Assembly: GCA_017445225.1 (NCBI GenBank)
Contig: JAFSUN010000011.1
Coordinates: forward strand, 124,001-188,000
Length of the DNA: 64,000 nucleotides
Source of the DNA: Erysipelotrichaceae bacterium
GTDB taxonomy: Bacteria > Bacillota_I > Bacilli_A > Erysipelotrichales > Erysipelotrichaceae
Direction: 5' to 3'
In this document: one piece after another, positions 1 to 64,000 of the stretch
Layout: every line of letters begins with the position of its first letter
Position numbering within the stretch: position 1 is the stretch's first letter
Made by a program: the position numbers and the translations under genes
The notes under the pieces: generated by a model
Seen by the model: the letters and a program-made list of their open reading frames with translations, nothing else
What the model was told of the DNA's origin: nothing
The model's database searches: none

Positions 1-2
1 AT

Positions 3-35
3 CCTGAAAAACTGTTTGAGGAAGAAAAGAAATAA
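3..35 (+). CDS. possible 3' end of a plus-strand gene (partial)
   Basis: The only open frame at the left edge reads PEKLFEEEKK and stops with TAA at 33-35. It is followed within 10 bases by a rho-independent terminator, as expected for the end of a gene that lies left of the window. Ten residues are too few to assign a family, and this could be chance. Confidence 0.35.
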   Translation, partial: PEKLFEEEKK

Positions 36-44
36 GACCAACGT

Positions 45-70
45 AAAACAGTGGCTGAACCACTGTTTTT
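45..70. terminator. bidirectional rho-independent terminator
   Basis: A perfect 10-bp stem (AAAACAGTGG / CCACTGTTTT) with loop CTGAA, rich in A on the left and T on the right. It can end transcription from the left on the plus strand, and the long minus-strand sugar operon that finishes at 79. Confidence 0.8.
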
Positions 71-78
71 ATGTGCTG

Positions 79-1143
79 TCATCCTTTATAGTCTTCCAGG
101 TAATCGATTGCTTCTCTGAGCATTTCCTTAGTTACCTTGTATGGTACGTGATAGAGTTCGGGATTGATTACCGTTGCGTCCAGCACATCATCCAGAGGAT
201 CATCCATGGTGAGGTCAAGATCCTTCAGGCATACCGGCAAGCCGACAGACTTATTGAATTCGTAAGTCTGTTTGAGCTTGTCCCACTGCTTGTCGACGAT
301 CAGCTGAATGAGAGTACCGTATGATACGATCTCACCGTGGAGGTGCTTTCTTTCCATCCATTCCCTCACCGTTAAACCATAATACAGTGCATGAGCTACG
401 GCACTGTTGTAATCGGGATTTACGGCCAGGGATACTGATCCGGTAGCGACGATGATGCTGAGGATGATTTCCTCCACATCCTCACTGTATTCACCCTTGA
501 TGATGCTGTTGTAGGCTGCTGCCCCCTTTTCAATCATCGGGTAATAGCATAATGATGAAATGGTCCGGCCATATTCACTGGCAAAGTCCAGTACATCGTT
601 TTTGGCTGAGAATACGCACTCGATGTGCTTGGCCATCGTATCACCCATGCCGGCCCAGAAATACTGCCTGGGAGCCCGGAAAATGATCTCAGTGTCAATG
701 AAGCAGTGGACGGGCGGTTCTTTCAGACGGAACACTTCCTTAAAGGAGCCGTCATTGTTGTGGATGATGCTGATCTTGGTGACGGAAGCGCAGGTTGAGG
801 CTATCGTTGCCACAGTGAATACCGGTTTCTTCAGCTGGTCCCCTGCTGTCTTGACAACGTCCAGGCACTTGCCGCCGCCGATGCCGATCAGAACATCGGC
901 CTGTCTTACGGTTTCATCGGCTACCAGCTTATTGATGTTGTCCCAGCTGGCCTCCTTGCCATACATGATCATTCCGCTGATGTCAAAGCCTTTCAGGGCC
1001 GCCAGGACCTTGTCCCCGGCGGCTTTCCAGGCCTTTTCGCCATAAATCAGAACCACTCTTTTCCCATACGGTTCGATGATGGGTTTCATCGAATCAAGTG
1101 CATCCTTACCTATCGTATATCTCGGCAGAAATAACTGCTGCAT
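79..1143 (-). CDS. GldA-like iron-containing alcohol/polyol dehydrogenase
   Basis: Member of the glycerol-dehydrogenase branch of the iron-containing alcohol dehydrogenases, which oxidise polyols or reduce the matching ketones with NAD. Counting from the chosen start (354 residues), the NAD-binding GIGGGK lies at 87-92, and the expected metal ligands are present as D168, H251 and H269. An upstream in-frame ATG at 1179 would add 12 residues, but the ATG at 1143 has AAGGGTGAG in front of it and matches the usual family start. It is the last gene of the minus-strand PTS/aldolase operon, so it probably acts on a small carbonyl or polyol made by the aldolase. The exact substrate cannot be read from the sequence. 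Confidence 0.85.
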   Translation of the reverse strand: MQQLFLPRYTIGKDALDSMKPIIEPYGKRVVLIYGEKAWKAAGDKVLAALKGFDISGMIMYGKEASWDNINKLVADETVRQADVLIGIGGGKCLDVVKTAGDQLKKPVFTVATIASTCASVTKISIIHNNDGSFKEVFRLKEPPVHCFIDTEIIFRAPRQYFWAGMGDTMAKHIECVFSAKNDVLDFASEYGRTISSLCYYPMIEKGAAAYNSIIKGEYSEDVEEIILSIIVATGSVSLAVNPDYNSAVAHALYYGLTVREWMERKHLHGEIVSYGTLIQLIVDKQWDKLKQTYEFNKSVGLPVCLKDLDLTMDDPLDDVLDATVINPELYHVPYKVTKEMLREAIDYLEDYKG

Positions 1144-1185
1144 GTTTCTCACCCTTTCCAAAAAGATGCCCGAAGGCATCTGAAA

Positions 1186-1839
1186 TTAAGCAACTAAGCT
1201 TTCTACGTATTCTCTTAAGCTGTCGTCCTGGCAACCGGCACGGAAGCATTCCAGGAAACGAGGAGTAAGAGACTTTCTTACCAGATCCTGATCCAGGCTC
1301 TTCAAGGCCTCCAGAACCGGCTTGGCAATCTGTTCCTTGACTGTGAACAGCATGGCAGCGTTTCTGTTCTGGGATTCCTTGCGTTCAGCCGGATAGCCCA
1401 TTCCCTTTGGTGAACCGAAGGCCGTCTGGAAGACAATCTTCAGGTTGACATCAGCACCCCAGCCGAAGCCCTTGGCATATGGCAGTGCCAGAGCGTTGCC
1501 GTTGTTGATCTGTAAGAACAGGTAGGCATCTGACGGGTCGATGCAGTATCCGCAGACGACACCAGGCATCATATTGCAGGCCATTAAGGCTCCCTGGCCG
1601 GTACCGCAGCCGGTTACGACGAAGTCAACAGCCTTGGAATTGAGCAGTAAAGCGGCCTGAACGCCTATATTCAAATATGTTAAATAGCCTGGTTCACCCA
1701 GCTGCAGAGGAGCTTCTTCGGTATTCATGCCGGTATTATATACGGTATGACCCATTGGTTCAACGACGCCCTTTAAGCAGTCGAGTACGATTGAATTCTT
1801 TGCGGACTGTGAGAATTCATTTATTAAAGCGATTTTCAT
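1186..1839 (-). CDS. RpiB/LacA/LacB-family sugar-phosphate isomerase
   Basis: 217 residues, longer than RpiB or LacA/LacB themselves (about 140-170) but with the same N-terminal core: a nucleotide-like start MKIALINE and the GCGTGQG phosphate/catalytic loop at 77-83, followed by a CNMMPGVVCG segment. The family interconverts aldose and ketose phosphates in the cytosol. The extra C-terminal segment of about 60 residues is typical of a less studied subgroup. The gene sits between the class II aldolase and the GldA-like dehydrogenase, so isomerisation of the PTS-imported sugar phosphate before cleavage is the likely step. Whether it acts on a hexose, pentose or tetrose phosphate is open. Confidence 0.8.
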   Translation of the reverse strand: MKIALINEFSQSAKNSIVLDCLKGVVEPMGHTVYNTGMNTEEAPLQLGEPGYLTYLNIGVQAALLLNSKAVDFVVTGCGTGQGALMACNMMPGVVCGYCIDPSDAYLFLQINNGNALALPYAKGFGWGADVNLKIVFQTAFGSPKGMGYPAERKESQNRNAAMLFTVKEQIAKPVLEALKSLDQDLVRKSLTPRFLECFRAGCQDDSLREYVESLVA

Positions 1840-1867
1840 ATTAATTGTCTCCTTTTCATTAAAGCAA

Positions 1868-1893
1868 CAGGGTGGAAGAAGTCTTCCACCCTG
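1868..1893. other. intercistronic stem-loop between aldolase and isomerase genes
   Basis: A nearly perfect inverted repeat (CAGGGTGGAAGA facing TCTTCCACCCTG). The T-run lies on the plus strand side, so it is not a clean terminator for the minus-strand operon. It is more likely an RNA-stabilising or processing hairpin between cistrons. Confidence 0.6.
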
Positions 1894-1902
1894 CTTTCTT
1901 TT

Positions 1903-2787
1903 TTACTCCTTACTGCCGTTGTCAGCAGCTTCGAAAGTATAACGATCGTTGGATCCGATGAGCAGAATGTAGTCTTTGACAAACTTCTTAATAGCTGCTT
2001 CCGCAACCATCATGATGTTCAGATAATCTGTGTTCGGTTCGGCTTCCCACTTGGCCTTCATGGCTTTTTCAGCGGCGTGGAAGGCATCCGTGCACACATT
2101 GATCTTGTTGATTCCGCCGGCTACGGCCTTGCGGATGTTCTCTTCGCCTGAGCCTGATCCGCCGTGTAATACTAACGGCATCTTCAGGGCAGCCTTGAGT
2201 TCTGCTAATCTTTCGAAATCCAATACCGGAACATAGCCGGCCGGATATTTTCCATGGGCTGTTCCGATGGCTACGGCCAGAGCATCAACACCGGTCTGCT
2301 TGACAAAGTCAACGGCCTGCTCGACATTGGTATACATGTCGGAAGTTCTGCCGTCACCGTCAGCTGCCTGACCTACATGTCCGAGTTCAGCTTCGCAGCT
2401 GATACCGCTGGCATGAGCCAGATCGGCAACGATGCGGGAACGCTTGACGTTTTCCTCATATGGTAATGAGGAAGCGTCGATCATGACGTTTGTAAAGCCT
2501 CTCTGAATCGCATCAACAGCGGCTTGCAGAGACGGACCGTGGTCGAGATTCAGGCATACAGGAACTGAAGCCTTTTCTGCCATGGCTCTGATCATCGGCA
2601 CCATCTGATCAGGATGGGCCAGTTTTGACATCTGTCCAACACCAAACTGCACAATGATTGGTGAGTGAAGTTCTTCGGCTGCCTCAATGACAGCTCTTGC
2701 CATCTCCATGTTAACGCTGTTGACAGCCATGACTGCATAGCCGTCTCTGTTGGCGTTATCCAAGATGTACTTCATGTTTACATACAT
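1903..2787 (-). CDS. class II (zinc) ketose-bisphosphate aldolase, FbaA/GatY/KbaY type
   Basis: A class II aldolase cleaves a ketose 1,6-bisphosphate or related compound to dihydroxyacetone phosphate and an aldehyde. The 294-residue protein has the catalytic D82 and the zinc ligands H83 (LDHG), H178 (GTAHG) and H208 (LHGG), plus E134 in AELGHVG. Length matches the family. It follows the PTS EIIC gene and precedes an RpiB-type isomerase in one operon, so it is a catabolic aldolase for the imported sugar rather than the glycolytic enzyme. The first ATG is kept, but an internal ATG at residue 5 is also possible. Whether it prefers fructose-, tagatose- or another bisphosphate cannot be decided here. 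Confidence 0.88.
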   Translation of the reverse strand: MYVNMKYILDNANRDGYAVMAVNSVNMEMARAVIEAAEELHSPIIVQFGVGQMSKLAHPDQMVPMIRAMAEKASVPVCLNLDHGPSLQAAVDAIQRGFTNVMIDASSLPYEENVKRSRIVADLAHASGISCEAELGHVGQAADGDGRTSDMYTNVEQAVDFVKQTGVDALAVAIGTAHGKYPAGYVPVLDFERLAELKAALKMPLVLHGGSGSGEENIRKAVAGGINKINVCTDAFHAAEKAMKAKWEAEPNTDYLNIMMVAEAAIKKFVKDYILLIGSNDRYTFEAADNGSKE

Positions 2788-2825
2788 AGCTAAATAATAT
2801 CCTCTCTATATGAAGAAATAATGAA

Positions 2826-3941
2826 CTAGAAGTCGATGTCGAGATCTACTACTTCTTCTTCTTTTACTTCTTCTTTTGATGGTTCTCTCTTCAGTACAGC
2901 GTATAATACACCGGTGATTACTGAACCGATTGCGCAGCACAGTACCCATAATAATGGCTTATTTGACATAGGCATTACTAAGATACCACCGTGTGATGCA
3001 GGAGTACCAACACCGAAGGCCATGGCTAAGCCGGAGGCGACAGCGGAACCAACCATACATGATCCAACAACTCTGATCGGATCTTCAGCAACGAACGGTA
3101 AGACACCTTCAGTGATGAAGCATAAGCCCATCGGTAAGCAGGTGTAAGCAGCGTTCTTCTGCTGTTCAGTGAACTTCTTCGGAGCAATGATAGCAGCTAA
3201 GCCCATGCCGATAGCCGGAGTCATACCACCGATGATCTTGGCTGTTTCAGCAGCAGCACCGATGCCATCGATTTCCGGATGGTCAGCATACAGAGCATTG
3301 GCGGCCATTGAAGCGGTCTTGTTGATAGGACCACCCATGTCGAAGCCCATGCAGGCACCGATAACAGCACCAACAACGAATAATGAACCGGTTGATAAGC
3401 TTTCGATCCACTTCTGGAAGGCGATCATCAGCAGTGATAATGGCTTCATTAATACGCCGAAGAATAAGAAGGTAGCGAACATGGTTCCTAATACCGGAAT
3501 GATCAGTACTGGCATTAAGCCCTGTAAAGCCTTTGGCAGCTTCCAGCTCTTTACCCAGTTGACGAAATATCCAACAACGAAGCCCATTAACATGGCGCCT
3601 ACGAAACCGGTCTTGGTCGGGCCGCCGGCGAAGTAACCGATGGCGAAGCCAGGAACGATACCAGGTCTGTCAGAAATGGAGAAGGCGATACCGGCGCATA
3701 AGAATGCATATGCCCAGTTGAAGCCATTGCTGTTCATTTCACCCAGCATGTGGAAATAGTCGCTGATCTTTAAGATTGAATAACCTGAGTAGTTTAAGCC
3801 CTTAATTGTCGGTTCTGACAGCGGAACACCGTCCCACTTGTACATCTTCTGGAAAGCGCCTAAGATACCGGCCATAACAACCATTGGGATCAAGAATGAG
3901 ATACCTGTTAATACATGTTTTCTCAAATCCTTAAATTTCAT
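2826..3941 (-). CDS. PTS fructose-family transporter subunit EIIC
   Basis: Hydrophobic 371-residue integral membrane protein with many alternating membrane segments from residue 12 on (LTGISFLIPMVVMAG is the first). It has the GGPINK and ASHGG-type loops of fructose-family EIIC. It moves the sugar across the membrane while EIIB phosphorylates it. EIIB, EIIC and EIIA are separate polypeptides here, whereas many FruA proteins are fused. The last ten codons encode a highly acidic tail ending VDLDIDF, which is nearly identical to the end of the EIIA protein at 4433 (see findings). The gene lies 22 bases downstream of EIIB with an AAAAGGAG site. Confidence 0.9.
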   Translation of the reverse strand: MKFKDLRKHVLTGISFLIPMVVMAGILGAFQKMYKWDGVPLSEPTIKGLNYSGYSILKISDYFHMLGEMNSNGFNWAYAFLCAGIAFSISDRPGIVPGFAIGYFAGGPTKTGFVGAMLMGFVVGYFVNWVKSWKLPKALQGLMPVLIIPVLGTMFATFLFFGVLMKPLSLLMIAFQKWIESLSTGSLFVVGAVIGACMGFDMGGPINKTASMAANALYADHPEIDGIGAAAETAKIIGGMTPAIGMGLAAIIAPKKFTEQQKNAAYTCLPMGLCFITEGVLPFVAEDPIRVVGSCMVGSAVASGLAMAFGVGTPASHGGILVMPMSNKPLLWVLCCAIGSVITGVLYAVLKREPSKEEVKEEEVVDLDIDF

Positions 3942-3963
3942 TTTGAATTCTCCTTTTTTTTTC

Positions 3964-4278
3964 TTATTTTTGAGCTAATTTCTTTTCGATCGTTGCAATC
4001 AAGCTCTTTGGCTGCTTTAAGGCAACACTGATTGGAACATCAACGATCCTCTTGCCTGCAAAACGTTCCTGATCACGGATGGCGATGTCGTGTGCATAGA
4101 TGACAACATCAGCCGCCTGGGCTTCTTCAGGAGTGATTCTGTTCTGAACACCCACCGTTCCCTGGGTTTCAACCTTACACCAATGTCCTGCTTCTTCAGC
4201 AGCAGTCTGAATCTTTTCAGCAACGATGTAAGTGTGAGCAATACCAGCAGTGCAAGCAGTTACAGCTACAATCTTCAT
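3964..4278 (-). CDS. PTS fructose-family phosphotransfer subunit EIIB
   Basis: 104-residue EIIB domain standing alone. The N-terminus has the phosphoryl-accepting cysteine at residue 9 in CTAGIAHTY, matching the CPTGIAHT consensus of the fructose family except for one Pro-to-Ala change. It receives phosphate from EIIA and passes it to the sugar bound by EIIC. The Shine-Dalgarno is AAAGGAG. A 154-base gap with a possible internal promoter separates it from the upstream EIIA gene. Confidence 0.92.
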   Translation of the reverse strand: MKIVAVTACTAGIAHTYIVAEKIQTAAEEAGHWCKVETQGTVGVQNRITPEEAQAADVVIYAHDIAIRDQERFAGKRIVDVPISVALKQPKSLIATIEKKLAQK

Positions 4279-4312
4279 ATAGATAGTCTCCTTTCGTTTT
4301 AGCTACATACCT

Positions 4313-4318
4313 ATTCTA
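4313..4318 (-). promoter_or_regulatory. possible internal extended -10 promoter before EIIB
   Basis: On the minus strand the sequence TGTTAGAAT provides an extended -10 (TAGAAT) about 35 bases before the EIIB start, with a poor TTTTAC-like -35 upstream. It could allow separate expression of EIIB, EIIC and the downstream enzymes. Confidence 0.35.
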
Positions 4319-4432
4319 ACACAACCGACGAACCGTAAAAGATTATTTTGATAAAGTTCAAAAGAATTTTCACAGATAATCGAAGTGTTTGAGGACTTAT
4401 TGATATGGTTTTGATCACTTATTGATGATTTT

Positions 4433-4966
4433 CTAGAAATCAATGTCGAGATCGACGATTTCCTCTGTATCTTTCAGCTCAGTTCCTTCGAGTTCAGACT
4501 CATCACAGAGGATCAGATCGATCACTTCCTGCTTGGTTGTGGCATCAGCCAGTCGGGCTACGCGGGCGTCATTGCCCAGCTTGCCGGCCAGCTCGCTTAA
4601 CAGCATCATGTGATTGGTGGCGAATTCGGCATCAGCACTGACGCAGAACAGGAATATCAGTCTGGTATCCTGCCAGCCATCCTCGGTCATTCCGGTCTCC
4701 CATTTTACCGGGTTAAGGGTTCTTCCAATGCAGATTCCGATCTTCTGAACGCTTTCACTCTTACCATGGGGAATGGAAATGTGGCTTCCCATGCCGGTCG
4801 GGCCTTCCGCCTCGCGGACGTAGATGTCGGATACGAACTGATCAACATCGTTGATATAGCCATTGTCGTAAAGATCTCTGGCCATGTAACGCAGTACTTC
4901 ATCCTTGGTATTTCCCTTTACTTCCAGGTCAATAATGTCAGGATTCAGAATATCAATTAATGGCAT
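4433..4966 (-). CDS. PTS fructose/mannitol-family EIIA
   Basis: 177-residue EIIA domain. The active histidine is H67 in SIPHGKS, preceded by GPTGMGSH, exactly the fructose/mannitol EIIA pattern. It takes phosphate from HPr. The frame is open to 5023, but the ATG at 4966 has AAAGGAG seven bases upstream and begins with MPLIDILNP, the usual family start. The C-terminus continues beyond the ordinary EIIA fold as an acidic linker and ends VDLDIDF, the same tail as EIIC. It is the first gene of the minus-strand sugar operon, next to the DeoR regulator gene. Confidence 0.9.
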   Translation of the reverse strand: MPLIDILNPDIIDLEVKGNTKDEVLRYMARDLYDNGYINDVDQFVSDIYVREAEGPTGMGSHISIPHGKSESVQKIGICIGRTLNPVKWETGMTEDGWQDTRLIFLFCVSADAEFATNHMMLLSELAGKLGNDARVARLADATTKQEVIDLILCDESELEGTELKDTEEIVDLDIDF

Positions 4967-5062
4967 AGTGTTCTCCTTTCCTTTAGCGAACCACGCTATT
5001 ATTAAGCTCTTTTTTCTGACCATTTTCTCGAGATTTCAGGTTTTCTTGAAAATGACCATAAA

Positions 5063-5116
5063 TTTATCAAATTTATCATAACATAATCATTTTATCATTG
5101 ACTTTGGTTTTGTCAA
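5063..5116 (-). promoter_or_regulatory. promoter of the PTS operon with repeated TGATAAA operator words
   Basis: On the minus strand TTGACA (5116-5111) and TAAAAT (5094-5089) are 16 bases apart. The word TGATAAA occurs three times: across the -10 (5091-5097) and just downstream of the expected start (5072-5078 and 5063-5069). A related TGATAATTT lies in the DeoR/transaldolase intergenic region. DeoR-family repressors commonly bind such repeats, so these are the best operator candidates. Confidence 0.65.
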
Positions 5117-5136
5117 GACGTATGATAATAATGTGA

Positions 5137-5889
5137 TCAGAAAATGACCTTGATCTGATTACTGTCAAATATCCTCATGTATCTTTCCGAAGGCTGCCGG
5201 TCAGTGATGACGGCATTGATGTCCGCATAATCCGCAAAGTGGTTGAAGGCGATGACATCAAACTTGGAATGATCAGCGACGATGTACACCTTGGAACTGT
5301 GTTCGATGGCATGCTGCTTCATCTGCCCTTCATGCAGATTGGTATTGGTGAAGCTGCGGCTGACGGAAATGCCGACGGTGGAGATGAATGACTTGTTATA
5401 GTTATAAGGATAGTAACTTGTATCTACCAGGAAAGTTGCCGAATCCGTCATCAGGGTACCGCCGCTGCAGACACCGGTTATCGTCGGATATTCCAGCAGG
5501 GTATTCATGACATCCAGGGAATGAGAAATGACGGTCACGTTCTTCTTATTCTTAAGGAAAGGGATCATACGGTAAGCCGTAGTGCCGGAATCGATGAAGA
5601 TGACATCGCCATCGGCGACCTGATCGGCAGCCAGCCTGCCGATGTACTCCTTCTCCTTCGAGGAAACATTCTTTCTTTCCATTATCGGTGAAACCACGTT
5701 CTTCTGATCGTTGGTGTTGTAGACGACGCCACCGTAAACCTTGGAGACGATCCCCTGCTCTTCCAGAGTCTTGAGATCTCTTCGTAAGGTCTGGATGGAG
5801 ATGTTGAAAATGCTTAAGAGTTCATCGTTGCTGACAGAGGCATGCTCCTTGATGTACTCCTCCATTTCCTTGATTCTTCCATATTTCAT
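5137..5889 (-). CDS. DeoR-family sugar-phosphate-responsive transcriptional repressor
   Basis: 250-residue regulator with an N-terminal DeoR helix-turn-helix (residues about 19-55, SIQTLRRDLKTLEEQG) and a C-terminal ribose-5-phosphate-isomerase-like effector domain (DGDVIFIDSGTTAYRMI, then TNLHEG and VADHSKFD). Proteins of this type normally repress a sugar operon until a sugar phosphate binds. The ATG at 5889 was chosen over 5919 because GAGGTGATAAG precedes it and MKYGRIKEM is the usual family start. The gene lies between the PTS operon and the divergent transaldolase operon, so it probably controls both and itself. Confidence 0.9.
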   Translation of the reverse strand: MKYGRIKEMEEYIKEHASVSNDELLSIFNISIQTLRRDLKTLEEQGIVSKVYGGVVYNTNDQKNVVSPIMERKNVSSKEKEYIGRLAADQVADGDVIFIDSGTTAYRMIPFLKNKKNVTVISHSLDVMNTLLEYPTITGVCSGGTLMTDSATFLVDTSYYPYNYNKSFISTVGISVSRSFTNTNLHEGQMKQHAIEHSSKVYIVADHSKFDVIAFNHFADYADINAVITDRQPSERYMRIFDSNQIKVIF

Positions 5890-5917
5890 TCTTATCACCT
5901 CTAAATTGGATTTATAC

Positions 5918-5966
5918 ACTTATTATACTGACTTGTTCAAAAAATTATCAATTAATTGAGTAATTT
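5918..5966. promoter_or_regulatory. divergent regulatory region with AT-rich palindromic operator
   Basis: A 25-base near-palindrome at 5942-5966 (AAATTA, then the perfect TCAATTAATTGA, then G, then TAATTT) lies between deoR and the transaldolase gene. On the minus strand it overlaps a TTGATA -35 that is 18 bases from TATAAT, the likely deoR promoter. The position suits autoregulation by the DeoR protein. Confidence 0.6.
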
Positions 5967-5997
5967 TTTATAAAAATGTTAAAAAAAGGAGATCTAT

Positions 5998-7053
5998 ATG
6001 AACAAATTACACGAAACTGTCATCAAATTCCCTCAGACCGAAGTCTGGAACGACTCCTGCTCATGCCGTGAACTGGCCTATGCCATTGAAAATGGCGCTT
6101 CCGGAGCCACCACCAACCCGGTCATCGTCGGCAACGTCCTGAAGAATGAACTCCCGGAATGGGAAGACACCATCAGAAAGATCATCGCTGACAATCCGAG
6201 CTTCACTGAAGATGAAGTATCCTGGGCAGTCATCAAGGCTCTGGGTTCCAAGGCCGCCGGACTTCTGCTCCCGCAGTATAAGGCTACTCACGGTCAGAAG
6301 GGACGCATTTCCTTCCAGACCAACGCCAAGTTCTACCGCAACAGAGACAAGATGGTTGAACAGGCCTGTGAACTGGCAGCTGTCGTGGAAAACAGCCAGA
6401 TCAAGGCTCCAGCCAGCAAGGCCGGCATTGAAGCCTTTGAAGAACTGACCTACAGAGGAATCTCCATTAACGCTACCGTTTCCTTCACCTGCGCTCAGGC
6501 TGTCAAGGTTGCCGAAGCCGTTGAAAGAGGCCTGGCCAGAAGAGAAGCCGAAGGCAAGGATACCAGCTGGATGCACCCGGTCTGCACCATCATGATCGGA
6601 CGTACCGATGACTATCTCAAGAGCTGGATGAAGGGCCATGATGTCCTGATCTCCTCCGAAGCTCTGGAAATGGCCGGCGTTGCCGTCATGAAGAATGCCT
6701 ATCGTATTTATAAGGAAAAAGGCTTCCGCACCAAGCTGCTGGTTGCTGCCTTCCGTAATCAGAATCACTTCGAACAGTTCATCGGCGGTGACATCGTTCT
6801 CACCATCCCCTATGGCTGGCAGAAGAAGTACAACAATTCTTCAGTAGAGATCAAGGAAAACATGTCTGCTCCTGTTGATCAGAAGATCATCGATGAGCTG
6901 ATGCAGTATGAAGAATTCCGCAAGTCCTATCTGCCGGATGGCCTGCAGCCGGAAGAATTCGAGCACTACGGCGCCTTCCTGGCTACCATGAACCAGTTCC
7001 TGGGCGGCTATGATTCACTTGTTCAGCTGATCAGAAAGTACATGATCGTATAA
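5998..7053 (+). CDS. transaldolase-family protein
   Basis: 351-residue member of the transaldolase (class I aldolase) family. The N-terminal GATTNPVIV (36-44) and the Schiff-base lysine K136 in QIKAPASKAGI are both present. Transaldolases move a dihydroxyacetone unit between sugar phosphates. This protein is longer than the ~215-residue FSA/TalC type. It begins after a strong AAAGGAG and is followed after 16 bases by an aldehyde dehydrogenase gene. That pairing suggests release of an aldehyde that is then oxidised. Together with the divergent PTS, isomerase and aldolase it belongs to one catabolic locus whose sugar is unknown. Confidence 0.85.
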   Translation: MNKLHETVIKFPQTEVWNDSCSCRELAYAIENGASGATTNPVIVGNVLKNELPEWEDTIRKIIADNPSFTEDEVSWAVIKALGSKAAGLLLPQYKATHGQKGRISFQTNAKFYRNRDKMVEQACELAAVVENSQIKAPASKAGIEAFEELTYRGISINATVSFTCAQAVKVAEAVERGLARREAEGKDTSWMHPVCTIMIGRTDDYLKSWMKGHDVLISSEALEMAGVAVMKNAYRIYKEKGFRTKLLVAAFRNQNHFEQFIGGDIVLTIPYGWQKKYNNSSVEIKENMSAPVDQKIIDELMQYEEFRKSYLPDGLQPEEFEHYGAFLATMNQFLGGYDSLVQLIRKYMIV

Positions 7054-7069
7054 TTGGGGGTAATGAAAA

Positions 7070-8578
7070 ATGGAAAAAAAGAAATACTGCGTAAACGGAA
7101 TCTGGAAAGAATCCAAGACTGATAAATACATGGAAGTAACCAACTCATCTACCGGTGAAGTCATGGCCTTAGTCCCCTGCTGCACTGCCGATGAAGTTGA
7201 AGAAGCCATCGCTTCTGCTGATGAAGCATTCAAGACCTGGTCAAGAATGCCGTTAGGCAGAAGAACTCAGATGATGTTCAACTGGCGTAATGTCCTGATG
7301 AACCATCTGGAAGAACTGACCGTTCTCTGTTCCATGGAGTTGGGCAAGAACCTCAACGAAGCCAGAGGCGACGTTCTGAAGGCCATTGAGCCGACGGAAT
7401 TTGCCTGCGGCATTTCCTACAGTTCTCAGGGTGTTGCTTCCCTGCAGGTAACCAACGGCTTTGATACCGCCAGTTACCGGATGCCGTTAGGCGTCGTAGC
7501 CGGCATCTGCCCATTCAACTTCCCGGCCATGATCCCCTGGGGATGGATGGTACCGCTGGCCATCGCTACCGGCAATACCGTGGTCTTAAAGGCCGCCAGC
7601 CAGACTCCGTTAACCTCCATGAGGATCCTGGAACTGTTCTATACCGAAGGTAATTTCCCGGCCGGTGTCGTCAACCTGGTTACCACTGACCGTAACAACG
7701 CCGAGATCCTGCTGACCGACAGCCGCATCAAGGCCGTCACCTTCGTCGGCACCACCGCTGTTGGCAAGCATGTCTACTCAACCGCTGCCGCTCATGGCAA
7801 GCGTGTTCAGGCTCAGACCGAAGCCAAGAACCACTGTCTGGTTCTCGAAGACTGCAATCTCGAAGCCACAGTCAACGCCATCATCAACTCCACCTACGGC
7901 TGCTCCGGCATGCGCTGCATGGCCTTACCGGTCGTCGTTGTTCAGAACAGCATCGCCGATAAGCTGGTTGCCATGTTAAAGGAAAAAGCTCAGAAGATGG
8001 TCATCGGCTGCTCCTACGATGAAAAGACCCAGCTGGGTGCCGTCGTCAGCCAGAAGCATAAGGAATCCATCTGCCGCTGGATCCAGAAGGGCATCGATGA
8101 GGGTGCTACCCTGGTACTTGATGGCCGTGACGTGGTTGTCGAAGGCTATGAAAATGGTTTCTTCGTCGGCCCGACCATCCTGGATAACGTTACTGAAGAC
8201 ATGACCGTCGGTAACAGAGAGATCTTCGGACCGGTCACCTGCATCAAGAGAGTTGAAAACTACGAGGAAGGCATCCGGATCATGAACAACAATCCGTTCG
8301 CCAACGGCTCTGCCATCTTCACTCAGAGCGGCTACTATGCCAGAAGATTTGAGATGGATACCGATGGCGGCATGGTCGGCATCAATGTCGGCATCCCGGT
8401 ACCGAGTGCCTACTTCCCCTTCTCCGGCAATAAGGACTCCTTCTTCGGCGATCAGCACGTCTTAGGTCTGGACGGCGTCCGTTTCTTCACCAGAGCAAAG
8501 ACCGTTACCAAGCATTGGTACGATGAAGAAGCCGCCAAGAGAAAGATGGATACCTGGGAAGGTACCGTTGAAAGATAG
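7070..8578 (+). CDS. aldehyde dehydrogenase, methylmalonate-semialdehyde dehydrogenase (MmsA/IolA)-like
   Basis: 502-residue aldehyde dehydrogenase. The catalytic cysteine is C283 in GCSGMRCMALP, which closely follows the GQRCMAL signature of the CoA-acylating methylmalonate-semialdehyde branch. The PFNFPAMIPWG segment (148-158) and the AKNH box also match that branch. Members oxidise semialdehydes, often to acyl-CoA, with NAD. No inositol or valine catabolic genes are nearby. The neighbouring transaldolase gene and 16-base spacing instead suggest a role in oxidising the aldehyde fragment of a sugar or sugar acid. The substrate and CoA dependence are inferred. Confidence 0.85.
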   Translation: MEKKKYCVNGIWKESKTDKYMEVTNSSTGEVMALVPCCTADEVEEAIASADEAFKTWSRMPLGRRTQMMFNWRNVLMNHLEELTVLCSMELGKNLNEARGDVLKAIEPTEFACGISYSSQGVASLQVTNGFDTASYRMPLGVVAGICPFNFPAMIPWGWMVPLAIATGNTVVLKAASQTPLTSMRILELFYTEGNFPAGVVNLVTTDRNNAEILLTDSRIKAVTFVGTTAVGKHVYSTAAAHGKRVQAQTEAKNHCLVLEDCNLEATVNAIINSTYGCSGMRCMALPVVVVQNSIADKLVAMLKEKAQKMVIGCSYDEKTQLGAVVSQKHKESICRWIQKGIDEGATLVLDGRDVVVEGYENGFFVGPTILDNVTEDMTVGNREIFGPVTCIKRVENYEEGIRIMNNNPFANGSAIFTQSGYYARRFEMDTDGGMVGINVGIPVPSAYFPFSGNKDSFFGDQHVLGLDGVRFFTRAKTVTKHWYDEEAAKRKMDTWEGTVER

Positions 8579-8602
8579 TACATACTGAAGATAAGCGGGT
8601 AA

Positions 8603-8654
8603 TTGCCTATTATCAGGCCGTTTGTGGTAAAATGGTTCTGGTAATACGATTACC
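8603..8654 (+). promoter_or_regulatory. possible promoter and inverted repeat before the NERD-like gene
   Basis: A TTGCCT / TAAAAT pair (8603-8608 and 8628-8633, spacing 19) is followed by a perfect GGTAAT-ACG-ATTACC inverted repeat at 8640-8654, next to the expected transcription start. The repeat could be an operator. The spacing makes the promoter only moderately convincing. Confidence 0.35.
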
Positions 8655-8681
8655 CGTATGTTTTATAGGAGAGAAATTTAC

Positions 8682-9344
8682 ATGCTTACATCGGCCGCGG
8701 AAGCCAGCACTTCCAATACACCCCAGTTATTCATTTATGCCATTGTCATATTCTGTACCGCCTTCTTCCTGCTCAGAGCCTGGATGAACTACGGTTCCTA
8801 TAAGCGGTCGATCCTTCCTTACGTATATGATAATTATCTGATTGACTACTACTGGCATCTGACCGTCCGCCAGAACGTCTCCTCTTCCGGCAAGCTGAAG
8901 TCCCTGCTGGGATTTCACCGGATCGTCTACTCCAACATCTCCAACCGCGAAGGCGAAATCGTCAACCGGCTGATGGTCGTCATTCATCCCAAGGGCATCG
9001 TCGTGGTATCCCATCTTGATCCCCTGGGCGAACTCCACGGCAGCAATGACGGCAGCTGGTACGTCAAACGCACCAGCAATGAAGGAACGAAGAATTTCAA
9101 GATCGACAACCCCGTTACCCACTTAAGGGAATACGATAAGCACATTAAGCCCCTGATCGATAACCGGGATACCGACAAGATCATTGCCATTGCCCCGGCC
9201 AGTGACATCTCTCATGTTCACTGTTCCATACCGGTCGTTCATTATGATGAGATCACCGATCTGATCGCCAAATCGGATTGCGGATACGGGCTTAACGAAC
9301 AGGAGATCGAAGAGATCTATGCCAAGCTGGGCGGTAAGAAATAA
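8682..9344 (+). CDS. membrane-anchored NERD-like protein
   Basis: 221 residues. One N-terminal membrane segment (about residues 12-28, FIYAIVIFCTAFFLLRAW) is followed by a soluble domain. The order of an early EGEIVNRLMVVIHPKGIVVVS strand pair, then GELHGSNDGSWYV, then NPVTHLREYDKHIKPLI resembles the NERD (nuclease-related) fold, where a hydrophobic-strand core precedes a W-containing motif and an NP...H helix. The usual acidic/lysine nuclease residues are not obvious, so activity is doubtful. The start at 8682 has TAGGAGAG upstream. The gene stands alone between a promoter-like region and its own terminator. Confidence 0.5.
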   Translation: MLTSAAEASTSNTPQLFIYAIVIFCTAFFLLRAWMNYGSYKRSILPYVYDNYLIDYYWHLTVRQNVSSSGKLKSLLGFHRIVYSNISNREGEIVNRLMVVIHPKGIVVVSHLDPLGELHGSNDGSWYVKRTSNEGTKNFKIDNPVTHLREYDKHIKPLIDNRDTDKIIAIAPASDISHVHCSIPVVHYDEITDLIAKSDCGYGLNEQEIEEIYAKLGGKK

Positions 9345-9366
9345 ACAATTACCCACACCGAACCTG

Positions 9367-9387
9367 AGGCCTTGAAAAAGGCCTTTT
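9367..9387 (+). terminator. rho-independent terminator
   Basis: Stem AGGCCTT / AAGGCCT with a GAAA loop followed by TTT, 22 bases after the stop codon of the NERD-like gene. Confidence 0.75.
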
Positions 9388-9445
9388 AGTGTCCCTGCCG
9401 GGATAAAGGCCTTTAGTTCTTGATGTTTTCTGATGCCTGACGAAA

Positions 9446-9951
9446 CTATTTCAGTTTTGCCAGATGGTCATTGATTATGTTGGTATCATCCGTTGAGGTG
9501 AAGACATGGAGCTGCCAGTCATCGGCAGAATCATAATGTTTCACAAACAGGATCAGAACCTGGTCGCTGCTGATGTACAGATCATACTGATTATACGGAT
9601 AACGCTGGATCAATTCGGACGGGTGATTCCTGAAATCATAATGTCCGGTTCCCGCCCACATGATGTGCGTAAATCCTTTGCTGTGCAGATATACATACTT
9701 ATTGTTTTCATTGTAGATCGGATATCTGTCCAGCTGCATCATCCCGTACCAGTAATCTCCGGCAAACAGATTCCTCTTCCCGTATATTGAAAAGAATGGT
9801 CCTTCACTGATCCGGTCGTCCAGAACTTCGTAAACCTGAAGCGTTTCATTGAAGGTCTCGGTTATCAGATAATCATGAATTCCTTTACGGTATGGATGAC
9901 CGCTACAATTAATGTCAGTATCAGGACGATGACCAGTCCAAGTTTTTTCAT
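9446..9951 (-). pseudogene. small membrane-anchored protein, frameshifted
   Basis: An ATG at 9951 with AGGGG upstream opens a frame beginning MKKLGLVIVLILTLIVAVI, a clear membrane anchor, but it stops at 9865-9867. From about 9880 another frame continues without a stop through HDYLITETF and YGKRNLFAG into the 98-residue reading frame ending at 9446. Joined, they make one protein of about 168 residues, so one base appears to be missing near 9867-9880. The gene follows the HAD gene by six bases and is the last of the ABC-importer operon. I do not recognise the family. A true pseudogene and a sequencing error are both possible. Confidence 0.65.
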
Positions 9952-9957
9952 TGTTAT

Positions 9958-10551
9958 TTACCCCTTATCTGCGATAATTCTTTTTAATTTCCGGATTGTC
10001 AACGGCGTCCACAGATGCCTTATGGCCATGAAACCCAGTTTTCTGGCAGTCCTGATGTTGGCATAATTGTCATCGATATAGATCGTTTCTTCCGGTTTCA
10101 GTTCATATCGTTCTATCAGCCGTCTGAAGATCTCCGGATCCGGCTTGCCGCGCTTCTCTTCGTAAGAGAAGACGTGACCGTCACATTCATGGAAGAAACT
10201 GTAAGAGCTCATGTCATCTTTCATCTTGTGGGAGAGATTGCTGAGAAGATAGACTTTATAGTCCCTTTTCAACTCCTTCATTAAACTGCTCATCTGCTCA
10301 TTTTCCCGGTTGAAGACCGCATAACTGCCCAGCAAGGCTTCCCGGACGCGGGGTGTGGTTTCCAAGCGGTCGATGACCTCATTGATCCCATAGAACTCCC
10401 CCAGATCACAGCGATGCCAGAGATCAGAGGTCATTATTCGGATCAAGTTGATGAGTTCTTTTGGCGTCAGGTGCAGTTTTTCAATAATAGCTTGGCGGTA
10501 GTTCCCCGTCACCAGCACTCCCATGATGTCAAAGACGACGTTACGAACCAT
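9958..10551 (-). CDS. HAD-superfamily phosphatase, YihX-like
   Basis: About 197 residues. Haloacid dehalogenase motifs are all present: nucleophile D8 in VVFDIMGVL, SNLS (motif II), the lysine of KRGKPDPE (motif III) and YIDDNYAN (motif IV). The second motif-I acid is replaced (D-I-M), as in the YihX/soluble-epoxide-hydrolase branch that carries FDxGGV and includes sugar-phosphate phosphatases. The start at 10551 has AGGGA and overlaps the end of the DUF624 gene by 11 bases, so the two are translationally coupled. Being encoded with a carbohydrate-regulated ABC importer, it may dephosphorylate the imported compound; that is inference. Confidence 0.8.
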   Translation of the reverse strand: MVRNVVFDIMGVLVTGNYRQAIIEKLHLTPKELINLIRIMTSDLWHRCDLGEFYGINEVIDRLETTPRVREALLGSYAVFNRENEQMSSLMKELKRDYKVYLLSNLSHKMKDDMSSYSFFHECDGHVFSYEEKRGKPDPEIFRRLIERYELKPEETIYIDDNYANIRTARKLGFMAIRHLWTPLTIRKLKRIIADKG

Positions 10552-11191
10552 TGCGTTCCCTGCGGTACTGTTCATTGCCCTTCTTGAACTTGTACTTCTG
10601 CAGCATGTCGGGGATAATGTGCCAGATCAGGTAGGCTACCAGGCCGGGCAGGATCGGCACAAATCCCGTTAAGAGGTTGATGACGGCGCCGATGCAGCAG
10701 ACGCTGACGGTAACGATCATCAAAGTCTGCATCAGGCAGGTAACGGCGATGTCCAGAGCCTTGAGAATGGAGGGTAAAACCCCTTCAGCCAGTTCTTCGG
10801 GAATCACGACGAAGACCAGTGATATCTCCATTAACAGGAAGATGGCCAGCACAAAGATGCCGGCCTGCGCCCGGATATCCAGGGTGCTGTTACCGGTACG
10901 GTAATAAATAAAGTCCCAGACGATGATGGCGATGGCGGCCAGGTTGATCAGCCAGACCAGCGTTGAGGTCTTGAAGAAGGCCTTAAAGGCCCAGAAATAG
11001 CGTCTCAGGGGCTTTTCTTCACCCTCGACCAAGTAGGCCTTGGTAGCGTAATTCACCGCTGAAAAGGCCGCTCCGGCTGTCACGATTGGCAATGAGAACA
11101 GCAGGCCGAAAAAGCCAAGCAGGACGATGTTTGTCACTCGTCCTGCCAGTTTTTCCATTATGCCGTTCCTGGTTTCAGGATCGTTATTCAT
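10541..11191 (-). CDS. DUF624/YesL-like integral membrane protein
   Basis: 216-residue protein with about five hydrophobic segments (for example VLLGFFGLLFSLPIVTAGAA near residue 25 and a pair near 75-130) and the LPIVTAGAA..A..Y motif typical of YesL. DUF624 proteins occur next to sugar ABC transporters in Bacillota, but their role is not established. The gene starts three bases after the end of the ABC ATPase gene and overlaps the HAD gene. Confidence 0.75.
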   Translation of the reverse strand: MNNDPETRNGIMEKLAGRVTNIVLLGFFGLLFSLPIVTAGAAFSAVNYATKAYLVEGEEKPLRRYFWAFKAFFKTSTLVWLINLAAIAIIVWDFIYYRTGNSTLDIRAQAGIFVLAIFLLMEISLVFVVIPEELAEGVLPSILKALDIAVTCLMQTLMIVTVSVCCIGAVINLLTGFVPILPGLVAYLIWHIIPDMLQKYKFKKGNEQYRRERNGS

Positions 11192-11194
11192 GGC

Positions 11195-12310
11195 TTATCT
11201 GATGATTTCCAGTGATCCCAAAGTCAGCTTGTTGGTTGACGCCTTGTCAAACAGCACGTATCTGTTACCCTCAAAGTTGAACTTGACGGTAGAATCCATC
11301 TTGAAGTCAACGCTTCCGAAGGCTACGGCCGCCAAAGTGATGTCATCGACAGCCAGTGACAGGGTGGTTTCCATGCCGCTCGGCAGTGATGAAATGACTA
11401 CGGCTTCCAGGCCATCGTCGCAGATTTTGACGAATTCCGGTCTGATGCCGAGAACGTATTCGCTCTGTTCCGGAATGTCGATCGGATCATTCGGAGTGAA
11501 GCGGCATTCAAACTTCTTGGAATCAAGGATGATCGTATTGCCATCCTTATGTCCGTGGCAATTGACGAAGTTCATGCTCGGATTGCCCATGAAGTCGGCA
11601 CAGAAGGTATTGGCCGGTTCGCCATAGAGTTCCAGCGGCGGGCAGTACTGCTGTAAGACACCCAGCTTGATCAGCGCGACCTTGGTTGACAGGGTCATGG
11701 CTTCGGACTGGTCGTGGGTAACGTAGACAAAGGTTGATCCGGTTGTTAAGTGCAGTCTCTTCAGCTCAGCTCTCATGTCATTTCTTAACTTAGCATCGAG
11801 GTTGCTCAGAGGCTCGTCCATCAGTAAGATCTTCGGATTGGGAGCCAGAGTACGGGCAATGGCTACACGCTGCTGCTGGCCGCCGGAGAGTTCAGCCGGA
11901 TAACGGTCCTTGTATTCTTCGATCCTCATGGTCCGGCAGATCTCATCGACACGCTGTTCGATCTTATCCTTGGGTCATTTCATGTTTTCCAGACCGAATG
12001 AGATGTTCCTTCTGACCGTCATGTGCGGCCACAAGGCATAGTTCTGGAACAGGAAGCCGATGTTACGCTTGTCCGGGGACAGGTTGATGCCCTTCTCATC
12101 GGAGAAGACGCAGACATCGTCAAAGTATATTTCGCCTTCGGTCGGAGTTTCCAGGCCAGCAATCATTCTCAAGGTTGTTGTCTTTCCACATCCTGAAGGT
12201 CCTAATAAGGAAACGAATTCGCCGTCCTTGATCACCATGTTCAGCTTATCGACGGCCAGGGATCCCTTTCCAAACTGTTTGGTTATGTTTTTCAATGTTA
12301 TTGTTGGCAT
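11195..12310 (-). pseudogene. ABC importer ATPase (PotA/FbpC-like) interrupted by an in-frame UGA
   Basis: The N-terminal part (12310 to 11975) has Walker A GPSGCGKTT and the Q-loop. It ends at a TGA at 11975-11977. The same frame then continues without interruption through PKDKIEQRVDEIC into [14 protein letters not shown] (signature), MDEPLSNLD (Walker B) and a C-terminal TOBE-like regulatory region. Read through the TGA, the protein would be 371 residues, the normal length for MalK/PotA/FbpC ATPases. The affected position is variable in the family; a CGA or TGG codon one change away would restore it. Nothing else in the gene is damaged, so the mutation is recent, suppressed, or an assembly error. 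Confidence 0.85.
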
Positions 12311-12314
12311 TATT

Positions 12315-14108
12315 TTATCCTCCTACACCCTTTTCAATTGAAGCGCCTGTGAGCTTTTCAACTGCGAAGTTGATTATTAATACGACGATGATGATCAGCA
12401 GGTTAACCGCATTGGAGAACTGAGTATAACCCTTTTCGTCATAGAAGAACAGTAAGGTAGTAAGTACTCGGTTGTTGGCGGTAACCAGGATTACGAATAG
12501 GCTCAGTTCACGCATTGCCGAGATAAATGGCAGCAGATATCCGGATACGATGGTGGCCTTTTCGATTGGAATGATGATCCTGGTCATGCGCTTGACCCAA
12601 GGCACGCCCATGATGATGCCGGCTTCCTCAATTTCCGGAGACAGCTGCATCATGGAGTTAACGCCGCTTCGCGAAGCCATCGGCAGGTATTTGACCGTAC
12701 CTATCAGCGCCAGGATGGCAAACGAACCGTAAAGTGAAGGAATAATGCCTCTTCTGGTTGAGAACATTGACAGATAGATGGCCGCAAATGCCATGGACGG
12801 AATCAGGTAAGGGATGAAGGTGAGGTTTTCAACCGTTTTAGAGATGAAGCTTCCCCTTCTCCTTACGATGCTGTAACCGGCCAGGAAACCGAGTGTACCG
12901 GCACCGACGGCACAGGTGAAGGCCAGTTTCAGAGAGTTGCCCAATGTCCGATAGACTTCGGGATTTCTCAGAATGCCCGGCTCGCTCTGCCAGGTGTCGT
13001 GACCCTGAGCCTGGCCAATCCAGAAGCTCAGGGTCAGGTTGCTGAAGTTATAGTCACCGGTAAAGGCCAGCAGTGATTCCAGGGCGAAGGTTACCAGCGG
13101 GATGACCGACATGGTCATGACCACGAAGAATGCCAGGCAGGAAATCGGTGTTCTCCAGAATCCCAGATGGAAGATGGAGATGTTGGCACTCTTGCCGGTT
13201 ACCGTCGCATAGGACTTGCGGTTGCCGATCAGGAATTGGTTGATTGTCATGATGATGACGCTGAGAACGATCATTATCATGGCCAGTATGTAGCCGACAC
13301 CCGGATTGGTTCCGTTGATCGAGGCATACAGTTCCGTGGTCAGCACGTAATAGCGAACCGGCAAGCCCAGAAACTGCGGGGTAGCGAAGGAAGCCATGGC
13401 TCCGGAGAATACCAGGATGATGGTACTGAGTACCGCCGGCATGACGATCGGGATCGTGATGCGGGTGAACATTCTTAATCTCTTGGTCTTCAGAATGATG
13501 GCTGCTTCTTCCAGGTTGGCATCCATGTTATGGAGAATGCCGCCGATCAGGATATAGGCAAACGGGGCATAGTGCATGCCGGTTACGATGATGATCGGGA
13601 ATTCGCCATAGGCAAACCAGGTCGGAACGGCTATTCCGGTCAGGGAATAGAAGATGCCGTTTGAACCGGTTACATCAATGTTCTTAAAGAAGTTCTTCCA
13701 GGCCAGAGCCAGGGTCCAGCTGGGCATGATGTACGGGAAGATGAACAGCTTGGTCATCAGGCCCTTCCATCTCATGTCGCTTCTGGAAACCAGCCAGGCA
13801 AATGATCCGCCGATGAGGATGGCAACCACACAGGCCCATGCCGAGGTATAGATGCTGTGCAGGATCGGATGCCAGAGCAGTGAGGTGCTGTATTCACTGG
13901 CGAATACGCGCTTCCAGTGATAGGTAGTGAAGGTACCTACCGCCTGCCCTACTCTTGATTTTTCCTGGGAATGCACCAGGAAGGTATCACCGACGATGGA
14001 GATCAGAGGAATTACTACCAGAAAGGTCAGAACAACCAGAAAAAGGACCAGGAGCACATTATAGGGCTTGCTCAGAAAAGTCTTGATTCTATTCCAACGT
14101 TTCTTCAT
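12315..14108 (-). CDS. fused ABC permease, FbpB/AfuB type
   Basis: 597-residue protein carrying two binding-protein-dependent permease domains in tandem. Each half has a set of about six membrane segments and an EAA-type loop: EEAAIILKTKRLRMFTRI in the first half and EEAGIIMGVPWVKRMTRI in the second. This duplicated layout is typical of the ferric-iron/sugar-phosphate/phosphonate FbpB group. The start at 14108 (MKKRWNRIK) has GAAAGGAA upstream, and the longer frame to 14159 lacks a ribosome binding site. Its partners are the ATPase just downstream and the binding protein upstream. Confidence 0.88.
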   Translation of the reverse strand: MKKRWNRIKTFLSKPYNVLLVLFLVVLTFLVVIPLISIVGDTFLVHSQEKSRVGQAVGTFTTYHWKRVFASEYSTSLLWHPILHSIYTSAWACVVAILIGGSFAWLVSRSDMRWKGLMTKLFIFPYIMPSWTLALAWKNFFKNIDVTGSNGIFYSLTGIAVPTWFAYGEFPIIIVTGMHYAPFAYILIGGILHNMDANLEEAAIILKTKRLRMFTRITIPIVMPAVLSTIILVFSGAMASFATPQFLGLPVRYYVLTTELYASINGTNPGVGYILAMIMIVLSVIIMTINQFLIGNRKSYATVTGKSANISIFHLGFWRTPISCLAFFVVMTMSVIPLVTFALESLLAFTGDYNFSNLTLSFWIGQAQGHDTWQSEPGILRNPEVYRTLGNSLKLAFTCAVGAGTLGFLAGYSIVRRRGSFISKTVENLTFIPYLIPSMAFAAIYLSMFSTRRGIIPSLYGSFAILALIGTVKYLPMASRSGVNSMMQLSPEIEEAGIIMGVPWVKRMTRIIIPIEKATIVSGYLLPFISAMRELSLFVILVTANNRVLTTLLFFYDEKGYTQFSNAVNLLIIIVVLIINFAVEKLTGASIEKGVGG

Positions 14109-14133
14109 ATGATTTTCCTTTCTACTTAAATCA

Positions 14134-14167
14134 AAGAGGGAGCGGACACAGACGTCCATTCCCTCTT
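14134..14167 (-). other. intercistronic stem-loop after the binding-protein gene
   Basis: AAGAGGGA and TCCCTCTT face each other across 18 bases that include an inner GGAC/GTCC pair. Such hairpins after a binding-protein gene usually raise its expression relative to the downstream permease genes. Confidence 0.6.
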
Positions 14168-14189
14168 AATACATCAAATAACTATTGGA

Positions 14190-15404
14190 TTATTTAATCT
14201 TCTGAATGAAGTCTTCAACTTTCCATCTGTTTTCAGCAGCCTGCTTGGCATCTTCCTGGATGAGGATCTTCTTCCATTCCTTAACCGGTAAGTCGCCGTC
14301 AGCTAACGGGTTAGCTGTGTTGCCGCTGTAGTCACCGTATCTGCCCTGCATGCCCTTGTAAACGGAGCCGTCCTTGCAGGTCAGAGTGCCGTCACCATAC
14401 CAACCTTCCTTGGAATATAACCAGATCAAGAAGGCCTTGGCTAATTCCGGGTTGTCAGCGTTGGCTACCTGTAAGCCGTAAATCGGATAAATGAAGCCGG
14501 CTACCGGGTTAACTTCGCTGGTGACATATAATAAGTTCCACTGATCATTGTCGAGCTTGGCGCGTGACTTTAAGTACTTGTTGAGGGTTAATAAGCCGCT
14601 CATCTTCTTTTCAGCTGCTGCGATGTCCTTGGCGATGGTGGAGTCTGATGAACCGAGAACCATGCCGTTCTTGTACATCATCTTGATGAACTGATAGCCG
14701 GCATTCGGGCAGTCGGAATCCAGAGTGATATCCTTGCCATAGTATGCCTTGTAGGCAGTTTCAAGCTTCTTGGCGTTCTCATCAGCGGTCAGGTTGACTA
14801 AGAAGTTCATGTTAACGCCTTCGGTTCCCGGATCCTTCATGGCTAAGGCGCCGGCATACTGAGGATCTGTGCAATACCAGATATTGGTGATCTGGCCTTC
14901 ACCGAAAGTACTCTCGGTGCCGTTATTGTACATGATGACCTTATTGCAGTAGTCCCAAACCAGCAGAGGTTCGCAGTCTTCGCCAACCAGGTCATAGATT
15001 TCCTTGTTGTACCAGTTGCTGACATAGCCTTCGTCAACGAGGTCGGTCAGAACACGGGCACCATCCTGAATGAAGATGATGTCAGCGCCCTTGACGCCTT
15101 CCTTGACTTCCTTGGCAACCTGGGTAACCTGAGTGGTGTCACCGATCTGAGTTCCTTCATAATCGATGCCAGGAGCATACTTGATCATGAAAGCTTCCAG
15201 AGCACTGTTAACTACTGAGTGAGTTGTGTAAACGGTTAATTTGTTGCCGTTCTTCTTTCCGGCTTCCAGCAGCTGTTCAAAAGTAGCTGTGTCAGGACCG
15301 GAAGCAGAATTGTTGTTGTTGCCGCCGTTGTTGTTATTATTGTTACAGCCAAACAGGGTAACGACCATCAATACTGCTACAAGAAGTGCTAATAATTTTT
15401 TCAT
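14190..15404 (-). CDS. ABC importer substrate-binding lipoprotein, FbpA/AfuA-like
   Basis: 404-residue extracellular solute-binding protein. A lipoprotein signal ends in VTLFGC (cysteine at residue 20) and is followed by an Asn/Gly-rich linker of about 16 residues. The mature domain begins with KLTVYTTHS and has the layout of the ferric/phosphate-sugar binding protein group. The usual paired tyrosines of iron-binding FbpA are not evident. A cre site lies in the leader, which favours a carbohydrate or sugar-phosphate ligand over iron. First gene of the operon with permease, ATPase, DUF624 and HAD genes. Confidence 0.85.
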   Translation of the reverse strand: MKKLLALLVAVLMVVTLFGCNNNNNNGGNNNNSASGPDTATFEQLLEAGKKNGNKLTVYTTHSVVNSALEAFMIKYAPGIDYEGTQIGDTTQVTQVAKEVKEGVKGADIIFIQDGARVLTDLVDEGYVSNWYNKEIYDLVGEDCEPLLVWDYCNKVIMYNNGTESTFGEGQITNIWYCTDPQYAGALAMKDPGTEGVNMNFLVNLTADENAKKLETAYKAYYGKDITLDSDCPNAGYQFIKMMYKNGMVLGSSDSTIAKDIAAAEKKMSGLLTLNKYLKSRAKLDNDQWNLLYVTSEVNPVAGFIYPIYGLQVANADNPELAKAFLIWLYSKEGWYGDGTLTCKDGSVYKGMQGRYGDYSGNTANPLADGDLPVKEWKKILIQEDAKQAAENRWKVEDFIQKIK

Positions 15405-15430
15405 AAAAACCTATTTCTCCTTCTAGCGCA

Positions 15431-15480
15431 TGTAAACGCTTTCCATCTTTGATTTTAATATAATTACCACATCTTCTCAA
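15431..15480 (-). promoter_or_regulatory. sigma-A promoter with CcpA cre site for the ABC importer operon
   Basis: On the minus strand TTGAGA (15480-15475) and TAAAAT (15457-15452) are 17 bases apart. Just downstream, at 15431-15444, TGTAAACGCTTTCC matches 13 of 14 positions of the catabolite-responsive element consensus TGWAARCGYTWNCW. A cre site at about +10 normally acts as a CcpA roadblock or repressor site, so the operon is probably repressed by preferred sugars. Confidence 0.75.
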
Positions 15481-15581
15481 GTCTTTTACTACAAATTAGT
15501 CTTTTTTATCAAGACATTCTCATATGGAAAAAGGAATTTTGATAAAGTCTTGAGAAAGTCTTATTAAAGGCCAAAATTGCT

Positions 15582-15610
15582 TTGTGAAAAACACCATATA
15601 ATGGTAAAAT
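15582..15610 (+). promoter_or_regulatory. promoter of the SDR gene
   Basis: TTGTGA (15582-15587) and TAAAAT (15605-15610) with 17-base spacing. An overlapping TATAAT at 15597 lacks a well-spaced -35. A TAAGGAG-type ribosome binding site follows. Confidence 0.5.
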
Positions 15611-15635
15611 TATAAGGTAAGGAGCAAAGAATAAC

Positions 15636-16436
15636 ATGAGCATCATTGATTCATTTTCACTTAAGGGAGAAATAGCTTTAGTTACCGGTGCTTCCCACGG
15701 CATCGGCTACGCCATCGCCGCTGCTCTGGCTGATGCCGGAGCCAGGATCGTCTTCTGCTGTTCCAGTGAAGGATCCCGCCAGAGAGCCCTGGATGCCTAT
15801 CACAAGGACGGCATCGACGCTGCCGGATATGTCTGCGACGTAACCGATGAGCAGTCCGTCATCAGAATGGTGAAGGACATCGAAGCCAACATCGGAACCG
15901 TTGACATCCTCGTCAATAACGCCGCCTGCATCAAGAGAGTACCAATGCATGAGATGAGCGTTGAAGACTGGCGCAAGGTCATCGATACCGACCTGACCGG
16001 TCAGTTCATCTGCGCCAAGGCCGTCTTGCCGGCCATGATGGAAAAGCGTCACGGCAAAATCATCAACATCTGTTCCATGATGTCGGAATTAGGCCGTGAG
16101 ACTGTCGCCGCCTATGCTTCCGCCAAGGGTGGACTGAAGATGCTGACCAGAAACATTGCCTCTGAGTATGGTGAATACAATATTCAGTGCAACGCCATCG
16201 GACCAGGCTACATCGCCACCGAACAGACCAAGGCCATCAGAGTAGATGCTGACGGCAACCCGACTCCGTTCCATCACTTCATCATGTCCAAGACCCCGGC
16301 CAACAGATGGGGAACCATCGAAGACCTCAAGGGACCGGCCGTCTTCCTGGCCAGCCATGCTTCCGACTTCGTCAACGGACACATTCTGTATGTTGACGGC
16401 GGCATCATCGCCTACCTGGGCAAGCAGCCTAAATAG
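15636..16436 (+). CDS. SDR-family oxidoreductase, gluconate 5-dehydrogenase (IdnO/Gno)-like
   Basis: 266-residue classical short-chain dehydrogenase. It has the cofactor motif TGASHGIG (18-25), NNAA, the catalytic serine in ICSMMSE and YASAK as the catalytic YxxxK. The close matches LGRETVAAYASAKGG and NIQCNAIGPGYI place it with gluconate 5-dehydrogenases, which interconvert 5-ketogluconate and gluconate with NAD(P)H. A KDG kinase gene occurs at 38 kb, so uronate/ketogluconate use is plausible. It is divergent from the ABC importer operon and monocistronic. Confidence 0.82.
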   Translation: MSIIDSFSLKGEIALVTGASHGIGYAIAAALADAGARIVFCCSSEGSRQRALDAYHKDGIDAAGYVCDVTDEQSVIRMVKDIEANIGTVDILVNNAACIKRVPMHEMSVEDWRKVIDTDLTGQFICAKAVLPAMMEKRHGKIINICSMMSELGRETVAAYASAKGGLKMLTRNIASEYGEYNIQCNAIGPGYIATEQTKAIRVDADGNPTPFHHFIMSKTPANRWGTIEDLKGPAVFLASHASDFVNGHILYVDGGIIAYLGKQPK

Positions 16437-16443
16437 CCAAATG

Positions 16444-16471
16444 AAAACTGGATGATCTCATCCAGTTTTTT
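16444..16471. terminator. terminator between SDR and peroxiredoxin genes
   Basis: Stem AAAACTGGATGA / TCATCCAGTTTT followed by a T-run on the plus strand. The opposite strand also ends in TTTTC, so it can serve both convergent genes. Confidence 0.85.
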
Positions 16472-16481
16472 CATGTCCTGA

Positions 16482-16937
16482 TCAGTTAAGTTCGTTAAGC
16501 ATCTGTTGCGGGTTCTCCGATGCGTTCACCTTGCCGAAGGCCTTGATGATGGTCCCCTCCTCATCGATCAGATAGGTAGTTCTGACGACGCCCAGAACCT
16601 TTTTGCCGTACATGGTCTTTTCCTTCCAGACGTCGTACAGCTGCAGCACTTCCTTATTCTCATCTGACAGCAGTGTAAACGGCAGTCCGTACTTCTCCTC
16701 AAATTTCTTGTGCGATTTGACGGAGTCCTTGCTGACACCGAGGATGACGGCATTCCTTTCCATGAACTGCGGATACAGTTCACCGAAGTTACAGGCCTGC
16801 TTGGTGCAGCCGGAAGTCATGTCCTTGGGATAAAAATACAGGATGACTTTCCTGCCCCGGTAGTCACTTAAGGTGTGGGTAACGCCGTTCTGGTCTTCCA
16901 GGGTAAAGTCAGGGGCCTTGATTCCGATTTCCAACAT
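16482..16937 (-). CDS. bcp: thioredoxin-dependent peroxiredoxin, Bcp/PrxQ type
   Basis: 151-residue peroxiredoxin that reduces hydroperoxides. The peroxidatic cysteine is C44 in YPKDMTSGCT, with the resolving cysteine five residues later (C49), the PrxQ arrangement. The residue before GC is Ser rather than the usual Pro. The start at 16937 has GAGGTAAT upstream, whereas the frame to 16964 lacks one. It is a single gene and useful to an anaerobe exposed to oxygen. Confidence 0.9.
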   Translation of the reverse strand: MLEIGIKAPDFTLEDQNGVTHTLSDYRGRKVILYFYPKDMTSGCTKQACNFGELYPQFMERNAVILGVSKDSVKSHKKFEEKYGLPFTLLSDENKEVLQLYDVWKEKTMYGKKVLGVVRTTYLIDEEGTIIKAFGKVNASENPQQMLNELN

Positions 16938-16978
16938 ATTAATTACCTCTTTTTCCTCTATCATTATAGTACAGAAAA

Positions 16979-16996
16979 ACAGTGATTTCTCACTGT
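16979..16996 (-). terminator. rho-independent terminator
   Basis: Stem ACAGTGA / TCACTGT with a four-base loop and a T-run on the minus strand, five bases after the stop of the Ig/3D protein gene. Confidence 0.7.
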
Positions 16997-17000
16997 CTGT

Positions 17001-17939
17001 TTACCAGTTTACCGCAATATCGATCTGATAAGGGTTCTTTCTGGCAAAAGCCCCCGTATCGCAGACGATCGCCATGCCCAGGGAGGTCTTGATGATGCTG
17101 CCGCGCGGATAGGTCTTCAGGTTGGCAGCGACCATGATGTAGTCACCCAGCATCTTAACACCGTCCGAACGGACCCAGTATTCATCGGTATTGCCCCTTC
17201 GGCGCATGATCTTGACGACCCCTGCCATGTTCAGGTTGTAATAGGTCTCCTTGCCGCTGGGACCGTAGATGGTACCGCGGCGCTTGGTGAGCTTCTGACC
17301 CTTCCAGACATAATCAATGCCGGGAATGAGATAGGAACGCTTCTTGACCTGCACGATAAACTGAACGGTAGTGACGTTGCCATTGGAATCCATGGCTTCA
17401 ACTGTAACCGGATAGGTACCGGCCTTCTTGTAGGAGATGCTGTGAGACACCGTATAGCAGCCCGGCTGTAACTGGTCTGCCGGCTGCAGATCGCCGTCCA
17501 CGACGTCGGTTACCGAAAGAATGTTGGCAGCCAGATCGGCCTTGCCGCCAAGGGTGACTGTGATCAGTTCCTTTTCCAGTTCGATGACCGGATAATTGGT
17601 ATCGACCACTCTGATGCCCTGAGGGAAATATCTGGTTGCGGTCTGACCGTATTCATCGGTCTTGGTAACTCCATATAGAATGACATTGGTACCGACCTGA
17701 GAGACATCGACCGTTTCGGTGGTGACCTCCAGTTCACCATCGGCATAACTGACAAAATCACGCACATCGAAAAGGCCTTCTCCATATTCCAGTTCCAGCT
17801 GCGGCTGCGTAAAACCCATGCTGATGCTGTCATAGAGTTCCTCTGTTGAAGGCGTGATGTCTTCGTCTGTAAAGTCGGTATAGCCAGTTAAAACCAACAT
17901 GGCCAGTGTTGCCAAGGCAACTCTCCCCTTAAAGATCAT
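17001..17939 (-). CDS. exported Ig-like (DUF5011) and 3D-domain protein
   Basis: 312 residues. An N-terminal export signal (VALATLAMLVLTG) is followed by one or two Ig/cadherin-like DUF5011 repeats (VIELEKELITVTLGGKADL... and VVDGDL, residues about 105-195) and a C-terminal 3D/double-psi-barrel domain (DGVKMLG, MVAANLKTYPRGSII, VCDTGAFA, IDIAVNW), where the three aspartates are visible. This domain in Firmicutes proteins is associated with cell-wall glycan cleavage. The signal ends LTGY, where a lipobox would have cysteine. It has its own terminator. Confidence 0.7.
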   Translation of the reverse strand: MIFKGRVALATLAMLVLTGYTDFTDEDITPSTEELYDSISMGFTQPQLELEYGEGLFDVRDFVSYADGELEVTTETVDVSQVGTNVILYGVTKTDEYGQTATRYFPQGIRVVDTNYPVIELEKELITVTLGGKADLAANILSVTDVVDGDLQPADQLQPGCYTVSHSISYKKAGTYPVTVEAMDSNGNVTTVQFIVQVKKRSYLIPGIDYVWKGQKLTKRRGTIYGPSGKETYYNLNMAGVVKIMRRRGNTDEYWVRSDGVKMLGDYIMVAANLKTYPRGSIIKTSLGMAIVCDTGAFARKNPYQIDIAVNW

Positions 17940-18017
17940 TCAGTACTCCCCCGCAGGCAACATTATATCATAATTCCGTAATATCGCAAATTTTTACAGT
18001 ATCGGCGGTTTTTTCTG

Positions 18018-18440
18018 TCAATCTTGTATTTCAAATTCCCGGTCTACCCTCTTTCTGGCCAGATCATTGGCCCAGGCTTCGGTATAGAATGAATAGTACG
18101 ATCTTCTCTCTCTTTTTCTCTTATCTCTTAAGGCCGGTAGATTGCACCAGATGAAAGACGGTAAGCCGATAATGGGCAGATACAGCGGCCCAAGCAGCAG
18201 TGACTGAATACTGTGGCCGTATTCGTGCAGCAGAACCTTGGGGTACAGCCGTTCACTGTAATCACCGATGAACAGAAAAAGTCCCAGTGATACCGACCCC
18301 CGGGCATGCCATTTGGTTACGATCTCGCCCTTAAAGATGTAATGGGGATCCTTGATGTTAAACAAAAAGACCGCCAGGCCGACCAGAGTCTGCAGGCAGC
18401 CCCAGGTACACTGAATGACGGCTTTGATGATATTCATCAT
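18018..18440 (-). CDS. small membrane protein with HExxH zinc-protease motif
   Basis: 140 residues. A hydrophobic N-terminal segment (LVGLAVFLFNI) is followed by LLHEYGHSIQSLLLGPLYL, in which HEYGH is a HExxH zinc motif lying in a hydrophobic stretch. A conserved-looking IGLPSFIWCNL and a C-terminal YTEAWAND follow, where the E could be the third metal ligand. No family with known function can be named. Its start overlaps the stop of the ZIP transporter gene by four bases, so the two are co-translated and zinc supply or zinc-dependent proteolysis is a reasonable link. Confidence 0.6.
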   Translation of the reverse strand: MMNIIKAVIQCTWGCLQTLVGLAVFLFNIKDPHYIFKGEIVTKWHARGSVSLGLFLFIGDYSERLYPKVLLHEYGHSIQSLLLGPLYLPIIGLPSFIWCNLPALRDKRKRERRSYYSFYTEAWANDLARKRVDREFEIQD

Positions 18441-19165
18441 ACACTGCTTTCCACCAGCAGGACCAGACAGAAGGCAATCATGAAGATGATGCTGGCTTCC
18501 TTTCCGTATTTATTCTCGTGGATCTCGGGAATGATGTCATTGATGATGACATACATGATGGTTCCCGCCGCAAAGGACAGACCAATCGGTTCCAGAGTCT
18601 GGGCAATGCTCATCAGGCCATAGCCCATCAGGGTAGACAGAAACTGGACAGCGATCATCGACAGGGAAATGCCGACCGCTTTTTTCTTACTGAAACCGGC
18701 GCTTAAAAGCAGGAAAACGACAATCATGGCTTCCGGCAGATTATGCAGGGCGATGCCCCCGGCCAGGGAAAAAGCGCTGACGGTGTTGCCACCGCGATAG
18801 CTGATGCCGGTTGCCAGGCCTTCCGGGAAATGGTGTATAGCAACGGACAGGATGAACATCAGGATCTTGCCGGCCTTGGCTTCCCGGTCCAGGTGATGTT
18901 CATGATGAAACTGGCCGGCCAGTTTGCCGCCGACTACCATGAAAGCGACACCGCAGAGGATGCCGATCACTGCTATCCAGGCATTGGATATCTCCAGTGT
19001 CTCGCTGATCAGGCCGAAGGTGGCCGTTGCCAGCATGGCCCCACAGGCAAAAGCGGTGATGTCATCACTGAATCTTTCCGATACTTTTTCCATTTTAAGG
19101 CCCATGAACATGCCGATCAGTGAAGATACGGCCAGGATGAGCCCGCCTAAAATCAGATTTTTCAT
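18437..19165 (-). CDS. ZIP-family divalent metal transporter
   Basis: 242-residue integral membrane protein with about eight hydrophobic segments. The metal-binding helices IHHFPEGLATG (helix IV) and LHNLPEAMIV (helix V) are diagnostic of ZIP/ZupT transporters. A His-rich loop (FHHEHHLDREAK) lies between segments three and four. The family imports zinc and related metals. It starts three bases after the upstream oxidoreductase gene and overlaps the HExxH gene. Confidence 0.9.
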   Translation of the reverse strand: MKNLILGGLILAVSSLIGMFMGLKMEKVSERFSDDITAFACGAMLATATFGLISETLEISNAWIAVIGILCGVAFMVVGGKLAGQFHHEHHLDREAKAGKILMFILSVAIHHFPEGLATGISYRGGNTVSAFSLAGGIALHNLPEAMIVVFLLLSAGFSKKKAVGISLSMIAVQFLSTLMGYGLMSIAQTLEPIGLSFAAGTIMYVIINDIIPEIHENKYGKEASIIFMIAFCLVLLVESSV

Positions 19166-19168
19166 AAG

Positions 19169-19747
19169 TTACTTCTGTTTGCGGAAATACTCTTCTATTT
19201 CCTTTTTGGCTTTATTAACCAGCTTTTCGCTGTCGCTGTCTTCCAGATCAAGTCCCTCGGCCCGGAACTCCACGACCTCCTTAATGCCGTAAAAGGTCTG
19301 ACAGAGCGCCTTGACATGATCATAGCCGAAGTTAAAGCGGCCAATCAGGCCTCCGGCCGTCTGGATGTAAACCAGTCTTTCCGCCCGGCACAGGCCAACG
19401 GCCTTATCATTCTCATAGCGGAAGGTAATGCCGTAACAGTTCACCGCTTCAATGAAGGCCTTGACGCTGGCGGGATAGGAATAGTCCCAGTATGGGGCCG
19501 CCAGCACGATTTCATCGGCCTGGGCAAACCGGTGGGCATAGGTGTATTCATCCGTGATACTCAGGGCAACATCCTGGTCCCTCTGGGCCAGAGTATGACT
19601 ATTGAGTGGTTGGATGTTTTCTCTTTCCAGGTTGATCTCCTCTATTTCACCCTGCATGCGGTCCAGATAGTACTGCGCCAGCTGGCGGGTCCGGCTGTCC
19701 GGCCGCACGCAGGCGTTGACAAACAGTACCTTTCTATTGGCACTCAT
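19169..19747 (-). CDS. flavodoxin-fold NAD(P)H-dependent oxidoreductase
   Basis: 192 residues with the flavodoxin-like fold of the AzoR/MdaB group: the N-terminal phosphate-binding strand KVLFVNACVRPDSRT, the flavin loop APYWDYSYPASVKAFIE and YIQTAGG. Such enzymes reduce quinones, azo compounds or nitro groups using FMN. It starts 14 bases inside the end of the DegV gene, suggesting coupling. Confidence 0.75.
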   Translation of the reverse strand: MSANRKVLFVNACVRPDSRTRQLAQYYLDRMQGEIEEINLERENIQPLNSHTLAQRDQDVALSITDEYTYAHRFAQADEIVLAAPYWDYSYPASVKAFIEAVNCYGITFRYENDKAVGLCRAERLVYIQTAGGLIGRFNFGYDHVKALCQTFYGIKEVVEFRAEGLDLEDSDSEKLVNKAKKEIEEYFRKQK

Positions 19748-20564
19748 AGCCGATGATCATGCCGCCTCTTTCAGCATAGTAGCTGCATAAGCCGGTACAC
19801 GGGTGGATGTCGACGTGGGCGTTGGGATAATGTTCCCTGACCAGGTCTCTGACCTTTGCGGCCTTTTCCGGACACAGAACATGGGAAATGGATACCTTGC
19901 CGCCCTTATAACCCATCTCGATCATCTCATCATAGATGACCTTGACGGACTTCTTCTCACCGCGGGAACGGTTGACGATGTCGATGGTGCCCTCAGGGGA
20001 AGCTCTTCCCAGTAAGACGATGCCGAACAGGCCGACCAGCTTGGCGACGACCGGGGTAACCCGGCCGTTCTTGGCCAGATTCTGAATCGAAGCCAGGGAG
20101 AAGCACAGGTGGGTAGTCTTCTGATATTCGTGGATCTTTTCCACGGTTTCCTCAAAGCTCAGGCCCTGACTGGTCAGTTCGGCCAGTTTTTCCATGATCA
20201 GAACCATCCCGGGTCCGGTCTCCAGGGAGTCGACGATATCGATCTTGACCTCCGGGTGTTCTTCCAAATACTCGTCCCTGGCCATTACGCAGGAAGCGTA
20301 ACTGCCGGAAAGCCGGTTGGTGATGGTGATCGCGAAGATCTCATCGTAGCCCTCAAAGGCTTCCATCCATTCCTGGCTGTTGGGACAGGACGTGGAGGTC
20401 ACAGATGACTTCTCAACCACGTTGACCATCTCTTCAACATTCAGTCCTTCCCGGTCAACGAATTCCCGTTTATCGGCCATGACCTTCAGGGATACATAGC
20501 GGTAATCCATGCCGTCAAAGGTAAACTTATTGGATGATGAATCGGAAACTATAAGTCTTTTCAT
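19734..20564 (-). CDS. DegV family fatty-acid-binding protein
   Basis: 276 residues. DegV/FakB-type features are IVSDSSSN at the start, TSCPNSQEW, the fatty-acid-binding loop TNRLSGSYASC, and the ETGPGM and RGEKKSVKVI segments. FakB proteins present exogenous fatty acids to a FakA kinase, but many DegV homologues are unassigned, and no fakA is nearby. The start at 20564 has GGAGG at ideal distance, so the two extra N-terminal residues of the longer frame were dropped. Confidence 0.82.
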   Translation of the reverse strand: MKRLIVSDSSSNKFTFDGMDYRYVSLKVMADKREFVDREGLNVEEMVNVVEKSSVTSTSCPNSQEWMEAFEGYDEIFAITITNRLSGSYASCVMARDEYLEEHPEVKIDIVDSLETGPGMVLIMEKLAELTSQGLSFEETVEKIHEYQKTTHLCFSLASIQNLAKNGRVTPVVAKLVGLFGIVLLGRASPEGTIDIVNRSRGEKKSVKVIYDEMIEMGYKGGKVSISHVLCPEKAAKVRDLVREHYPNAHVDIHPCTGLCSYYAERGGMIIGYECQ

Positions 20565-20618
20565 AAACAACCTCCTTCAATACAGTAGAATTTTAGCACA
20601 ATTGGCCTTTTAGTGTCA

Positions 20619-21284
20619 TCACATGCTCAGGAACATGATGGTGCCGATGGTGTTGATCGCCAGATTTGCACAGCCGTGGACCAGCCAGCTGGCCAGCAAG
20701 GTCCCGTTCTTCTCGCAGACGTACTGCATGAACAGCCCCGCCCCCATTAAGCCGGCGATGGCGATGACCATGATAAGCGGTGAGAACCAGCCCGACATGA
20801 TGCTGATGTGATAGATGGCAAACAGAAAGGCACTGAACAGATAAGCCGGCAGCCCCTTCCCCAGGGCATTGGTGATGAAGCCTCTAAAGAAGCTTTCCTC
20901 CAGGAAGGAGTTGCAGACGGTGATGTAGGCAAAGACCCACAGGAAGTTGCTTCTGGTCAGATGCTCCTTCTCAATCAGATTGGCCTTGACCTGGGAGAGA
21001 TCGATCATGTTGCGGAACAGCAGGAAACCGGTAATGATCACAGCATAGGCAAAGGCCATGAACAGGATCAGTTTTCGGCTCGGCAGTTTCCATTCCAGGT
21101 TCAGCAGTTTCTTCAGTTTCTGACCAGTAAAAATGCTGAAGAGGATCATCATCCCGCCGAAAACTGCCGCCTTGAGAAGGCTCTTTACCAGATAACCGGG
21201 TCGCAGGACCTTTTCAACAACATACATCAGGATAACGGCTGCTATTGCCATGATGGCAGCCAGAGTTCTTTCATTTTTCTTCAT
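20619..21284 (-). CDS. CPBP-family (CAAX protease/bacteriocin-processing) membrane protein
   Basis: About 221 residues, roughly seven membrane segments. The CPBP glutamate-arginine motif EESFFRG and the histidine motifs FAIYHIS and WLVHGCANLAIN are present in order, so the metallo-protease site is intact. Bacterial members process peptides or are immunity proteins; the substrate is unknown. The ATG at 21284 was chosen because TATAAT occupies 21291-21296, only six bases before it, meaning the ATG at 21299 may not be transcribed. Confidence 0.78.
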   Translation of the reverse strand: MKKNERTLAAIMAIAAVILMYVVEKVLRPGYLVKSLLKAAVFGGMMILFSIFTGQKLKKLLNLEWKLPSRKLILFMAFAYAVIITGFLLFRNMIDLSQVKANLIEKEHLTRSNFLWVFAYITVCNSFLEESFFRGFITNALGKGLPAYLFSAFLFAIYHISIMSGWFSPLIMVIAIAGLMGAGLFMQYVCEKNGTLLASWLVHGCANLAINTIGTIMFLSM

Positions 21285-21316
21285 GGTTTCATTATACATC
21301 AGATTTTCAGGAAAGG

Positions 21317-21345
21317 AAAAAGCGGCTGTACCTGTGTACAGCCGC
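21317..21345 (-). terminator. terminator of the hydrogenase operon
   Basis: Perfect 10-bp stem GCGGCTGTAC / GTACAGCCGC with a four-base loop, then TTTTT on the minus strand, 14 bases after the hydA stop codon. Confidence 0.92.
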
Positions 21346-21358
21346 CTGGCGAAATCAA

Positions 21359-23137
21359 TTACTTCTTGATGACGTTGAAGCCCTCTCTGGCCGCATAGGA
21401 TGTATGCAGCAGATGATGAGCCTTATGGGAATTAGGTTCGCCTAAGAACTTATCGTACAGTTCGATGATCTGCGGGTTATTGTGTGACTGACGGATAACC
21501 TGTCTCTCGTCTTCACTGTATAAGGCCTTGGCTCTCTTTTCCTTATAGGTATCGAGGATGTTGTCATCTTCGTTCGGCAGGAAGCACGGTCTGACATATG
21601 GCTGACCGCCGCCGTTGATGCAGCCGCCCGGGCAGCCCATGATCTCGATGAACTGATACTTGGACTTGCCGGCTCTGATGTCATCCAGCAGGACCTTGGC
21701 GCTCTTCATGCCGGAAGCGATGGCAACGTTGACAACGGTTCCGTTGATGTCGATGCTGGCTTCGCGGATGCCGGCTTCATGGCCTCTGACGGCCGTGAAT
21801 TCGACCTTGTCGTATTCCTTGCCGGTCAGCTTGTAGTAAACGGTTCTTAAGGCCGCTTCCATGACACCGCCGGTAACGCCGAAGATGACGCCAGCACCGG
21901 TGTAGTCACCCATGATGTCCTGATCCCAGTCTTCATCCGGCAGACGGTTGAAGATGATACCGGAACGTCTGATCATTCTGGCCAGTTCTCTGGTGGTGAT
22001 GACAGCGTCAACATCGTATAAGCCGTCAACGATTTCCTGTTCTCTCTGTCTTTCAAACTTCTTGGCAACACACGGCATTACTGATACGACGAAGATGTCC
22101 TTCGGATCAACGCCATGCTGCTGAGCCCAGTATGACTTGATGATGGCGCCCTGCATCTGGTGAGGAGACTTGCAGCTGGACAGATGCGGTAATAAGTCAC
22201 CGTAATTGTATTCTGCATAGTTGATCCAGCCCGGTGAGCAGGAAGTGATCATCGGCAGCACGCCGCCTTCAGTCAGACGGTGCAGCAGTTCGGTTCCCTC
22301 TTCCATGATGGTCAGGTCAGCACCGAAGTTGACGTCGTAAACTCTTTCGAATCCGAGTCTTCTCATGGCCGCAATCATCTTGCCGGTAACCGGTGTGCCG
22401 ATCGGATAGCCGAACTCTTCGCCTAAGGCAGCTCTGACAGCCGGAGCAGCCTGCACGATGACATGCTTGCCGCTCTTTAAGGCAGCATCGACCTTGTAGA
22501 TCTCGGAGTGTTCCATTAAGGCGCCGGTCGGGCAGACGTTGACGCACTGACCGCACTGGATACAAGGTGAATCAGCAAAACTTCTGTTCTCAGCCGGAGA
22601 GACAATGGTCTTGAAGCCTCTGTTTTCAAAGCCGAGAATGCCCAAGCCGTGGGCATTTGAACATCTGGCGATGCATCTGCCGCACAGGATGCACTTGGAG
22701 GTATCTCTTACCAGACCCGGAGCCAGTTCGTCGATGTAGGTCTCGGAATGAACGCCTGCAAAGGCGCCTTCTCTGGCACCGACCAGCTGAGCGACATGGA
22801 GCAGTTCGCACTTGCCGTTCTTGTCACACTGCTGGCAGTTCTGGTTGTGATTGGAGAGTAATAATTCAACACTTCTTCTTCTGGCTTCCACAGCCTTCGG
22901 AGAAGAGATTCTGATTTCCATTCCCTCATTGACAGGGTATACGCAGCTGGCGATCAGGCCTCTGGCACCGGTTGCCTCAACCAGGCACACACGGCAGGAA
23001 CCCTGATTGCATTCGCCATGATTGAATGCGCAGAGAGAAGGAATTTCATATCCGCAAGCCTTGGCGGCTTCCAGGACGGTCAGCGAGCCGTCTACCTGAT
23101 AAGGGACGCCCTCGATTTTAATATTGACTAATGACAT
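21359..23137 (-). CDS. hydA: [FeFe] hydrogenase catalytic subunit, HydA (HydABC/HndD type)
   Basis: About 592 residues. Domains in order: N-terminal [2Fe-2S] ferredoxin (CGYEIPSLC...CRVC), the His-Cys [4Fe-4S] region (HNQNCQQC...CELL), two [4Fe-4S] clusters (CILCGRCIARC, CIQCGQCVNVCP) and the H-cluster domain with all three signatures: TSCSPGWINY, MPCVAKKFE and EIMGCPGGCINGGG. Length and layout match the catalytic subunit of NAD/ferredoxin-linked trimeric hydrogenases. The start MSLVNIK at 23137 sits six bases after GGGAGG. It overlaps hydB and ends at a strong terminator. Confidence 0.95.
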   Translation of the reverse strand: MSLVNIKIEGVPYQVDGSLTVLEAAKACGYEIPSLCAFNHGECNQGSCRVCLVEATGARGLIASCVYPVNEGMEIRISSPKAVEARRRSVELLLSNHNQNCQQCDKNGKCELLHVAQLVGAREGAFAGVHSETYIDELAPGLVRDTSKCILCGRCIARCSNAHGLGILGFENRGFKTIVSPAENRSFADSPCIQCGQCVNVCPTGALMEHSEIYKVDAALKSGKHVIVQAAPAVRAALGEEFGYPIGTPVTGKMIAAMRRLGFERVYDVNFGADLTIMEEGTELLHRLTEGGVLPMITSCSPGWINYAEYNYGDLLPHLSSCKSPHQMQGAIIKSYWAQQHGVDPKDIFVVSVMPCVAKKFERQREQEIVDGLYDVDAVITTRELARMIRRSGIIFNRLPDEDWDQDIMGDYTGAGVIFGVTGGVMEAALRTVYYKLTGKEYDKVEFTAVRGHEAGIREASIDINGTVVNVAIASGMKSAKVLLDDIRAGKSKYQFIEIMGCPGGCINGGGQPYVRPCFLPNEDDNILDTYKEKRAKALYSEDERQVIRQSHNNPQIIELYDKFLGEPNSHKAHHLLHTSYAAREGFNVIKK

Positions 23138-23150
23138 GTTCATCCTCCCT

Positions 23151-25034
23151 TTACATTTTGGAAATGGCACCGAACTTACAGGTTGAGATGCAGGCTCCGC
23201 ACTTTATGCACTTGGACGAGTCGATATGCATTGAAGCCAGCTTGTGTCCAGGAGCCACGTAGTCGGTTCTGCTGATGCAGCTGACCGGGCAGCCACGGGC
23301 ACAGACGCCGCAGCCGATGCACTTGTCCGGATCGATGCGGTATTCCATGAGTTTCTTACAGACATGGGCCGGGCACTTCTTGTCAACGATGTGAGCGATG
23401 TATTCATCCCGGAAGTGGGCGATGGTGGAATTGATCGGGTTGGCAGCGGTCTGACCTAAGGCACACAGTGAGTTGGTCTTTACGGTGTCAGACAGTTCTT
23501 CCAGTTCCTTGAAGTCATCCATGGTTCCCTTGCCTTCGGTGATGCGGGTCAGGATCTCGAGCATTCTCTTGGTACCGATACGGCACGGTGTACACTTGCC
23601 GCAGCTTTCATCACAGATGAATTCCATGTAGAACTTGGCTACGTCAACCATGCAGTTGTCTTCGTCCATGACGATGGCGCCGCCGGAACCCATCATTGAG
23701 CCCTTGGCTACCAGGTTATCGAAGTCGATTGGTTCATCGAGATATTCTTCGGTCAGACAGCCGCCGGAAGGTCCGCCGGTCTGAATGGCCTTGAACTTCT
23801 TGCCGCCCGGAATGCCGCCGCCGATGTCATAGATCAGCTCGCGCAGCGTGGTTCCCATCGGTACTTCAACCAGGCCGACGTTATTGACCTTGCCGCCTAA
23901 GGCGAATACCTTGGTGCCCTTGCTTCTTTCGGTTCCGACGGAAGCGAATTCCTGCCAGCCGTTACGGAGAATGAACGGTACGCAGGCGAGAGTTTCGACG
24001 TTGTTAACACAGGTTGGCTTGCCCCATAAGCCCTTGACGGCCGGGAACGGCGGTCTCGGTCTCGGCATGCCGCGCTTGCCTTCGATGGAGTTCAGCAGAG
24101 CTGTTTCCTCACCGCAGACGAAAGCACCGGCACCCAGTCTCAGGTGGCAATGGAATGAGAAATCGGTTCCCATGATATGGTCACCAAGCATGCCGATCTC
24201 TTCGGCCTGTTTGATGGCGATTCTTAAACGCTTGACAGCGATCGGATATTCAGCACGGACATAGAAGTAGCCTTCTGATGCGCCATAGGCATAGCCGGCG
24301 ATCATCATGCCTTCGATGACGGCCAGAGGATTTCCTTCCAGGATCGAACGGTCCATGAAAGCACCCGGGTCGCCCTCGTCACCGTTACAGACAACGTACT
24401 TCTGATCAGCATCTACGTTGTAGGCAAACTGCCACTTACGGCCGGTCGGGAAGCCACCGCCTCCTCTGCCTCTTAAGCCGGACTTGGAAACTTCATCGAT
24501 TACTTCCTGCTGGGTCATGGACAGAGCTCTCTTCAGGCCTTCAAAGGCACCCATGCCCATGGCTTCGTTGATGTCTTCCGGATTGATGACACCGCAGCCA
24601 TGCAGGGCTACACGTCTCTGCTTCTTGTAGAAGTTGATGTCGTCCTGCTTGGATACTCTGGCCTTGGTTACCGGGTCAACGTATAATAAGCGTTCAACGA
24701 CGGTGTTGTTGACGATGTCGGATTCGACGATCTCCTCAACATCGGTGATCTTTACCAGACGGTATAAGGTGTCTTCCGGATAGATCTTGACGAACGGTCC
24801 CTGGGAACAGAAACCGAAACAGCCAACGAGATTGACGGTTGCCCGGTCAGTTAAGCCTCTGGCAGCCAGTACTTCTTCAAACTTGGCCTTGATCTCATCG
24901 GAATGGCTGGAAAGACAGCCGGTGCCGCCGCATAACACGATGTGGCGCTTGCCGTCCGCACCTGTCAGCTTTTCATTCAGGTTTCTGGTACAGGCAATAT
25001 TGGTTTCATTGAACTTTTCTACTGTCTGAATCAT
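23151..25034 (-). CDS. hydB: hydrogenase NADH-binding subunit, HydB (NuoF-like, HndC type)
   Basis: 627 residues. An N-terminal thioredoxin-like [2Fe-2S] domain (CGGTGCLSS ... VGCFGFC) precedes the NuoF core with the FMN/NADH glycine-rich motif GLRGRGGGGFPTG and CNGDEGDPGAF. The CGKCTPCRIGT cluster motif and a C-terminal two-[4Fe-4S] ferredoxin (CIGCGVCARGCP, CIKCGACISTC) follow. This subunit exchanges electrons between NADH and the hydrogenase and carries the flavin of the bifurcating complex. Start overlaps the end of hydC by four bases. Confidence 0.94.
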   Translation of the reverse strand: MIQTVEKFNETNIACTRNLNEKLTGADGKRHIVLCGGTGCLSSHSDEIKAKFEEVLAARGLTDRATVNLVGCFGFCSQGPFVKIYPEDTLYRLVKITDVEEIVESDIVNNTVVERLLYVDPVTKARVSKQDDINFYKKQRRVALHGCGVINPEDINEAMGMGAFEGLKRALSMTQQEVIDEVSKSGLRGRGGGGFPTGRKWQFAYNVDADQKYVVCNGDEGDPGAFMDRSILEGNPLAVIEGMMIAGYAYGASEGYFYVRAEYPIAVKRLRIAIKQAEEIGMLGDHIMGTDFSFHCHLRLGAGAFVCGEETALLNSIEGKRGMPRPRPPFPAVKGLWGKPTCVNNVETLACVPFILRNGWQEFASVGTERSKGTKVFALGGKVNNVGLVEVPMGTTLRELIYDIGGGIPGGKKFKAIQTGGPSGGCLTEEYLDEPIDFDNLVAKGSMMGSGGAIVMDEDNCMVDVAKFYMEFICDESCGKCTPCRIGTKRMLEILTRITEGKGTMDDFKELEELSDTVKTNSLCALGQTAANPINSTIAHFRDEYIAHIVDKKCPAHVCKKLMEYRIDPDKCIGCGVCARGCPVSCISRTDYVAPGHKLASMHIDSSKCIKCGACISTCKFGAISKM

Positions 25035-25519
25035 GCTGCTACCTCTTTCGCCTTATAGTCATCAACGATCTTGGCAACCTTGTCGACACTCATCTTCGGA
25101 TAAACGGTTCCGTTGATGCTGACGGCCGGAGCAATGCCGCAGGCGCCGATGCAGCGCAGGGCATCCAGGGTAAACATGCCGTCTTCGGTAGTTTCACCTG
25201 GTTTGATCTTCAGGATCTCGGAGAACTTGTCGATCACCTGCTGAGCATTCTTGACATAGCATGCCGTGCCTAAGCAGCAGCCGATAACGTATTTTCCCTT
25301 CGGCTTGAGAGAGAAAAATGAATAGAAGGTTACAACCCCGTAGATTTCGGCAACGGAAATACCGGTCTCCCTGGAGACGATTTCCTGGACTTCCAACGGG
25401 ATGTAGCCGTACTCGTTCTGAATGTCACTTAAGATCATCATTAATGGGGTTTTTTCATTTTTATAACGCCCACAGATCTCAACGATCTTCAGAACTGCAC
25501 TGTTATTGAGCTTTGCCAT
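25031..25519 (-). CDS. hydC: hydrogenase small subunit, HydC (NuoE-like, HndA type)
   Basis: 162-residue thioredoxin-like [2Fe-2S] protein of the complex I 24-kDa family. The four cluster cysteines are visible in CCLGTACYV and ALRCIGACGIAP. The helical N-terminus (ILSDIQNEYGYIP and IYGVVTFYSFF) is typical. First gene of the three-gene hydrogenase operon, which suggests an electron-bifurcating or confurcating hydrogenase for H2 production from NADH plus reduced ferredoxin. The assignment rests on operon layout and motifs. Confidence 0.92.
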   Translation of the reverse strand: MAKLNNSAVLKIVEICGRYKNEKTPLMMILSDIQNEYGYIPLEVQEIVSRETGISVAEIYGVVTFYSFFSLKPKGKYVIGCCLGTACYVKNAQQVIDKFSEILKIKPGETTEDGMFTLDALRCIGACGIAPAVSINGTVYPKMSVDKVAKIVDDYKAKEVAA

Positions 25520-25568
25520 AAAACATCCTTTCTAAATTGCATATTAAAAAATATTCTTTAGCAGTTTT

Positions 25569-25597
25569 ATTATAATATATCTCACCGTTTTTATGAA
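25569..25597 (-). promoter_or_regulatory. promoter of the hydrogenase operon
   Basis: On the minus strand TTCATA (25597-25592) and TATAAT (25574-25569) are 17 bases apart, followed by an AT-rich leader and a GAAAGGATG ribosome site. Confidence 0.7.
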
Positions 25598-25622
25598 CTG
25601 TTTTATACCAATAATCGCGTAG

Positions 25623-25646
25623 CAAAAACAGAGCAATCTGCTCTGT
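25623..25646 (-). terminator. terminator at the end of the yhf-like cluster
   Basis: Stem ACAGAGCA / TGCTCTGT with an ATC loop and a TTTTTG tail on the minus strand. It overlaps the last stop codon and separates this cluster from the hydrogenase operon. Confidence 0.8.
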
Positions 25647-26680
25647 CATAATTCTTTGATCTTATTATTCTGCCCTAATTCGGAAAGCTTTTCACTGACC
25701 GACCGGATGTCGAAACCATTGACTTCATCGATGACTGAAAGATATTCCGTCAGCTTTTCATCCGAGCCGCTCAGGGTTCCGGCCAGAGCGCCGGCAATCG
25801 TGGCAATGGCCGGTGTACAGCCGCCGATATTGACCGCCGCGGTTATGGTGTCCATCACCTTTCCGCCCAACATGGCAAACAAACCAAAGGCAGTCGGAAC
25901 GCTTTCCGCTGCTGAAATCCCGCATCCGACGACCTCAGCAAGTTCCTTCATGCCTGTTTCAGGATCATCTTCATGTTTCTTCGCAATATCGACCGCCATC
26001 TCTATCCTTCGATAAACGCTGGGATTGGAAAGCTGGCAATCGATGGAAATACCGTAGGCATCCCCGGCCTGCGCTCCCAACAGGCCGGCTTCGATGACGC
26101 TGGCAACCGTCGCCTCTTCATTCAGGGCCTCGCTTACGGCCCCGGCTACGGCACAGCTGGCAGCCAGAGAAGTCGAATTCTGCTGAAGCGGCAGCGCCAT
26201 CATGATGGCATTGATGATGGCCTTGCGGACATCACCGCCGCTGGCCAGGCCAACCGGAGCGATCCTGATGGCCGAGGCATTGGTTCCCCTGGTGCTGTCA
26301 TGACTCAGAAAGTCATCGTGAAAGATCAGCGGATTTCCCTTCAGCCTCTCAATGGCCACGGCCATATCATCATCAGCCAGAGAATAGTAGCGGCTGTCCG
26401 ACCACATCATTATGACATCTTCCGCCGCTTCCTCATCAACTTCGCCATTACGCTCGATCAGGGTCAGAGCCGTACAGTAAGCCAGCGAAAAACCGTCGGT
26501 AACACTTCCCTTCTCCCAACCGCGGGAGGGAACATCATCCGGTATGTCCAGGAGATCGGTTACTCTGCCTTCGAAATACTCTCTGATCTGTTCCTGGTTG
26601 CGGGTTTCCGTGGCAGCTCCCATGGCATCGCCGATGGCAGCGGCCAGAAAACCGCCCAGCACTTTGAGGTTTTTATCCAT
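25646..26680 (-). CDS. ADP-ribosylglycohydrolase-family protein with altered metal site
   Basis: 344 residues with the ARH fold: IGDAMG near residue 16, SVTDGFSL, GTNASAIRIAPVG (the GNGALMRIAP loop) and NIGGCTPAIATIAGALAG near the C-terminus. Canonical ARH enzymes use TDD and GGDTD aspartates to bind two Mg ions. Here TDD is TDG and GGDTD is GGCTP, so two or three ligands are missing. It may bind rather than hydrolyse, or act on another substrate. Last gene of the yhf-like cluster, 12 bases after the P-loop gene. Confidence 0.78.
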   Translation of the reverse strand: MDKNLKVLGGFLAAAIGDAMGAATETRNQEQIREYFEGRVTDLLDIPDDVPSRGWEKGSVTDGFSLAYCTALTLIERNGEVDEEAAEDVIMMWSDSRYYSLADDDMAVAIERLKGNPLIFHDDFLSHDSTRGTNASAIRIAPVGLASGGDVRKAIINAIMMALPLQQNSTSLAASCAVAGAVSEALNEEATVASVIEAGLLGAQAGDAYGISIDCQLSNPSVYRRIEMAVDIAKKHEDDPETGMKELAEVVGCGISAAESVPTAFGLFAMLGGKVMDTITAAVNIGGCTPAIATIAGALAGTLSGSDEKLTEYLSVIDEVNGFDIRSVSEKLSELGQNNKIKEL

Positions 26681-26692
26681 CTTTGCCTGCTT

Positions 26693-27673
26693 TCAGTTTT
26701 CAGAATATAAGTCATACATGATATCGGTGGCGTTTCTGATGGCTTCAATGACTTCCAGGACCCTGTCTTCCTTCCAGGTATCCATGGCTCCTCTTAAGAA
26801 GGTCGTCTTATCTTCCCGGTTGTCAAACACCCCGATCGGAAGATGGTACTTTTTCCCGTGCGCTTCGACCGTAATGGTGTTCTCCTTTTCGGAAATGCTT
26901 CTCAGATACAGCATGTCATCACAGCCATACTCATCCAGCATGACCTGGATCGGTACGCCGTGGTGAAGGATGGAACCGGGATCGTTGGGATCGCTGCGGG
27001 CTTCATTCTTCCTTCGGCTTTCCTCCGGGGTTACATAGATGTACAGGATGACGGCATCTTCCAGCATCTCCGGGCAGAACTGCCTCAGGGAATACTGATA
27101 GCCCATCGGATCACTTAACGGCATGGCTGCTCCCTGAGCCCCGCCTCTGGCGGCTTCGACGATGATGGTCTTGCCTTCCATCGTCTCCGGGTATTCACCG
27201 TGCTTGTCTTCCTGCAGGAAGCGGGCCCGCTCTTCCAGAGCGTCCGCCACTTTCTCCTTGACATCTTCACTCAGAGGTGCGATGCGGTAAGGGATTCCGG
27301 CCTTCAGGGCGGCATTGTCGATCCTGGTAAACAGATGCCGGGCATAGCTGTCCGGTTTTACCACCACTCTGTTCATCAGGTCATAGTAGTCTTCATTGAG
27401 AAGATTTATCAGGGTTCCCCAGTCTCTTTCATCCAGCAGCGTGGAATCGTTGGAAGCATAGAAGAGCGGTTTCTGACCGAGCTTCATCAGCTCTTCATCG
27501 ATCCTTCTCATCATGAAGACATAGGGAAAGTCATCGAGCTGAATCGTTTCGCCGATATGGAATTCATCACGTAGAACGGCCGGATCGACCTTGGCCATGA
27601 AATTGCGGACTTCTGACTTGCCGCTGGCTGGCAGGGCAAACAGGAGAACTTTGCTGAAGACGTTTTTACTCAT
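26693..27673 (-). CDS. P-loop protein of unknown function in the yhf-like cluster
   Basis: 326 residues that I do not recognise. The N-terminus has KVLLFALPASGKSEVRNF, a kinase-like Walker A in which the first glycine of GxxxxGKS is alanine. Further recognisable segments are EGKTIIVEAARGGAQG near the middle, a hydrophobic strand VILYIYVTPEESRRKNEAR that resembles a kinase LID/arginine segment, and a conserved-looking HHGVPIQVMLDEY. It may phosphorylate a small molecule. It is encoded between the YhfW-like mutase and the ADP-ribosylglycohydrolase homologue with gaps of 13 and 12 bases, so it belongs to the same transcript. Confidence 0.6.
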   Translation of the reverse strand: MSKNVFSKVLLFALPASGKSEVRNFMAKVDPAVLRDEFHIGETIQLDDFPYVFMMRRIDEELMKLGQKPLFYASNDSTLLDERDWGTLINLLNEDYYDLMNRVVVKPDSYARHLFTRIDNAALKAGIPYRIAPLSEDVKEKVADALEERARFLQEDKHGEYPETMEGKTIIVEAARGGAQGAAMPLSDPMGYQYSLRQFCPEMLEDAVILYIYVTPEESRRKNEARSDPNDPGSILHHGVPIQVMLDEYGCDDMLYLRSISEKENTITVEAHGKKYHLPIGVFDNREDKTTFLRGAMDTWKEDRVLEVIEAIRNATDIMYDLYSEN

Positions 27674-27686
27674 AAAATCCTGCTTT

Positions 27687-28901
27687 CTATTTTAGAAGAT
27701 TCATGAAGGAGCTGCCGCTTTCCGGGTGTTCAACGCCCAGATAATCGCAGCAGCTGGCACCGACGTCAGCCAGACTTCGCCGCTGGCCTACGCACCTGCC
27801 TTTGACATTTCCATGTCTTATCAGTAACGGCACGCACTCGCGGGTATGCTTGCTGTGGCCGATGTTGGGGTCGTTGCCATGGTCGGCCATGATGACCAGC
27901 ACATCTTCTTCCTGCAGCTCTTCCAGGATCGCCGGCAGCTTGCCATCAGCGATCTCCAGGATCTCGCGATAACGGGTGGAACTCTGAGAATGACCGGCCA
28001 GGTCGGTTTCCTGGATGTTGGTGCAGATGAAGCCGGTGTCCATCTTCTTCATGACTTCCAGGGTCAGATCCATGCACTCAGCCGTCGGTACGCAGCTGAT
28101 GGATTCGCCCTTATCGTTGGCCACGATGTCGGCGACCTTGCCGATCAGCACGCAGTTAATTCCGTTTCTGGTCAGGATGGTCGGGGCCTGGACGTTCTTG
28201 TTGACGCCATAGCCCAGATGCAGGCACTGATAGCCCTGCTCATAGGATTTGCTCTTGGCGGAGGCAATGCCGATGTACTTGCCTTCTCTGATCTCCTCAG
28301 CGGCATACAGGTCATCCATGTTGTTGCCGGTACCGCCGAAGACGATGACTCTTCCTACCGTTACCACTTCTCTGACCAGATGGGCGATTTCATATTCCTT
28401 CTCAAACGGCATGTAGTCCAGTGGTGCGGTTACGTTGTAGCACATGCCCAGGTCAGCCTCCAGGTTATCGGCGACCGTGCAGTATTTATCACAGACGATG
28501 TATCTTAATCCCTGTCTTTCAACGATTTCTACTTCGTGGCCGTTCTCTCTCAGATGCCGGGCGACGATGTCCACCTTCTGCTGGAACGGGGTAAATTCCG
28601 GATGCTTGGGGTTGGTACCCATGATCTCCTGATGGCCCATGAAAGTATCGGCTCCCATGTGCCGTAATTCGCTGCGGCCCCAGTTGGCATCGGGCTGAAA
28701 CTTCATTTTTTCGCTTTCATGCCCAAAGGCATTCATCAGGCCCAGTTTTTCCAGGTTGGGCAGGTAAAGATCGGGATGGTCGTGGAGGATGCTTCCCAGG
28801 GTACAGGCCTTCTCATCACCCGGTCTGGCGGTGGCGGCATCGGGGGTTGCTCCCATGCCGAAGCCGTCGAGAACGATGACCACAAATCTCTTCTTACTCA
28901 T
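27687..28901 (-). CDS. YhfW-like phosphopentomutase-family metalloenzyme
   Basis: 404-residue member of the alkaline-phosphatase/phosphopentomutase superfamily. Metal-site motifs are LDGFGMG near residue 9, a DTFMGHQEIMG segment in the place of the DTxTGHWE loop of DeoB, and MADHGNDPNIGHSKHTRE near the C-terminus. True DeoB has a threonine directly before GH; here it is methionine, and Trp is replaced by Gln, so ordinary phosphopentomutase activity is doubtful. The context with Php, YhfS, YhfT, YhfU and YhfX points to YhfW. Start at 28901 has AGAGGTGA and overlaps the YhfS-like gene by eight bases. Confidence 0.8.
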   Translation of the reverse strand: MSKKRFVVIVLDGFGMGATPDAATARPGDEKACTLGSILHDHPDLYLPNLEKLGLMNAFGHESEKMKFQPDANWGRSELRHMGADTFMGHQEIMGTNPKHPEFTPFQQKVDIVARHLRENGHEVEIVERQGLRYIVCDKYCTVADNLEADLGMCYNVTAPLDYMPFEKEYEIAHLVREVVTVGRVIVFGGTGNNMDDLYAAEEIREGKYIGIASAKSKSYEQGYQCLHLGYGVNKNVQAPTILTRNGINCVLIGKVADIVANDKGESISCVPTAECMDLTLEVMKKMDTGFICTNIQETDLAGHSQSSTRYREILEIADGKLPAILEELQEEDVLVIMADHGNDPNIGHSKHTRECVPLLIRHGNVKGRCVGQRRSLADVGASCCDYLGVEHPESGSSFMNLLK

Positions 28902-30003
28902 TTCTGTCACCTCTTTCCGCTTCCGCAATGCTTTCTCTTAAGATGCGGATGACGGTATCACTGCCAGCCCGATTGGGGTTGACTCTGATCATGTAGTCGA
29001 TGAGGGTCGGATCACTCTTCAGGAAAGTGCCGGACACCTTATAGAACAGCGGTGTGATTTCGTATTTGCTTTCGGAGCCGACTGGATTAGGCAGAGCTCC
29101 CCTCTTTTCGGCCGCCTTCAGTACCTTTCGGGCAATCGGCTTGTCAAAGGACACCAGCAATACCTTGCTCTGGGCATTGGCGATGAAGGCTTCCTTGATG
29201 CCGCTGACTTCTCCTTCATTTATTCTTCTTAAGACATCTTCAATGGTCTCAGCCTGAATGGCTAAAAGAACCGGAGCATAGATAAGGCCTCTTAAGACCT
29301 CCAGTGCTTCCCAACCCTGCGTCTGGCAGCCACCGGAATAGTGCATCTTTCTGATCCTGTCGATGTACTGCTTCTTACCGACAATGCAGCCGATGCCTTC
29401 CGGCCCCTGCAGCTTGAAGGTTGAGAAACAGGACAGGTCGGCTCCCAGTTCACTGCCGATCTTGCTGACCTTCATCACGGCATAGTTGTCATCGACGATG
29501 ATTGGAATGTTACTTGTTTCCTTGATAGTTCTGATGACCTCACTGATGTCATAGCGGTCAGCGATGTTCTGACGGGAATACTGCACCAGGGCAGCATCAA
29601 CATCATTATCCTGAAGAGTTCTAACCAGCTCATCGAGGTCGTTATAGTCAGCCCTGACGGGTTCCAGGCCAAACATGTCGATGCTGGTCTGGGTGGTTGA
29701 ATAGGCAGGCGCCTGATGAATGAGAATTTTACTGCCGGCCTTGACGGCTCCGGCTAGCGCATAGCGGATGGCTCCGGTTCCTGATCCTCTGACCAGGATG
29801 GCCGTCTCGGCATTGAAGAATTCGGCGATGGCTCTTTCCGCCTTCATGGTCGTCAGCGGTTCGTTCTCCGGCTGATGAACCCCCAGATCACCTCTGGTCA
29901 GCAGTTCACTGCCGGTAAAGTAATGCATGACGCAATCCACTAATCGGAACTGTTTTTCTTCAGCTTCCTTTAAAGTGATGCTCTGTAATGGATAAACCTT
30001 CAT
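28894..30003 (-). CDS. YhfS-like fold-type I PLP enzyme
   Basis: 369-residue PLP-dependent enzyme of the Cys/Met-metabolism / aminotransferase group. A conserved GSGTGAIRYAL loop binds the cofactor phosphate, IIVDDNYAVMK contains the PLP-contacting aspartate, and FSTFKLQGPEGIG carries the likely Schiff-base lysine. Its E. coli counterpart YhfS has no established reaction; transamination, elimination or retro-aldol cleavage are all open. The start at 30003 has GGAGGGG upstream. It lies directly after the amidase-like gene and overlaps the YhfW-like gene. Confidence 0.8.
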   Translation of the reverse strand: MKVYPLQSITLKEAEEKQFRLVDCVMHYFTGSELLTRGDLGVHQPENEPLTTMKAERAIAEFFNAETAILVRGSGTGAIRYALAGAVKAGSKILIHQAPAYSTTQTSIDMFGLEPVRADYNDLDELVRTLQDNDVDAALVQYSRQNIADRYDISEVIRTIKETSNIPIIVDDNYAVMKVSKIGSELGADLSCFSTFKLQGPEGIGCIVGKKQYIDRIRKMHYSGGCQTQGWEALEVLRGLIYAPVLLAIQAETIEDVLRRINEGEVSGIKEAFIANAQSKVLLVSFDKPIARKVLKAAEKRGALPNPVGSESKYEITPLFYKVSGTFLKSDPTLIDYMIRVNPNRAGSDTVIRILRESIAEAERGDRNE

Positions 30004-30013
30004 GGTTCCCCTC

Positions 30014-30982
30014 CTATATTTCGTATCCTTCGATGAAGTAGTTGTTCAGATCGAGAAAATAGCGCTCGATCAGCTCATCGTGGACTTCACTTATCTTTCT
30101 TCCCAAGGCCAGCAGTCTGGCGATCTTATCAGGCCGGCTTTCACACATCAACAGCGTTGCCATGCCCAGTTCCTTCTGCGGCAGGCATAAGGCCGTAGCC
30201 TGAGCAATGTTGCAGACTCTGAGATAACCCTTCTCGGCATCCATCTGGATCTGACGGGTCCGTTCATCAAAGTGACCAAAAAGCGAATCACCAAAGCCCT
30301 TCAGGTCGACCGGTCCTTCGGTGACCGCCAGGACATCGGCTTCCTTAAGAGTCTTTCTCAGATATTCCGTCAGTTCGCTCCGGGGAGCCTTGTTGAACAT
30401 GACCCTGATGACCTGAGAATCAAACTCATCGTATTGCCGGTCGGAAACGACCTTTCCGGTTTCCTGGGCCGGATAGATGGCGATGCTGTCGGCAATGGCC
30501 TTGTAGAGGATCTCCTTATCTCTGGCCATGAAGCCGATCGAATTACCAGCCACGATCCCGTCGGTGTTGGCCTTGCGGTTCTGCTTACGATCGGCCTCGA
30601 TCAGCGGAGAGATGAATCCCAGAATGTTCAGGCACATGGCCGGGGCCAAGACGCTGCCCCCGCCGTCATTGCCGATGCCCAGGTCATTGATGCCGGCAAA
30701 GACGTTGACAGCCGTACCGCTGGAAGATCCGCTCATCCAGTGCCCGGTGATCGGGTTGATCAATCCGATATCCACTGCCCGGCCGGCCAAAGGTGACTTG
30801 CGGTCGATGGTGTGCAGAGAGAAACCGGTCTTTTCCAGCTTATGCATCAGGGTATTAGGTATGGAATGAATATTCTTTATTCCCACCAGAAAACTCCCGC
30901 TGTCCGCTTCCAGTACCCGGTCAATCGAGTTATAGGGGTTCTTCAGGGCTACACGGTGCCTTAATTCATAACTGTTGCTCAT
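30014..30982 (-). CDS. compact amidase-signature protein
   Basis: 322 residues, shorter than ordinary amidase-signature enzymes (about 450-500). The Ser-cisSer-Lys triad is present: K36 in VGIKNI, the cis-serine in GSSSGTAV (85-91) and the nucleophile S110 in GNDGGGSVLAPA. The C-terminal half is diverged and truncated relative to the family. It could hydrolyse an amide, or release ammonia for a partner. I do not know of an E. coli yhf counterpart, so it is an addition in this version of the cluster. Its ATG overlaps the YhfX-like stop codon by four bases. Confidence 0.7.
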   Translation of the reverse strand: MSNSYELRHRVALKNPYNSIDRVLEADSGSFLVGIKNIHSIPNTLMHKLEKTGFSLHTIDRKSPLAGRAVDIGLINPITGHWMSGSSSGTAVNVFAGINDLGIGNDGGGSVLAPAMCLNILGFISPLIEADRKQNRKANTDGIVAGNSIGFMARDKEILYKAIADSIAIYPAQETGKVVSDRQYDEFDSQVIRVMFNKAPRSELTEYLRKTLKEADVLAVTEGPVDLKGFGDSLFGHFDERTRQIQMDAEKGYLRVCNIAQATALCLPQKELGMATLLMCESRPDKIARLLALGRKISEVHDELIERYFLDLNNYFIEGYEI

Positions 30983-32148
30983 TGCCAGTTTACCTTTACC
31001 GGTCGTCCCAGACTGTCGTAGATGCCGGCAATTTCCGGTTTACTGCCATGCAGTCCCTTGACAACTGCCACCTGGCTTCTGGTCGTAAAGATCTGGGTCC
31101 GGAAGCAGGCGATCACCGTATCGGAAATCGGATAAGTGCCGTCGAGTTCAAAATGATAGTCAATGGAATCATCATTCGGAGCGCTGATATGCGACTTTAC
31201 GGCGGTTTTCAGTTCGGTGCCAACCAATGCATTTTCCAGGTGGGAACGGCGGTAATGGCCGCCGCCATAACAGTATGTCTTATCCCGGAAGTGATGGGAA
31301 ACCTCGGACACATAAACGTATCCTACCTTTTCCGGCTGCTCGGAATCCTTATGCAGCGGAGTAGTTCCGGTTAAGCCGTGACCGGGTTCGCCGCTCTTGC
31401 CGCCCAATGATTCAATTAAGGGAATGGAGGCCTGGCAGGTAGCACTGGGAAGGTTGATGTTGTAATCATGATATCCCAGATCGTTGGCAATTGCCCTGGC
31501 TCTTTCCATGGCCTTCATATTTACCGTCGGCTCCAGCCTGACATTTTTTCCATTATAGAGAATGGCCGGGAAGACCGTCAGTCCGCCGAAGCAGATATGA
31601 GGCAGTTCTTCGACCAGTTTCAGTATTTCCTTAAGTTCACCTGAGTCAAATCCGGCGATCTGGCCGGAATAAAGCTCGGAATCCGCATCGGTGATCCTTA
31701 TTAACAGTGGCTGGATGATGTTCAGTTCTGCAGCCATGGCATTGATCTCTCTGATCTTTTCCCGTGAGTAAACCGTCATTAATTCCGGTTTCGCAGCCAG
31801 GATCTTCTTAAGGGCTGCCTTCGGCACCTGTTCCAGGTGACCGACATTGCCCAGTCTGATCCTATGATCAGCCATTAACAGGGCTTCGCGGTAGTCGACG
31901 GCAACACAGCCGTCAAATCCCAGATCCTGTAAGCCCTGAGCGATCAGCGGGTTACGGCCGATCTGCTTGAGCATGAAATACAGTTTTATGCCTCTCTTAT
32001 GGGCCTCTTCCAACATACCCTTCCCATTTTCCATGATGGTATCGTAGTCGAGAAGATAGGTATCCGGAAGGATCTCGCCTCTCTGATGGGCCTTAAAGGC
32101 AAACTCGGCGAGCTGGGGATTATTTTCAATGAGTTTATTTAGGAACAT
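30979..32148 (-). CDS. YhfX-like fold-type III PLP enzyme (alanine racemase-like)
   Basis: About 389 residues. The N-terminal barrel is of the alanine-racemase type: DTYLLDYDTIMENGKGM followed by YFMLKQIGRNP, where K is the likely PLP lysine, then a glycine-rich phosphate loop and GGGHYRRSHLENALVG. YhfX of E. coli is the nearest named relative; its substrate is unknown, and an amino acid racemase or decarboxylase-like reaction is possible. Start at 32148 was preferred over 32166 because AGTAGG lies upstream at normal distance. It overlaps the amidase gene by four bases. Confidence 0.8.
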   Translation of the reverse strand: MFLNKLIENNPQLAEFAFKAHQRGEILPDTYLLDYDTIMENGKGMLEEAHKRGIKLYFMLKQIGRNPLIAQGLQDLGFDGCVAVDYREALLMADHRIRLGNVGHLEQVPKAALKKILAAKPELMTVYSREKIREINAMAAELNIIQPLLIRITDADSELYSGQIAGFDSGELKEILKLVEELPHICFGGLTVFPAILYNGKNVRLEPTVNMKAMERARAIANDLGYHDYNINLPSATCQASIPLIESLGGKSGEPGHGLTGTTPLHKDSEQPEKVGYVYVSEVSHHFRDKTYCYGGGHYRRSHLENALVGTELKTAVKSHISAPNDDSIDYHFELDGTYPISDTVIACFRTQIFTTRSQVAVVKGLHGSKPEIAGIYDSLGRPVKVNWQ

Positions 32149-32156
32149 ATTATGAC

Positions 32157-33068
32157 CTACTTCCAATCATTATCGGCGATTCTGGCCGGATTATGGGCCA
32201 GCAGTTTTTCAATTTCTTCCTCACTGGCTCCGTACTGGCGGATCAGAGGAACGACCGACTTCATGACCGCACAGTAGCCCGGACCGCCGGCGCCGACAAA
32301 ATAAGTCCTTCTGGATACGTCATTGGACAGTACCAGATGATCGCCATAGCCTTCCCGGATGATCTTTACGGCGTTTTCCGCGCGGATCTCATCAGCCATG
32401 TAGGCTGACTTACCGCAGGTATCAAAGGCGATGTTGACACCTCTCTTCAATAAGGACAGATGATAGTCGTGATCATTGATCAGGTCCTGATGTCCGATGA
32501 TGATCTTATCGGGCCTTACCCCGCCATCCAACAGGGTGTCAATGGTTTCCATGGCAGTTGCCCGGCCGGTATGGGTGCTGACGGCAGCGCCGGTGGCTCT
32601 GGCAGCGATGGCTGCGGCCTGCAGGCATTTCTTTTCATTGCCCTCAAATCTCAGCGGGCTGGAAGCGATCTCGGCGATCAGGCCGGCCTTAATGCCGGTA
32701 TCATCGATACCTTCCGTTAATTCCTTTATGTAAATACGGGCAATGTCCTCTGCCGTGGCATCATTCAGCCAGGCTGGATGATACTGGGTGAGGTAGAATC
32801 CCGTAGAGCAGACGATCTTCAAACCGGTCTGTAAGCTGATCTCCCGGAGCTTCAGGACATCGCGGGAAAGATCAATGGTTGAAACCTCAAAAGCGGCATC
32901 GATGCCGGTTGCCATAGCCAGCTTTATCTCGGGAACGACTTCCTCAACGGTTTCAATCAGGGAGAAGTTGTCATGTCTGACCTTTGACAGGTCGATGATG
33001 AAGTGTTCATGAGCCAGGGTACGGCCCAGTTCTTCTTTTCGAATATCTCCTAATACTGTTCTGATCAT
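32157..33068 (-). CDS. php: Php (YhfV)-like phosphotriesterase-family hydrolase
   Basis: 303-residue amidohydrolase-superfamily protein. Metal ligands are visible as AHEH near residue 20, the bridging acid in GLIAEIASS (glutamate, as in E. coli Php, instead of the carbamylated lysine of phosphotriesterase), STHTGR, IIGHQD and the final LSNDVS aspartate. Relatives include lactonases; the reaction of Php itself is unassigned. The gene follows a hairpin after the YhfU-like gene, with TGGAGGT before its start. Confidence 0.88.
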   Translation of the reverse strand: MIRTVLGDIRKEELGRTLAHEHFIIDLSKVRHDNFSLIETVEEVVPEIKLAMATGIDAAFEVSTIDLSRDVLKLREISLQTGLKIVCSTGFYLTQYHPAWLNDATAEDIARIYIKELTEGIDDTGIKAGLIAEIASSPLRFEGNEKKCLQAAAIAARATGAAVSTHTGRATAMETIDTLLDGGVRPDKIIIGHQDLINDHDYHLSLLKRGVNIAFDTCGKSAYMADEIRAENAVKIIREGYGDHLVLSNDVSRRTYFVGAGGPGYCAVMKSVVPLIRQYGASEEEIEKLLAHNPARIADNDWK

Positions 33069-33088
33069 GCAAAATACCTCCAGAAAAC

Positions 33089-33111
33089 AGGCATCCCAAA
33101 AAGGGATGCCT
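33089..33111 (-). other. intercistronic terminator-like hairpin in the yhf-like cluster
   Basis: AGGCATCCC and GGGATGCCT with a five-base loop, followed on the minus strand by GTTTTC. It lies between the YhfU-like and php genes and could reduce downstream transcription or define an mRNA end. Confidence 0.6.
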
Positions 33112-33129
33112 ATTTAAATCAACTAAACT

Positions 33130-33510
33130 TTATTCGGGCTTTCCTTCTGACTTATCAACTAATGCCTGTACCAGAGGAACAATTACCTGTTCGGTATGGC
33201 TCTTTACATAGCCAAAGGCCTTGTGCTTTCCCGCATAGATCATATGGCGGATCTGCTTGGCATTCGGGCAGTTACCCTGCTTGGATACCACCAGGCAGTT
33301 ACCGTAGCCAAGAACCATGATCGCCGTAGCCAGGGAACCGCCGCCGCCGGTCATGCAGCTGCCGAGGTAAAAGTCGATTTCTCCGCTCTTAACCTTTCTG
33401 GCGGCTATCATGTCAGGATCGGCAAAGGTCTCTACCTGACCGGGGAAGTTCTTGTCAATAATCTGTTTGGTCTGAGTAGCTGTTAATCCGCAGCATTCGA
33501 TTTTAATCAT
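33130..33510 (-). CDS. YhfU-like DUF2620 protein
   Basis: 126-residue protein matching DUF2620: MIKIECCGLTATQ at the start, FYLGSCMTGGGGSLATAI and QGNCPNAKQI in the middle. Several cysteines and the glycine-rich loop suggest a nucleotide- or metal-binding role, but no function is known. In E. coli yhfU lies between yhfT and php, as it does here. It is preceded by a GAAGGAGGG site and follows the YhfT-like transporter gene after 36 bases. Confidence 0.82.
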   Translation of the reverse strand: MIKIECCGLTATQTKQIIDKNFPGQVETFADPDMIAARKVKSGEIDFYLGSCMTGGGGSLATAIMVLGYGNCLVVSKQGNCPNAKQIRHMIYAGKHKAFGYVKSHTEQVIVPLVQALVDKSEGKPE

Positions 33511-33546
33511 AGAAAGCCCTCCTTCTTACTTGATTCTATTGTGTTA

Positions 33547-34860
33547 TTATCCGATCTTGATTAAGCCAACAAGGATCAGGATGTTGTAGATGATACCAAC
33601 AGCGACAGCACCGATTGGACCAATGGCGGTCTTCGGGATACGCTGTCCGGTGATTTCGTTGAGAACATAGAAGCCGCCAACGATGGTGAAGCCAACACCG
33701 GACCAGATGGAATTACCGGCCATGAAGGCACCGATGGTCAGAGCTAATGTTAAGCAGGAGATCATGGCGTCACGGATGTGGTCGCCGCACTTTGACAGTT
33801 CAGGGAACTTGGACAGGAACTTGCCTAACAGTCCTAAGAGCTGGATCTCAATGTACTCAGCAACGAAACCGGCTACCGGAGCCAGGAACCAGACACTGTC
33901 AGGTACCATGGTACCGAACAGCATGACGGTTGTCAGACCTACGGCCTGATAAACGCCGGTTGCCAGAGCGGTAGATACGATTAACGGAATGAAGGCGATG
34001 ACGACGCCAACCATGGCGAGCCAGAAGACACTCATGTCACCGGCGGTGATGGCAGCGGCCAGCTGAACCGGCTGATAAGCCTGAGCCAGGATCTTGATGC
34101 CTAAGGCATTCAGAGCGCCCTGGATGCACAGATACAACCAGTTGGACTTGATTCTTTCCGCGTTCTTGGTGAACAGGTTCTCTTCTTCTTCGGTAACTTC
34201 GATCTCGCCGGAGTTCTTGGAAGCCTTAACGGCATAGACAACCAGGCAGATCATGCCAGCCAGCATGGCAAATGTATAAGGATACAGAGCGATGCTGATC
34301 TTTCCGATTCTGATTGAGCCAATCAGAGTGCAGACGATGTAGGTCAGAGCGGTAACGCAACCGGCAATGATACCCTTCTTGGCATCAAACTGACCGGCGA
34401 TGGCAACGGCCGGATACATACAGAATACTGGCAATACCGGTGATGTGATATTGGTCAGGTCGTTCAGGAAGTTATGCGGCAGAGCATTGAAAGCGGCATT
34501 GATACCGGCGGTACCATATGCGCAGACTAAGGCATAAGCTGCACCTAAGCCGAGAGCGACATACTTGTTAGGAGCCCAGGCACCTAAACAGTCAGTAGCA
34601 ATAAGGATCAGGTGGCAGGCGATCAGGCCGGTGGCTAACCACTGTGAGAAGCCGGCGAGAACCCAGCCAACACCCATACCGGTTACGACTACGGCAAATT
34701 CGGTACGGGACATTCTGCCTTCCATTAATTCCGGGAAGACAGGTCTGGCACCATCATTGAAGTTTGAAATGCACAGGTGTGACAGCAAACTTGCCCAGGC
34801 AGCGATAGCTACCAGAACGATGGTCCTGAGTATTTGTGGAAATGCAAATTCTGTTACCAT
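33547..34860 (-). CDS. YhfT-like integral membrane protein, putative transporter
   Basis: 437 residues with about ten to twelve membrane segments throughout, one acidic cytosolic loop (SGEIEVTEEEENLF, near residue 225) and few charged residues elsewhere. It matches YhfT, which is annotated only as an inner membrane protein. In the cluster it is the only permease, so it probably imports the pathway substrate. It starts after a TAGGAGGAG ribosome site and follows the PRD gene after 42 bases. Confidence 0.8.
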   Translation of the reverse strand: MVTEFAFPQILRTIVLVAIAAWASLLSHLCISNFNDGARPVFPELMEGRMSRTEFAVVVTGMGVGWVLAGFSQWLATGLIACHLILIATDCLGAWAPNKYVALGLGAAYALVCAYGTAGINAAFNALPHNFLNDLTNITSPVLPVFCMYPAVAIAGQFDAKKGIIAGCVTALTYIVCTLIGSIRIGKISIALYPYTFAMLAGMICLVVYAVKASKNSGEIEVTEEEENLFTKNAERIKSNWLYLCIQGALNALGIKILAQAYQPVQLAAAITAGDMSVFWLAMVGVVIAFIPLIVSTALATGVYQAVGLTTVMLFGTMVPDSVWFLAPVAGFVAEYIEIQLLGLLGKFLSKFPELSKCGDHIRDAMISCLTLALTIGAFMAGNSIWSGVGFTIVGGFYVLNEITGQRIPKTAIGPIGAVAVGIIYNILILVGLIKIG

Positions 34861-34902
34861 TGATTAATTCTCCTCCTATCAAAATTTCAATTTCCCTCCA
34901 GT

Positions 34903-35289
34903 TCAGTCAGCGGTGTGCCATTCACCGGTTTCCTGAAGTCTGGCTATTAAATTGTTTATATGAAGCAACGCATAACCCTGTTCCGTTTCATTCAGCGGGT
35001 TTTCCGTTACTGCCATAACTCTTTCAAGTATCTTTACGGACAGCGGCCAGCTGTCCAGCGCCTTTACCTCATCCAGAACGACCTCCGGAAGCTCCTCCAC
35101 ATCCTCTCCGCTCTTCAAGCGGCTGTAGGCGGCACAGATGTGCGCGATGAAGGTGTCGGCGTTTTCTTCCAGCAGCGTAACACCGTATTCATCATGGAAC
35201 AGTTCGATGATCCGATTGACATCACGGACATCTTTCTCATCGATCATGCCCCCTTCCAGATACAGATTAAGTCTTTCAGTAAAGTCCAT
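34903..35289 (-). CDS. PRD-domain protein, YhfY-like
   Basis: 128 residues making a single PTS-regulation domain (PRD-like helical bundle): NRIIELFHDEYGVTLLEENADTFIAHICAAYSRL and a C-terminal HINNLI. Full antiterminators and activators carry two PRDs plus a nucleic-acid-binding domain, which this protein lacks. E. coli yhfY is likewise a lone PRD. H49 and H118 are the residues that could be phosphorylated by HPr, linking the cluster to PTS state. That is inference. It sits three bases after the zinc-ribbon gene. Confidence 0.75.
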   Translation of the reverse strand: MDFTERLNLYLEGGMIDEKDVRDVNRIIELFHDEYGVTLLEENADTFIAHICAAYSRLKSGEDVEELPEVVLDEVKALDSWPLSVKILERVMAVTENPLNETEQGYALLHINNLIARLQETGEWHTAD

Positions 35290-35292
35290 AGG

Positions 35293-35712
35293 CTATTTCT
35301 TTCCTTTCCGGCGCTGTTTTTCCGCCTTTCTGCGGGCCTTTTCGCGTTCCTCTTCCTTTCTGAGCCGGGCTCTTTCCTCCGGATGGTCTTCCTCATATTC
35401 CAGACCGAAGATCTTCCAGGTCAGCCATAAGCCGATCTTGTCGGCTATTAATGCTACAGCCATGGCGGTGGAAAAGACGAGCAGCAGAACAATGTAGTTT
35501 CGCTTTTCAAACATGGATATGCCGAAGGCCAGGGTCATGCAGACCACAAACACCAGCAGATAGCGCATGACCTGGAACTTCCTCTCGGTAGCCCGGGTGA
35601 TCCGCATGTGACTGTGGCAGTGATCACAGCTGATGTGTTCATGGATGGTTTTATTAGTCAGCGGATATTCCTTTCCGCACTTATAACATCTGACTTCCGT
35701 TTTCATGTTCAT
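35293..35712 (-). CDS. zinc-ribbon membrane protein
   Basis: 139 residues, family not recognised. An N-terminal zinc ribbon (CYKCGKEYP ... CDHCHSH) is followed by two membrane segments (MRYLLVFVVCMTLAFGISMF and YIVLLLVFSTAMAVALIA) and a strongly charged, Lys/Arg/Glu-rich C-terminal tail. It looks like a small membrane sensor or assembly factor. Its promoter lies just upstream, so it heads the metabolic part of the yhf-like cluster. Confidence 0.6.
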   Translation of the reverse strand: MNMKTEVRCYKCGKEYPLTNKTIHEHISCDHCHSHMRITRATERKFQVMRYLLVFVVCMTLAFGISMFEKRNYIVLLLVFSTAMAVALIADKIGLWLTWKIFGLEYEEDHPEERARLRKEEEREKARRKAEKQRRKGKK

Positions 35713-35741
35713 TATCCAAATATTTGTATTTTCACAGTTTT

Positions 35742-35769
35742 AATATACACCTTATACAGAAATATTCAA
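35742..35769 (-). promoter_or_regulatory. internal promoter of the yhf-like cluster
   Basis: On the minus strand TTGAAT (35769-35764) and TATATT (35747-35742) are 16 bases apart, between the YhfZ-like regulator gene and the zinc-ribbon gene. Confidence 0.6.
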
Positions 35770-35782
35770 CTATATTTTCGCA

Positions 35783-36706
35783 TCAGTAGCTGGGAATGAT
35801 CTTTTCCTCCATGACCAGCCTTTGAATGTTCAGAACCGTTTCCACATCCAGCATTTCCGTTAACAGCCGGCCGATCTCCGGGGTCTTGTTGTTGACGACG
35901 ATGACGGCTTCGGTGGATTCATCGGACAGTTCCGGCAGATTGCGGTAGTTGATCCGGTAGCGCTTGTCCAGCGCCTCATCGATGTTCATGACCGTGGCAT
36001 CGATCTCCCCGCTGATGATCCTTTCGATGATCCGGGAATACTCGATCGGAATGAACTCCACCTTCTTGCCTTCGCAGGCCTGTTCCGTCAGAAGTTTCTG
36101 GTCAAATGATGTATGGTCAATGCCGACCTTCATGCCGTCGGTGATCTCGTGGTCATTGGGATTATGGAACATCAGCACATGGGAACTGAGGTAGGATCCC
36201 GGGCCCAGGGAGATGATCGGTTCGATAGAGGGATGATTCCTGATGAATTCATTGGCGGCGTAGCGGGATGTTACCGCAAAGTCATACCTTCCCTGCAGGA
36301 CCATGCTGATGCGGTTCAGCGATCCCCGCATGTAAGCCAAAGTTACCGGAATGTTGTAGTGATTTTCCAGAGCTACGATCAGCCCGGAAGCCAGGCCTTC
36401 ATAGCGCTTGGTATAGGGCAAGGGCATGGCGCCGACCAGATAGGTAATGCCGGCAAATTCCAGTAACAGCCGGGTATTCTTCTTGGTCAGATAGGAACCC
36501 AGATGACCCTTGGATTCAATGCGGACGGCTTCGCTGTCGATCAGGTTTTTCAGGGCATTCTGAACGGTGCCCCGGGACAGTCCCAAAACACTGCTGAATT
36601 CCGTAATGGTCGGGATCTTCTCACCGATCCGGTAATTAAGCAGCTGCTTGGACAGTCTGATGGTCGCCTGCCCGTTCTTGCTCAGAAGCTTATCCTGTAA
36701 GGTCAT
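35783..36706 (-). CDS. YhfZ-like transcriptional regulator
   Basis: 307 residues. An N-terminal winged-helix of the GntR/YhfZ type (IGEKIPTITEFSSVLGLSRGTVQNALKNL, residues about 28-58) is joined to a C-terminal domain resembling periplasmic/effector-binding proteins (EGLASGLIVALENHYNIPV, RYDFAVTSRYAA, EIDATVMNIDEAL). Such a domain would sense a small molecule. It is the first gene of the cluster and probably its specific regulator. A perfect 17-base-spaced promoter lies immediately upstream. Confidence 0.82.
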   Translation of the reverse strand: MTLQDKLLSKNGQATIRLSKQLLNYRIGEKIPTITEFSSVLGLSRGTVQNALKNLIDSEAVRIESKGHLGSYLTKKNTRLLLEFAGITYLVGAMPLPYTKRYEGLASGLIVALENHYNIPVTLAYMRGSLNRISMVLQGRYDFAVTSRYAANEFIRNHPSIEPIISLGPGSYLSSHVLMFHNPNDHEITDGMKVGIDHTSFDQKLLTEQACEGKKVEFIPIEYSRIIERIISGEIDATVMNIDEALDKRYRINYRNLPELSDESTEAVIVVNNKTPEIGRLLTEMLDVETVLNIQRLVMEEKIIPSY

Positions 36707-36736
36707 ATTATCTGCCGGTTCCTTTTATCATTCTTT

Positions 36737-36765
36737 ATTATAATACTATTTCGTCATGAAAACAA
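36737..36765 (-). promoter_or_regulatory. promoter of the YhfZ-like gene
   Basis: On the minus strand TTGTTT (36765-36760) and TATAAT (36742-36737) are exactly 17 bases apart. The -35 lies inside the end of the upstream Mbeg1-like gene. Confidence 0.75.
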
Positions 36766-37878
36766 ATCCCGGGGCAGCGGGATCCGGCTGCCCAGAAACT
36801 GCTCATAGAAAGTATGGACATTGCACTTCATTAAGACGCCGATGACCTCCCGGACCGTCTTGCGGGTAGCTTCCGGATAGCTTCTGAGTTTCAGGGCGAT
36901 CCGGGCCATGCTCTGGGCCGGGTTGTTGTAGAGTTCGCCAGACGTCCTGATGCCCAGGGAGACCATGCAGTCATAGATGGTATTCATGAAGACGACCTTC
37001 TGTTCATAATTGAGCTGATTATTCCAGCTGTTGAAGACCTCCTGCAGGAACTGGCTCTCCGTGGAATTGGCGGACAGCGTGCTTACCCCGTCCTTTTCGA
37101 CCTCCCAGTTGTTGGGAATGTGCTGCCAGACCAGGGAATTATTATTGCTGTGAACGATCAGGACATCGGTTTCATTATTCAGCAGCCTTCCGACGACCGA
37201 GGAAACCGGCAGGAAGGTCTTCATCTTCGGTTTCATGTTCTGATAGGCTCCGCTCTTGACGAACTCATCCGGAAAGCCGGGGCCGTCGTTGTTGTAGACG
37301 GCAATGATCTTATCAGGCTTATTGAGAGTAACAGCGGCATAGACGGCCAGGTTGCCGCCCTTGGAATGACCACCGACCCGGAAGCGGCGGAAGCGGGCGG
37401 AGGCCTGTTTCTTCAGGTATTCAGCCGCTGCAACCTGGGAAGGAACCGGACACATGAAGGACATGTTGAAGTTTTCCTTCCAGCCTAATATCGTGATGTC
37501 GGTGCCCTCATAGGCTACATAATAGGTGCCGTCCGGCAGTTTCATCGTCAGGGCACAGAACTGCTTTTCCTGCTCCCTGTCATGTTCCTTGACATAGTCG
37601 AACAGGACGATGTCCCGGTAGCGGACACTGTCGGCGCACAGGGAGATCAGCTCCTCGGCATCCTTTCTGATCAGGTCATCGGCCGGTATCTCCTCGCCGG
37701 CGTGACGGCGGCAATATCCCTCCCAGGCCTGTCCCAGGGTCATTGTCTCGCCCTGATCGAGAACCCCTTCCCAGTCCAGATAGGGAATCTGGCCGACGAT
37801 CAGGTTATCAACGTCATTGAAAGGCGCGTATTTCATGGTGATGTCACTGCGCCATCTGATGTAATCAAGTGTATTCAT
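36754..37878 (-). CDS. Mbeg1-like (DUF2974) alpha/beta hydrolase
   Basis: 374 residues. The nucleophile elbow GGHSKGGN (residues about 170-177) follows a lipase-like strand, and VAYEGTD precedes it, matching DUF2974/Mbeg1-like putative lipases/esterases. There is no signal peptide, so it is cytosolic. The cellular substrate is unknown. It precedes the YhfZ-like gene on the same strand but is separated from it by that gene's promoter. Confidence 0.75.
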   Translation of the reverse strand: MNTLDYIRWRSDITMKYAPFNDVDNLIVGQIPYLDWEGVLDQGETMTLGQAWEGYCRRHAGEEIPADDLIRKDAEELISLCADSVRYRDIVLFDYVKEHDREQEKQFCALTMKLPDGTYYVAYEGTDITILGWKENFNMSFMCPVPSQVAAAEYLKKQASARFRRFRVGGHSKGGNLAVYAAVTLNKPDKIIAVYNNDGPGFPDEFVKSGAYQNMKPKMKTFLPVSSVVGRLLNNETDVLIVHSNNNSLVWQHIPNNWEVEKDGVSTLSANSTESQFLQEVFNSWNNQLNYEQKVVFMNTIYDCMVSLGIRTSGELYNNPAQSMARIALKLRSYPEATRKTVREVIGVLMKCNVHTFYEQFLGSRIPLPRDLFS

Positions 37879-37911
37879 GTTTCATTCCCCCTGATAAAGC
37901 ATCTCGCATGC

Positions 37912-37957
37912 AAAAGACTTTCCAAAACGGAATATGGTTGTTTCATTCCGGAAAGTC
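37912..37957 (-). terminator. terminator after KDG kinase gene
   Basis: GACTTTCC and GGAAAGTC flank an inner GGAAT/ATTCC pair; the minus strand continues TTTTG. Located 11 bases after the kdgK stop. Confidence 0.65.
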
Positions 37958-37967
37958 CTGTATTTTT

Positions 37968-38987
37968 CTAACGCTGTACGGCCGCGTTGCCGTTGGTCTT
38001 GATGAATTCCAGAACCTCGTCTTCTGACATGACGGAAGCATCACCGTATAAGGTATGCTTGAGTACGGAAGTAGCCAGGCCGAACTTCAGGGCGAATTTC
38101 GGATGATCAAAATCCTTCAGCAGGCCGTGAATGATGCCGCTGGAGAAGGCATCGCCGCCGCCGATGCGGTCATAGATGCTGAATCTGATCGGTCCCTCCT
38201 TGAAGACGGAACCGTCCTTGCGGATGCAGTAACTGGACAGTGAGTTGTCGGTAGCGGTATGCACGATGCGGTCGGTGCCGAAGACATACTGAACGTTGGT
38301 CTTTTCCATCAGTTTCTTGGCCACATAGTTTCTCTTCTCTTCGTTGGTTTCCAGTAAGGGATCGGACTGGATCTCCAGCATCGTATTGATGTCAAAGAAG
38401 TTGGCAAACAGGACATCTACGTATTCGATGACCTTCTGGAAATAAGGCTTGGCTTCCTCAATGGTCCACAGCTTGGAGCGGTAATTAAAGTCAAATGATA
38501 CCTTTACCCCGTATTTGCGGCAGGCTTCCAGGCACTTGAAGGCTACGGCCCTTACTCTTTCGTGCAGAGCCAGGGTAATTCCCGACATGTGGAACCATTC
38601 GGCGTTGCTGAAGATCTCATCGTAATCGAGATCATCTTCGCCAATCCTGGTGATGGCGCTGTGAGCACGGTTATAGAGTACCTTGCTGGGACGGCCGCCG
38701 AAGCCGGTCTCCACGAAGTACATGCCGAGGTTGGAAGAACCCCTCAGGATGTAATCGGTGTTGACTCCGTGTCTCTTCAGATGCATGATCGCCGATGAAC
38801 CCAGCTGGTTATCCGGAACCCGGCTCAGGAATACGGTATCGTGTCCCAGATGGGAAAGTGATACCAGTACATTGGCCTCTGCTCCGCCGTAATTGGCGAT
38901 GAAGCTCTTGGCCTCACTGATCGTCGTATAATCAGGCGGTGTCAGTCTCAGCATTATTTCTCCAAAAGCTACTACATTTTTACCCAT
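37968..38987 (-). CDS. kdgK: 2-dehydro-3-deoxygluconokinase (KDG kinase), PfkB family
   Basis: 339-residue ribokinase-family enzyme that phosphorylates 2-keto-3-deoxygluconate in the uronate/Entner-Doudoroff side pathways. The N-terminal GEIMLRLTPP, the substrate segment YGGAEANVLVSLSHLG and the catalytic RIGGGDAFSSG (aspartate base) match KdgK. Some members also act on sugars such as fructose. No KDPG aldolase is nearby. The ribosome site GGAGGAGG is separated from the ATG by a small hairpin (see findings). Confidence 0.85.
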   Translation of the reverse strand: MGKNVVAFGEIMLRLTPPDYTTISEAKSFIANYGGAEANVLVSLSHLGHDTVFLSRVPDNQLGSSAIMHLKRHGVNTDYILRGSSNLGMYFVETGFGGRPSKVLYNRAHSAITRIGEDDLDYDEIFSNAEWFHMSGITLALHERVRAVAFKCLEACRKYGVKVSFDFNYRSKLWTIEEAKPYFQKVIEYVDVLFANFFDINTMLEIQSDPLLETNEEKRNYVAKKLMEKTNVQYVFGTDRIVHTATDNSLSSYCIRKDGSVFKEGPIRFSIYDRIGGGDAFSSGIIHGLLKDFDHPKFALKFGLATSVLKHTLYGDASVMSEDEVLEFIKTNGNAAVQR

Positions 38988-39100
38988 AAATCATCAGGCA
39001 GCCAGCTGCCTCCTCCTCTTCTTATTATCGATAGTTTATCTTCATTTTTATTCTAGCATATTTACCGGAGGTCTTTTCCCCTTTTTTGTTTCCAGACAGT

Positions 39101-39129
39101 AAAAAACCCCTAACGGTCCGTTAAGGGTC
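39101..39129 (-). terminator. terminator of the phn transporter operon
   Basis: CCCTTAACGG pairs with CCGTTAGGGG (one G-T pair) and is followed by TTTTTT on the minus strand, 20 bases after the last phnE stop codon. Confidence 0.88.
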
Positions 39130-39148
39130 TTTGAATTTCTGTTATGAA

Positions 39149-39970
39149 CTATTCGCCCATGGCCAGCTTCTTGCGGATCCTGGTTGAGAAGTTCTCCAGC
39201 AGCAGTACCATGACGATCAGGCCCAGTAACATGGCACTGGTATTCGGCCAGTTGCCCTGTCCAATGGCGTGGATCAGGGAGGCACCGATACCGCCCGCAC
39301 CGACGACACCGAGAATGGTGGCGTTCTTGACGTTGATGTCCAGACGGTAGATGACGGTGGAAACGATGTTGGAGCTCAGCTGCGGGATGATGCCGTATCT
39401 GATCTTCTCAAACGGCGAACAGCCGGCGGCGTCCAGGGCTTCGATGATGCCCGGATTCATGTCTTCAATTGACTCGATCATCAGCTTTGCCAGCATGCCG
39501 ACCGATCCGATCGACATGGTCAGGACACCGGCAAACGGTCCGGTACCGACGACCTTGACGAACATGATGGCATACATGAAACTCGGGAAGGCGCGGATGA
39601 TGGAGATGATGGTCAGACAGATGTAGTTGACCCATCTCGGGGCCACGTTGCGGCTGGACAGGAAGGCCAGCGGCAGGGCCAGGATCAGTCCGAAGATCGT
39701 TCCCAGGAAGGCGATTGCCAGAGTCTCCATCAGCATGTAGGCCAGACCGACGCTGGAAGTATCGAGAATGACGGCCAGTGATGGCTTAAGCAGTCCCAAT
39801 AAAACGACCTTAGCCATAGCAGCACCTCTTTCATTGATGCCGTTAAAACTGACGATGTCATTGGTCAGATACAGGATCACGGCGCAGCCGATGGCCTCGA
39901 TGACATAACGCGGCCACAGCGGCGGGTATTTCCTGTACTGGCCGTCTACGGTTATCTTATTCTGTGTCAT
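39149..39970 (-). CDS. phnE: phosphonate-family ABC permease PhnE (second copy)
   Basis: 273-residue permease of the PhnE type with six or so membrane segments and the ABC contact loop EALDAAGCSPFEKIRYGIIPQ. The GVVGAGGIGASL segment near the C-terminus is typical. It forms the channel together with the other PhnE, whose gene it overlaps by four bases. The substrate could be phosphonate, phosphite or phosphate esters. No C-P lyase genes lie nearby. Confidence 0.88.
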   Translation of the reverse strand: MTQNKITVDGQYRKYPPLWPRYVIEAIGCAVILYLTNDIVSFNGINERGAAMAKVVLLGLLKPSLAVILDTSSVGLAYMLMETLAIAFLGTIFGLILALPLAFLSSRNVAPRWVNYICLTIISIIRAFPSFMYAIMFVKVVGTGPFAGVLTMSIGSVGMLAKLMIESIEDMNPGIIEALDAAGCSPFEKIRYGIIPQLSSNIVSTVIYRLDINVKNATILGVVGAGGIGASLIHAIGQGNWPNTSAMLLGLIVMVLLLENFSTRIRKKLAMGE

Positions 39971-40797
39971 CCCTGAATCAGCTTCTTTCTAATCTCTCTG
40001 GATATGGTCTCGATCACGACGACGGTGATGACCAGAACCAGAACCATCAATCCGGCATTGTCATAGTTACGCCAGCTCAGCTGGGCATTCATGAGAACGC
40101 CGATGCCGCCGGCACCGACATAACCGAGGATGGCAGCGCTTCTGACGTTGGTTTCAAAGCAGTAAAGAACGGTACTCCAGTAGAATCCCCTGACCTGCGG
40201 GAAAGCCGCACAGGTAATGCACTGCATTCTGGTGGCACCGGTGGATTCCATGGCTTCATACGGTCCCATGTCGATGGTCTCGATCTGCTCATACATCATC
40301 TTTACGGCAATGGTATAGGTAAAGATGGCAATGGAGATCGTACCTGACAGAGTACCGGCACCGATGATGATCGACAGCAGTCTGGCATAGATCAGCGTCG
40401 GCAGGGTCCTGAAGATGCTTAAGACGGCCTTATGGCCCTTCAGATACCAGTTGGGAAGCTTGAAGTTATTGGAAAGATAGAAACTTAACGGCAGTGCCAG
40501 CAGGCAGCCGAAGGCCGTTCCCAGAAAGGACATGACGATGGTATCCCACATTGCTTTCTTCATCTCTGCCCAGAAGGCCCACCTTGGCGGGAACATCTGT
40601 CCCAGCATTTCGAAGAAGAAGTGGAATCTGTTCACCAGTTTGGTCAGGCTGAGCCCGGTAAAATTGATGAAGTAAACCGTCACGATGATCACCGCAATGG
40701 TGATATAGGGAGCGGGATTGAACTTTTCCTTTACTACCTTTCCATTGCCCAGCGTATATTCGCGGGGATAGAAGATATGGAGAAGATCATCAAACAT
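39967..40797 (-). CDS. phnE: phosphonate-family ABC permease PhnE (first copy)
   Basis: 276-residue PhnE-type permease. The contact loop EAMESTGATRMQCITCAAFPQ and GYVGAGGIGVLMNAQ near the end are diagnostic. It is about as long as its neighbour and clearly paralogous. Its start codon overlaps the phnC stop by one base and its stop overlaps the second phnE start, so all three are translationally coupled. Confidence 0.88.
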   Translation of the reverse strand: MFDDLLHIFYPREYTLGNGKVVKEKFNPAPYITIAVIIVTVYFINFTGLSLTKLVNRFHFFFEMLGQMFPPRWAFWAEMKKAMWDTIVMSFLGTAFGCLLALPLSFYLSNNFKLPNWYLKGHKAVLSIFRTLPTLIYARLLSIIIGAGTLSGTISIAIFTYTIAVKMMYEQIETIDMGPYEAMESTGATRMQCITCAAFPQVRGFYWSTVLYCFETNVRSAAILGYVGAGGIGVLMNAQLSWRNYDNAGLMVLVLVITVVVIETISREIRKKLIQG

Positions 40798-41576
40798 TAT
40801 TTTCTCTCCTTCATCAGGTCATCATCGATGATGTCACGGCCGTAGATCTTACGGAAGTTGGCCTTTTCATCCTGCTTGTAAAGTGAAGTCGGGCCGTCGA
40901 AGACGATCTTGCCGGCCTGAATGCCGATGATCCGGTCCGCATATTGCAACGCCAGGTCAACATGGTGGATGTTGATCAGGACGGTAATGTTCATGTCTCT
41001 GTTGATCTTCTGGAAGTCGCTCATGACCACATCGGCCATGACCGGATCCAAAGCGGCGACCGGTTCATCCGCCAGGATGATCTCCGGATCCTGAGCCAGG
41101 GTCCTGGCCAGGGCTACACGCTGCTGCTGACCGCCGGACAGCTGGTCAGCGCGGGAATAGGCCTTGTCCAGAATACCGACCTTGTCGAGAGCTTCCAGCG
41201 CCTTGATCTTGTCTTCCCTGGAATAAAGTCCGAACAAGGTCCGGAAGAAGCCCATGTCGGCGACGCGGGCTGATAATACGTTGTTGATAACCGTCGTCCG
41301 GTTAACTAAGTTGAATGACTGGAAAACCATGCCGATCTTGCGGCGGTATCTTCTTAAGGCCTTGCCGGACAGTTTTGATACATCAACGCCATCAACGGAA
41401 ACCACGCCGCCGGTAACTTCGATCATCTTATTGATTGTTCTGATCAGAGTGCTCTTGCCGGCCCCGGACAGACCGATGATGGCGACGAACTCGCCCTGTT
41501 CGATTTCCAGATTAACATCGTCCAAGGCCTTGGTGCCATTGGCATATACCTTGTCAACATGATCAAACTTAATCAT
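40797..41576 (-). CDS. phnC: phosphonate-family ABC transporter ATPase PhnC
   Basis: 259-residue ATPase. Walker A is GLSGAGKST (34-42), signature [13 protein letters not shown] and Walker B ILADEPVAALD. The ATPase is intact, unlike the one of the importer at 11-15 kb. It energises uptake through the two PhnE subunits. Confidence 0.92.
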   Translation of the reverse strand: MIKFDHVDKVYANGTKALDDVNLEIEQGEFVAIIGLSGAGKSTLIRTINKMIEVTGGVVSVDGVDVSKLSGKALRRYRRKIGMVFQSFNLVNRTTVINNVLSARVADMGFFRTLFGLYSREDKIKALEALDKVGILDKAYSRADQLSGGQQQRVALARTLAQDPEIILADEPVAALDPVMADVVMSDFQKINRDMNITVLINIHHVDLALQYADRIIGIQAGKIVFDGPTSLYKQDEKANFRKIYGRDIIDDDLMKERK

Positions 41577-41602
41577 ATTGGTTTCTCCTCCCTAATTTAG
41601 AA

Positions 41603-41630
41603 AAGGCGCATGAAACAAATCATGCGCCTT
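41603..41630 (-). other. intercistronic stem-loop between phnD and phnC
   Basis: AAGGCGCATGA and TCATGCGCCTT form a perfect 11-bp stem with a six-base loop, followed on the minus strand by TTTTC. It probably sets a higher level of the binding protein relative to the ATPase and permeases. Confidence 0.75.
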
Positions 41631-41648
41631 CAGATTAATGACTGTCTC

Positions 41649-42737
41649 TTATTTGAATAATGCAGCTGCGGCTCTGGTGCCGTCGTAGTCGCTGTCCTTA
41701 CCGATCTGGTAACCCTTGTGTGAATAAGGTGCAACGGTCTTTAAGCCTTCTTCGGTTGATCCGATGTCCAGGAAGACTTCCTGTAAGGCCTTGCAGAATT
41801 CAGGGGTCATCTTAGGGTCAACTGACTGCTTGGCAACGGAAATGGTATCATTCATGATGAAGTCGCTGACAGCGATGATCTTGATGATGTCCCAGACATT
41901 CTTATACTTGCCTTCAGCGATTTCCTTGGCGTAGGCAGCTTCGAAGTTAACGGTTGACTCAGCATCCTTACGGATGTCAGCATAACCGACGATGACATCG
42001 CATTCACCGGTTAATAAGTGCTGCATCATGACGTTGTAAGCCTGGTCGGTAACAACGCTTGACAGAGAAGCGATGGTTCTCTTTTCATTGCCGGCGCCTT
42101 CACCGAACATCTGGTTGATCCACAGTGACGGATAGATGTAGCCGGAACCGGAAGTGGTTGAGCTGGAATTCCATCTGGCGCTGTTGACGTCTTCCCAGGT
42201 AATGGTGCCGTTCAGAGTCTTTTCATATAAATCCTTACCCTTTTCAGTAGCGATATTAACATAGGTCAGAGCGGCATAACCGGCAGCCAGGGTCTTGGCA
42301 TCGGTGGTAATGCCTTCATTCCATGGAGTAATGCCTTCGGATGGCATGATGACGCGGCCAGTGGCATCGCCAACGCCTGCACGTAAGGCTTCCAGTAACA
42401 GGTCAACGCCTTCGCTGTATAAGATGTAGGTGCTGGAATTCAGGAATCCTACGTCAATGGAACCCGAGATCATACCTTCACCAACTACGGCGAAGTCAGT
42501 ACCAACGGTGATCTTAACGTTGTTAACGGTGTAACCCTTGGCGGCAAGCTTGGTCTTCAGCATTTCCTTTAACGGTTCGGCAGCAGCCAGAATTGCATCG
42601 GCCGGCTTTGACGGAACGAAGGCAATGCTCAGTTCCTCGATAGTCTTGTCATCGACGGTGTTGTTGTTCTGCTTGGAACAGCCTACGAATGATAAAACCA
42701 TCAGAACGCTTAATAATACTACTAATAATTTCTTCAT
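41649..42737 (-). CDS. phnD: phosphonate-family ABC substrate-binding lipoprotein PhnD
   Basis: 362 residues. A lipoprotein signal ends in VLSFVGC (cysteine at residue 20). The mature part has the PhnD layout: ELSIAFVPSKPADAI, a hinge region FLNSSTYILY and SSTTSGSGYIYPSLWI. The family binds phosphonates, phosphite or phosphate esters outside the membrane. A PhoP-box-like array precedes its promoter, so phosphate starvation should induce the operon. Confidence 0.9.
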   Translation of the reverse strand: MKKLLVVLLSVLMVLSFVGCSKQNNNTVDDKTIEELSIAFVPSKPADAILAAAEPLKEMLKTKLAAKGYTVNNVKITVGTDFAVVGEGMISGSIDVGFLNSSTYILYSEGVDLLLEALRAGVGDATGRVIMPSEGITPWNEGITTDAKTLAAGYAALTYVNIATEKGKDLYEKTLNGTITWEDVNSARWNSSSTTSGSGYIYPSLWINQMFGEGAGNEKRTIASLSSVVTDQAYNVMMQHLLTGECDVIVGYADIRKDAESTVNFEAAYAKEIAEGKYKNVWDIIKIIAVSDFIMNDTISVAKQSVDPKMTPEFCKALQEVFLDIGSTEEGLKTVAPYSHKGYQIGKDSDYDGTRAAAALFK

Positions 42738-42764
42738 AAGGTTTTCTTTCCCCTCCTATGAAAT

Positions 42765-42793
42765 ATTATAGTCTATTGGTAAGGGTACCTCAA
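42765..42793 (-). promoter_or_regulatory. promoter of phnDCEE
   Basis: On the minus strand TTGAGG (42793-42788) and TATAAT (42770-42765) are 17 bases apart, directly upstream of a GGAGGGG ribosome site. Confidence 0.8.
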
Positions 42794-42805
42794 GGAAAAG
42801 ACGCC

Positions 42806-42844
42806 CGTAAACCCTCTGTAAGCGCAATGTAAATTTCATGAAAA
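42806..42844 (-). promoter_or_regulatory. PhoP-box-like repeat array upstream of phnDCEE
   Basis: On the minus strand four hexamers TTTTCA, TTTACA, CTTACA and TTTACG start exactly 11 bases apart (42844, 42833, 42822, 42811), just upstream of the -35. Direct repeats with one-helical-turn phasing are the mark of PhoP/PhoB binding sites, and the neighbouring genes fit a phosphate-starvation regulon. Confidence 0.75.
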
Positions 42845-42872
42845 AAGAGGCTCCAGACGGAAACCCCTTACA

Positions 42873-44387
42873 TCAGATCCTTACCGTGATATTGTTGACA
42901 TCAGTGAAATCGATGACCTTGTTTTTCAGGACATAGTCGCAGATGATGTCAACAACGCTTTCGGAATACTCCTTGACGGTCGGACATTCGGCGATCATCC
43001 GGAAGCCGCCGCCGCCGGAACAGCGGTAGTTGTTCATGGCGATGGTAAACTCATCATCGTCCCTGACATCAACCCCGTTTCTTCTTAAGACGGCTATCCT
43101 CTCACCCTTAGGCTTTCCCAGTTCGGCAACGTATTCGATGCCGTCCACCATGTCATAGTTATGATGCTGGGGATTGGGGAAGTCATAGAGCGGATTGACG
43201 ATGATCTGACCGTTTCTGACACTCCAGAAGTTCATGTTGAAGTCCAGATACTCCCTTAACACCTTACCGGTGATCTTCTTGACAGCCAGGGTATTGGGGA
43301 AGATGTAGGTGTTGATCACATCCCGCATGCTTACTTCGCCCTGCATGCCCGTGGCTCTTAGGAAGATCGCCGTGGCCGAGAGATCGGCGCCGGTCAGTTC
43401 CATCTGGATCCGGTTGATCAGCGTGGCCAGCTGGCTCTTGTAAAGGCGGTCATGGACTTCATCCCTGATCCTTAGATCTTTCTTACAGTAGCCCAGCGGC
43501 GTATCTAGCCATTTCTGGCACTCCGCTTCCTCGCTGGCTGCGATCTTACAGATCTCAGGGTCTGCCTCCCCTTCCGGCCTTATCAGCCGGACGGTCTTCT
43601 CACCAGTCTCGGTATCGACTTCCATGCAGGAAAGGAACATTCCGTTGAAGGCCGGTTCGCTGTAAACGGTGTTGCCCAGCCTTCCGCAATAGACGCGGTG
43701 CTGATGGCCGGCCACCAGGAAGTCAATGCCTTCCAGTTCGGTGATCATGCGGTAACCCACATCCTCACCGGTTTGTTCTTCGGTATCCTCACCGCTGACG
43801 GGATCCTTTTCGAAACCGCCATGGTAAACGCAGACGACATAGTCAGGCTTTTCCCTTTCCCTTAACTCCCTTAAGGCGTCCTTAAGGACGGCAAACGGGT
43901 CCAGGAATTCCAGGTTTTCGATGTTCTCGGGAGCTTCCCAGTTGGGCACATAGTCCGTCACCAGACCGATGACGGCTACCTTTTTGCCGCCAAGTTCCCT
44001 GATCTGCCAGCAAGGAGCCAGCCTTTCACCATTGCGGGTGATGTTGGTGGTGATCAGAGTTGCTCCGCAGTTATCGATGTGCTTCTTAAGGATCCGCCAG
44101 CCGTAGTTGAAGTCGTGGTTGCCCAGATTGACGAAGTCATAGTTCATCGCCTTCATGGCGGTGGTCAGCGGGCAGATCTCCTCACGGTGATTCACATAGT
44201 GATAGAAGGTCAGCGGTGAACCCTGCAGGGTGTCACCGTTGTCGATGAGAATGGTATTTTCATCCCTGAGTTCATCGATCAGAGTCTTCAGTTTTGCCAG
44301 ACCGATGTCCATCTGCCGGCCATCTCCGTAAGAATGCGGATATATGAAGCCGTGGATATCAGATGTGGACAGTATTCTGATTTTCAT
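42873..44387 (-). CDS. 5'-nucleotidase / 2',3'-cyclic phosphodiesterase family protein, cytosolic
   Basis: 504-residue bifunctional nucleotidase family protein with an N-terminal calcineurin-like metallophosphatase domain (STSDIHGFI, DNGDTLQG, NLGNHDFNYG, VAGHQHRVY) and a C-terminal nucleotidase domain (SMRDVINTYIFPNTL, NNYRCSGGGGF). There is no export signal, so unlike UshA it works in the cytosol. It probably releases phosphate from nucleotides. Similar enzymes accompany phnDCE operons in other Bacillota, which fits phosphate salvage. The ATG at 44387 is eight bases after AGGAGG, so it was preferred to the ATG at 44393. Confidence 0.88.
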   Translation of the reverse strand: MKIRILSTSDIHGFIYPHSYGDGRQMDIGLAKLKTLIDELRDENTILIDNGDTLQGSPLTFYHYVNHREEICPLTTAMKAMNYDFVNLGNHDFNYGWRILKKHIDNCGATLITTNITRNGERLAPCWQIRELGGKKVAVIGLVTDYVPNWEAPENIENLEFLDPFAVLKDALRELREREKPDYVVCVYHGGFEKDPVSGEDTEEQTGEDVGYRMITELEGIDFLVAGHQHRVYCGRLGNTVYSEPAFNGMFLSCMEVDTETGEKTVRLIRPEGEADPEICKIAASEEAECQKWLDTPLGYCKKDLRIRDEVHDRLYKSQLATLINRIQMELTGADLSATAIFLRATGMQGEVSMRDVINTYIFPNTLAVKKITGKVLREYLDFNMNFWSVRNGQIIVNPLYDFPNPQHHNYDMVDGIEYVAELGKPKGERIAVLRRNGVDVRDDDEFTIAMNNYRCSGGGGFRMIAECPTVKEYSESVVDIICDYVLKNKVIDFTDVNNITVRI

Positions 44388-44419
44388 TCTCATTTCCTCC
44401 TGCTGAAGGTCAGCGGATA

Positions 44420-44472
44420 ATCATACTACAGCCAAAAACGTTTTTCAACAGGACAATGGCGGTTTTTCAACA
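44420..44472. promoter_or_regulatory. promoter of the 5'-nucleotidase gene with a 22-base-spaced direct repeat
   Basis: On the minus strand TTGAAA (44448-44443) and TATGAT (44425-44420) are 17 bases apart. The ten-base word TGTTGAAAAA occurs twice (44441-44450 and 44463-44472), exactly 22 bases apart. The first copy contains the -35, so the second could be an activator or repressor site on the same DNA face. Confidence 0.55.
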
Positions 44473-44488
44473 AATAACCGGCTTAATG

Positions 44489-44497
44489 TGTTAAAAT
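44489..44497 (+). promoter_or_regulatory. extended -10 promoter of the tyrosine phosphatase gene
   Basis: TGTTAAAAT gives a TGn extended -10 whose last base is only six bases before the GTG start codon, so the transcript may be leaderless. No good -35 is present. Confidence 0.45.
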
Positions 44498-44503
44498 CAA
44501 GGC

Positions 44504-45271
44504 GTGAAACTGGAACAATTTAGCAGAGAACTGAACATCAGAGATCTGGGTGGTTACCCTACAAGGGATGGCCGGCATGTCATTGGCGGTCTGTTTTTCC
44601 GTTCCAGCGGTCCCTATCTCTTCTCTGAAGAAGAACTCAACAGCCTTAAGAAGCTGAACATCCGCTACATCATCGATTTCCGAACGGCAAAGGAGTGGGA
44701 CCGCAATCCCGACCCGGAGATTGAAGGCGCTCACTACATCCGCCACAGCGGTGTGGAGAGCACCGGCGGCAAGGAAGTCGACTTCTCCCCGGCCGGCATG
44801 ATGCAGATGGGAGAAGACGGCGAAAGACAGCTGGAAAAGCTGGTCTACTACTACCGGATGATCTCCTTTGACAATGAAGCCCTGCGTCTGTTCTTTGCGG
44901 CCGTTAAGAACGGCCATGTACCGCTGCTGTTCCACTGCCACAGCGGCAAGGATCGCACCGGCGCTGCCGCCATCTTACTGCTGGCCCTGCTGAACGTCGA
45001 TGAGGAAACGATCATTCAGGATTACCTGCTCTCCAATGAATACTACCGCGAGACGCTGGAGAGAGAATTCGCGGCTTCCCCGATCGATCTGGAAACCCAC
45101 CCCGAGACCCGGGAACTGATCCAGATGATGCACGGGGTCTCCGAAAGAATCGGCCGCACCGTCTACCGGGGAATTATCGAACGCTATGGTACCGTTGAGG
45201 AGTACTTCCGCCAGGAATACGGCTTCAGCGATCAGGACATAAAGGAAATCAGAGAACGCTATACACGCTAA
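44504..45271 (+). CDS. tyrosine-protein phosphatase family protein (Y_phosphatase3)
   Basis: 255 residues with the dual-specificity/lipid phosphatase signature HCHSGKDRTG (C145 nucleophile, R151), preceded by NIRDLGGY near the N-terminus, the usual start of this family. The gene begins with GTG because the conserved N-terminus starts there and no ATG is available upstream. The weak AAGG site and the promoter six bases upstream suggest a leaderless transcript. It is followed after 11 bases by the aldose-epimerase-like gene. Confidence 0.85.
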   Translation: MKLEQFSRELNIRDLGGYPTRDGRHVIGGLFFRSSGPYLFSEEELNSLKKLNIRYIIDFRTAKEWDRNPDPEIEGAHYIRHSGVESTGGKEVDFSPAGMMQMGEDGERQLEKLVYYYRMISFDNEALRLFFAAVKNGHVPLLFHCHSGKDRTGAAAILLLALLNVDEETIIQDYLLSNEYYRETLEREFAASPIDLETHPETRELIQMMHGVSERIGRTVYRGIIERYGTVEEYFRQEYGFSDQDIKEIRERYTR

Positions 45272-45282
45272 GGAGGTCTCAC

Positions 45283-46119
45283 ATGGAAATCACACTTCAG
45301 AACGAATTTGTCAGAGCCGTCATCAGCCAGCAGGCTGCTGAGGTCATCAGTTTCAAACGTCTCGATAACGGCATCGAAACCATCTGGTGCCGCGATCCGG
45401 CTTTCTGGTTCAACTGCAACCCCATCCTCTTCCCCTATACAGGTCCCCTGAAGGAGGGCAGGTACACCTTTGAAGGAAAGACCTATGAATTAGGTCAGCA
45501 CGGTTTTGCCCGCCGCAGCTGGTTTGCGATCAAGGATCATGATGAAACCAGCGCTACCCTGTATCTGAAGGAAAACGAGGAGACCCTCAAGGTCTATCCC
45601 TTCCCCTTCACCCTGACGGTTCACTACCGTCTGGAAGGCTATAAGATCGTCATCTCCTATACGGTTGAGAATACCGGAAATCGCGATCTGCCGTTTGACA
45701 TCGGCTTCCATCCGGCTTTCAACTGCCCGCTGACCCCCGATAAGACCTACGATGACTACTGCATCGTCTTCCCGCAGGAAGAGAACCTCCATCACCCGGA
45801 AAAGGCCATTCCGGACGGAAATCACTTCTCCGTTGCCCAGTTTGTCGCCGAAGGATCCTTCTTCTACAATGACAACCAGATCAAGAGCGAATACGTCGAT
45901 CTGACCGATGGTGTTCACACCGTCCGTGTTGGCAAGAAGGGCTTCAACACCATCGGCTTCTGGCGCAAGAACACCGAGACTCCGTTCATGTGCATCGAAC
46001 CGTGGGCCCCGGCAAATGACCTGAAGAAGGCTGCCTTCTTCCGCGATGACAAACTGGTCAATCTGCTGCCAGCCGGTCAGAAGCTCGACTGCGAATACTA
46101 CTTTGAATTGGTTAAATAA
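45283..46119 (+). CDS. aldose 1-epimerase family protein (LacX/YeaD-like)
   Basis: 278-residue galactose-mutarotase-fold protein. FPYTGPLKEGRYTFEGKTYELGQHGFAR carries the first active-site histidine, GFHPAF the second and WAPANDLKKAA resembles the region of the catalytic glutamate. LacX and YeaD relatives act on sugar or sugar-phosphate anomers. It has an AAGGAGG site and is the second gene of a two-gene operon with the tyrosine phosphatase. Confidence 0.82.
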   Translation: MEITLQNEFVRAVISQQAAEVISFKRLDNGIETIWCRDPAFWFNCNPILFPYTGPLKEGRYTFEGKTYELGQHGFARRSWFAIKDHDETSATLYLKENEETLKVYPFPFTLTVHYRLEGYKIVISYTVENTGNRDLPFDIGFHPAFNCPLTPDKTYDDYCIVFPQEENLHHPEKAIPDGNHFSVAQFVAEGSFFYNDNQIKSEYVDLTDGVHTVRVGKKGFNTIGFWRKNTETPFMCIEPWAPANDLKKAAFFRDDKLVNLLPAGQKLDCEYYFELVK

Positions 46120-46125
46120 CCTCTG

Positions 46126-46147
46126 AAACCGGGAAATACCCGGTTTT
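46126..46147 (+). terminator. rho-independent terminator
   Basis: Stem AAACCGGG / CCCGGTTT with loop AAATA and trailing T, seven bases after the stop of the aldose-epimerase-like gene. Confidence 0.8.
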
Positions 46148-46196
46148 ATGGTGGAAAGCCTATCAATGATATATAATATCAGCGGAGGAATTGACC

Positions 46197-47015
46197 ATGA
46201 TCAGAAGACTTACCTCGCTGGACGACTGTCTGGATTTCATCGACAGTTTTACCGATGATCCCTGTTTCCATGAACCAATGTTATCCGACCCTGACATTCT
46301 GAAAAATAACCTGCAGGCTTCCCTCAGCCGGTCCAGCCACCGGGTGGTGGGTGTTTATCAGGACGGTGAGCTCACCGGTCTGTTTGACTTTGTGATCCTG
46401 CCGCAGGAAGAATATCTGGAAGCTGTGGCGGCAATGTCCCGTTTGCCGGCGGCCTATGAAGAGATTTTCACCTGGCTGCAGCAAAACTTCCCGGGCTATC
46501 ATGCTGACTTTGTCATCAATCCAGCCAATTACCTGCTGAGGGAAAAGCTCCAGCAGCTGGAATCCTTCTTCGACATTGAACAGTTCAAGATGGCCTTCAC
46601 CGGCCCAATTCCGAACGTCGATACCAGCGGCGTTGAGCTGATCAGTGAACAGTATCATCAGCAGTACATCGACATGCATACGACCGACCGCTACTGGATC
46701 GCTGAAAAGGTCCTGGCCGCTCCGGAACGCTTTAACGTCCTCATTGCGGTTTCTGAGGGAAAAGTTGTCGGTTATCTGGATGTGACCAACTGCTTTGCGG
46801 AAAACGAACCCTATGACATTCTGGTACTGGAGGAATACCGCCGGCAGGGCTGGGGAAGAAAACTGCTGGCCAAGGCCCTGCAGCTCAATCATCCGCAGGG
46901 GATGATGTTACTAGTAGATATCGACAACCAGGCGGCCATCAACCTGTATGAATCCCTGGGCTTTGTCCGGGTTCCCCATTCCAATTCCATTACTGTCAAA
47001 GTTGAAAGCTTATGA
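46197..47015 (+). CDS. GNAT-family N-acetyltransferase
   Basis: 272 residues. The C-terminal half is a GNAT domain (YDILVLEEYRRQGWGRKLLAKAL is the acetyl-CoA-binding loop, then INLYESLGFVRV). The N-terminal half is a diverged second GNAT-like fold. The acceptor is unknown. The ATG at 46197 is nine bases after GGAGG and was chosen over a TTG two codons upstream. A TATAAT lies at 46173-46178, about 20 bases before the start, so it has its own promoter. Confidence 0.8.
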   Translation: MIRRLTSLDDCLDFIDSFTDDPCFHEPMLSDPDILKNNLQASLSRSSHRVVGVYQDGELTGLFDFVILPQEEYLEAVAAMSRLPAAYEEIFTWLQQNFPGYHADFVINPANYLLREKLQQLESFFDIEQFKMAFTGPIPNVDTSGVELISEQYHQQYIDMHTTDRYWIAEKVLAAPERFNVLIAVSEGKVVGYLDVTNCFAENEPYDILVLEEYRRQGWGRKLLAKALQLNHPQGMMLLVDIDNQAAINLYESLGFVRVPHSNSITVKVESL

Positions 47016-47017
47016 AA

Positions 47018-47045
47018 AGCTGACCTCACGGTCAGCTCTTTTTTT
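47018..47045. terminator. terminator between GNAT gene and trpA
   Basis: Perfect stem AGCTGACC / GGTCAGCT with a TCAC loop and a run of seven T on the plus strand. It ends the GNAT transcript and probably also the converging trp operon, whose stop codon overlaps it. Confidence 0.85.
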
Positions 47046-47814
47046 ATCTGACGGCATCTTTCATGCTCTTAACGTATGCGCCGACGTATTTGGGGGAATC
47101 CTTACCATATCTCTCCAACAGCTTGATGATGGCCGAACCGACGATGGCACCGTCGGAGTTGTCAGCCATCTTTCTGGCCTGTTCAGGGGTGGAGATGCCG
47201 AAGCCGACGGCACAGGGAACCGCAGTGTTTTCCCTGATCACCCTGACGATGGAAGCCAGGTCCGTGGTTATCCGGGTCCGGGTTCCGGTAACACCCAGGC
47301 TGGAGACGACATAGATGAACCCTTCCGCCTCCCGGGCGATCATCGAGATCCGGTCGGCCGAGGTCGGGGCAACCATGGAGATCAGTTCAACACCATGGCG
47401 ATGTCCGATTTCCAGGAACTCCCCTTTTTCCTCAAAGGGAACATCCGGCAATATCAGTCCGTCAATGCCGGTCTGCTGGCAGCGGGTAAAGAACTTTTCC
47501 GAGCCGTAGGAGAAGACGACATTGGCATAGGTCATGAAGACCAATGAGATCTCAATGTCCCTTCTTAAACGGGCAACCAGTTCAAAGACATCATCGGTCC
47601 GGATACCGTTGGTCAGAGCCCGCAGATTGGCGTTCATGATCACCGGTCCTTCGGCGGTCGGATCGGAGAACGGGATGCCCAGCTCAATTAGATCGGCGCC
47701 ATTGGCCACGGCTGCTCTGATGACGGCCTCGGTGGTAGCGATGTCGGGATCCCCGCAGGTAATGAAGGGTATGAAGGCCTTGCCGTTAGCGAAGGCATTT
47801 CTGATTCTACTCAT
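47044..47814 (-). CDS. trpA: tryptophan synthase alpha subunit
   Basis: 256 residues. Cleaves indole-3-glycerol phosphate to indole and glyceraldehyde-3-phosphate. The catalytic acids lie in [16 protein letters not shown], and [15 protein letters not shown] and the phosphate-binding GFGIST follow in the usual order. The ATG at 47814 lies four bases after GGAGGATCTCC and eight bases inside trpB, so it was chosen over 47850. Last gene of the trp operon. Confidence 0.95.
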
Positions 47815-48991
47815 GGAGATCCTCCCCTCTGTAGCGGGCAATGGCCGCACAGTCCTTGTCGCCTCTTCCCGATATCGTGATTACAATGATCTGATCTCTG
47901 GCCATCTTCGGGGCGATCTGCATGGCATGGGCAATGGCATGGGCTGACTCGATGGCCGGGATGATGCCTTCCGTTCTGGCCAGGTATTCGAAGGCCTCGA
48001 CGGCCTGTTCATCGGTAATGGGAACATATTGAGCCCTTCCGATGTCATGCAGCCAGGCATGTTCAGGTCCGATGCCGGGATAATCCAGTCCGGCCGAGAT
48101 GGAATAGACCGGCGCGATCTGACCGTCGTCGTCCTGGCAGAAATACGATTTCATGCCATGGAAGATTCCCAGTTTTCCGGTAGCGATGGTGGCCGCGGTT
48201 TCCGGGGTATCGATGCCCCTACCCGCCGCTTCACAACCGATCAGTTGGACTGACGGGTCATTGATGAAGTGATAGAAGCTGCCGATGGCATTGGAGCCAC
48301 CACCCACACAGGCAATCACGGCATCCGGCAGCCGCCCTTCCTTCTCCAGTATTTGTTGTTTGATTTCTTTGGATATCACCGCCTGGAAATCGCGGACGAT
48401 GGTCGGGAAGGGATGCGGTCCCATGACCGAACCCAGGCAGTAATGCGTATCGGCGATCCGGGAGGTCCACTCCCTCATCGCCTGGGAAACAGCGTCCTTC
48501 AGGGTGGCCGTACCGGTGGTAACAGGTATTACCTCGGCCCCCAGCAGTTTCATCCGGTAGACATTCAAGGCTTGTCGGCGGGTATCCTCTTCACCCATGA
48601 AGACCACGCATTCCATGTCCATTAAGGCGGCTGCGGTCGCGGTGGCAACTCCATGCTGGCCGGCTCCGGTTTCCGCGATCAGCCGGGTCTTGCCCATCTT
48701 CTTCGCCAATAAAGCCTGCCCCAGGACGTTGTTGATCTTATGAGCGCCGGTATGGTTCAGGTCTTCTCTCTTGAGATAGATCTTCGCCCCACCCAGATCC
48801 CGGGTCATCTTTTCGGCAAAGTACAGGCGGGATGGCCGGCCGGCATATTCATTCAGCAGGGTGTTCAGTTCCCGGTTGAATTCCGGGTCATTCTTATAAT
48901 GATCATAGGCTTCTTCCAGTTCCCTGACGGCATTCATCAGCGTCTCGGGGATGTACTGGCCGCCATGGATGCCAAATCTTCCTGCGCTCAT
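47807..48991 (-). CDS. trpB: tryptophan synthase beta subunit
   Basis: 394-residue PLP enzyme joining indole and serine. The Schiff-base lysine is K85 in [10 protein letters not shown], and the PLP phosphate loop GGGSNAIG and catalytic TGAGQHG are present. It is the ordinary TrpB1 type that works with TrpA. Its ATG overlaps the trpF stop by four bases and its stop region overlaps trpA. Confidence 0.96.
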
Positions 48992-49611
48992 GCTATCTCT
49001 CCTTCCATTCTCTTATCGTGGGCAGCTCTTACGGCTGCCAGTATCTTTTCTCTGTCTTTCAGCTTATCGGTTTCCACGCCCGAGGACACATCCAGCACCC
49101 GGGGGTCAAACATTCTGATGGCCTCCGGGATATTTTCTTCCCTTAAGCCGCCGGCCAGAATGAACGGCCGGTCAAAGCCGTCCAGCAATGACCAGTCAAA
49201 CTGCTTGCCGGTGCCGTAGCCGTTATCCAGCAGCACCATGTCAGCCTTACTGGCGCTAGCGGCAGCGAGATCCTGCGGTTCTCTGATCTTAAAGGCCTTC
49301 CAGATCACTAAGCCGGTCTGGCTTCGGATCTCTTCAATATAATCATCGTCTTCATGGCCATGCAGCTGGATGACATCCAGACCGATCTCCCGGGCTGCTT
49401 TCTGCACGTATTGACGAGGCTGGTCCACGAAGACCCCAACGGCTTTGATTTCCGGGTTCAGTTTCTTCCTTAGCCGGGCCGCTTCAGCCGGATCGATGGA
49501 TCGATGGCTCCTGGGAAAACTGATGATGAATCCGGCGTAATCAGAACCGGCTTCATTGACATAATCGATGTCACAGTCTCTGAACAGACCGCAGATCTTT
49601 ATCTGTGTCAT
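48988..49611 (-). CDS. trpF: phosphoribosylanthranilate isomerase
   Basis: 207 residues. MTQIKICGL begins with the catalytic cysteine, followed by QLHGHE and the final GVETDKLKD phosphate region with the catalytic aspartate in VLLDN. Standard length. Overlaps trpB and trpC by four bases each, so the operon is tightly coupled. Confidence 0.94.
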
Positions 49612-50393
49612 CTTCCGGCCTCCTTCATCTCCTGCAGGAAACCAACACGGCTGGCAGCTCTCATCAATGATTCCCCGATCAGCACCCCATCCGCCCCGGC
49701 TTCTCTCAATAACCTGATGTCAGCCGGACCGGTTATCCCGCTTTCGGCCACAAACAGCCGGTCGACAGGGATCCTGCTGCGCAATTGGCGGGCATTGTTC
49801 AGATCCACCGAGAAATCCTTCAGATTGCGGTTATTAACACCGATCATCCGGGCCTGGGTTCTTAAGGCCATTTCGAGTTCCTTCTCGTCGTGGGCTTCCA
49901 CCAGAACAGCCATTTTCAGCCGTTCACAGAGGTCCAGCCAATGTTCAATGGTCTGCTGATCCAGCAGTGTACATATCAGCAATACGCAGTCAGCTCCCAG
50001 GACTTTTGACTGATAGATCTGATATTCATCGATGATGAAGTCCTTGCGCAGCATCGGTATGCTGACCTGCTGACGGATCTCCTTAAATATGGCATCGGAA
50101 CCCAGGAACCATTTGGGTTCCGTCAGACAGGAGATGGCGTCTGCCGCACCCTTCTTATAGTCATCGGCTATCTGCCGATAATCGAAGACCGAATCGATGA
50201 TCCCCTTGCTGGGAGAGGCCTTCTTGACTTCGCAGATGAAGCTGACTCCTTCCCGCCCGATGACATCGTAGAAGCGCCGGCCATCGCTGTTGAGTTTCAT
50301 GGCCTGCTCCTTAAGTTCCTTCAGAGGGATCAACTGGCGGTCTTTCCTCACTCTTTCCCTGGCATGATCAGCCAGAATGTCCAGGATCGTCAT
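49608..50393 (-). CDS. trpC: indole-3-glycerol phosphate synthase
   Basis: 261 residues of the (beta/alpha)8 type. FICEVKKASPSKGII carries the catalytic lysine, with later active-site segments MLRKDFIIDEYQ, LVEAHDEKELE, GVNNRNLKDF, AESGI and GVLIGESLMR in normal order. Not fused to TrpF. Starts one base after trpD ends. Confidence 0.95.
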   Translation of the reverse strand: MTILDILADHARERVRKDRQLIPLKELKEQAMKLNSDGRRFYDVIGREGVSFICEVKKASPSKGIIDSVFDYRQIADDYKKGAADAISCLTEPKWFLGSDAIFKEIRQQVSIPMLRKDFIIDEYQIYQSKVLGADCVLLICTLLDQQTIEHWLDLCERLKMAVLVEAHDEKELEMALRTQARMIGVNNRNLKDFSVDLNNARQLRSRIPVDRLFVAESGITGPADIRLLREAGADGVLIGESLMRAASRVGFLQEMKEAGR

Positions 50394-50394
50394 T

Positions 50395-51423
50395 TCAGTT
50401 ATCCTCCGGAAGATTGCTGAGGCTGATGAATTTCTCCAGGGTTTCCAGAGCCTTTCCGGAATCGATGATCCTTTCAGCCAATCTGACGCCTTCTTTCAGG
50501 CTGCCGGCCTGGCCGCCGATGTACAGAGCCGCACCGGCATTCATGACAACAGCATTTCTCCGGGGACCTTTTTCACCGGAGAGAATGCTGCGGGTGATCC
50601 GGGCGTTTTCTTCCGGGTCACCGCCCTGTAGATCTTCCTTCCGGCATCTTTCAAAACCGAAATCCTCAGGAGCGATGGTGAAGGACTTAAACCAGCCATC
50701 CCGGATCTCACAGATCTTTGTCTCAGAAGAAGCACTGATCTCATCCAGCTTATCCAGGCCATAGACCACCATGCCCCTCTTAATACCCAGAGAAGCCAGT
50801 ACCTGGGCCAGCGGTTCCACCAGATAATCATCGTAGACACCCAACAACTGCATTGAAGGCCTTCCGGGGTTAGTCAGAGGGCCCAGAATGTTGAAAACGG
50901 TCCGGAACCCCAGTTCCTTACGGATCGCCCCGACGTATTTCATTGAAGTATGATACAGTTGGGCAAAGAAGAAGCACATTCCCACCTCTTCCAGCAGCTG
51001 ACGGCATTTGGCCGGTGACTGGCTGATGTTAACCCCCAGCGCTTCCAGGCAGTCAGCCGTTCCGCTTTTGCTGGAGGCCGCCCGGTTGCCGTGCTTGGCC
51101 ACTTTCAGGCCGCCGGCCGCCGCAATGATGGCGGCGGTGGTCGAAATGTTGAAACTCTGGGAGTTATCACCTCCGGTTCCTACGATGTCGATGATGTCCA
51201 TTCCGGTTTCCACCCGGGTGGCGTGATCCCGCATGGCAGCGGCACAGCCGATGATCTCATCAATGGTCTCGCTGCGCGCACTCTTGGTGGACAGGGCCGC
51301 CAGGAAGGCCGCATTCTGCGTCGCTGTTGTTTCCCCGTTCATGATCTCATTGATGACGGCATAAGCTTCATCATAGCTGAGATCACCCTTGTTTACGATC
51401 TTTACTATCGCTTCCTTAATCAT
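50395..51423 (-). CDS. trpD: anthranilate phosphoribosyltransferase
   Basis: 342 residues with [17 protein letters not shown] (PRPP-binding), [21 protein letters not shown] and the metal site region. It transfers phosphoribose to anthranilate. First gene of the operon, directly after the T-box leader. No trpE or trpG is present before it, although trpEG normally head such operons. Confidence 0.95.
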
Positions 51424-51469
51424 GTCAAACTCTCCTTTTCTGCGCTGGCTTTCTGTCGGAGAAACAAAA

Positions 51470-51742
51470 CGTCCCTGACAGAAAAATCTCTGTCAAGGAC
51501 GAATAATACACTATCCGCGGTGCCACCTTGATTCACGGTTCCCCGTGCGCTTAGCAGGATACCAGCATATCCCCGGCAAATGACGTCTGCCTGCAACGTC
51601 GCAGAATACTCGGCTTTTCAGCCTTTGACTGCGCCCTCCGCGGTCCATTTGACAACCTGTTTCCTGCCTGACTCTCACCTGCTCAGACTCTCTGTAGGGG
51701 CATGACTGCCTTTATCTCCGCTTCATCGGTTTATCTTTAATT
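51470..51742 (-). ncRNA. T-box leader (tryptophan-specific) of the trp operon
   Basis: On the minus strand AAGGTGGCACCGCGG at 51528-51514 is the conserved T-box sequence. Upstream lies a long structured stem I, in which UGG at 51647-51645 is the likely specifier codon (Trp). Downstream the antiterminator can give way to a terminator stem at about 51470-51502 (GTCC TTGACAGA facing TCTGTCA GGGAC) followed by GTTTTGTTT. Uncharged tRNA-Trp would prevent termination and switch the operon on. The specifier assignment is by inspection only. Confidence 0.9.
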
Positions 51743-51748
51743 TGTGTC

Positions 51749-51778
51749 ATTATAACAACCGCCCTTTTGCGGTGTCAA
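51749..51778 (-). promoter_or_regulatory. strong sigma-A promoter of the trp operon
   Basis: On the minus strand consensus TTGACA (51778-51773) and consensus TATAAT (51754-51749) with 18-base spacing and a TGn extension. The predicted start near 51742 gives the T-box leader. The gap 51424-51790 is filled by this promoter and the leader. Confidence 0.9.
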
Positions 51779-51790
51779 CTGATATGATTC

Positions 51791-52195
51791 CTAATTGATC
51801 TTCATAAATCCGCACAGACCCAGTTCCCCGAAATTCCGAAAACCCAGTGATGCATAGAAAGCCCTGGTTTCCGGGGTATCGTCAGTCACCAGCAGTACCT
51901 GCCTGACGCTCTGATATCGTTCCAGAGCAGCCTTTACCAGCTTACTCCCGATGCCCTGACGCTGATGGCACGGGGAAACCAGCACATCCTGCAGGATCAC
52001 CGTATTGATGCCGTCACCAATGATGCGGCAAAGACCCAGCAGTTCGTCATCCTGATAAGCCGCCAATACCAGCAAGGAATTCGAAAAGCTTTCTTTTAAG
52101 GCTGCCATGTCGGCAACGTAAAGCTGCCAGCCGACTGACTGGTAGAGTTCTCTGATCTCTTCTTCCCTGAATTCTGCGTATTCTCTGATTTCCAT
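51791..52195 (-). CDS. GNAT-family N-acetyltransferase
   Basis: 134 residues forming a complete small GNAT domain: LLGLCRIIGDG, LQDVLVSPCHQRQGIGSKLV (acetyl-CoA loop) and RAFYASLGFRNF. The acceptor is unknown. It lies on the same strand as the trp operon but upstream of its promoter, so it is separately transcribed. Confidence 0.82.
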   Translation of the reverse strand: MEIREYAEFREEEIRELYQSVGWQLYVADMAALKESFSNSLLVLAAYQDDELLGLCRIIGDGINTVILQDVLVSPCHQRQGIGSKLVKAALERYQSVRQVLLVTDDTPETRAFYASLGFRNFGELGLCGFMKIN

Positions 52196-52272
52196 ATTGC
52201 TATTCCGTGTCTGTTAAGTTCAATTTATTATATTTTAGTCGGTTAGTCAACCGGCAGGCTTCCCTGGCAATC

Positions 52273-52337
52273 TTGATGTTTACGGCCCGCCGTGGTATAT
52301 TTTTGTCAGCAGTCCTTTTCCCGGATTTCGGGAAAAG
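52273..52337 (+). promoter_or_regulatory. promoter and 5' stem-loop of the metallophosphoesterase gene
   Basis: TTGATG (52273-52278) and TATATT (52296-52301) are 17 bases apart. Starting a few bases after the predicted start, CTTTTCCCG and CGGGAAAAG form a perfect 9-bp hairpin (52315-52337) that ends just before the GGGAGG ribosome site. Such a 5' hairpin often protects an mRNA from decay. Confidence 0.55.
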
Positions 52338-52351
52338 CGGGAGGAAAAGTG

Positions 52352-53032
52352 ATGAAGATTCTGGCGGTTGCCGATGTGGAATGTCCTGCTCTGTGGGAGC
52401 ATTACGTTCGCGGACGGCTCGATGACTATGACCTCATCCTAGGCTGTGGTGACCTGAAAGCCGCTTATCTGACCTTTCTGGTGACCATGAGCCATGCCAG
52501 GCTTTTATATGTTCCCGGTAATCACGACGTTACCTATCCAACATATCCCCCGGAGGGCTGTGAAGACATCGACTGTCAGCTCGTCAGCTACAACGGCGTC
52601 CGCATCCTGGGATTGGGCGGCTGCCTGTGGTATCACGAAGGCCCCTACCAGATCACTGAAAAGCAGATGAAGCGCCGCATCAGCAAATTGCGCCGCGCTC
52701 TCAAGAAAGCCGGCGGTGTTGACATCGTGATCACCCATTCACCCCCGAGAGGCTTGGGTGACATGGATCACCCCGCTCATAAGGGCTTTGAATGTTTCCG
52801 GGAACTGATCGATCAGTATCATCCAAAGTACTTCATTCACGGTCATACCCATCTGAACTATGACATCACCCTGCCCCGCAGCCTTACCCATGGCGAGACC
52901 CAGGTCATCAACGCCTATGAGCGTCATGAACTGGACTATCCGGTGGAATGCGACCGTTCAGCGGAGCTGATCTGGTTTACGAAGCATCATGAGGACAGTG
53001 AGATGCTGGACTTCTTCCGCATCAGGCAGTAA
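52352..53032 (+). CDS. calcineurin-like metallophosphoesterase, YfcE-like
   Basis: 226 residues. Metal motifs ILGCGDL, VPGNHD, VITHSPP and IHGHTHLNY are in normal order. The first DxH motif is unusual: ADVECPA has Asp then Glu where His is expected, so one metal ligand differs. Substrate unknown. The start at 52352 has GGGAGG at good distance; the frame to 52292 has no ribosome site and would start inside the promoter. Confidence 0.82.
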   Translation: MKILAVADVECPALWEHYVRGRLDDYDLILGCGDLKAAYLTFLVTMSHARLLYVPGNHDVTYPTYPPEGCEDIDCQLVSYNGVRILGLGGCLWYHEGPYQITEKQMKRRISKLRRALKKAGGVDIVITHSPPRGLGDMDHPAHKGFECFRELIDQYHPKYFIHGHTHLNYDITLPRSLTHGETQVINAYERHELDYPVECDRSAELIWFTKHHEDSEMLDFFRIRQ

Positions 53033-53047
53033 TAATCAAACAGCAGA

Positions 53048-53077
53048 AAAGCCATCCGATGATGGCTTTCGTTTTTT
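53048..53077. terminator. terminator between metallophosphoesterase and mscS genes
   Basis: Stem AAAGCCATC / GATGGCTTT, loop CGAT, then CGTTTTTT on the plus strand and TTTTC on the minus strand, serving both convergent genes. Confidence 0.85.
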
Positions 53078-53093
53078 ATCTTGGCTTAAGATA

Positions 53094-53894
53094 TCAGTTC
53101 TGCTTGATGTGAACATCCATCTGCTGATAAGGAACTCTGATGCCGGCGGCATCCAAAGCCCGCTTGCCGTGTTCGAGCATGTAGTAATAGACATTGCCCC
53201 AGTCATCCGCATTGGCCCAGGCTCTGACCAGGACCTCGACGCCGGTTTCCGTGCATTTGGTGATCAGTACCCACGGTGAAGGATCGGCGAGGACCTTTTC
53301 GCCCTTTCTGGCCATGTCCAGCAGTACTTCCCGGACCTGGTCGATGTCGCTGTCGTAACTGACCGTGAAGGAAACCTCGATGCGGGAAGTGCCTTCTCTG
53401 GAATAGTTGACGATGGCGGTATTGGTAAGGTTGCTGTTGGGCAGGGAGATCAGTGAATTGTCCAGAGTCTTGATCTCGGTATAGAAGGCCCCGATGGTCT
53501 TGACAATGCCGGTGTAGGAACCGATCTTGACGTATTCACCGATCTTGATCGGATGCAGGATCAGCAATGTCAGGCCGCCGACCAGATTGCCCAGGGCGCC
53601 CTGCATGCCTAAGCTGATGGCTACGCCGGCTGAAGCAAACAGAGTGATGATCGAGGTGAGCGGAATGCCGATGACATTGGCCGCTGACAGCACGACGATC
53701 ACGCCGAGGAGCAGTTTCACGGCATTGGTGAAGAACGACTGCAAAGAAGGATCCATTTTGGAGAAGATCTTCTTATGACGCAGGTATTTCATGAGCCAGT
53801 GGATCAGGAAGAACCCGACAACGAGGATGATGATGCCCATCAGCAGGTTGATTCCGGCTGTAGTTAAAAATGTTTTCAGCTTTTCAATATCCAT
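53094..53894 (-). CDS. mscS: small-conductance mechanosensitive channel MscS
   Basis: 266 residues with three N-terminal membrane helices and the pore helix segment GVAISLGMQGALGNLVGGL, the MscS signature. The beta domain (LPNSNLTNTAIVNYSREG) follows. It opens under hypo-osmotic shock to release solutes. Monocistronic, with a GGAGGAAT site. Confidence 0.93.
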   Translation of the reverse strand: MDIEKLKTFLTTAGINLLMGIIILVVGFFLIHWLMKYLRHKKIFSKMDPSLQSFFTNAVKLLLGVIVVLSAANVIGIPLTSIITLFASAGVAISLGMQGALGNLVGGLTLLILHPIKIGEYVKIGSYTGIVKTIGAFYTEIKTLDNSLISLPNSNLTNTAIVNYSREGTSRIEVSFTVSYDSDIDQVREVLLDMARKGEKVLADPSPWVLITKCTETGVEVLVRAWANADDWGNVYYYMLEHGKRALDAAGIRVPYQQMDVHIKQN

Positions 53895-53981
53895 TATTTA
53901 TTCCTCCACAGAAATATCTGTTCTGTTTTTATTATCTTTTATCCCCCCGGGCACTGTCAATAATAGTGATATTTGCCTCGG

Positions 53982-54959
53982 TTATTCCCACTCAATGGTA
54001 CCGGTCGGCTTCGGTGTCAGGTCATAGAGTACTCTGTTGACACCCTTCACCTCATGGGTGATCCGGTCGGTGATGTGCTGCAGCAGCGAGAACGGTACGT
54101 CTTCAACGGTGGCGGTAACCGCATCCCGGGTGTTGACGGCCCGGATGACGACCGGCCATTCATCAGTTCTCAAACCGTCTCTGATGCCGGTTGATCTGAT
54201 GTCCGGTACGATGGTGAAATACTGCCATACCTTGCCCTGTAAGCCGTTCTTGGCGAATTCCTCTCTTAAGATGGCATCGCTTTCGCGGACGGCCTCCAGG
54301 CGGTCACGGGTAATGGCACCGACGCATCTGACGCCTAAGCCCGGTCCCGGGAACGGCTGACGGAATACCATGTTGTCCGGTAGGCCGAGGGCCTTGCCGA
54401 CAACTCTTACTTCATCCTTATAAAGGAACTTGACCGGCTCGACCAGTTCAAACTGCAGGTCTTCCGGCAGACCGCCGACATTGTGGTGGGACTTTACCGG
54501 TCCGCTTTCCAGAATGTCAGGATAGATGGTGCCCTGAGCCAGGAATCTGATGTTATCAAGCTTTCTGGCCTCTTCTTCAAAGACTCTGATGAATTCGGCA
54601 CCGATGATCTTTCTCTTCTTTTCCGGATTGTCAACGCCGGCCAGCTTGTCAAGGAAGCGGTCAACGGCATCAACATAGATCAGATTGGCATCCATTTCGT
54701 GGCGGAATACCTGAATGACCTGTTCCGGTTCGCCTTTTCTGAGCAGACCATGGTTTACGTGTACGCATACCAGGTTCTTACCGATGGCCTTGATCAGTAA
54801 GGCAGCCACAACGGAGGAGTCTACGCCGCCTGATAAGGCCAGCAGCACCTTTCCGTCTCTGATCTGTTCTCTTAAGGCCTGGATCTGTTCCTCAATGAAT
54901 GCTTCAGCCTGCTTTAAAGTAACGATTCTTTCCAATGTTTCCGGTCTTCTGTTCTCCAT
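53982..54959 (-). CDS. guaA: GMP synthase, ATP-pyrophosphatase subunit only
   Basis: 325 residues corresponding to the C-terminal two thirds of ordinary GuaA. The PP-loop LSGGVDSS is at 42-49, and the GMP-synthase dimerisation domain includes RQPFPGPGLGVRC and VRAVNTRDAVTA up to the canonical end GTIEWE. The N-terminal glutamine amidotransferase domain is absent. Such a subunit must receive ammonia from a separate GuaA glutaminase, or use free ammonia. No glutaminase gene is adjacent. The leader upstream is 229 bases long and structured. Confidence 0.92.
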   Translation of the reverse strand: MENRRPETLERIVTLKQAEAFIEEQIQALREQIRDGKVLLALSGGVDSSVVAALLIKAIGKNLVCVHVNHGLLRKGEPEQVIQVFRHEMDANLIYVDAVDRFLDKLAGVDNPEKKRKIIGAEFIRVFEEEARKLDNIRFLAQGTIYPDILESGPVKSHHNVGGLPEDLQFELVEPVKFLYKDEVRVVGKALGLPDNMVFRQPFPGPGLGVRCVGAITRDRLEAVRESDAILREEFAKNGLQGKVWQYFTIVPDIRSTGIRDGLRTDEWPVVIRAVNTRDAVTATVEDVPFSLLQHITDRITHEVKGVNRVLYDLTPKPTGTIEWE

Positions 54960-55188
54960 AAGTTTATCCTTTCAAATATAAATATCCCCAAATCCCAACC
55001 CTGACAGGCAGTCAATGTCCGGTATTTACGATACCAGTTAACGATGCATGTGTACGCTGTCGGAGGCTGACGATGAAAAAATAAATATGCCTGCCTCTTC
55101 GGCCCCTCATGATCATAAGCTTTTTGTGGACTCATTCTCAGCCACAGAGATAACATTCGCCCTGTCTGCTACACCTTTTTTTGTTTGC
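54960..55188 (-). other. 229-base structured leader/intergenic region before guaA
   Basis: No gene is seen. Several hairpins are possible on the minus strand: TGTGG / CCACA, CTGGTAT / ATACCGG with a CGTA loop, and GGCC / GGC around GAAGA. Two GC-rich elements (TGCCTGTCAGGG and a CAGACAGGGCG) may pair. A terminator for the suf operon is expected but no clear one is visible. I could not match it to a known riboswitch class. Confidence 0.4.
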
Positions 55189-55641
55189 TTAAATCAGATC
55201 GACGGTCCAGTTGGTCTGCTGGATCATATTGTCAAGTTCTCTTAACTGCTTGCTCATCTTGTCAATGTCCTTCTGGAAGCTTCTGACATCGATGGTGCTT
55301 AAGACCTTGATCTCGGTTCTGGTTGCTCTGTGGGTGTTCATGCTGGCCTGATTGACGACATTCTTATAGACATCTATTTTCTTCTGCAGCATGTCTCTTT
55401 CAGCAATCATCTCGGTTAAGGTTTTTCCGTCAACCTTTACGGCACAGTTGGTCAGGTTGATCCTGGCGATCAGTTCCTGCAGCTGCTTGACTGAGGAATT
55501 GAATTCCCTGAACAGGTCCGACGGTTTCTCGTTGGGCTCTTCGCCTTCCTGAACGAGGGCGTTATTGACTAAACGGTTCCTTAACTGGTCAATGGTACGG
55601 TTAAGGTCGGCTCTGGCCTGTAATGCTTCTGCTAATTTCAT
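55189..55641 (-). CDS. DIP1984-family protein
   Basis: 150-residue, mostly helical protein matching the DIP1984 family of small conserved bacterial proteins (KLAEALQARADLNRTIDQLR at the start, then LLQ-type heptads and TEIKVLSTIDV). Function unknown. It begins one base after sufB ends, so it is part of the SUF transcript, which could mean a link with Fe-S assembly or only shared transcription. Confidence 0.8.
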   Translation of the reverse strand: MKLAEALQARADLNRTIDQLRNRLVNNALVQEGEEPNEKPSDLFREFNSSVKQLQELIARINLTNCAVKVDGKTLTEMIAERDMLQKKIDVYKNVVNQASMNTHRATRTEIKVLSTIDVRSFQKDIDKMSKQLRELDNMIQQTNWTVDLI

Positions 55642-55642
55642 G

Positions 55643-57055
55643 TTATCCGACAGCTCCTTCCATATCTATCTTCAATAACTGATTGAGTTCTACGGCATAT
55701 TCTACCGGTAATTCCTTGGTAAATGGCTCTAAGAAGCCCATGACGATCATCTGCATGGCCTGAGCCTGCGTCAAGCCCCGGCTCATCAGATAGAACAGCT
55801 GCTCATCTGAGATCTTGGATACCGTGGCTTCATGCTCCAGAACTGAGTTATCGTTCTGGACGATGTTGCTGGGAATGGTATCGCTCTTGGACTGAGGATC
55901 GATGATCAGCGTATCGCACTGGATCTTGGTATGGGCATTTTCCGCCTTTGGTCCCTGATAGACCCAGCCGCGGAAGTTGGCCGTACCGCCCAGACGGGCA
56001 ATCGACTTGGAGATGATCGAACTGGAGGTATTGGGAGCCAGATGGATCATCTTGGCACCGGTATCCTGGATCTGGGTCTTGCCGGCGACGGCGATGGTGA
56101 CGGTCATGCCCTTGGCCCCTTCTTCCGAGAGGATGCAGGCCGGATACTTCATGGTGATGTGAGAACCGATGTTGCCGTCGATCCACTCCATCAATCCGTT
56201 CTCCATGACCTTGGCCCGCTTGGTCGTCAGGTTCAGGACGTTGGTCGACCAGTTCTGGACCGTGGTATAACGGCATTTGGCATTCTTATGCACGAAGATC
56301 TCAACCACGGCGGCATGCAGGGAGTCCTTCTTGTAGATGGGAGCCGTGCAGCCTTCCACGTAATGGAGATTGGCGCCCTCATCGACGATGATCAGGGTCC
56401 TTTCAAACTGTCCCATCTGCTCGGTGTTGATGCGGAAATAGGACTGTAACGGCTTCTCCAGGGTCACTCCCGGGGGCACGTAGATGAAGGATCCGCCCGA
56501 GAAGACGGCGCTGTTAAGAGCCGCAAACTTGTTGTCGGTATAGGGAACGATGGTTCCCATGTATTTTCTGACGATGTCAGGGAAATACTTGATGGCACTG
56601 TCAGTATCCAGGAAGATGATGCCCTTGTCCTGGACTTCCTTCAGCATGTTATGGTAGACCGCTTCTGACTCATACTGGGTGGTAACGCCGGCCAGAAACT
56701 TCTGTTCGCTCTCCGGGATACCCAGACGGTCAAAGGTATTCTTGATGGTTTCCGGTACTTCTTCCCAGCTGCTGGCCTTCTTGTCCGCTGACTTGATGTA
56801 ATAGGTATAGTCATCAAAGTTCAGCGAACTCAGATCCGGTCCCCAGGCCTGCATCGGCATCTTTTCAAAGGCTTCAAAGGCCTTCAGGCGGTAATCCAGC
56901 ACCCAGTCCGGTTCTCCCTTGATGCGGGAAATGGTCTCAACGACTTCCCGGGAGATGCCTTTTCCGGTCGTAAACAGAGTGGTATTCTCATCGGCGAAAC
57001 CGTATTTATATTCGTCCTGAGTCTGGAACAGTTCCTTATTCCTTTCCTCAGTCAT
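55643..57055 (-). CDS. sufB: Fe-S cluster scaffold SufB
   Basis: 470 residues. SufB assembles Fe-S clusters with SufC and SufD. Typical segments are [51 protein letters not shown] and [16 protein letters not shown]. The longer open frame to 57193 is not conserved-looking; the ATG at 57055 gives the usual MTEERNKE start and overlaps sufU by eight bases. Confidence 0.95.
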
Positions 57056-57497
57056 CTTTCTTCTCACTTTCTGCCAGCAGTTTTTCCAGTCCGTGCCAGC
57101 CGATGGTAGCGCACTTGATGCGGTTGGCCTGCTTGCTGACGCCGGCAAAGGCGACGGCTTCTTCCAGCAGATCCTCGTCATAGGGGTCGCCATTGATCAT
57201 GGCGAAATAGTTCTTCATGATCTCCCTGGCTTCCTCAACCGTCTTGTCTCTTACCAGTTCGGTCATTATCGAGGTGGAAGCGGTGGAAATGGTGCAGGCC
57301 ACGCCTTCGAAGTTGACATCCCTAACGATACCGTCTTCGATTTTGGCTTCAACCTGAATGTCATCGATGCAGGATTCGGAAGCCATGTGAGCACGCAGAT
57401 AGCCATGCCCATTCGTCAGAGCATGGTGGCGGGGATATTCATAGTGGTCCATGATGATCTCTCTTAAGACCATCGGATCCTTTAATAAATCAGCCAT
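57048..57497 (-). CDS. sufU: Fe-S assembly sulfurtransferase SufU
   Basis: 149-residue IscU-like SufU. Cysteines for zinc/sulfur transfer lie in [15 protein letters not shown] and RIKCATIGW. It takes persulfide from SufS. Located between sufS and sufB, the typical Gram-positive order, after a GGAGATGAG-type site. Confidence 0.93.
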
Positions 57498-57510
57498 TTA
57501 TCTCATCTCC

Positions 57511-58743
57511 TTAGAAGAATACGCCTACACAGTTTTCCAGTGTGCAGGTCCTTAAGGCCCTGATCAGGGCATCAACATCAGCCTTGTCATTGTAGAAATA
57601 CATTGAGCATCTGATGGTATCGTTGGTTCCGATGACATCCACCAGCATCTTGGCACAGTGGTTGCCGCTTCTGACGGCGACACCCTGGCTGGCCAGGTAG
57701 CAGGCGGCGTCCTGGGAGAAAACGCCCTTGACGTTGATGGCCGCAATGGCAGAATCGCCATCGGGATTGTAGACCGTGACGTTATCCAGCTTGGCCAGTT
57801 CAGCAAACAGGTAATCTCTGAGCTCCTGTTCATGGCTTTCAATGTTGTCCATCCCCAGCTTCATCAGATACTGAATGGCGGCATCCAGGCCCAGAACGCC
57901 TTCGATGTTGGGAGTTCCGGCTTCAAACATGATCGGAGCTTCCTTCAGGATGACATTCTGCTTACTGTCGAAACGGGCATTGGCACCGCCGCCCAGCAGC
58001 ATGGGATCCATCTTTTCCAACAGTTCATATTTTCCATACAGAATACCGGTTCCGCCGGGACCGCACATCTTATGGCCGGAGAAGGCCAGGAAATCGCAGT
58101 CCATGTCCTTAACATCGGTCCTGGTATGAGGAACGGATTGGGCACCGTCGACCATGACCACGGCACCAACCTTGTGAGCCATTCTGCAGATCTCTCTGAC
58201 CGGTGTCTTGACACCGAGAACATTGGTTACGGCCGCAATGGCAACGATCCTGACACCTTCGTGGATGGCCTTTCGGAGATTCCATAAGGTCATCTTGCCG
58301 GTGGGTGTCAGTTCGATGTATTCGATCTTTGCTCCGGTTTCTTCAGCTACCCGGAACCAGGGCAGGGCATTGGAAGCATGTTCGGCTCTGGTGAGCAGGA
58401 TGACATCTCCTTCCTTCAGATTCTTTCTGGCATAGCCATAGGCCACGGTATTGAGCGCCGAGGTCGCGCCATAGGTAAACACCACTTCCCTTTCATCGCA
58501 GTTGATGAATTCAGCCACGGTCTTGCGGCAATGGTCATAGGCCTGATCAGCCTTGAAGGCGATCTCATAGTCTCCACGGTGAATGTTGGAATTGATGTTG
58601 TTGTAAAAGTAATTGACGGCATCGATGACCGGCTGCGGCTTGAAGGTCGTGGCACCGTTGTCCAGGTAAACCAGCGGCTTACCGTTCATGGTGATTCCCT
58701 GCAGCATCGGGAAATCCTTTTTTATCTCTGCGGTATTAAACAC
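57511..58743 (-). CDS. sufS: cysteine desulfurase SufS
   Basis: 410-residue PLP enzyme. The Schiff-base lysine is in FSGHKMCGPGGTG and the catalytic cysteine loop near the end is VRSGNHCAKM, as in group II desulfurases. It works with SufU. Its start codon touches the sufD stop. Confidence 0.95.
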   Translation of the reverse strand: MFNTAEIKKDFPMLQGITMNGKPLVYLDNGATTFKPQPVIDAVNYFYNNINSNIHRGDYEIAFKADQAYDHCRKTVAEFINCDEREVVFTYGATSALNTVAYGYARKNLKEGDVILLTRAEHASNALPWFRVAEETGAKIEYIELTPTGKMTLWNLRKAIHEGVRIVAIAAVTNVLGVKTPVREICRMAHKVGAVVMVDGAQSVPHTRTDVKDMDCDFLAFSGHKMCGPGGTGILYGKYELLEKMDPMLLGGGANARFDSKQNVILKEAPIMFEAGTPNIEGVLGLDAAIQYLMKLGMDNIESHEQELRDYLFAELAKLDNVTVYNPDGDSAIAAINVKGVFSQDAACYLASQGVAVRSGNHCAKMLVDVIGTNDTIRCSMYFYNDKADVDALIRALRTCTLENCVGVFF

Positions 58744-59531
58744 TAGGCCACCTTCATTTCTATCTCTTTTCTGAGCATTTCATTCAAGTCGGCATCGTCG
58801 ATGATCTCCGTTACCGGCAGCAGATAACCGACGATGATCAGTTTCAGGGCTTCATTGCGGCTCAGGCCTCTGGTCTGCATATAGAACAGCTGGCTTTCAT
58901 CCGGCTGTCCCAGGGAAGCGGCGTGGGATGCCTGAACATCGTTTTCATCAATGTAGAGGATCGGCAGGATCTTGCCTACCGCTGTCTTATCATTGGTCAG
59001 AATGCGGCTGGTCTGATGAGTGGAGGAGCGGAAACAGCCTCTTTCAATGGTGTTTCTGACCACTACTTCACACCTTCCGGTTCCCCTGACGACACCGTAG
59101 TTATTGACATGGGCTGTCGTGTTGGGGGCCTTGTGGTAGACATCCTGGCTGATCTGCTTGCGGCAGTCGGCCAGAATCGCCGTTCTGGTCGTCAGTTCCC
59201 CGCCCTGGCCCTGCAGAGTACTTACGGAAGACAGTTCCAGATCAAAGGGACTCAGCTGAACTTCTGCCAGCTGCAAACGGCTGTTGGTGTTCAGTTCATA
59301 GTTCTCCTGCAGGCTGACCTTTCCCTCGTTGTGATTTATCAGCAGTACCGTCAGGGAAGCGTCATCCTTCAGACAGGTATCGATCTGAACCTTGACATCC
59401 TGATGTCCTTCAACGGTCAGTACCACCTTGTACTCACCGCGCTCAGGAGCCACCAGTTTAAGAGAAAAGCTCTTTCCCTTATCGCTGTCCAGCTTCAGCC
59501 TGGCATTCTTTTCCAGTTGGATCTCATTCAT
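58743..59531 (-). CDS. sufD: Fe-S assembly protein SufD
   Basis: 262 residues, shorter than many SufD proteins (about 430), but with the SufB/D beta-helix core: EEGEYKV-like start strands, RTAILADCRKQISQDVYHKA, RSSTHQTSRILTNDKTAVGKILPILYIDENDVQASHAAS and a C-terminal RGLSRNEALKLIIVGYL. The histidine in ASHAAS is conserved in SufD. The N-terminal part is reduced, so this is a compact variant. It overlaps sufC by eight bases. Confidence 0.88.
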   Translation of the reverse strand: MNEIQLEKNARLKLDSDKGKSFSLKLVAPERGEYKVVLTVEGHQDVKVQIDTCLKDDASLTVLLINHNEGKVSLQENYELNTNSRLQLAEVQLSPFDLELSSVSTLQGQGGELTTRTAILADCRKQISQDVYHKAPNTTAHVNNYGVVRGTGRCEVVVRNTIERGCFRSSTHQTSRILTNDKTAVGKILPILYIDENDVQASHAASLGQPDESQLFYMQTRGLSRNEALKLIIVGYLLPVTEIIDDADLNEMLRKEIEMKVA

Positions 59532-60348
59532 AGCGGGCTCCCGGGTTGGCTCCGCAGGTTCCTAAGGAGACAGTCGGTCTTACTTCTTCCTGCTGAGCCC
59601 TGATGTTCTTTTCCCGATACAGCCACTCATAGCCCTCGGCATCGATCTTCTTGCTGAGTTCATGATCGCCGGAAGCGACGATCTCGCCATTGACCAGGAC
59701 ATGGGCATGGGTAGGTTCGATCAGTTCATAGAATCTTTCATAATGGGAAACAATGATGAGTCCCAAGTCGTTCTTTTCTCTCATTTCGTTGATGTTGTCA
59801 GCTACGACCTTGATGGCATCGACATCCAGTCCGGAGTCCAGCTCGTCCAGCATTGCGATAGCCGGCTTTAACAGTTTCATCTGGATGATCTCGTTTCTCT
59901 TCTTTTCACCGCCCGAGAACCCCTCATTGAGGTAGCGGTGGGCAAAGGAAGCGTCCATCTGCAGATCGGCGATGGTCTTATCCAGCGTTCTGATGAATTC
60001 AAACAGCCGGATCGGCTTTTCGCGATGAGCATTGACGGCGGCCTTCAGGAAATCGCTGTTGGTAACCCCGGGTACTTCCTGGGGGTACTGCATGGCGATG
60101 AACAGACCGGCCTTGGATCTTTCATCGACGGTCATGCCTAAGACATCCCGGCCATCGAGGGTGATGGAGCCGGAAGTAACGCGGTATTTGGGATGACCCA
60201 TGATGGTCATTAATAAAGTGCTCTTGCCGTTTCCGTTAGGGCCCATCAGAGCATGTACTTCGCCGGAATTGACCGTGAGGTTAACGCCCTTGAGGATCTC
60301 CTTATCTTCAACGCTTACATGTAAGTCTTTTATTTCCAGTGTTGCCAT
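59524..60348 (-). CDS. sufC: Fe-S assembly ATPase SufC
   Basis: 274-residue ABC-type ATPase. Walker A GPNGNGKST, the SufC-typical FSGGEKKRNEI signature and LDELDSGLDVDA Walker B are present. Residues after about 250 extend past the usual end with a Cys-containing tail. The start at 60348 (MATLEIKDL) was chosen because AGGAGTG precedes it; the frame to 60375 lacks a site. First gene of sufCDSUB. Confidence 0.94.
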   Translation of the reverse strand: MATLEIKDLHVSVEDKEILKGVNLTVNSGEVHALMGPNGNGKSTLLMTIMGHPKYRVTSGSITLDGRDVLGMTVDERSKAGLFIAMQYPQEVPGVTNSDFLKAAVNAHREKPIRLFEFIRTLDKTIADLQMDASFAHRYLNEGFSGGEKKRNEIIQMKLLKPAIAMLDELDSGLDVDAIKVVADNINEMREKNDLGLIIVSHYERFYELIEPTHAHVLVNGEIVASGDHELSKKIDAEGYEWLYREKNIRAQQEEVRPTVSLGTCGANPGARYE

Positions 60349-60377
60349 AGTAAAAAACACTCCTATCAATCGCATGT

Positions 60378-60386
60378 ATTATAACA
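60378..60386 (-). promoter_or_regulatory. extended -10 promoter of the suf operon
   Basis: TGTTATAAT on the minus strand, about 30 bases before sufC, with no clear -35. The remaining part of the 235-base gap up to 60583 contains only this promoter and the terminator of the ABC-2 operon. Confidence 0.55.
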
Positions 60387-60486
60387 TAACTCAAAATGAA
60401 TTACTTGATTATGTACTGACAAATCCCGGATCATTTCCGTAAATAAAGACGTGATCTTTTTCCATAACGTCCATTAATACAGGCAA

Positions 60487-60518
60487 AACACCCAGGCGAT
60501 TTGATTCACCTGGGTGTT
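60487..60518 (-). terminator. terminator of the GntR/ABC-2 operon
   Basis: AACACCCAGG and CCTGGGTGTT form a perfect 10-bp stem with a 12-base loop, followed by TTTTGCC on the minus strand. Confidence 0.75.
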
Positions 60519-60583
60519 CACTTTTAATTTAACGGTTCTGAAAGGTTTCTGATACTGACCTTACCTGACTTAAGAGATAATTC

Positions 60584-61234
60584 TCAGTACTCCTTTTTCT
60601 CCATGATCCTTATTGAGATGATCACCGATCCGGCGATCACGGCAACGGCCAGGATGGTCAGGGATATGATTACGGCTGTGGCGTGGGATTTTACGAACAT
60701 TTCCATGGCATTGACGGTTTCCGCCGGCAGCACATAGCCCAATAACAGCCCGATTCCGGTCAGGATGCCGAAGATGATGTACAGGGCGATCCTTCCCTTC
60801 TCACTGCCGTATTTCAATCTTGATGGCAGCGAGAATGACAGCGCCACCATGACGATCAGGAACATTGCCAGGGCTTCCGCCAGCAATTCCAGGATGTCCA
60901 GGGCGGCGGCTGAATACTTTACCACTGTCACAATGGCGGCCCCAGCCACTCCGATGACCATGAAGCCCAGGATAATGATGGCCGCAAAGACATACTTTTC
61001 CAGAGCATAGGTCTTCCGGGATACCGGCAGGGTAAACAGGAAGCGGTAACCGTTGTCGAATTCATCATAGCCCGTAGTGCCGATTGCCAGCATCATGCCG
61101 ATCATCATCAGATAGGCAATGCAGGCTGACGGCTGCATCGAGAAGGCCATGAAGATGCCGGCAGCGACGATAATCAGTGCGCTGGTCCACTGGTTGCGGA
61201 TCAGCAGGAAATCCTTGGTTAACAGTCCCTTCAT
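60584..61234 (-). CDS. ABC-2 type permease
   Basis: 216 residues, about six membrane segments. The layout (YDEFDNGYRFLFTLPVSRKTYALEKY between segments two and three) is typical of ABC_2 permeases of the YtrC/BcrB-like group that respond to cell-wall stress in Bacillota. The exported compound is unknown. The gene overlaps the ATPase gene by four bases. Confidence 0.8.
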   Translation of the reverse strand: MKGLLTKDFLLIRNQWTSALIIVAAGIFMAFSMQPSACIAYLMMIGMMLAIGTTGYDEFDNGYRFLFTLPVSRKTYALEKYVFAAIIILGFMVIGVAGAAIVTVVKYSAAALDILELLAEALAMFLIVMVALSFSLPSRLKYGSEKGRIALYIIFGILTGIGLLLGYVLPAETVNAMEMFVKSHATAVIISLTILAVAVIAGSVIISIRIMEKKEY

Positions 61235-62088
61235 GCGTTTTCACCTCCGATCATCATCTCAATCAGATGATCTATTCCGCTCTTTTCCACTATCATCTCC
61301 GGATATCTGGTCCGGTAGTAATTAGCATCATCGGTCAGGCAGATGACACCGAACATTTCCTTTCTGACCTTCAGCACATGGGACTTGTCCATGTCGCGGT
61401 ACTCATCATCCCTGACTTTCAGAATAGCATAGCTGTCATTCAGAACGTCGGCATCTTCATGCAGGATGATTTTGCCGTCTTCGATCATGTAGATGTCATC
61501 GCACAGGTTCTCCAGGTCACTGGAAATGTGTGAACTGACCAGGATGGCATGGTCGGGATTTGCCGCCATGTAGTTTCTCAACAGTTCCAGGATCTCATTG
61601 CGGGCAATGACATCCAGGCCGCTGGTCGGCTCATCCAGGATCAGCAGATCCGGATCATGAGTCAGGGCGCAGATGACGCGGTGTCTGGCTTTCATGCCGG
61701 TAGAGAGATCCTTGATCTTCTTCTTGGGATCCAATCCGGCCTGCCGGCACATTTCCTGATAGGCTTTTCCGTCAAACTTCGGATAGAAGTTCTTCAGGAT
61801 CTTTTCCGCATCCTCAATGGTCAGATAGCCGGAGATGCCGGAATCCGACATGACGGTACCGATCCGGCAGCGGTCAGCTTCCGTGATGTCCTTAATGTCC
61901 TTGCCCAGCAGTTTAATTTCTCCGCTTTCGGGGTAGATCAGCTGAAGTATGCATTTGAACAGGGTGCTCTTGCCGGCACCGTTGCGGCCGATCAGACCGG
62001 TTATGGTACCTTTTCTGAGTTCCATGCTGCAGTTTAATTCAAAACCGGTATAGGTTTTTCTGACATTCGTAACTTTGATCATAATCAA
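61231..62088 (-). CDS. ABC transporter ATPase (YtrB/BcrA-like)
   Basis: 285 residues. Walker A GLIGRNGAGKST, signature LSTGMKARHR and Walker B LLILDEPTSGLD are intact. The signature begins LSTGM rather than LSGGQ, as in the BcrA/CcmA-like exporters. It overlaps the GntR gene by four bases. Confidence 0.9.
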   Translation of the reverse strand: MIMIKVTNVRKTYTGFELNCSMELRKGTITGLIGRNGAGKSTLFKCILQLIYPESGEIKLLGKDIKDITEADRCRIGTVMSDSGISGYLTIEDAEKILKNFYPKFDGKAYQEMCRQAGLDPKKKIKDLSTGMKARHRVICALTHDPDLLILDEPTSGLDVIARNEILELLRNYMAANPDHAILVSSHISSDLENLCDDIYMIEDGKIILHEDADVLNDSYAILKVRDDEYRDMDKSHVLKVRKEMFGVICLTDDANYYRTRYPEMIVEKSGIDHLIEMMIGGENA

Positions 62089-62456
62089 TCCTCCATCAGC
62101 AGACCAAGCATTTCCTGAAGCTCTTCATCCTTTATTCCAGCGGCTCTGGCTCTGCTTACCAGAACTGCCAGTTCATTTTCAATTTCTGTTCTCTTCTGTT
62201 CGATCAGCTTTTCCTGATTGCCGGAGAGCACATAGGTACCCTTGCCGTGCACGGTGGCCGTATAGCCATCCTGCTCCAGGGCATCATAGGCCTTCTTGAC
62301 CGTCAGAGCACTGATTTTCAGCTCGTTGGCCAGATTTCGCACCGAGGGCAAAGCCTCCCCGGTGGCCAGCTGACCGGAACCGATCTGTTTCTTTACCTCA
62401 TCGACGATCTGTTCGTAGATGGGGATCATCGAATTGAAATTGACAATGATCTTCAT
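62085..62456 (-). CDS. GntR-family (YtrA type) transcriptional regulator
   Basis: 123 residues. A winged-helix of the GntR class at the N-terminus (PIYEQIVDEVKKQIGSGQLATGEALPSVRNLANELKISALTVKKAYDALEQDGY) is followed by only about 45 residues, the short YtrA layout. Such repressors control their own operon of ABC exporters. A matching operator lies in its promoter. Confidence 0.9.
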   Translation of the reverse strand: MKIIVNFNSMIPIYEQIVDEVKKQIGSGQLATGEALPSVRNLANELKISALTVKKAYDALEQDGYTATVHGKGTYVLSGNQEKLIEQKRTEIENELAVLVSRARAAGIKDEELQEMLGLLMED

Positions 62457-62487
62457 TTTTCACCTTTCCTGAGCTTCGATTGCTATA

Positions 62488-62519
62488 AACAGTATATAAC
62501 AGTATATAACTGTTGTCAA
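62488..62519 (-). promoter_or_regulatory. promoter of the GntR operon with operator in the spacer
   Basis: On the minus strand TTGACA (62519-62514) and TATACT (62496-62491) are exactly 17 bases apart. A 17-bp inverted repeat AACAGTATATAACTGTT (62498-62514) fills the spacer, and its left half is duplicated at 62488-62497. A repressor bound here would block RNA polymerase. Confidence 0.8.
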
Positions 62520-62534
62520 CAGTAAGCATAAGAA

Positions 62535-62553
62535 AAGCCGCTGTCTGCGGCTT
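62535..62553 (-). terminator. terminator after the PrsA-like gene
   Basis: Stem AAGCCGC / GCGGCTT with a five-base loop, followed by TTC on the minus strand, seven bases after the stop codon. Confidence 0.6.
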
Positions 62554-62560
62554 AGCTGTT

Positions 62561-63466
62561 TTACTTCTGTACCAGGTAGGAAGAATAGTTCTTCTTGATG
62601 GTGTTGTAGACATCGATGTCATAAACTCTGAAATTGTATTTTTCAAAGAAATGACCGTGGACGGTGTCAGCAAAGCCATCGGCCTGCTTCAGGTGGGTGA
62701 TGAAGAAGCTTCTGATCTGCTCCTTGTTCATGTTGGTGACCTGAACGATGTAGAAGCCCTTGGCATCCTTGCTGGTGATGACATTGGACAGGCCCGGAGT
62801 GGTGGTTGAGAACATGTACAGGATGACGTTGCTGTCGAGCTTATCGTCATCATTGGTATAGAGGGTCTCAGCGGCCAGAGAATCCTTGGACTTGTACTTC
62901 TTGGCCACATCCGTGAAGGTGGCGCCGCCCTTTACCTCAGCCAGAGCGCTTTCGGCATTGGCCTTTGCCTGATCAACACTGGAATCGGTGGCGGTACCGT
63001 CGAAGAACATGATTCTAGCCAGTACCGGCTTGTACTTGTCAAACAGGCTGTCGAAGTTGTCTTCGATGTACTTGTCGGACAGTGCTTCTTCCTTGGCAAG
63101 GGTGATGCAGTAAGTCAGGAATTCCTCCTCACTGTTGAAGCCCATGGCCTTTAAGCTTTCCAGGAAGTCGTCACCGTCTTCAGTCAGGTCCTTCTTATAG
63201 CCGTCGAACTTGTCCTGTCCGGCCTTCTTGATGGCTTCGGTGGTTTCGATCTCCTTGTTGGCGATGGTCTCCAGAGCCATGTTGATGACGGTATTGGCAG
63301 CGTCATCGGTCATCATCTTCTTGTACAGATCGCCCTTGGTGATCTTGTTCTTGCCGATGGTCATCATGACGGTATTCTTATCGGAAATGTTGGCAGTGGC
63401 GTCCTTGCAGCCGGCTAAGCCGAGAACCAACAGGCTGACCAGTAATAACTTAACTATCTTTTTCAT
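62561..63466 (-). CDS. PrsA/SurA-like lipoprotein foldase (downstream copy)
   Basis: 301 residues. The lipoprotein signal ends in VLGLAGC (cysteine 20). The region LARIMFFDGTATDSS...ADGFADTVHGHFF matches a diverged PpiC-type parvulin between SurA-like helices. The usual conserved residues of parvulin are partly replaced, so it may act as a chaperone without isomerase activity. Its start overlaps the stop of the next gene by four bases, so it is encoded in tandem with a second PrsA-like protein. Confidence 0.75.
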   Translation of the reverse strand: MKKIVKLLLVSLLVLGLAGCKDATANISDKNTVMMTIGKNKITKGDLYKKMMTDDAANTVINMALETIANKEIETTEAIKKAGQDKFDGYKKDLTEDGDDFLESLKAMGFNSEEEFLTYCITLAKEEALSDKYIEDNFDSLFDKYKPVLARIMFFDGTATDSSVDQAKANAESALAEVKGGATFTDVAKKYKSKDSLAAETLYTNDDDKLDSNVILYMFSTTTPGLSNVITSKDAKGFYIVQVTNMNKEQIRSFFITHLKQADGFADTVHGHFFEKYNFRVYDIDVYNTIKKNYSSYLVQK

Positions 63467-64000
63467 TCGGTTTCACCATCACTTTCCAGCTGCTTCATGA
63501 TGAGCTCTTCGATTTCCTTGCTGCCGAAGGTGATCTTCAGTTCAGCAGCCTTTTCCTTGAGGATCTTATTGCTGAGGTTTTCATCAGCGGAGAGAATGGT
63601 AGCGGTAAAGCCGCTTTCCGTCTTTAAGTCCTCTACTTTGGTGGAATCGCACTTGATCAGATAATAGCCGAATTCATCGGAATGGATCCAGTCACTGACT
63701 TCCCCTTCCTTGAGATTCAAAGCTACATCGGTAAAGGCCTTGTCGAGGTTGCTGGTATTGGTGTCCAGATAACCCAGCTTGCCCTGGTTGGAGGCATTGC
63801 CGTCCTGTGAATAGGCAGCAGCGAATTCACCGAAATTGGCAGCGCTGTACTTGTCGCTGGCCCAGGCCTGCTTGGCCTCTTCGAACTTGGCAGTCTCTTC
63901 GGCTGTCGGGTTCTTGGGATCAGCCATGGCGATGACGACATAGCTGACGGTGCGCGGCTTGTACTTATCCAGGAAGGCCTGGTCAACCAGTTCATCCAGG
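63463..64000 (-). CDS. PrsA-like peptidyl-prolyl isomerase/foldase (partial, start outside the window)
   Basis: The frame is open from the stop at 63463 to the window edge, reading LDELVDQAFLDKYKPRTVSYVVI upstream of the ATG at 63927. The protein therefore begins beyond 64000. A PpiC-type parvulin domain is recognisable: SYVVIAMADP, FGEFAAAYSQDGNASNQGKLGYL and EFGYYLIKC. PrsA proteins fold exported proteins at the outer face of the membrane. Its stop overlaps the start of the second PrsA-like gene. Confidence 0.8.
   Translation of the reverse strand, partial: LDELVDQAFLDKYKPRTVSYVVIAMADPKNPTAEETAKFEEAKQAWASDKYSAANFGEFAAAYSQDGNASNQGKLGYLDTNTSNLDKAFTDVALNLKEGEVSDWIHSDEFGYYLIKCDSTKVEDLKTESGFTATILSADENLSNKILKEKAAELKITFGSKEIEELIMKQLESDGETE

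Follow-up and report, generated by a model that had tools for sequence, protein, structure and literature searches.

A C-terminal peptide common to the standalone EIIC and EIIA of a split fructose-family PTS from an Erysipelotrichaceae bacterium: a possible docking motif for the separate EIIB

In the FruA permeases of the PTS (EIIBC or EIIABC fusions) the domains are covalently linked, and EIIC ends a few residues past its last membrane helix, without a tail. In split permeases, where EIIA, EIIB and EIIC are not fused, the way in which they come together is little described in the literature searched. The PTS described here has the same EIIA, EIIB and EIIC domain families and the same presumed phosphotransfer chain as FruA. 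Its subunits are separate chains, and its EIIC and EIIA end in nearly the same acidic and hydrophobic peptide. No published description of EIIC tails or of EIIB docking was found in a literature search that had most subscription journals outside its reach.

The window analysed comprises 64,000 nucleotides of contig JAFSUN010000011.1 (positions 124,001 to 188,000), and all genes of the operon lie on its minus strand. The PTS genes encode a standalone fructose-family EIIC of 371 amino acids (2826..3941 with the stop codon; TIGR01427, E 9e-75), a fructose-type EIIB of 104 amino acids (3964..4278; PF02302, E 8.5e-22, and TIGR00829) and a fructose-type EIIA of 177 amino acids (4433..4966; PF00359, E 3.1e-33, and TIGR00848). 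EIIA starts with the ATG at 4966, and its reading frame is open to 5023. All three scored above the curated cut-offs: 252 bits against 157.6 for EIIC (TIGR01427), 99 against 76.9 for EIIB (TIGR00829) and 106.8 against 103.5 for EIIA (TIGR00848). The active-site Cys of EIIB lies in the P-loop CxxGIAHTY, in which C9, G12 and A14-Y17 were invariant among 58 EIIBs, and the active-site His of EIIA is conserved in IPHGKS (H67 invariant). A DeoR-family regulator (5137..5919; PF00455, PF08220) is encoded upstream of the PTS genes. The operon also encodes a class II FBP/tagatose-bisphosphate-type aldolase (1903..2787; PF01116, E 1.2e-92), which has no VDLDIDF-type tail, an RpiB/LacAB-family isomerase-like protein (1186..1839; PF02502, NF006753) and a GldA-like dehydrogenase (79-1179). 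A divergent gene pair at 5998-8578, facing the operon of the aldolase, the isomerase-like and the GldA-like protein, encodes a transaldolase-like protein of 351 amino acids, which scored under every transaldolase cut-off, and a methylmalonate-semialdehyde-type aldehyde dehydrogenase; with these operon enzymes the pair would make up an unassigned sugar pathway.

The EIIC tail EEEVVDLDIDF (2829..2861, minus strand) follows the last membrane helix; its last ten codons (2829-2858, GAAGAAGTAGTAGATCTCGACATCGACTTC) encode EEVVDLDIDF and are preceded by one further E. The EIIA tail EEIVDLDIDF is encoded by GAGGAAATCGTCGATCTCGACATTGATTTC (4436-4465, minus strand). Over these ten codons the tails show four purely synonymous differences and one V/I exchange. 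Both reading frames and both near-identical ends were thus found where an earlier note, made from the DNA letters, had placed them; its span (2826-4495) takes in EIIC and EIIB but reaches only about 20 codons into the end of EIIA. EIIB, encoded between the two, ends EKKLAQK and has no tail. A search of the genome (about 1 Mb) found DLDIDF followed by a stop codon at the ends of EIIC and EIIA only, with no match for the reversed control, while a loose form of the motif was too unspecific at this scale (244 matches against 115 for the reversed form).

The AlphaFold model of EIIC had a mean pLDDT of 83.9, with residues 360-371 below 50. Its fold matched the PTS IIC and IICB chains 9a6a, 8qsr, 9a3b and 3qnq (glucose IICB, ChbC), and a sequence search found no solved EIIC of the fructose family. 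The EIIA model had a mean pLDDT of 90.7 (core 90+), falling over residues 161-177 to 65 and then 44 by blocks. Both tails are thus predicted to be unpacked and disordered. EIIB has the solved relatives 2m1z, 2r48, 5dle, 2r4q, 2kyr and 4tn5 in the PDB.

A DNA-level search for EE(I/V)VDLDI(D/N) in 316 genomes of the order gave 46 matches in 32 genomes, and the reversed pattern gave none in the same genomes. All 30 loci fetched from these matches were EIIC or EIIA of this fructose-family PTS, and in 14 genomes the exact pattern found both tails together, about 1.6 kb apart. The last ten residues had a mean pairwise identity of 0.82 among 22 distinct EIIC tails and 0.92 among 17 distinct EIIA tails, whereas the ten residues ahead of the tail reached only 0.44 and 0.28, respectively, between species. 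Identical tail codons differed synonymously in 42% of comparisons for EIIC and 53% for EIIA. In an alignment of 19 EIICs (48-100% identity) E361-E363 and L367-D368-I369 were invariant. A recent conversion of one tail by the other was considered and rejected: their nucleotide identity was 0.795 within a genome and 0.786 between genomes (permutation p 0.24), which means that there was no recent copying. The peptides have been kept although their linkers and synonymous codons have changed, and recent copying does not account for this; the sequence comparisons therefore indicate purifying selection on the tail peptide of both EIIC and EIIA. The earlier note's preference for selection on the peptide over recent copying is borne out.

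The closest named locus outside the source genome belongs to an uncultured Erysipelotrichaceae MAG, with an EIIC 81% identical. EIIC ends in EEEIVDLDIN(L/I) in Holdemania-like and Traorella relatives, in EEEIVEMDIDF in Collinsella massiliensis and in EEEIVELDISVSIE in Anaerotalea. The canonical EIIA tail is present in close genera and diverged in Traorella (EDENFDVDINFS) and in another genus (AEEFDESLISF); it is absent from relatives in Holdemania, Collinsella and one more genus. In one genus (L283, L286 and L010) the EIIC tails have drifted (EEDVSDDMDININ, EEEISEELDIDIK, EEEVTDDLDINIR; SDDMDININ, SEELDIDIK, TDDLDINIR), while the EIIAs of the same operons still end in EEIVDLDI(D/N). An EIIA tail without an EIIC tail was never seen where both genes were readable, and most systems with a tailed EIIC have an EIIA without a tail. 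Judged by this distribution, the EIIC tail is the older and wider of the two, and the EIIA tail a later and narrower gain in the Erysipelotrichaceae lineage. Chance similarity, which the earlier note would have read from a tail missing in close homologues of both proteins, does not fit with tails on both across several genera. The note did not notice that standalone EIICs bear an old and widespread tail, nor that the tail of EIIA came later and is more restricted.

To classify EIICs more widely, 202 non-identical standalone and fused sequences were scored with a loose rule, which asked for 12 or more residues beyond the last helix, a net acidic charge and an acidic-hydrophobic-polar-hydrophobic pattern near the end. 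Of the 115 standalone EIICs 72 had the alternating tail, whereas it was absent from all of the about 86 EIIB-fused EIICs whose C-terminus is free. Among fused proteins L201 alone matched the rule, and this match is an artefact; the protein has the order EIIB-EIIC-EIIA, with the EIIA domain behind the last EIIC helix. In an earlier set of 169 EIICs the median number of residues after LKK was 5 in fused and 19 in standalone proteins. Tailed standalone EIICs include E. coli K-12 FrwC, which ends EDDLDLDFEIN, and Lactobacillaceae proteins ending DDLDIDIQL and HDLDISIEI. The other 43 standalone EIICs had no alternating acidic tail; separate EIIBs can therefore do without it. At five loci with an untailed EIIC (L024, L029, L030, L031 and L186) the standalone EIIBs are nested in the fused EIIBC clade and bear a C-terminal extension that is basic and amphipathic (KSFFGNLFKK, GFFAKLFKKK). 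It may be a membrane anchor and thus an alternative way of keeping EIIB near EIIC.

Tail labels were strongly clustered on the tree, with about 7-8 changes, so fusion and tail cannot be counted as independent observations. This clustering would also suit a clade signature of no specific function, that is, a weakly constrained acidic disordered end on EIIC which EIIA copied or converged on by accident, and so would the finding that 7.6% of unrelated ORFs satisfy the loose rule taken alone. Such an origin is nevertheless very unlikely, as a near-invariant peptide stands beside a free linker in both proteins, with synonymous sites saturated and no copying within the genome. The alternation also goes beyond composition: 45 non-redundant tails contained 78 hydrophobic-polar-hydrophobic triples, compared with 33 in shuffled sequences.

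As the candidate partner of the tail, EIIB was compared between systems with tailed EIICs, untailed standalone EIICs and fused EIICs. The proposed binding site is the basic C-terminal helix, residues 89-104 (QPKSLIATIEKKLAQK; 3967..4014, minus strand), with I97, K100 and L101. Residue 97 was I, V, L, C or M in 69 of 70 EIIBs beside tailed EIICs but in only 8 of 38 beside untailed standalone ones, and was Ala in 69 of 87 fused EIIBs. The net charge of segment 86-104 was +2.8, -0.4 and -0.1 in the three classes, the fused EIIBs resembling the untailed standalone set in both respects. Beside tailed EIICs residue 101 was aliphatic or aromatic and residue 100 often K, and K22 in helix 1 was K or R in 54 of 70 systems against 2 of 38 untailed ones. 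A class difference of at least 0.5 was seen at 7 of 103 positions in EIIB, compared with 2 of 147 for EIIA and 7 of 322 for the core of EIIC, and the strongest tail-linked positions of EIIB, including 92, 97, 100 and 101, gathered in the last helix. The EIIB fold has helix 1 and the last helix packed on the same side of its sheet, and residues of the K22, 97, 100 and 101 type could therefore form one groove. Further loci, among them E. coli FrwC/FrwB and Lactobacillaceae, were added after the site had been chosen; the expected pattern held at 8 of 8 tailed loci, three of which are near-identical, and at 4 of 5 untailed ones.

Among independent pairs, only three of them well supported, EIIB residue 97 changed with the tail in 1.9 and the opposite way in 0; helix charge did not follow the tail, with 0.6 the same way and 1.0 the opposite way. 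With three supported pairs both comparisons were underpowered. Pagel tests of the tail against EIIB positions gave p values from 1e-3 to 2e-6, which do not single out EIIB because EIIA positions chosen identically reached an equal LR (18.9). Since tailed EIICs group together on the tree and independent pairs are few, the association between tail and EIIB may come from co-inheritance. The case that now remains for EIIB as the probable partner is the density of tail-linked positions and their clustering in one helix.

Docking is the best supported reading, at about even odds: the tail would act within the enzyme II complex as a flexible peptide that docks on the separate EIIB, with EIIA having gained the same peptide. 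The acidic EIIC tail with its alternating hydrophobic residues would bind the basic, aliphatic C-terminal helix of EIIB, with K22 of helix 1 perhaps joining in, and the bound tail would keep EIIB close to the active site of EIIC. It would do the job of the covalent B-C fusion in FruA-type proteins: where B and C form one chain no tail would be needed, and where they are separate chains the hook would hold EIIB. Since EIIA must also meet EIIB, it is proposed that EIIA later gained the same hook in the Erysipelotrichaceae lineage; phospho-EIIA would dock at the same EIIB site, and EIIB would be handed between EIIA and EIIC through the exchange of identical hooks. The traits of a short linear motif are present, namely predicted disorder and a conserved peptide beside a variable linker. 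More tentatively, and with some doubt, identical EIIC and EIIA hooks may alternate in one EIIB groove, in which case the exchange of peptides, in place of domain fusion, would organise the phosphate relay; the tails of standalone fructose-like EIICs, with FrwC among them, would then be this hook in its general form.

The tail might instead contact the EIIA or EIIC core, in EIIC dimer assembly or transporter regulation, the EIIA tail being a mimic that competes for the cytoplasmic face of EIIC. Identical peptides on two partners would suit competition for one site, and every tailed system has an EIIC. In the AlphaFold models, however, neither tail is packed (pLDDT below 50), the tail is missing from fused EIICs that have the same fold, and the tail-linked signal is weaker in the EIIA and EIIC cores, which makes such a contact quite improbable. 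A common third partner, such as HPr, EI, one of two operon enzymes (the aldolase or the isomerase) or a scaffold serving the whole cell, could gather EIIA and EIIC without EIIB. EIIA and EIIC being tailed and EIIB not is what two clients of one external receptor would show, and the aldolase and isomerase genes adjoin the PTS genes. The enzymes neighbouring tailed EIICs differ, however (pfl genes in E. coli frw, gnd/ulaD in Lactobacillus), EIIA is untailed in most tailed systems, and wherever EIIC is tailed, EIIB is a separate chain with a last helix unlike that of untailed systems; we therefore regard a third partner as unlikely. A degradation or localisation signal common to both subunits would explain the C-terminal placement and allow their joint turnover, but we give it hardly any weight. 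The last residues of the tail vary (F, L, I or V), with polar residues after them in some cases (INFS, INIR, DIRIE), the motif occurs nowhere else in the genome, whereas degrons usually serve many proteins, and its distribution follows the separate-EIIB arrangement. The earlier note had proposed a shared docking or degradation signal; docking is the better supported half, with EIIB the likely partner, and the degradation half is unsupported because of the variable ends. If the docking motif is real, a conserved and portable ten-residue hook would explain how split PTS subunits meet, and its recognisable sequence would help to pair each EIIB with its EIIC among the numerous paralogues of gut bacteria.

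The system from E. coli, FrwC/FrwB (PRK10478 EIIC and PRK10474 EIIB), resembles the source PTS in its standalone EIIC with an acidic alternating tail and in its EIIB, which is a separate chain with I at position 97. It differs in having no tailed standalone EIIA beside it and in the sequence of the FrwC tail, which is not VDLDIDF, and the source proteins score under the NCBIfam cut-offs of the PRK10478 and PRK10474 equivalogs. The C-terminal tip of SSB, acidic residues followed by a hydrophobic end, docks on basic and hydrophobic pockets of its partners. It is a disordered acidic-hydrophobic C-terminal docking peptide, as is proposed for the PTS tail, so that the analogy is one of how the two would work. 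The SSB tip is not homologous to the PTS tail, whose last residue is not fixed and whose hydrophobic residues alternate as in a strand.
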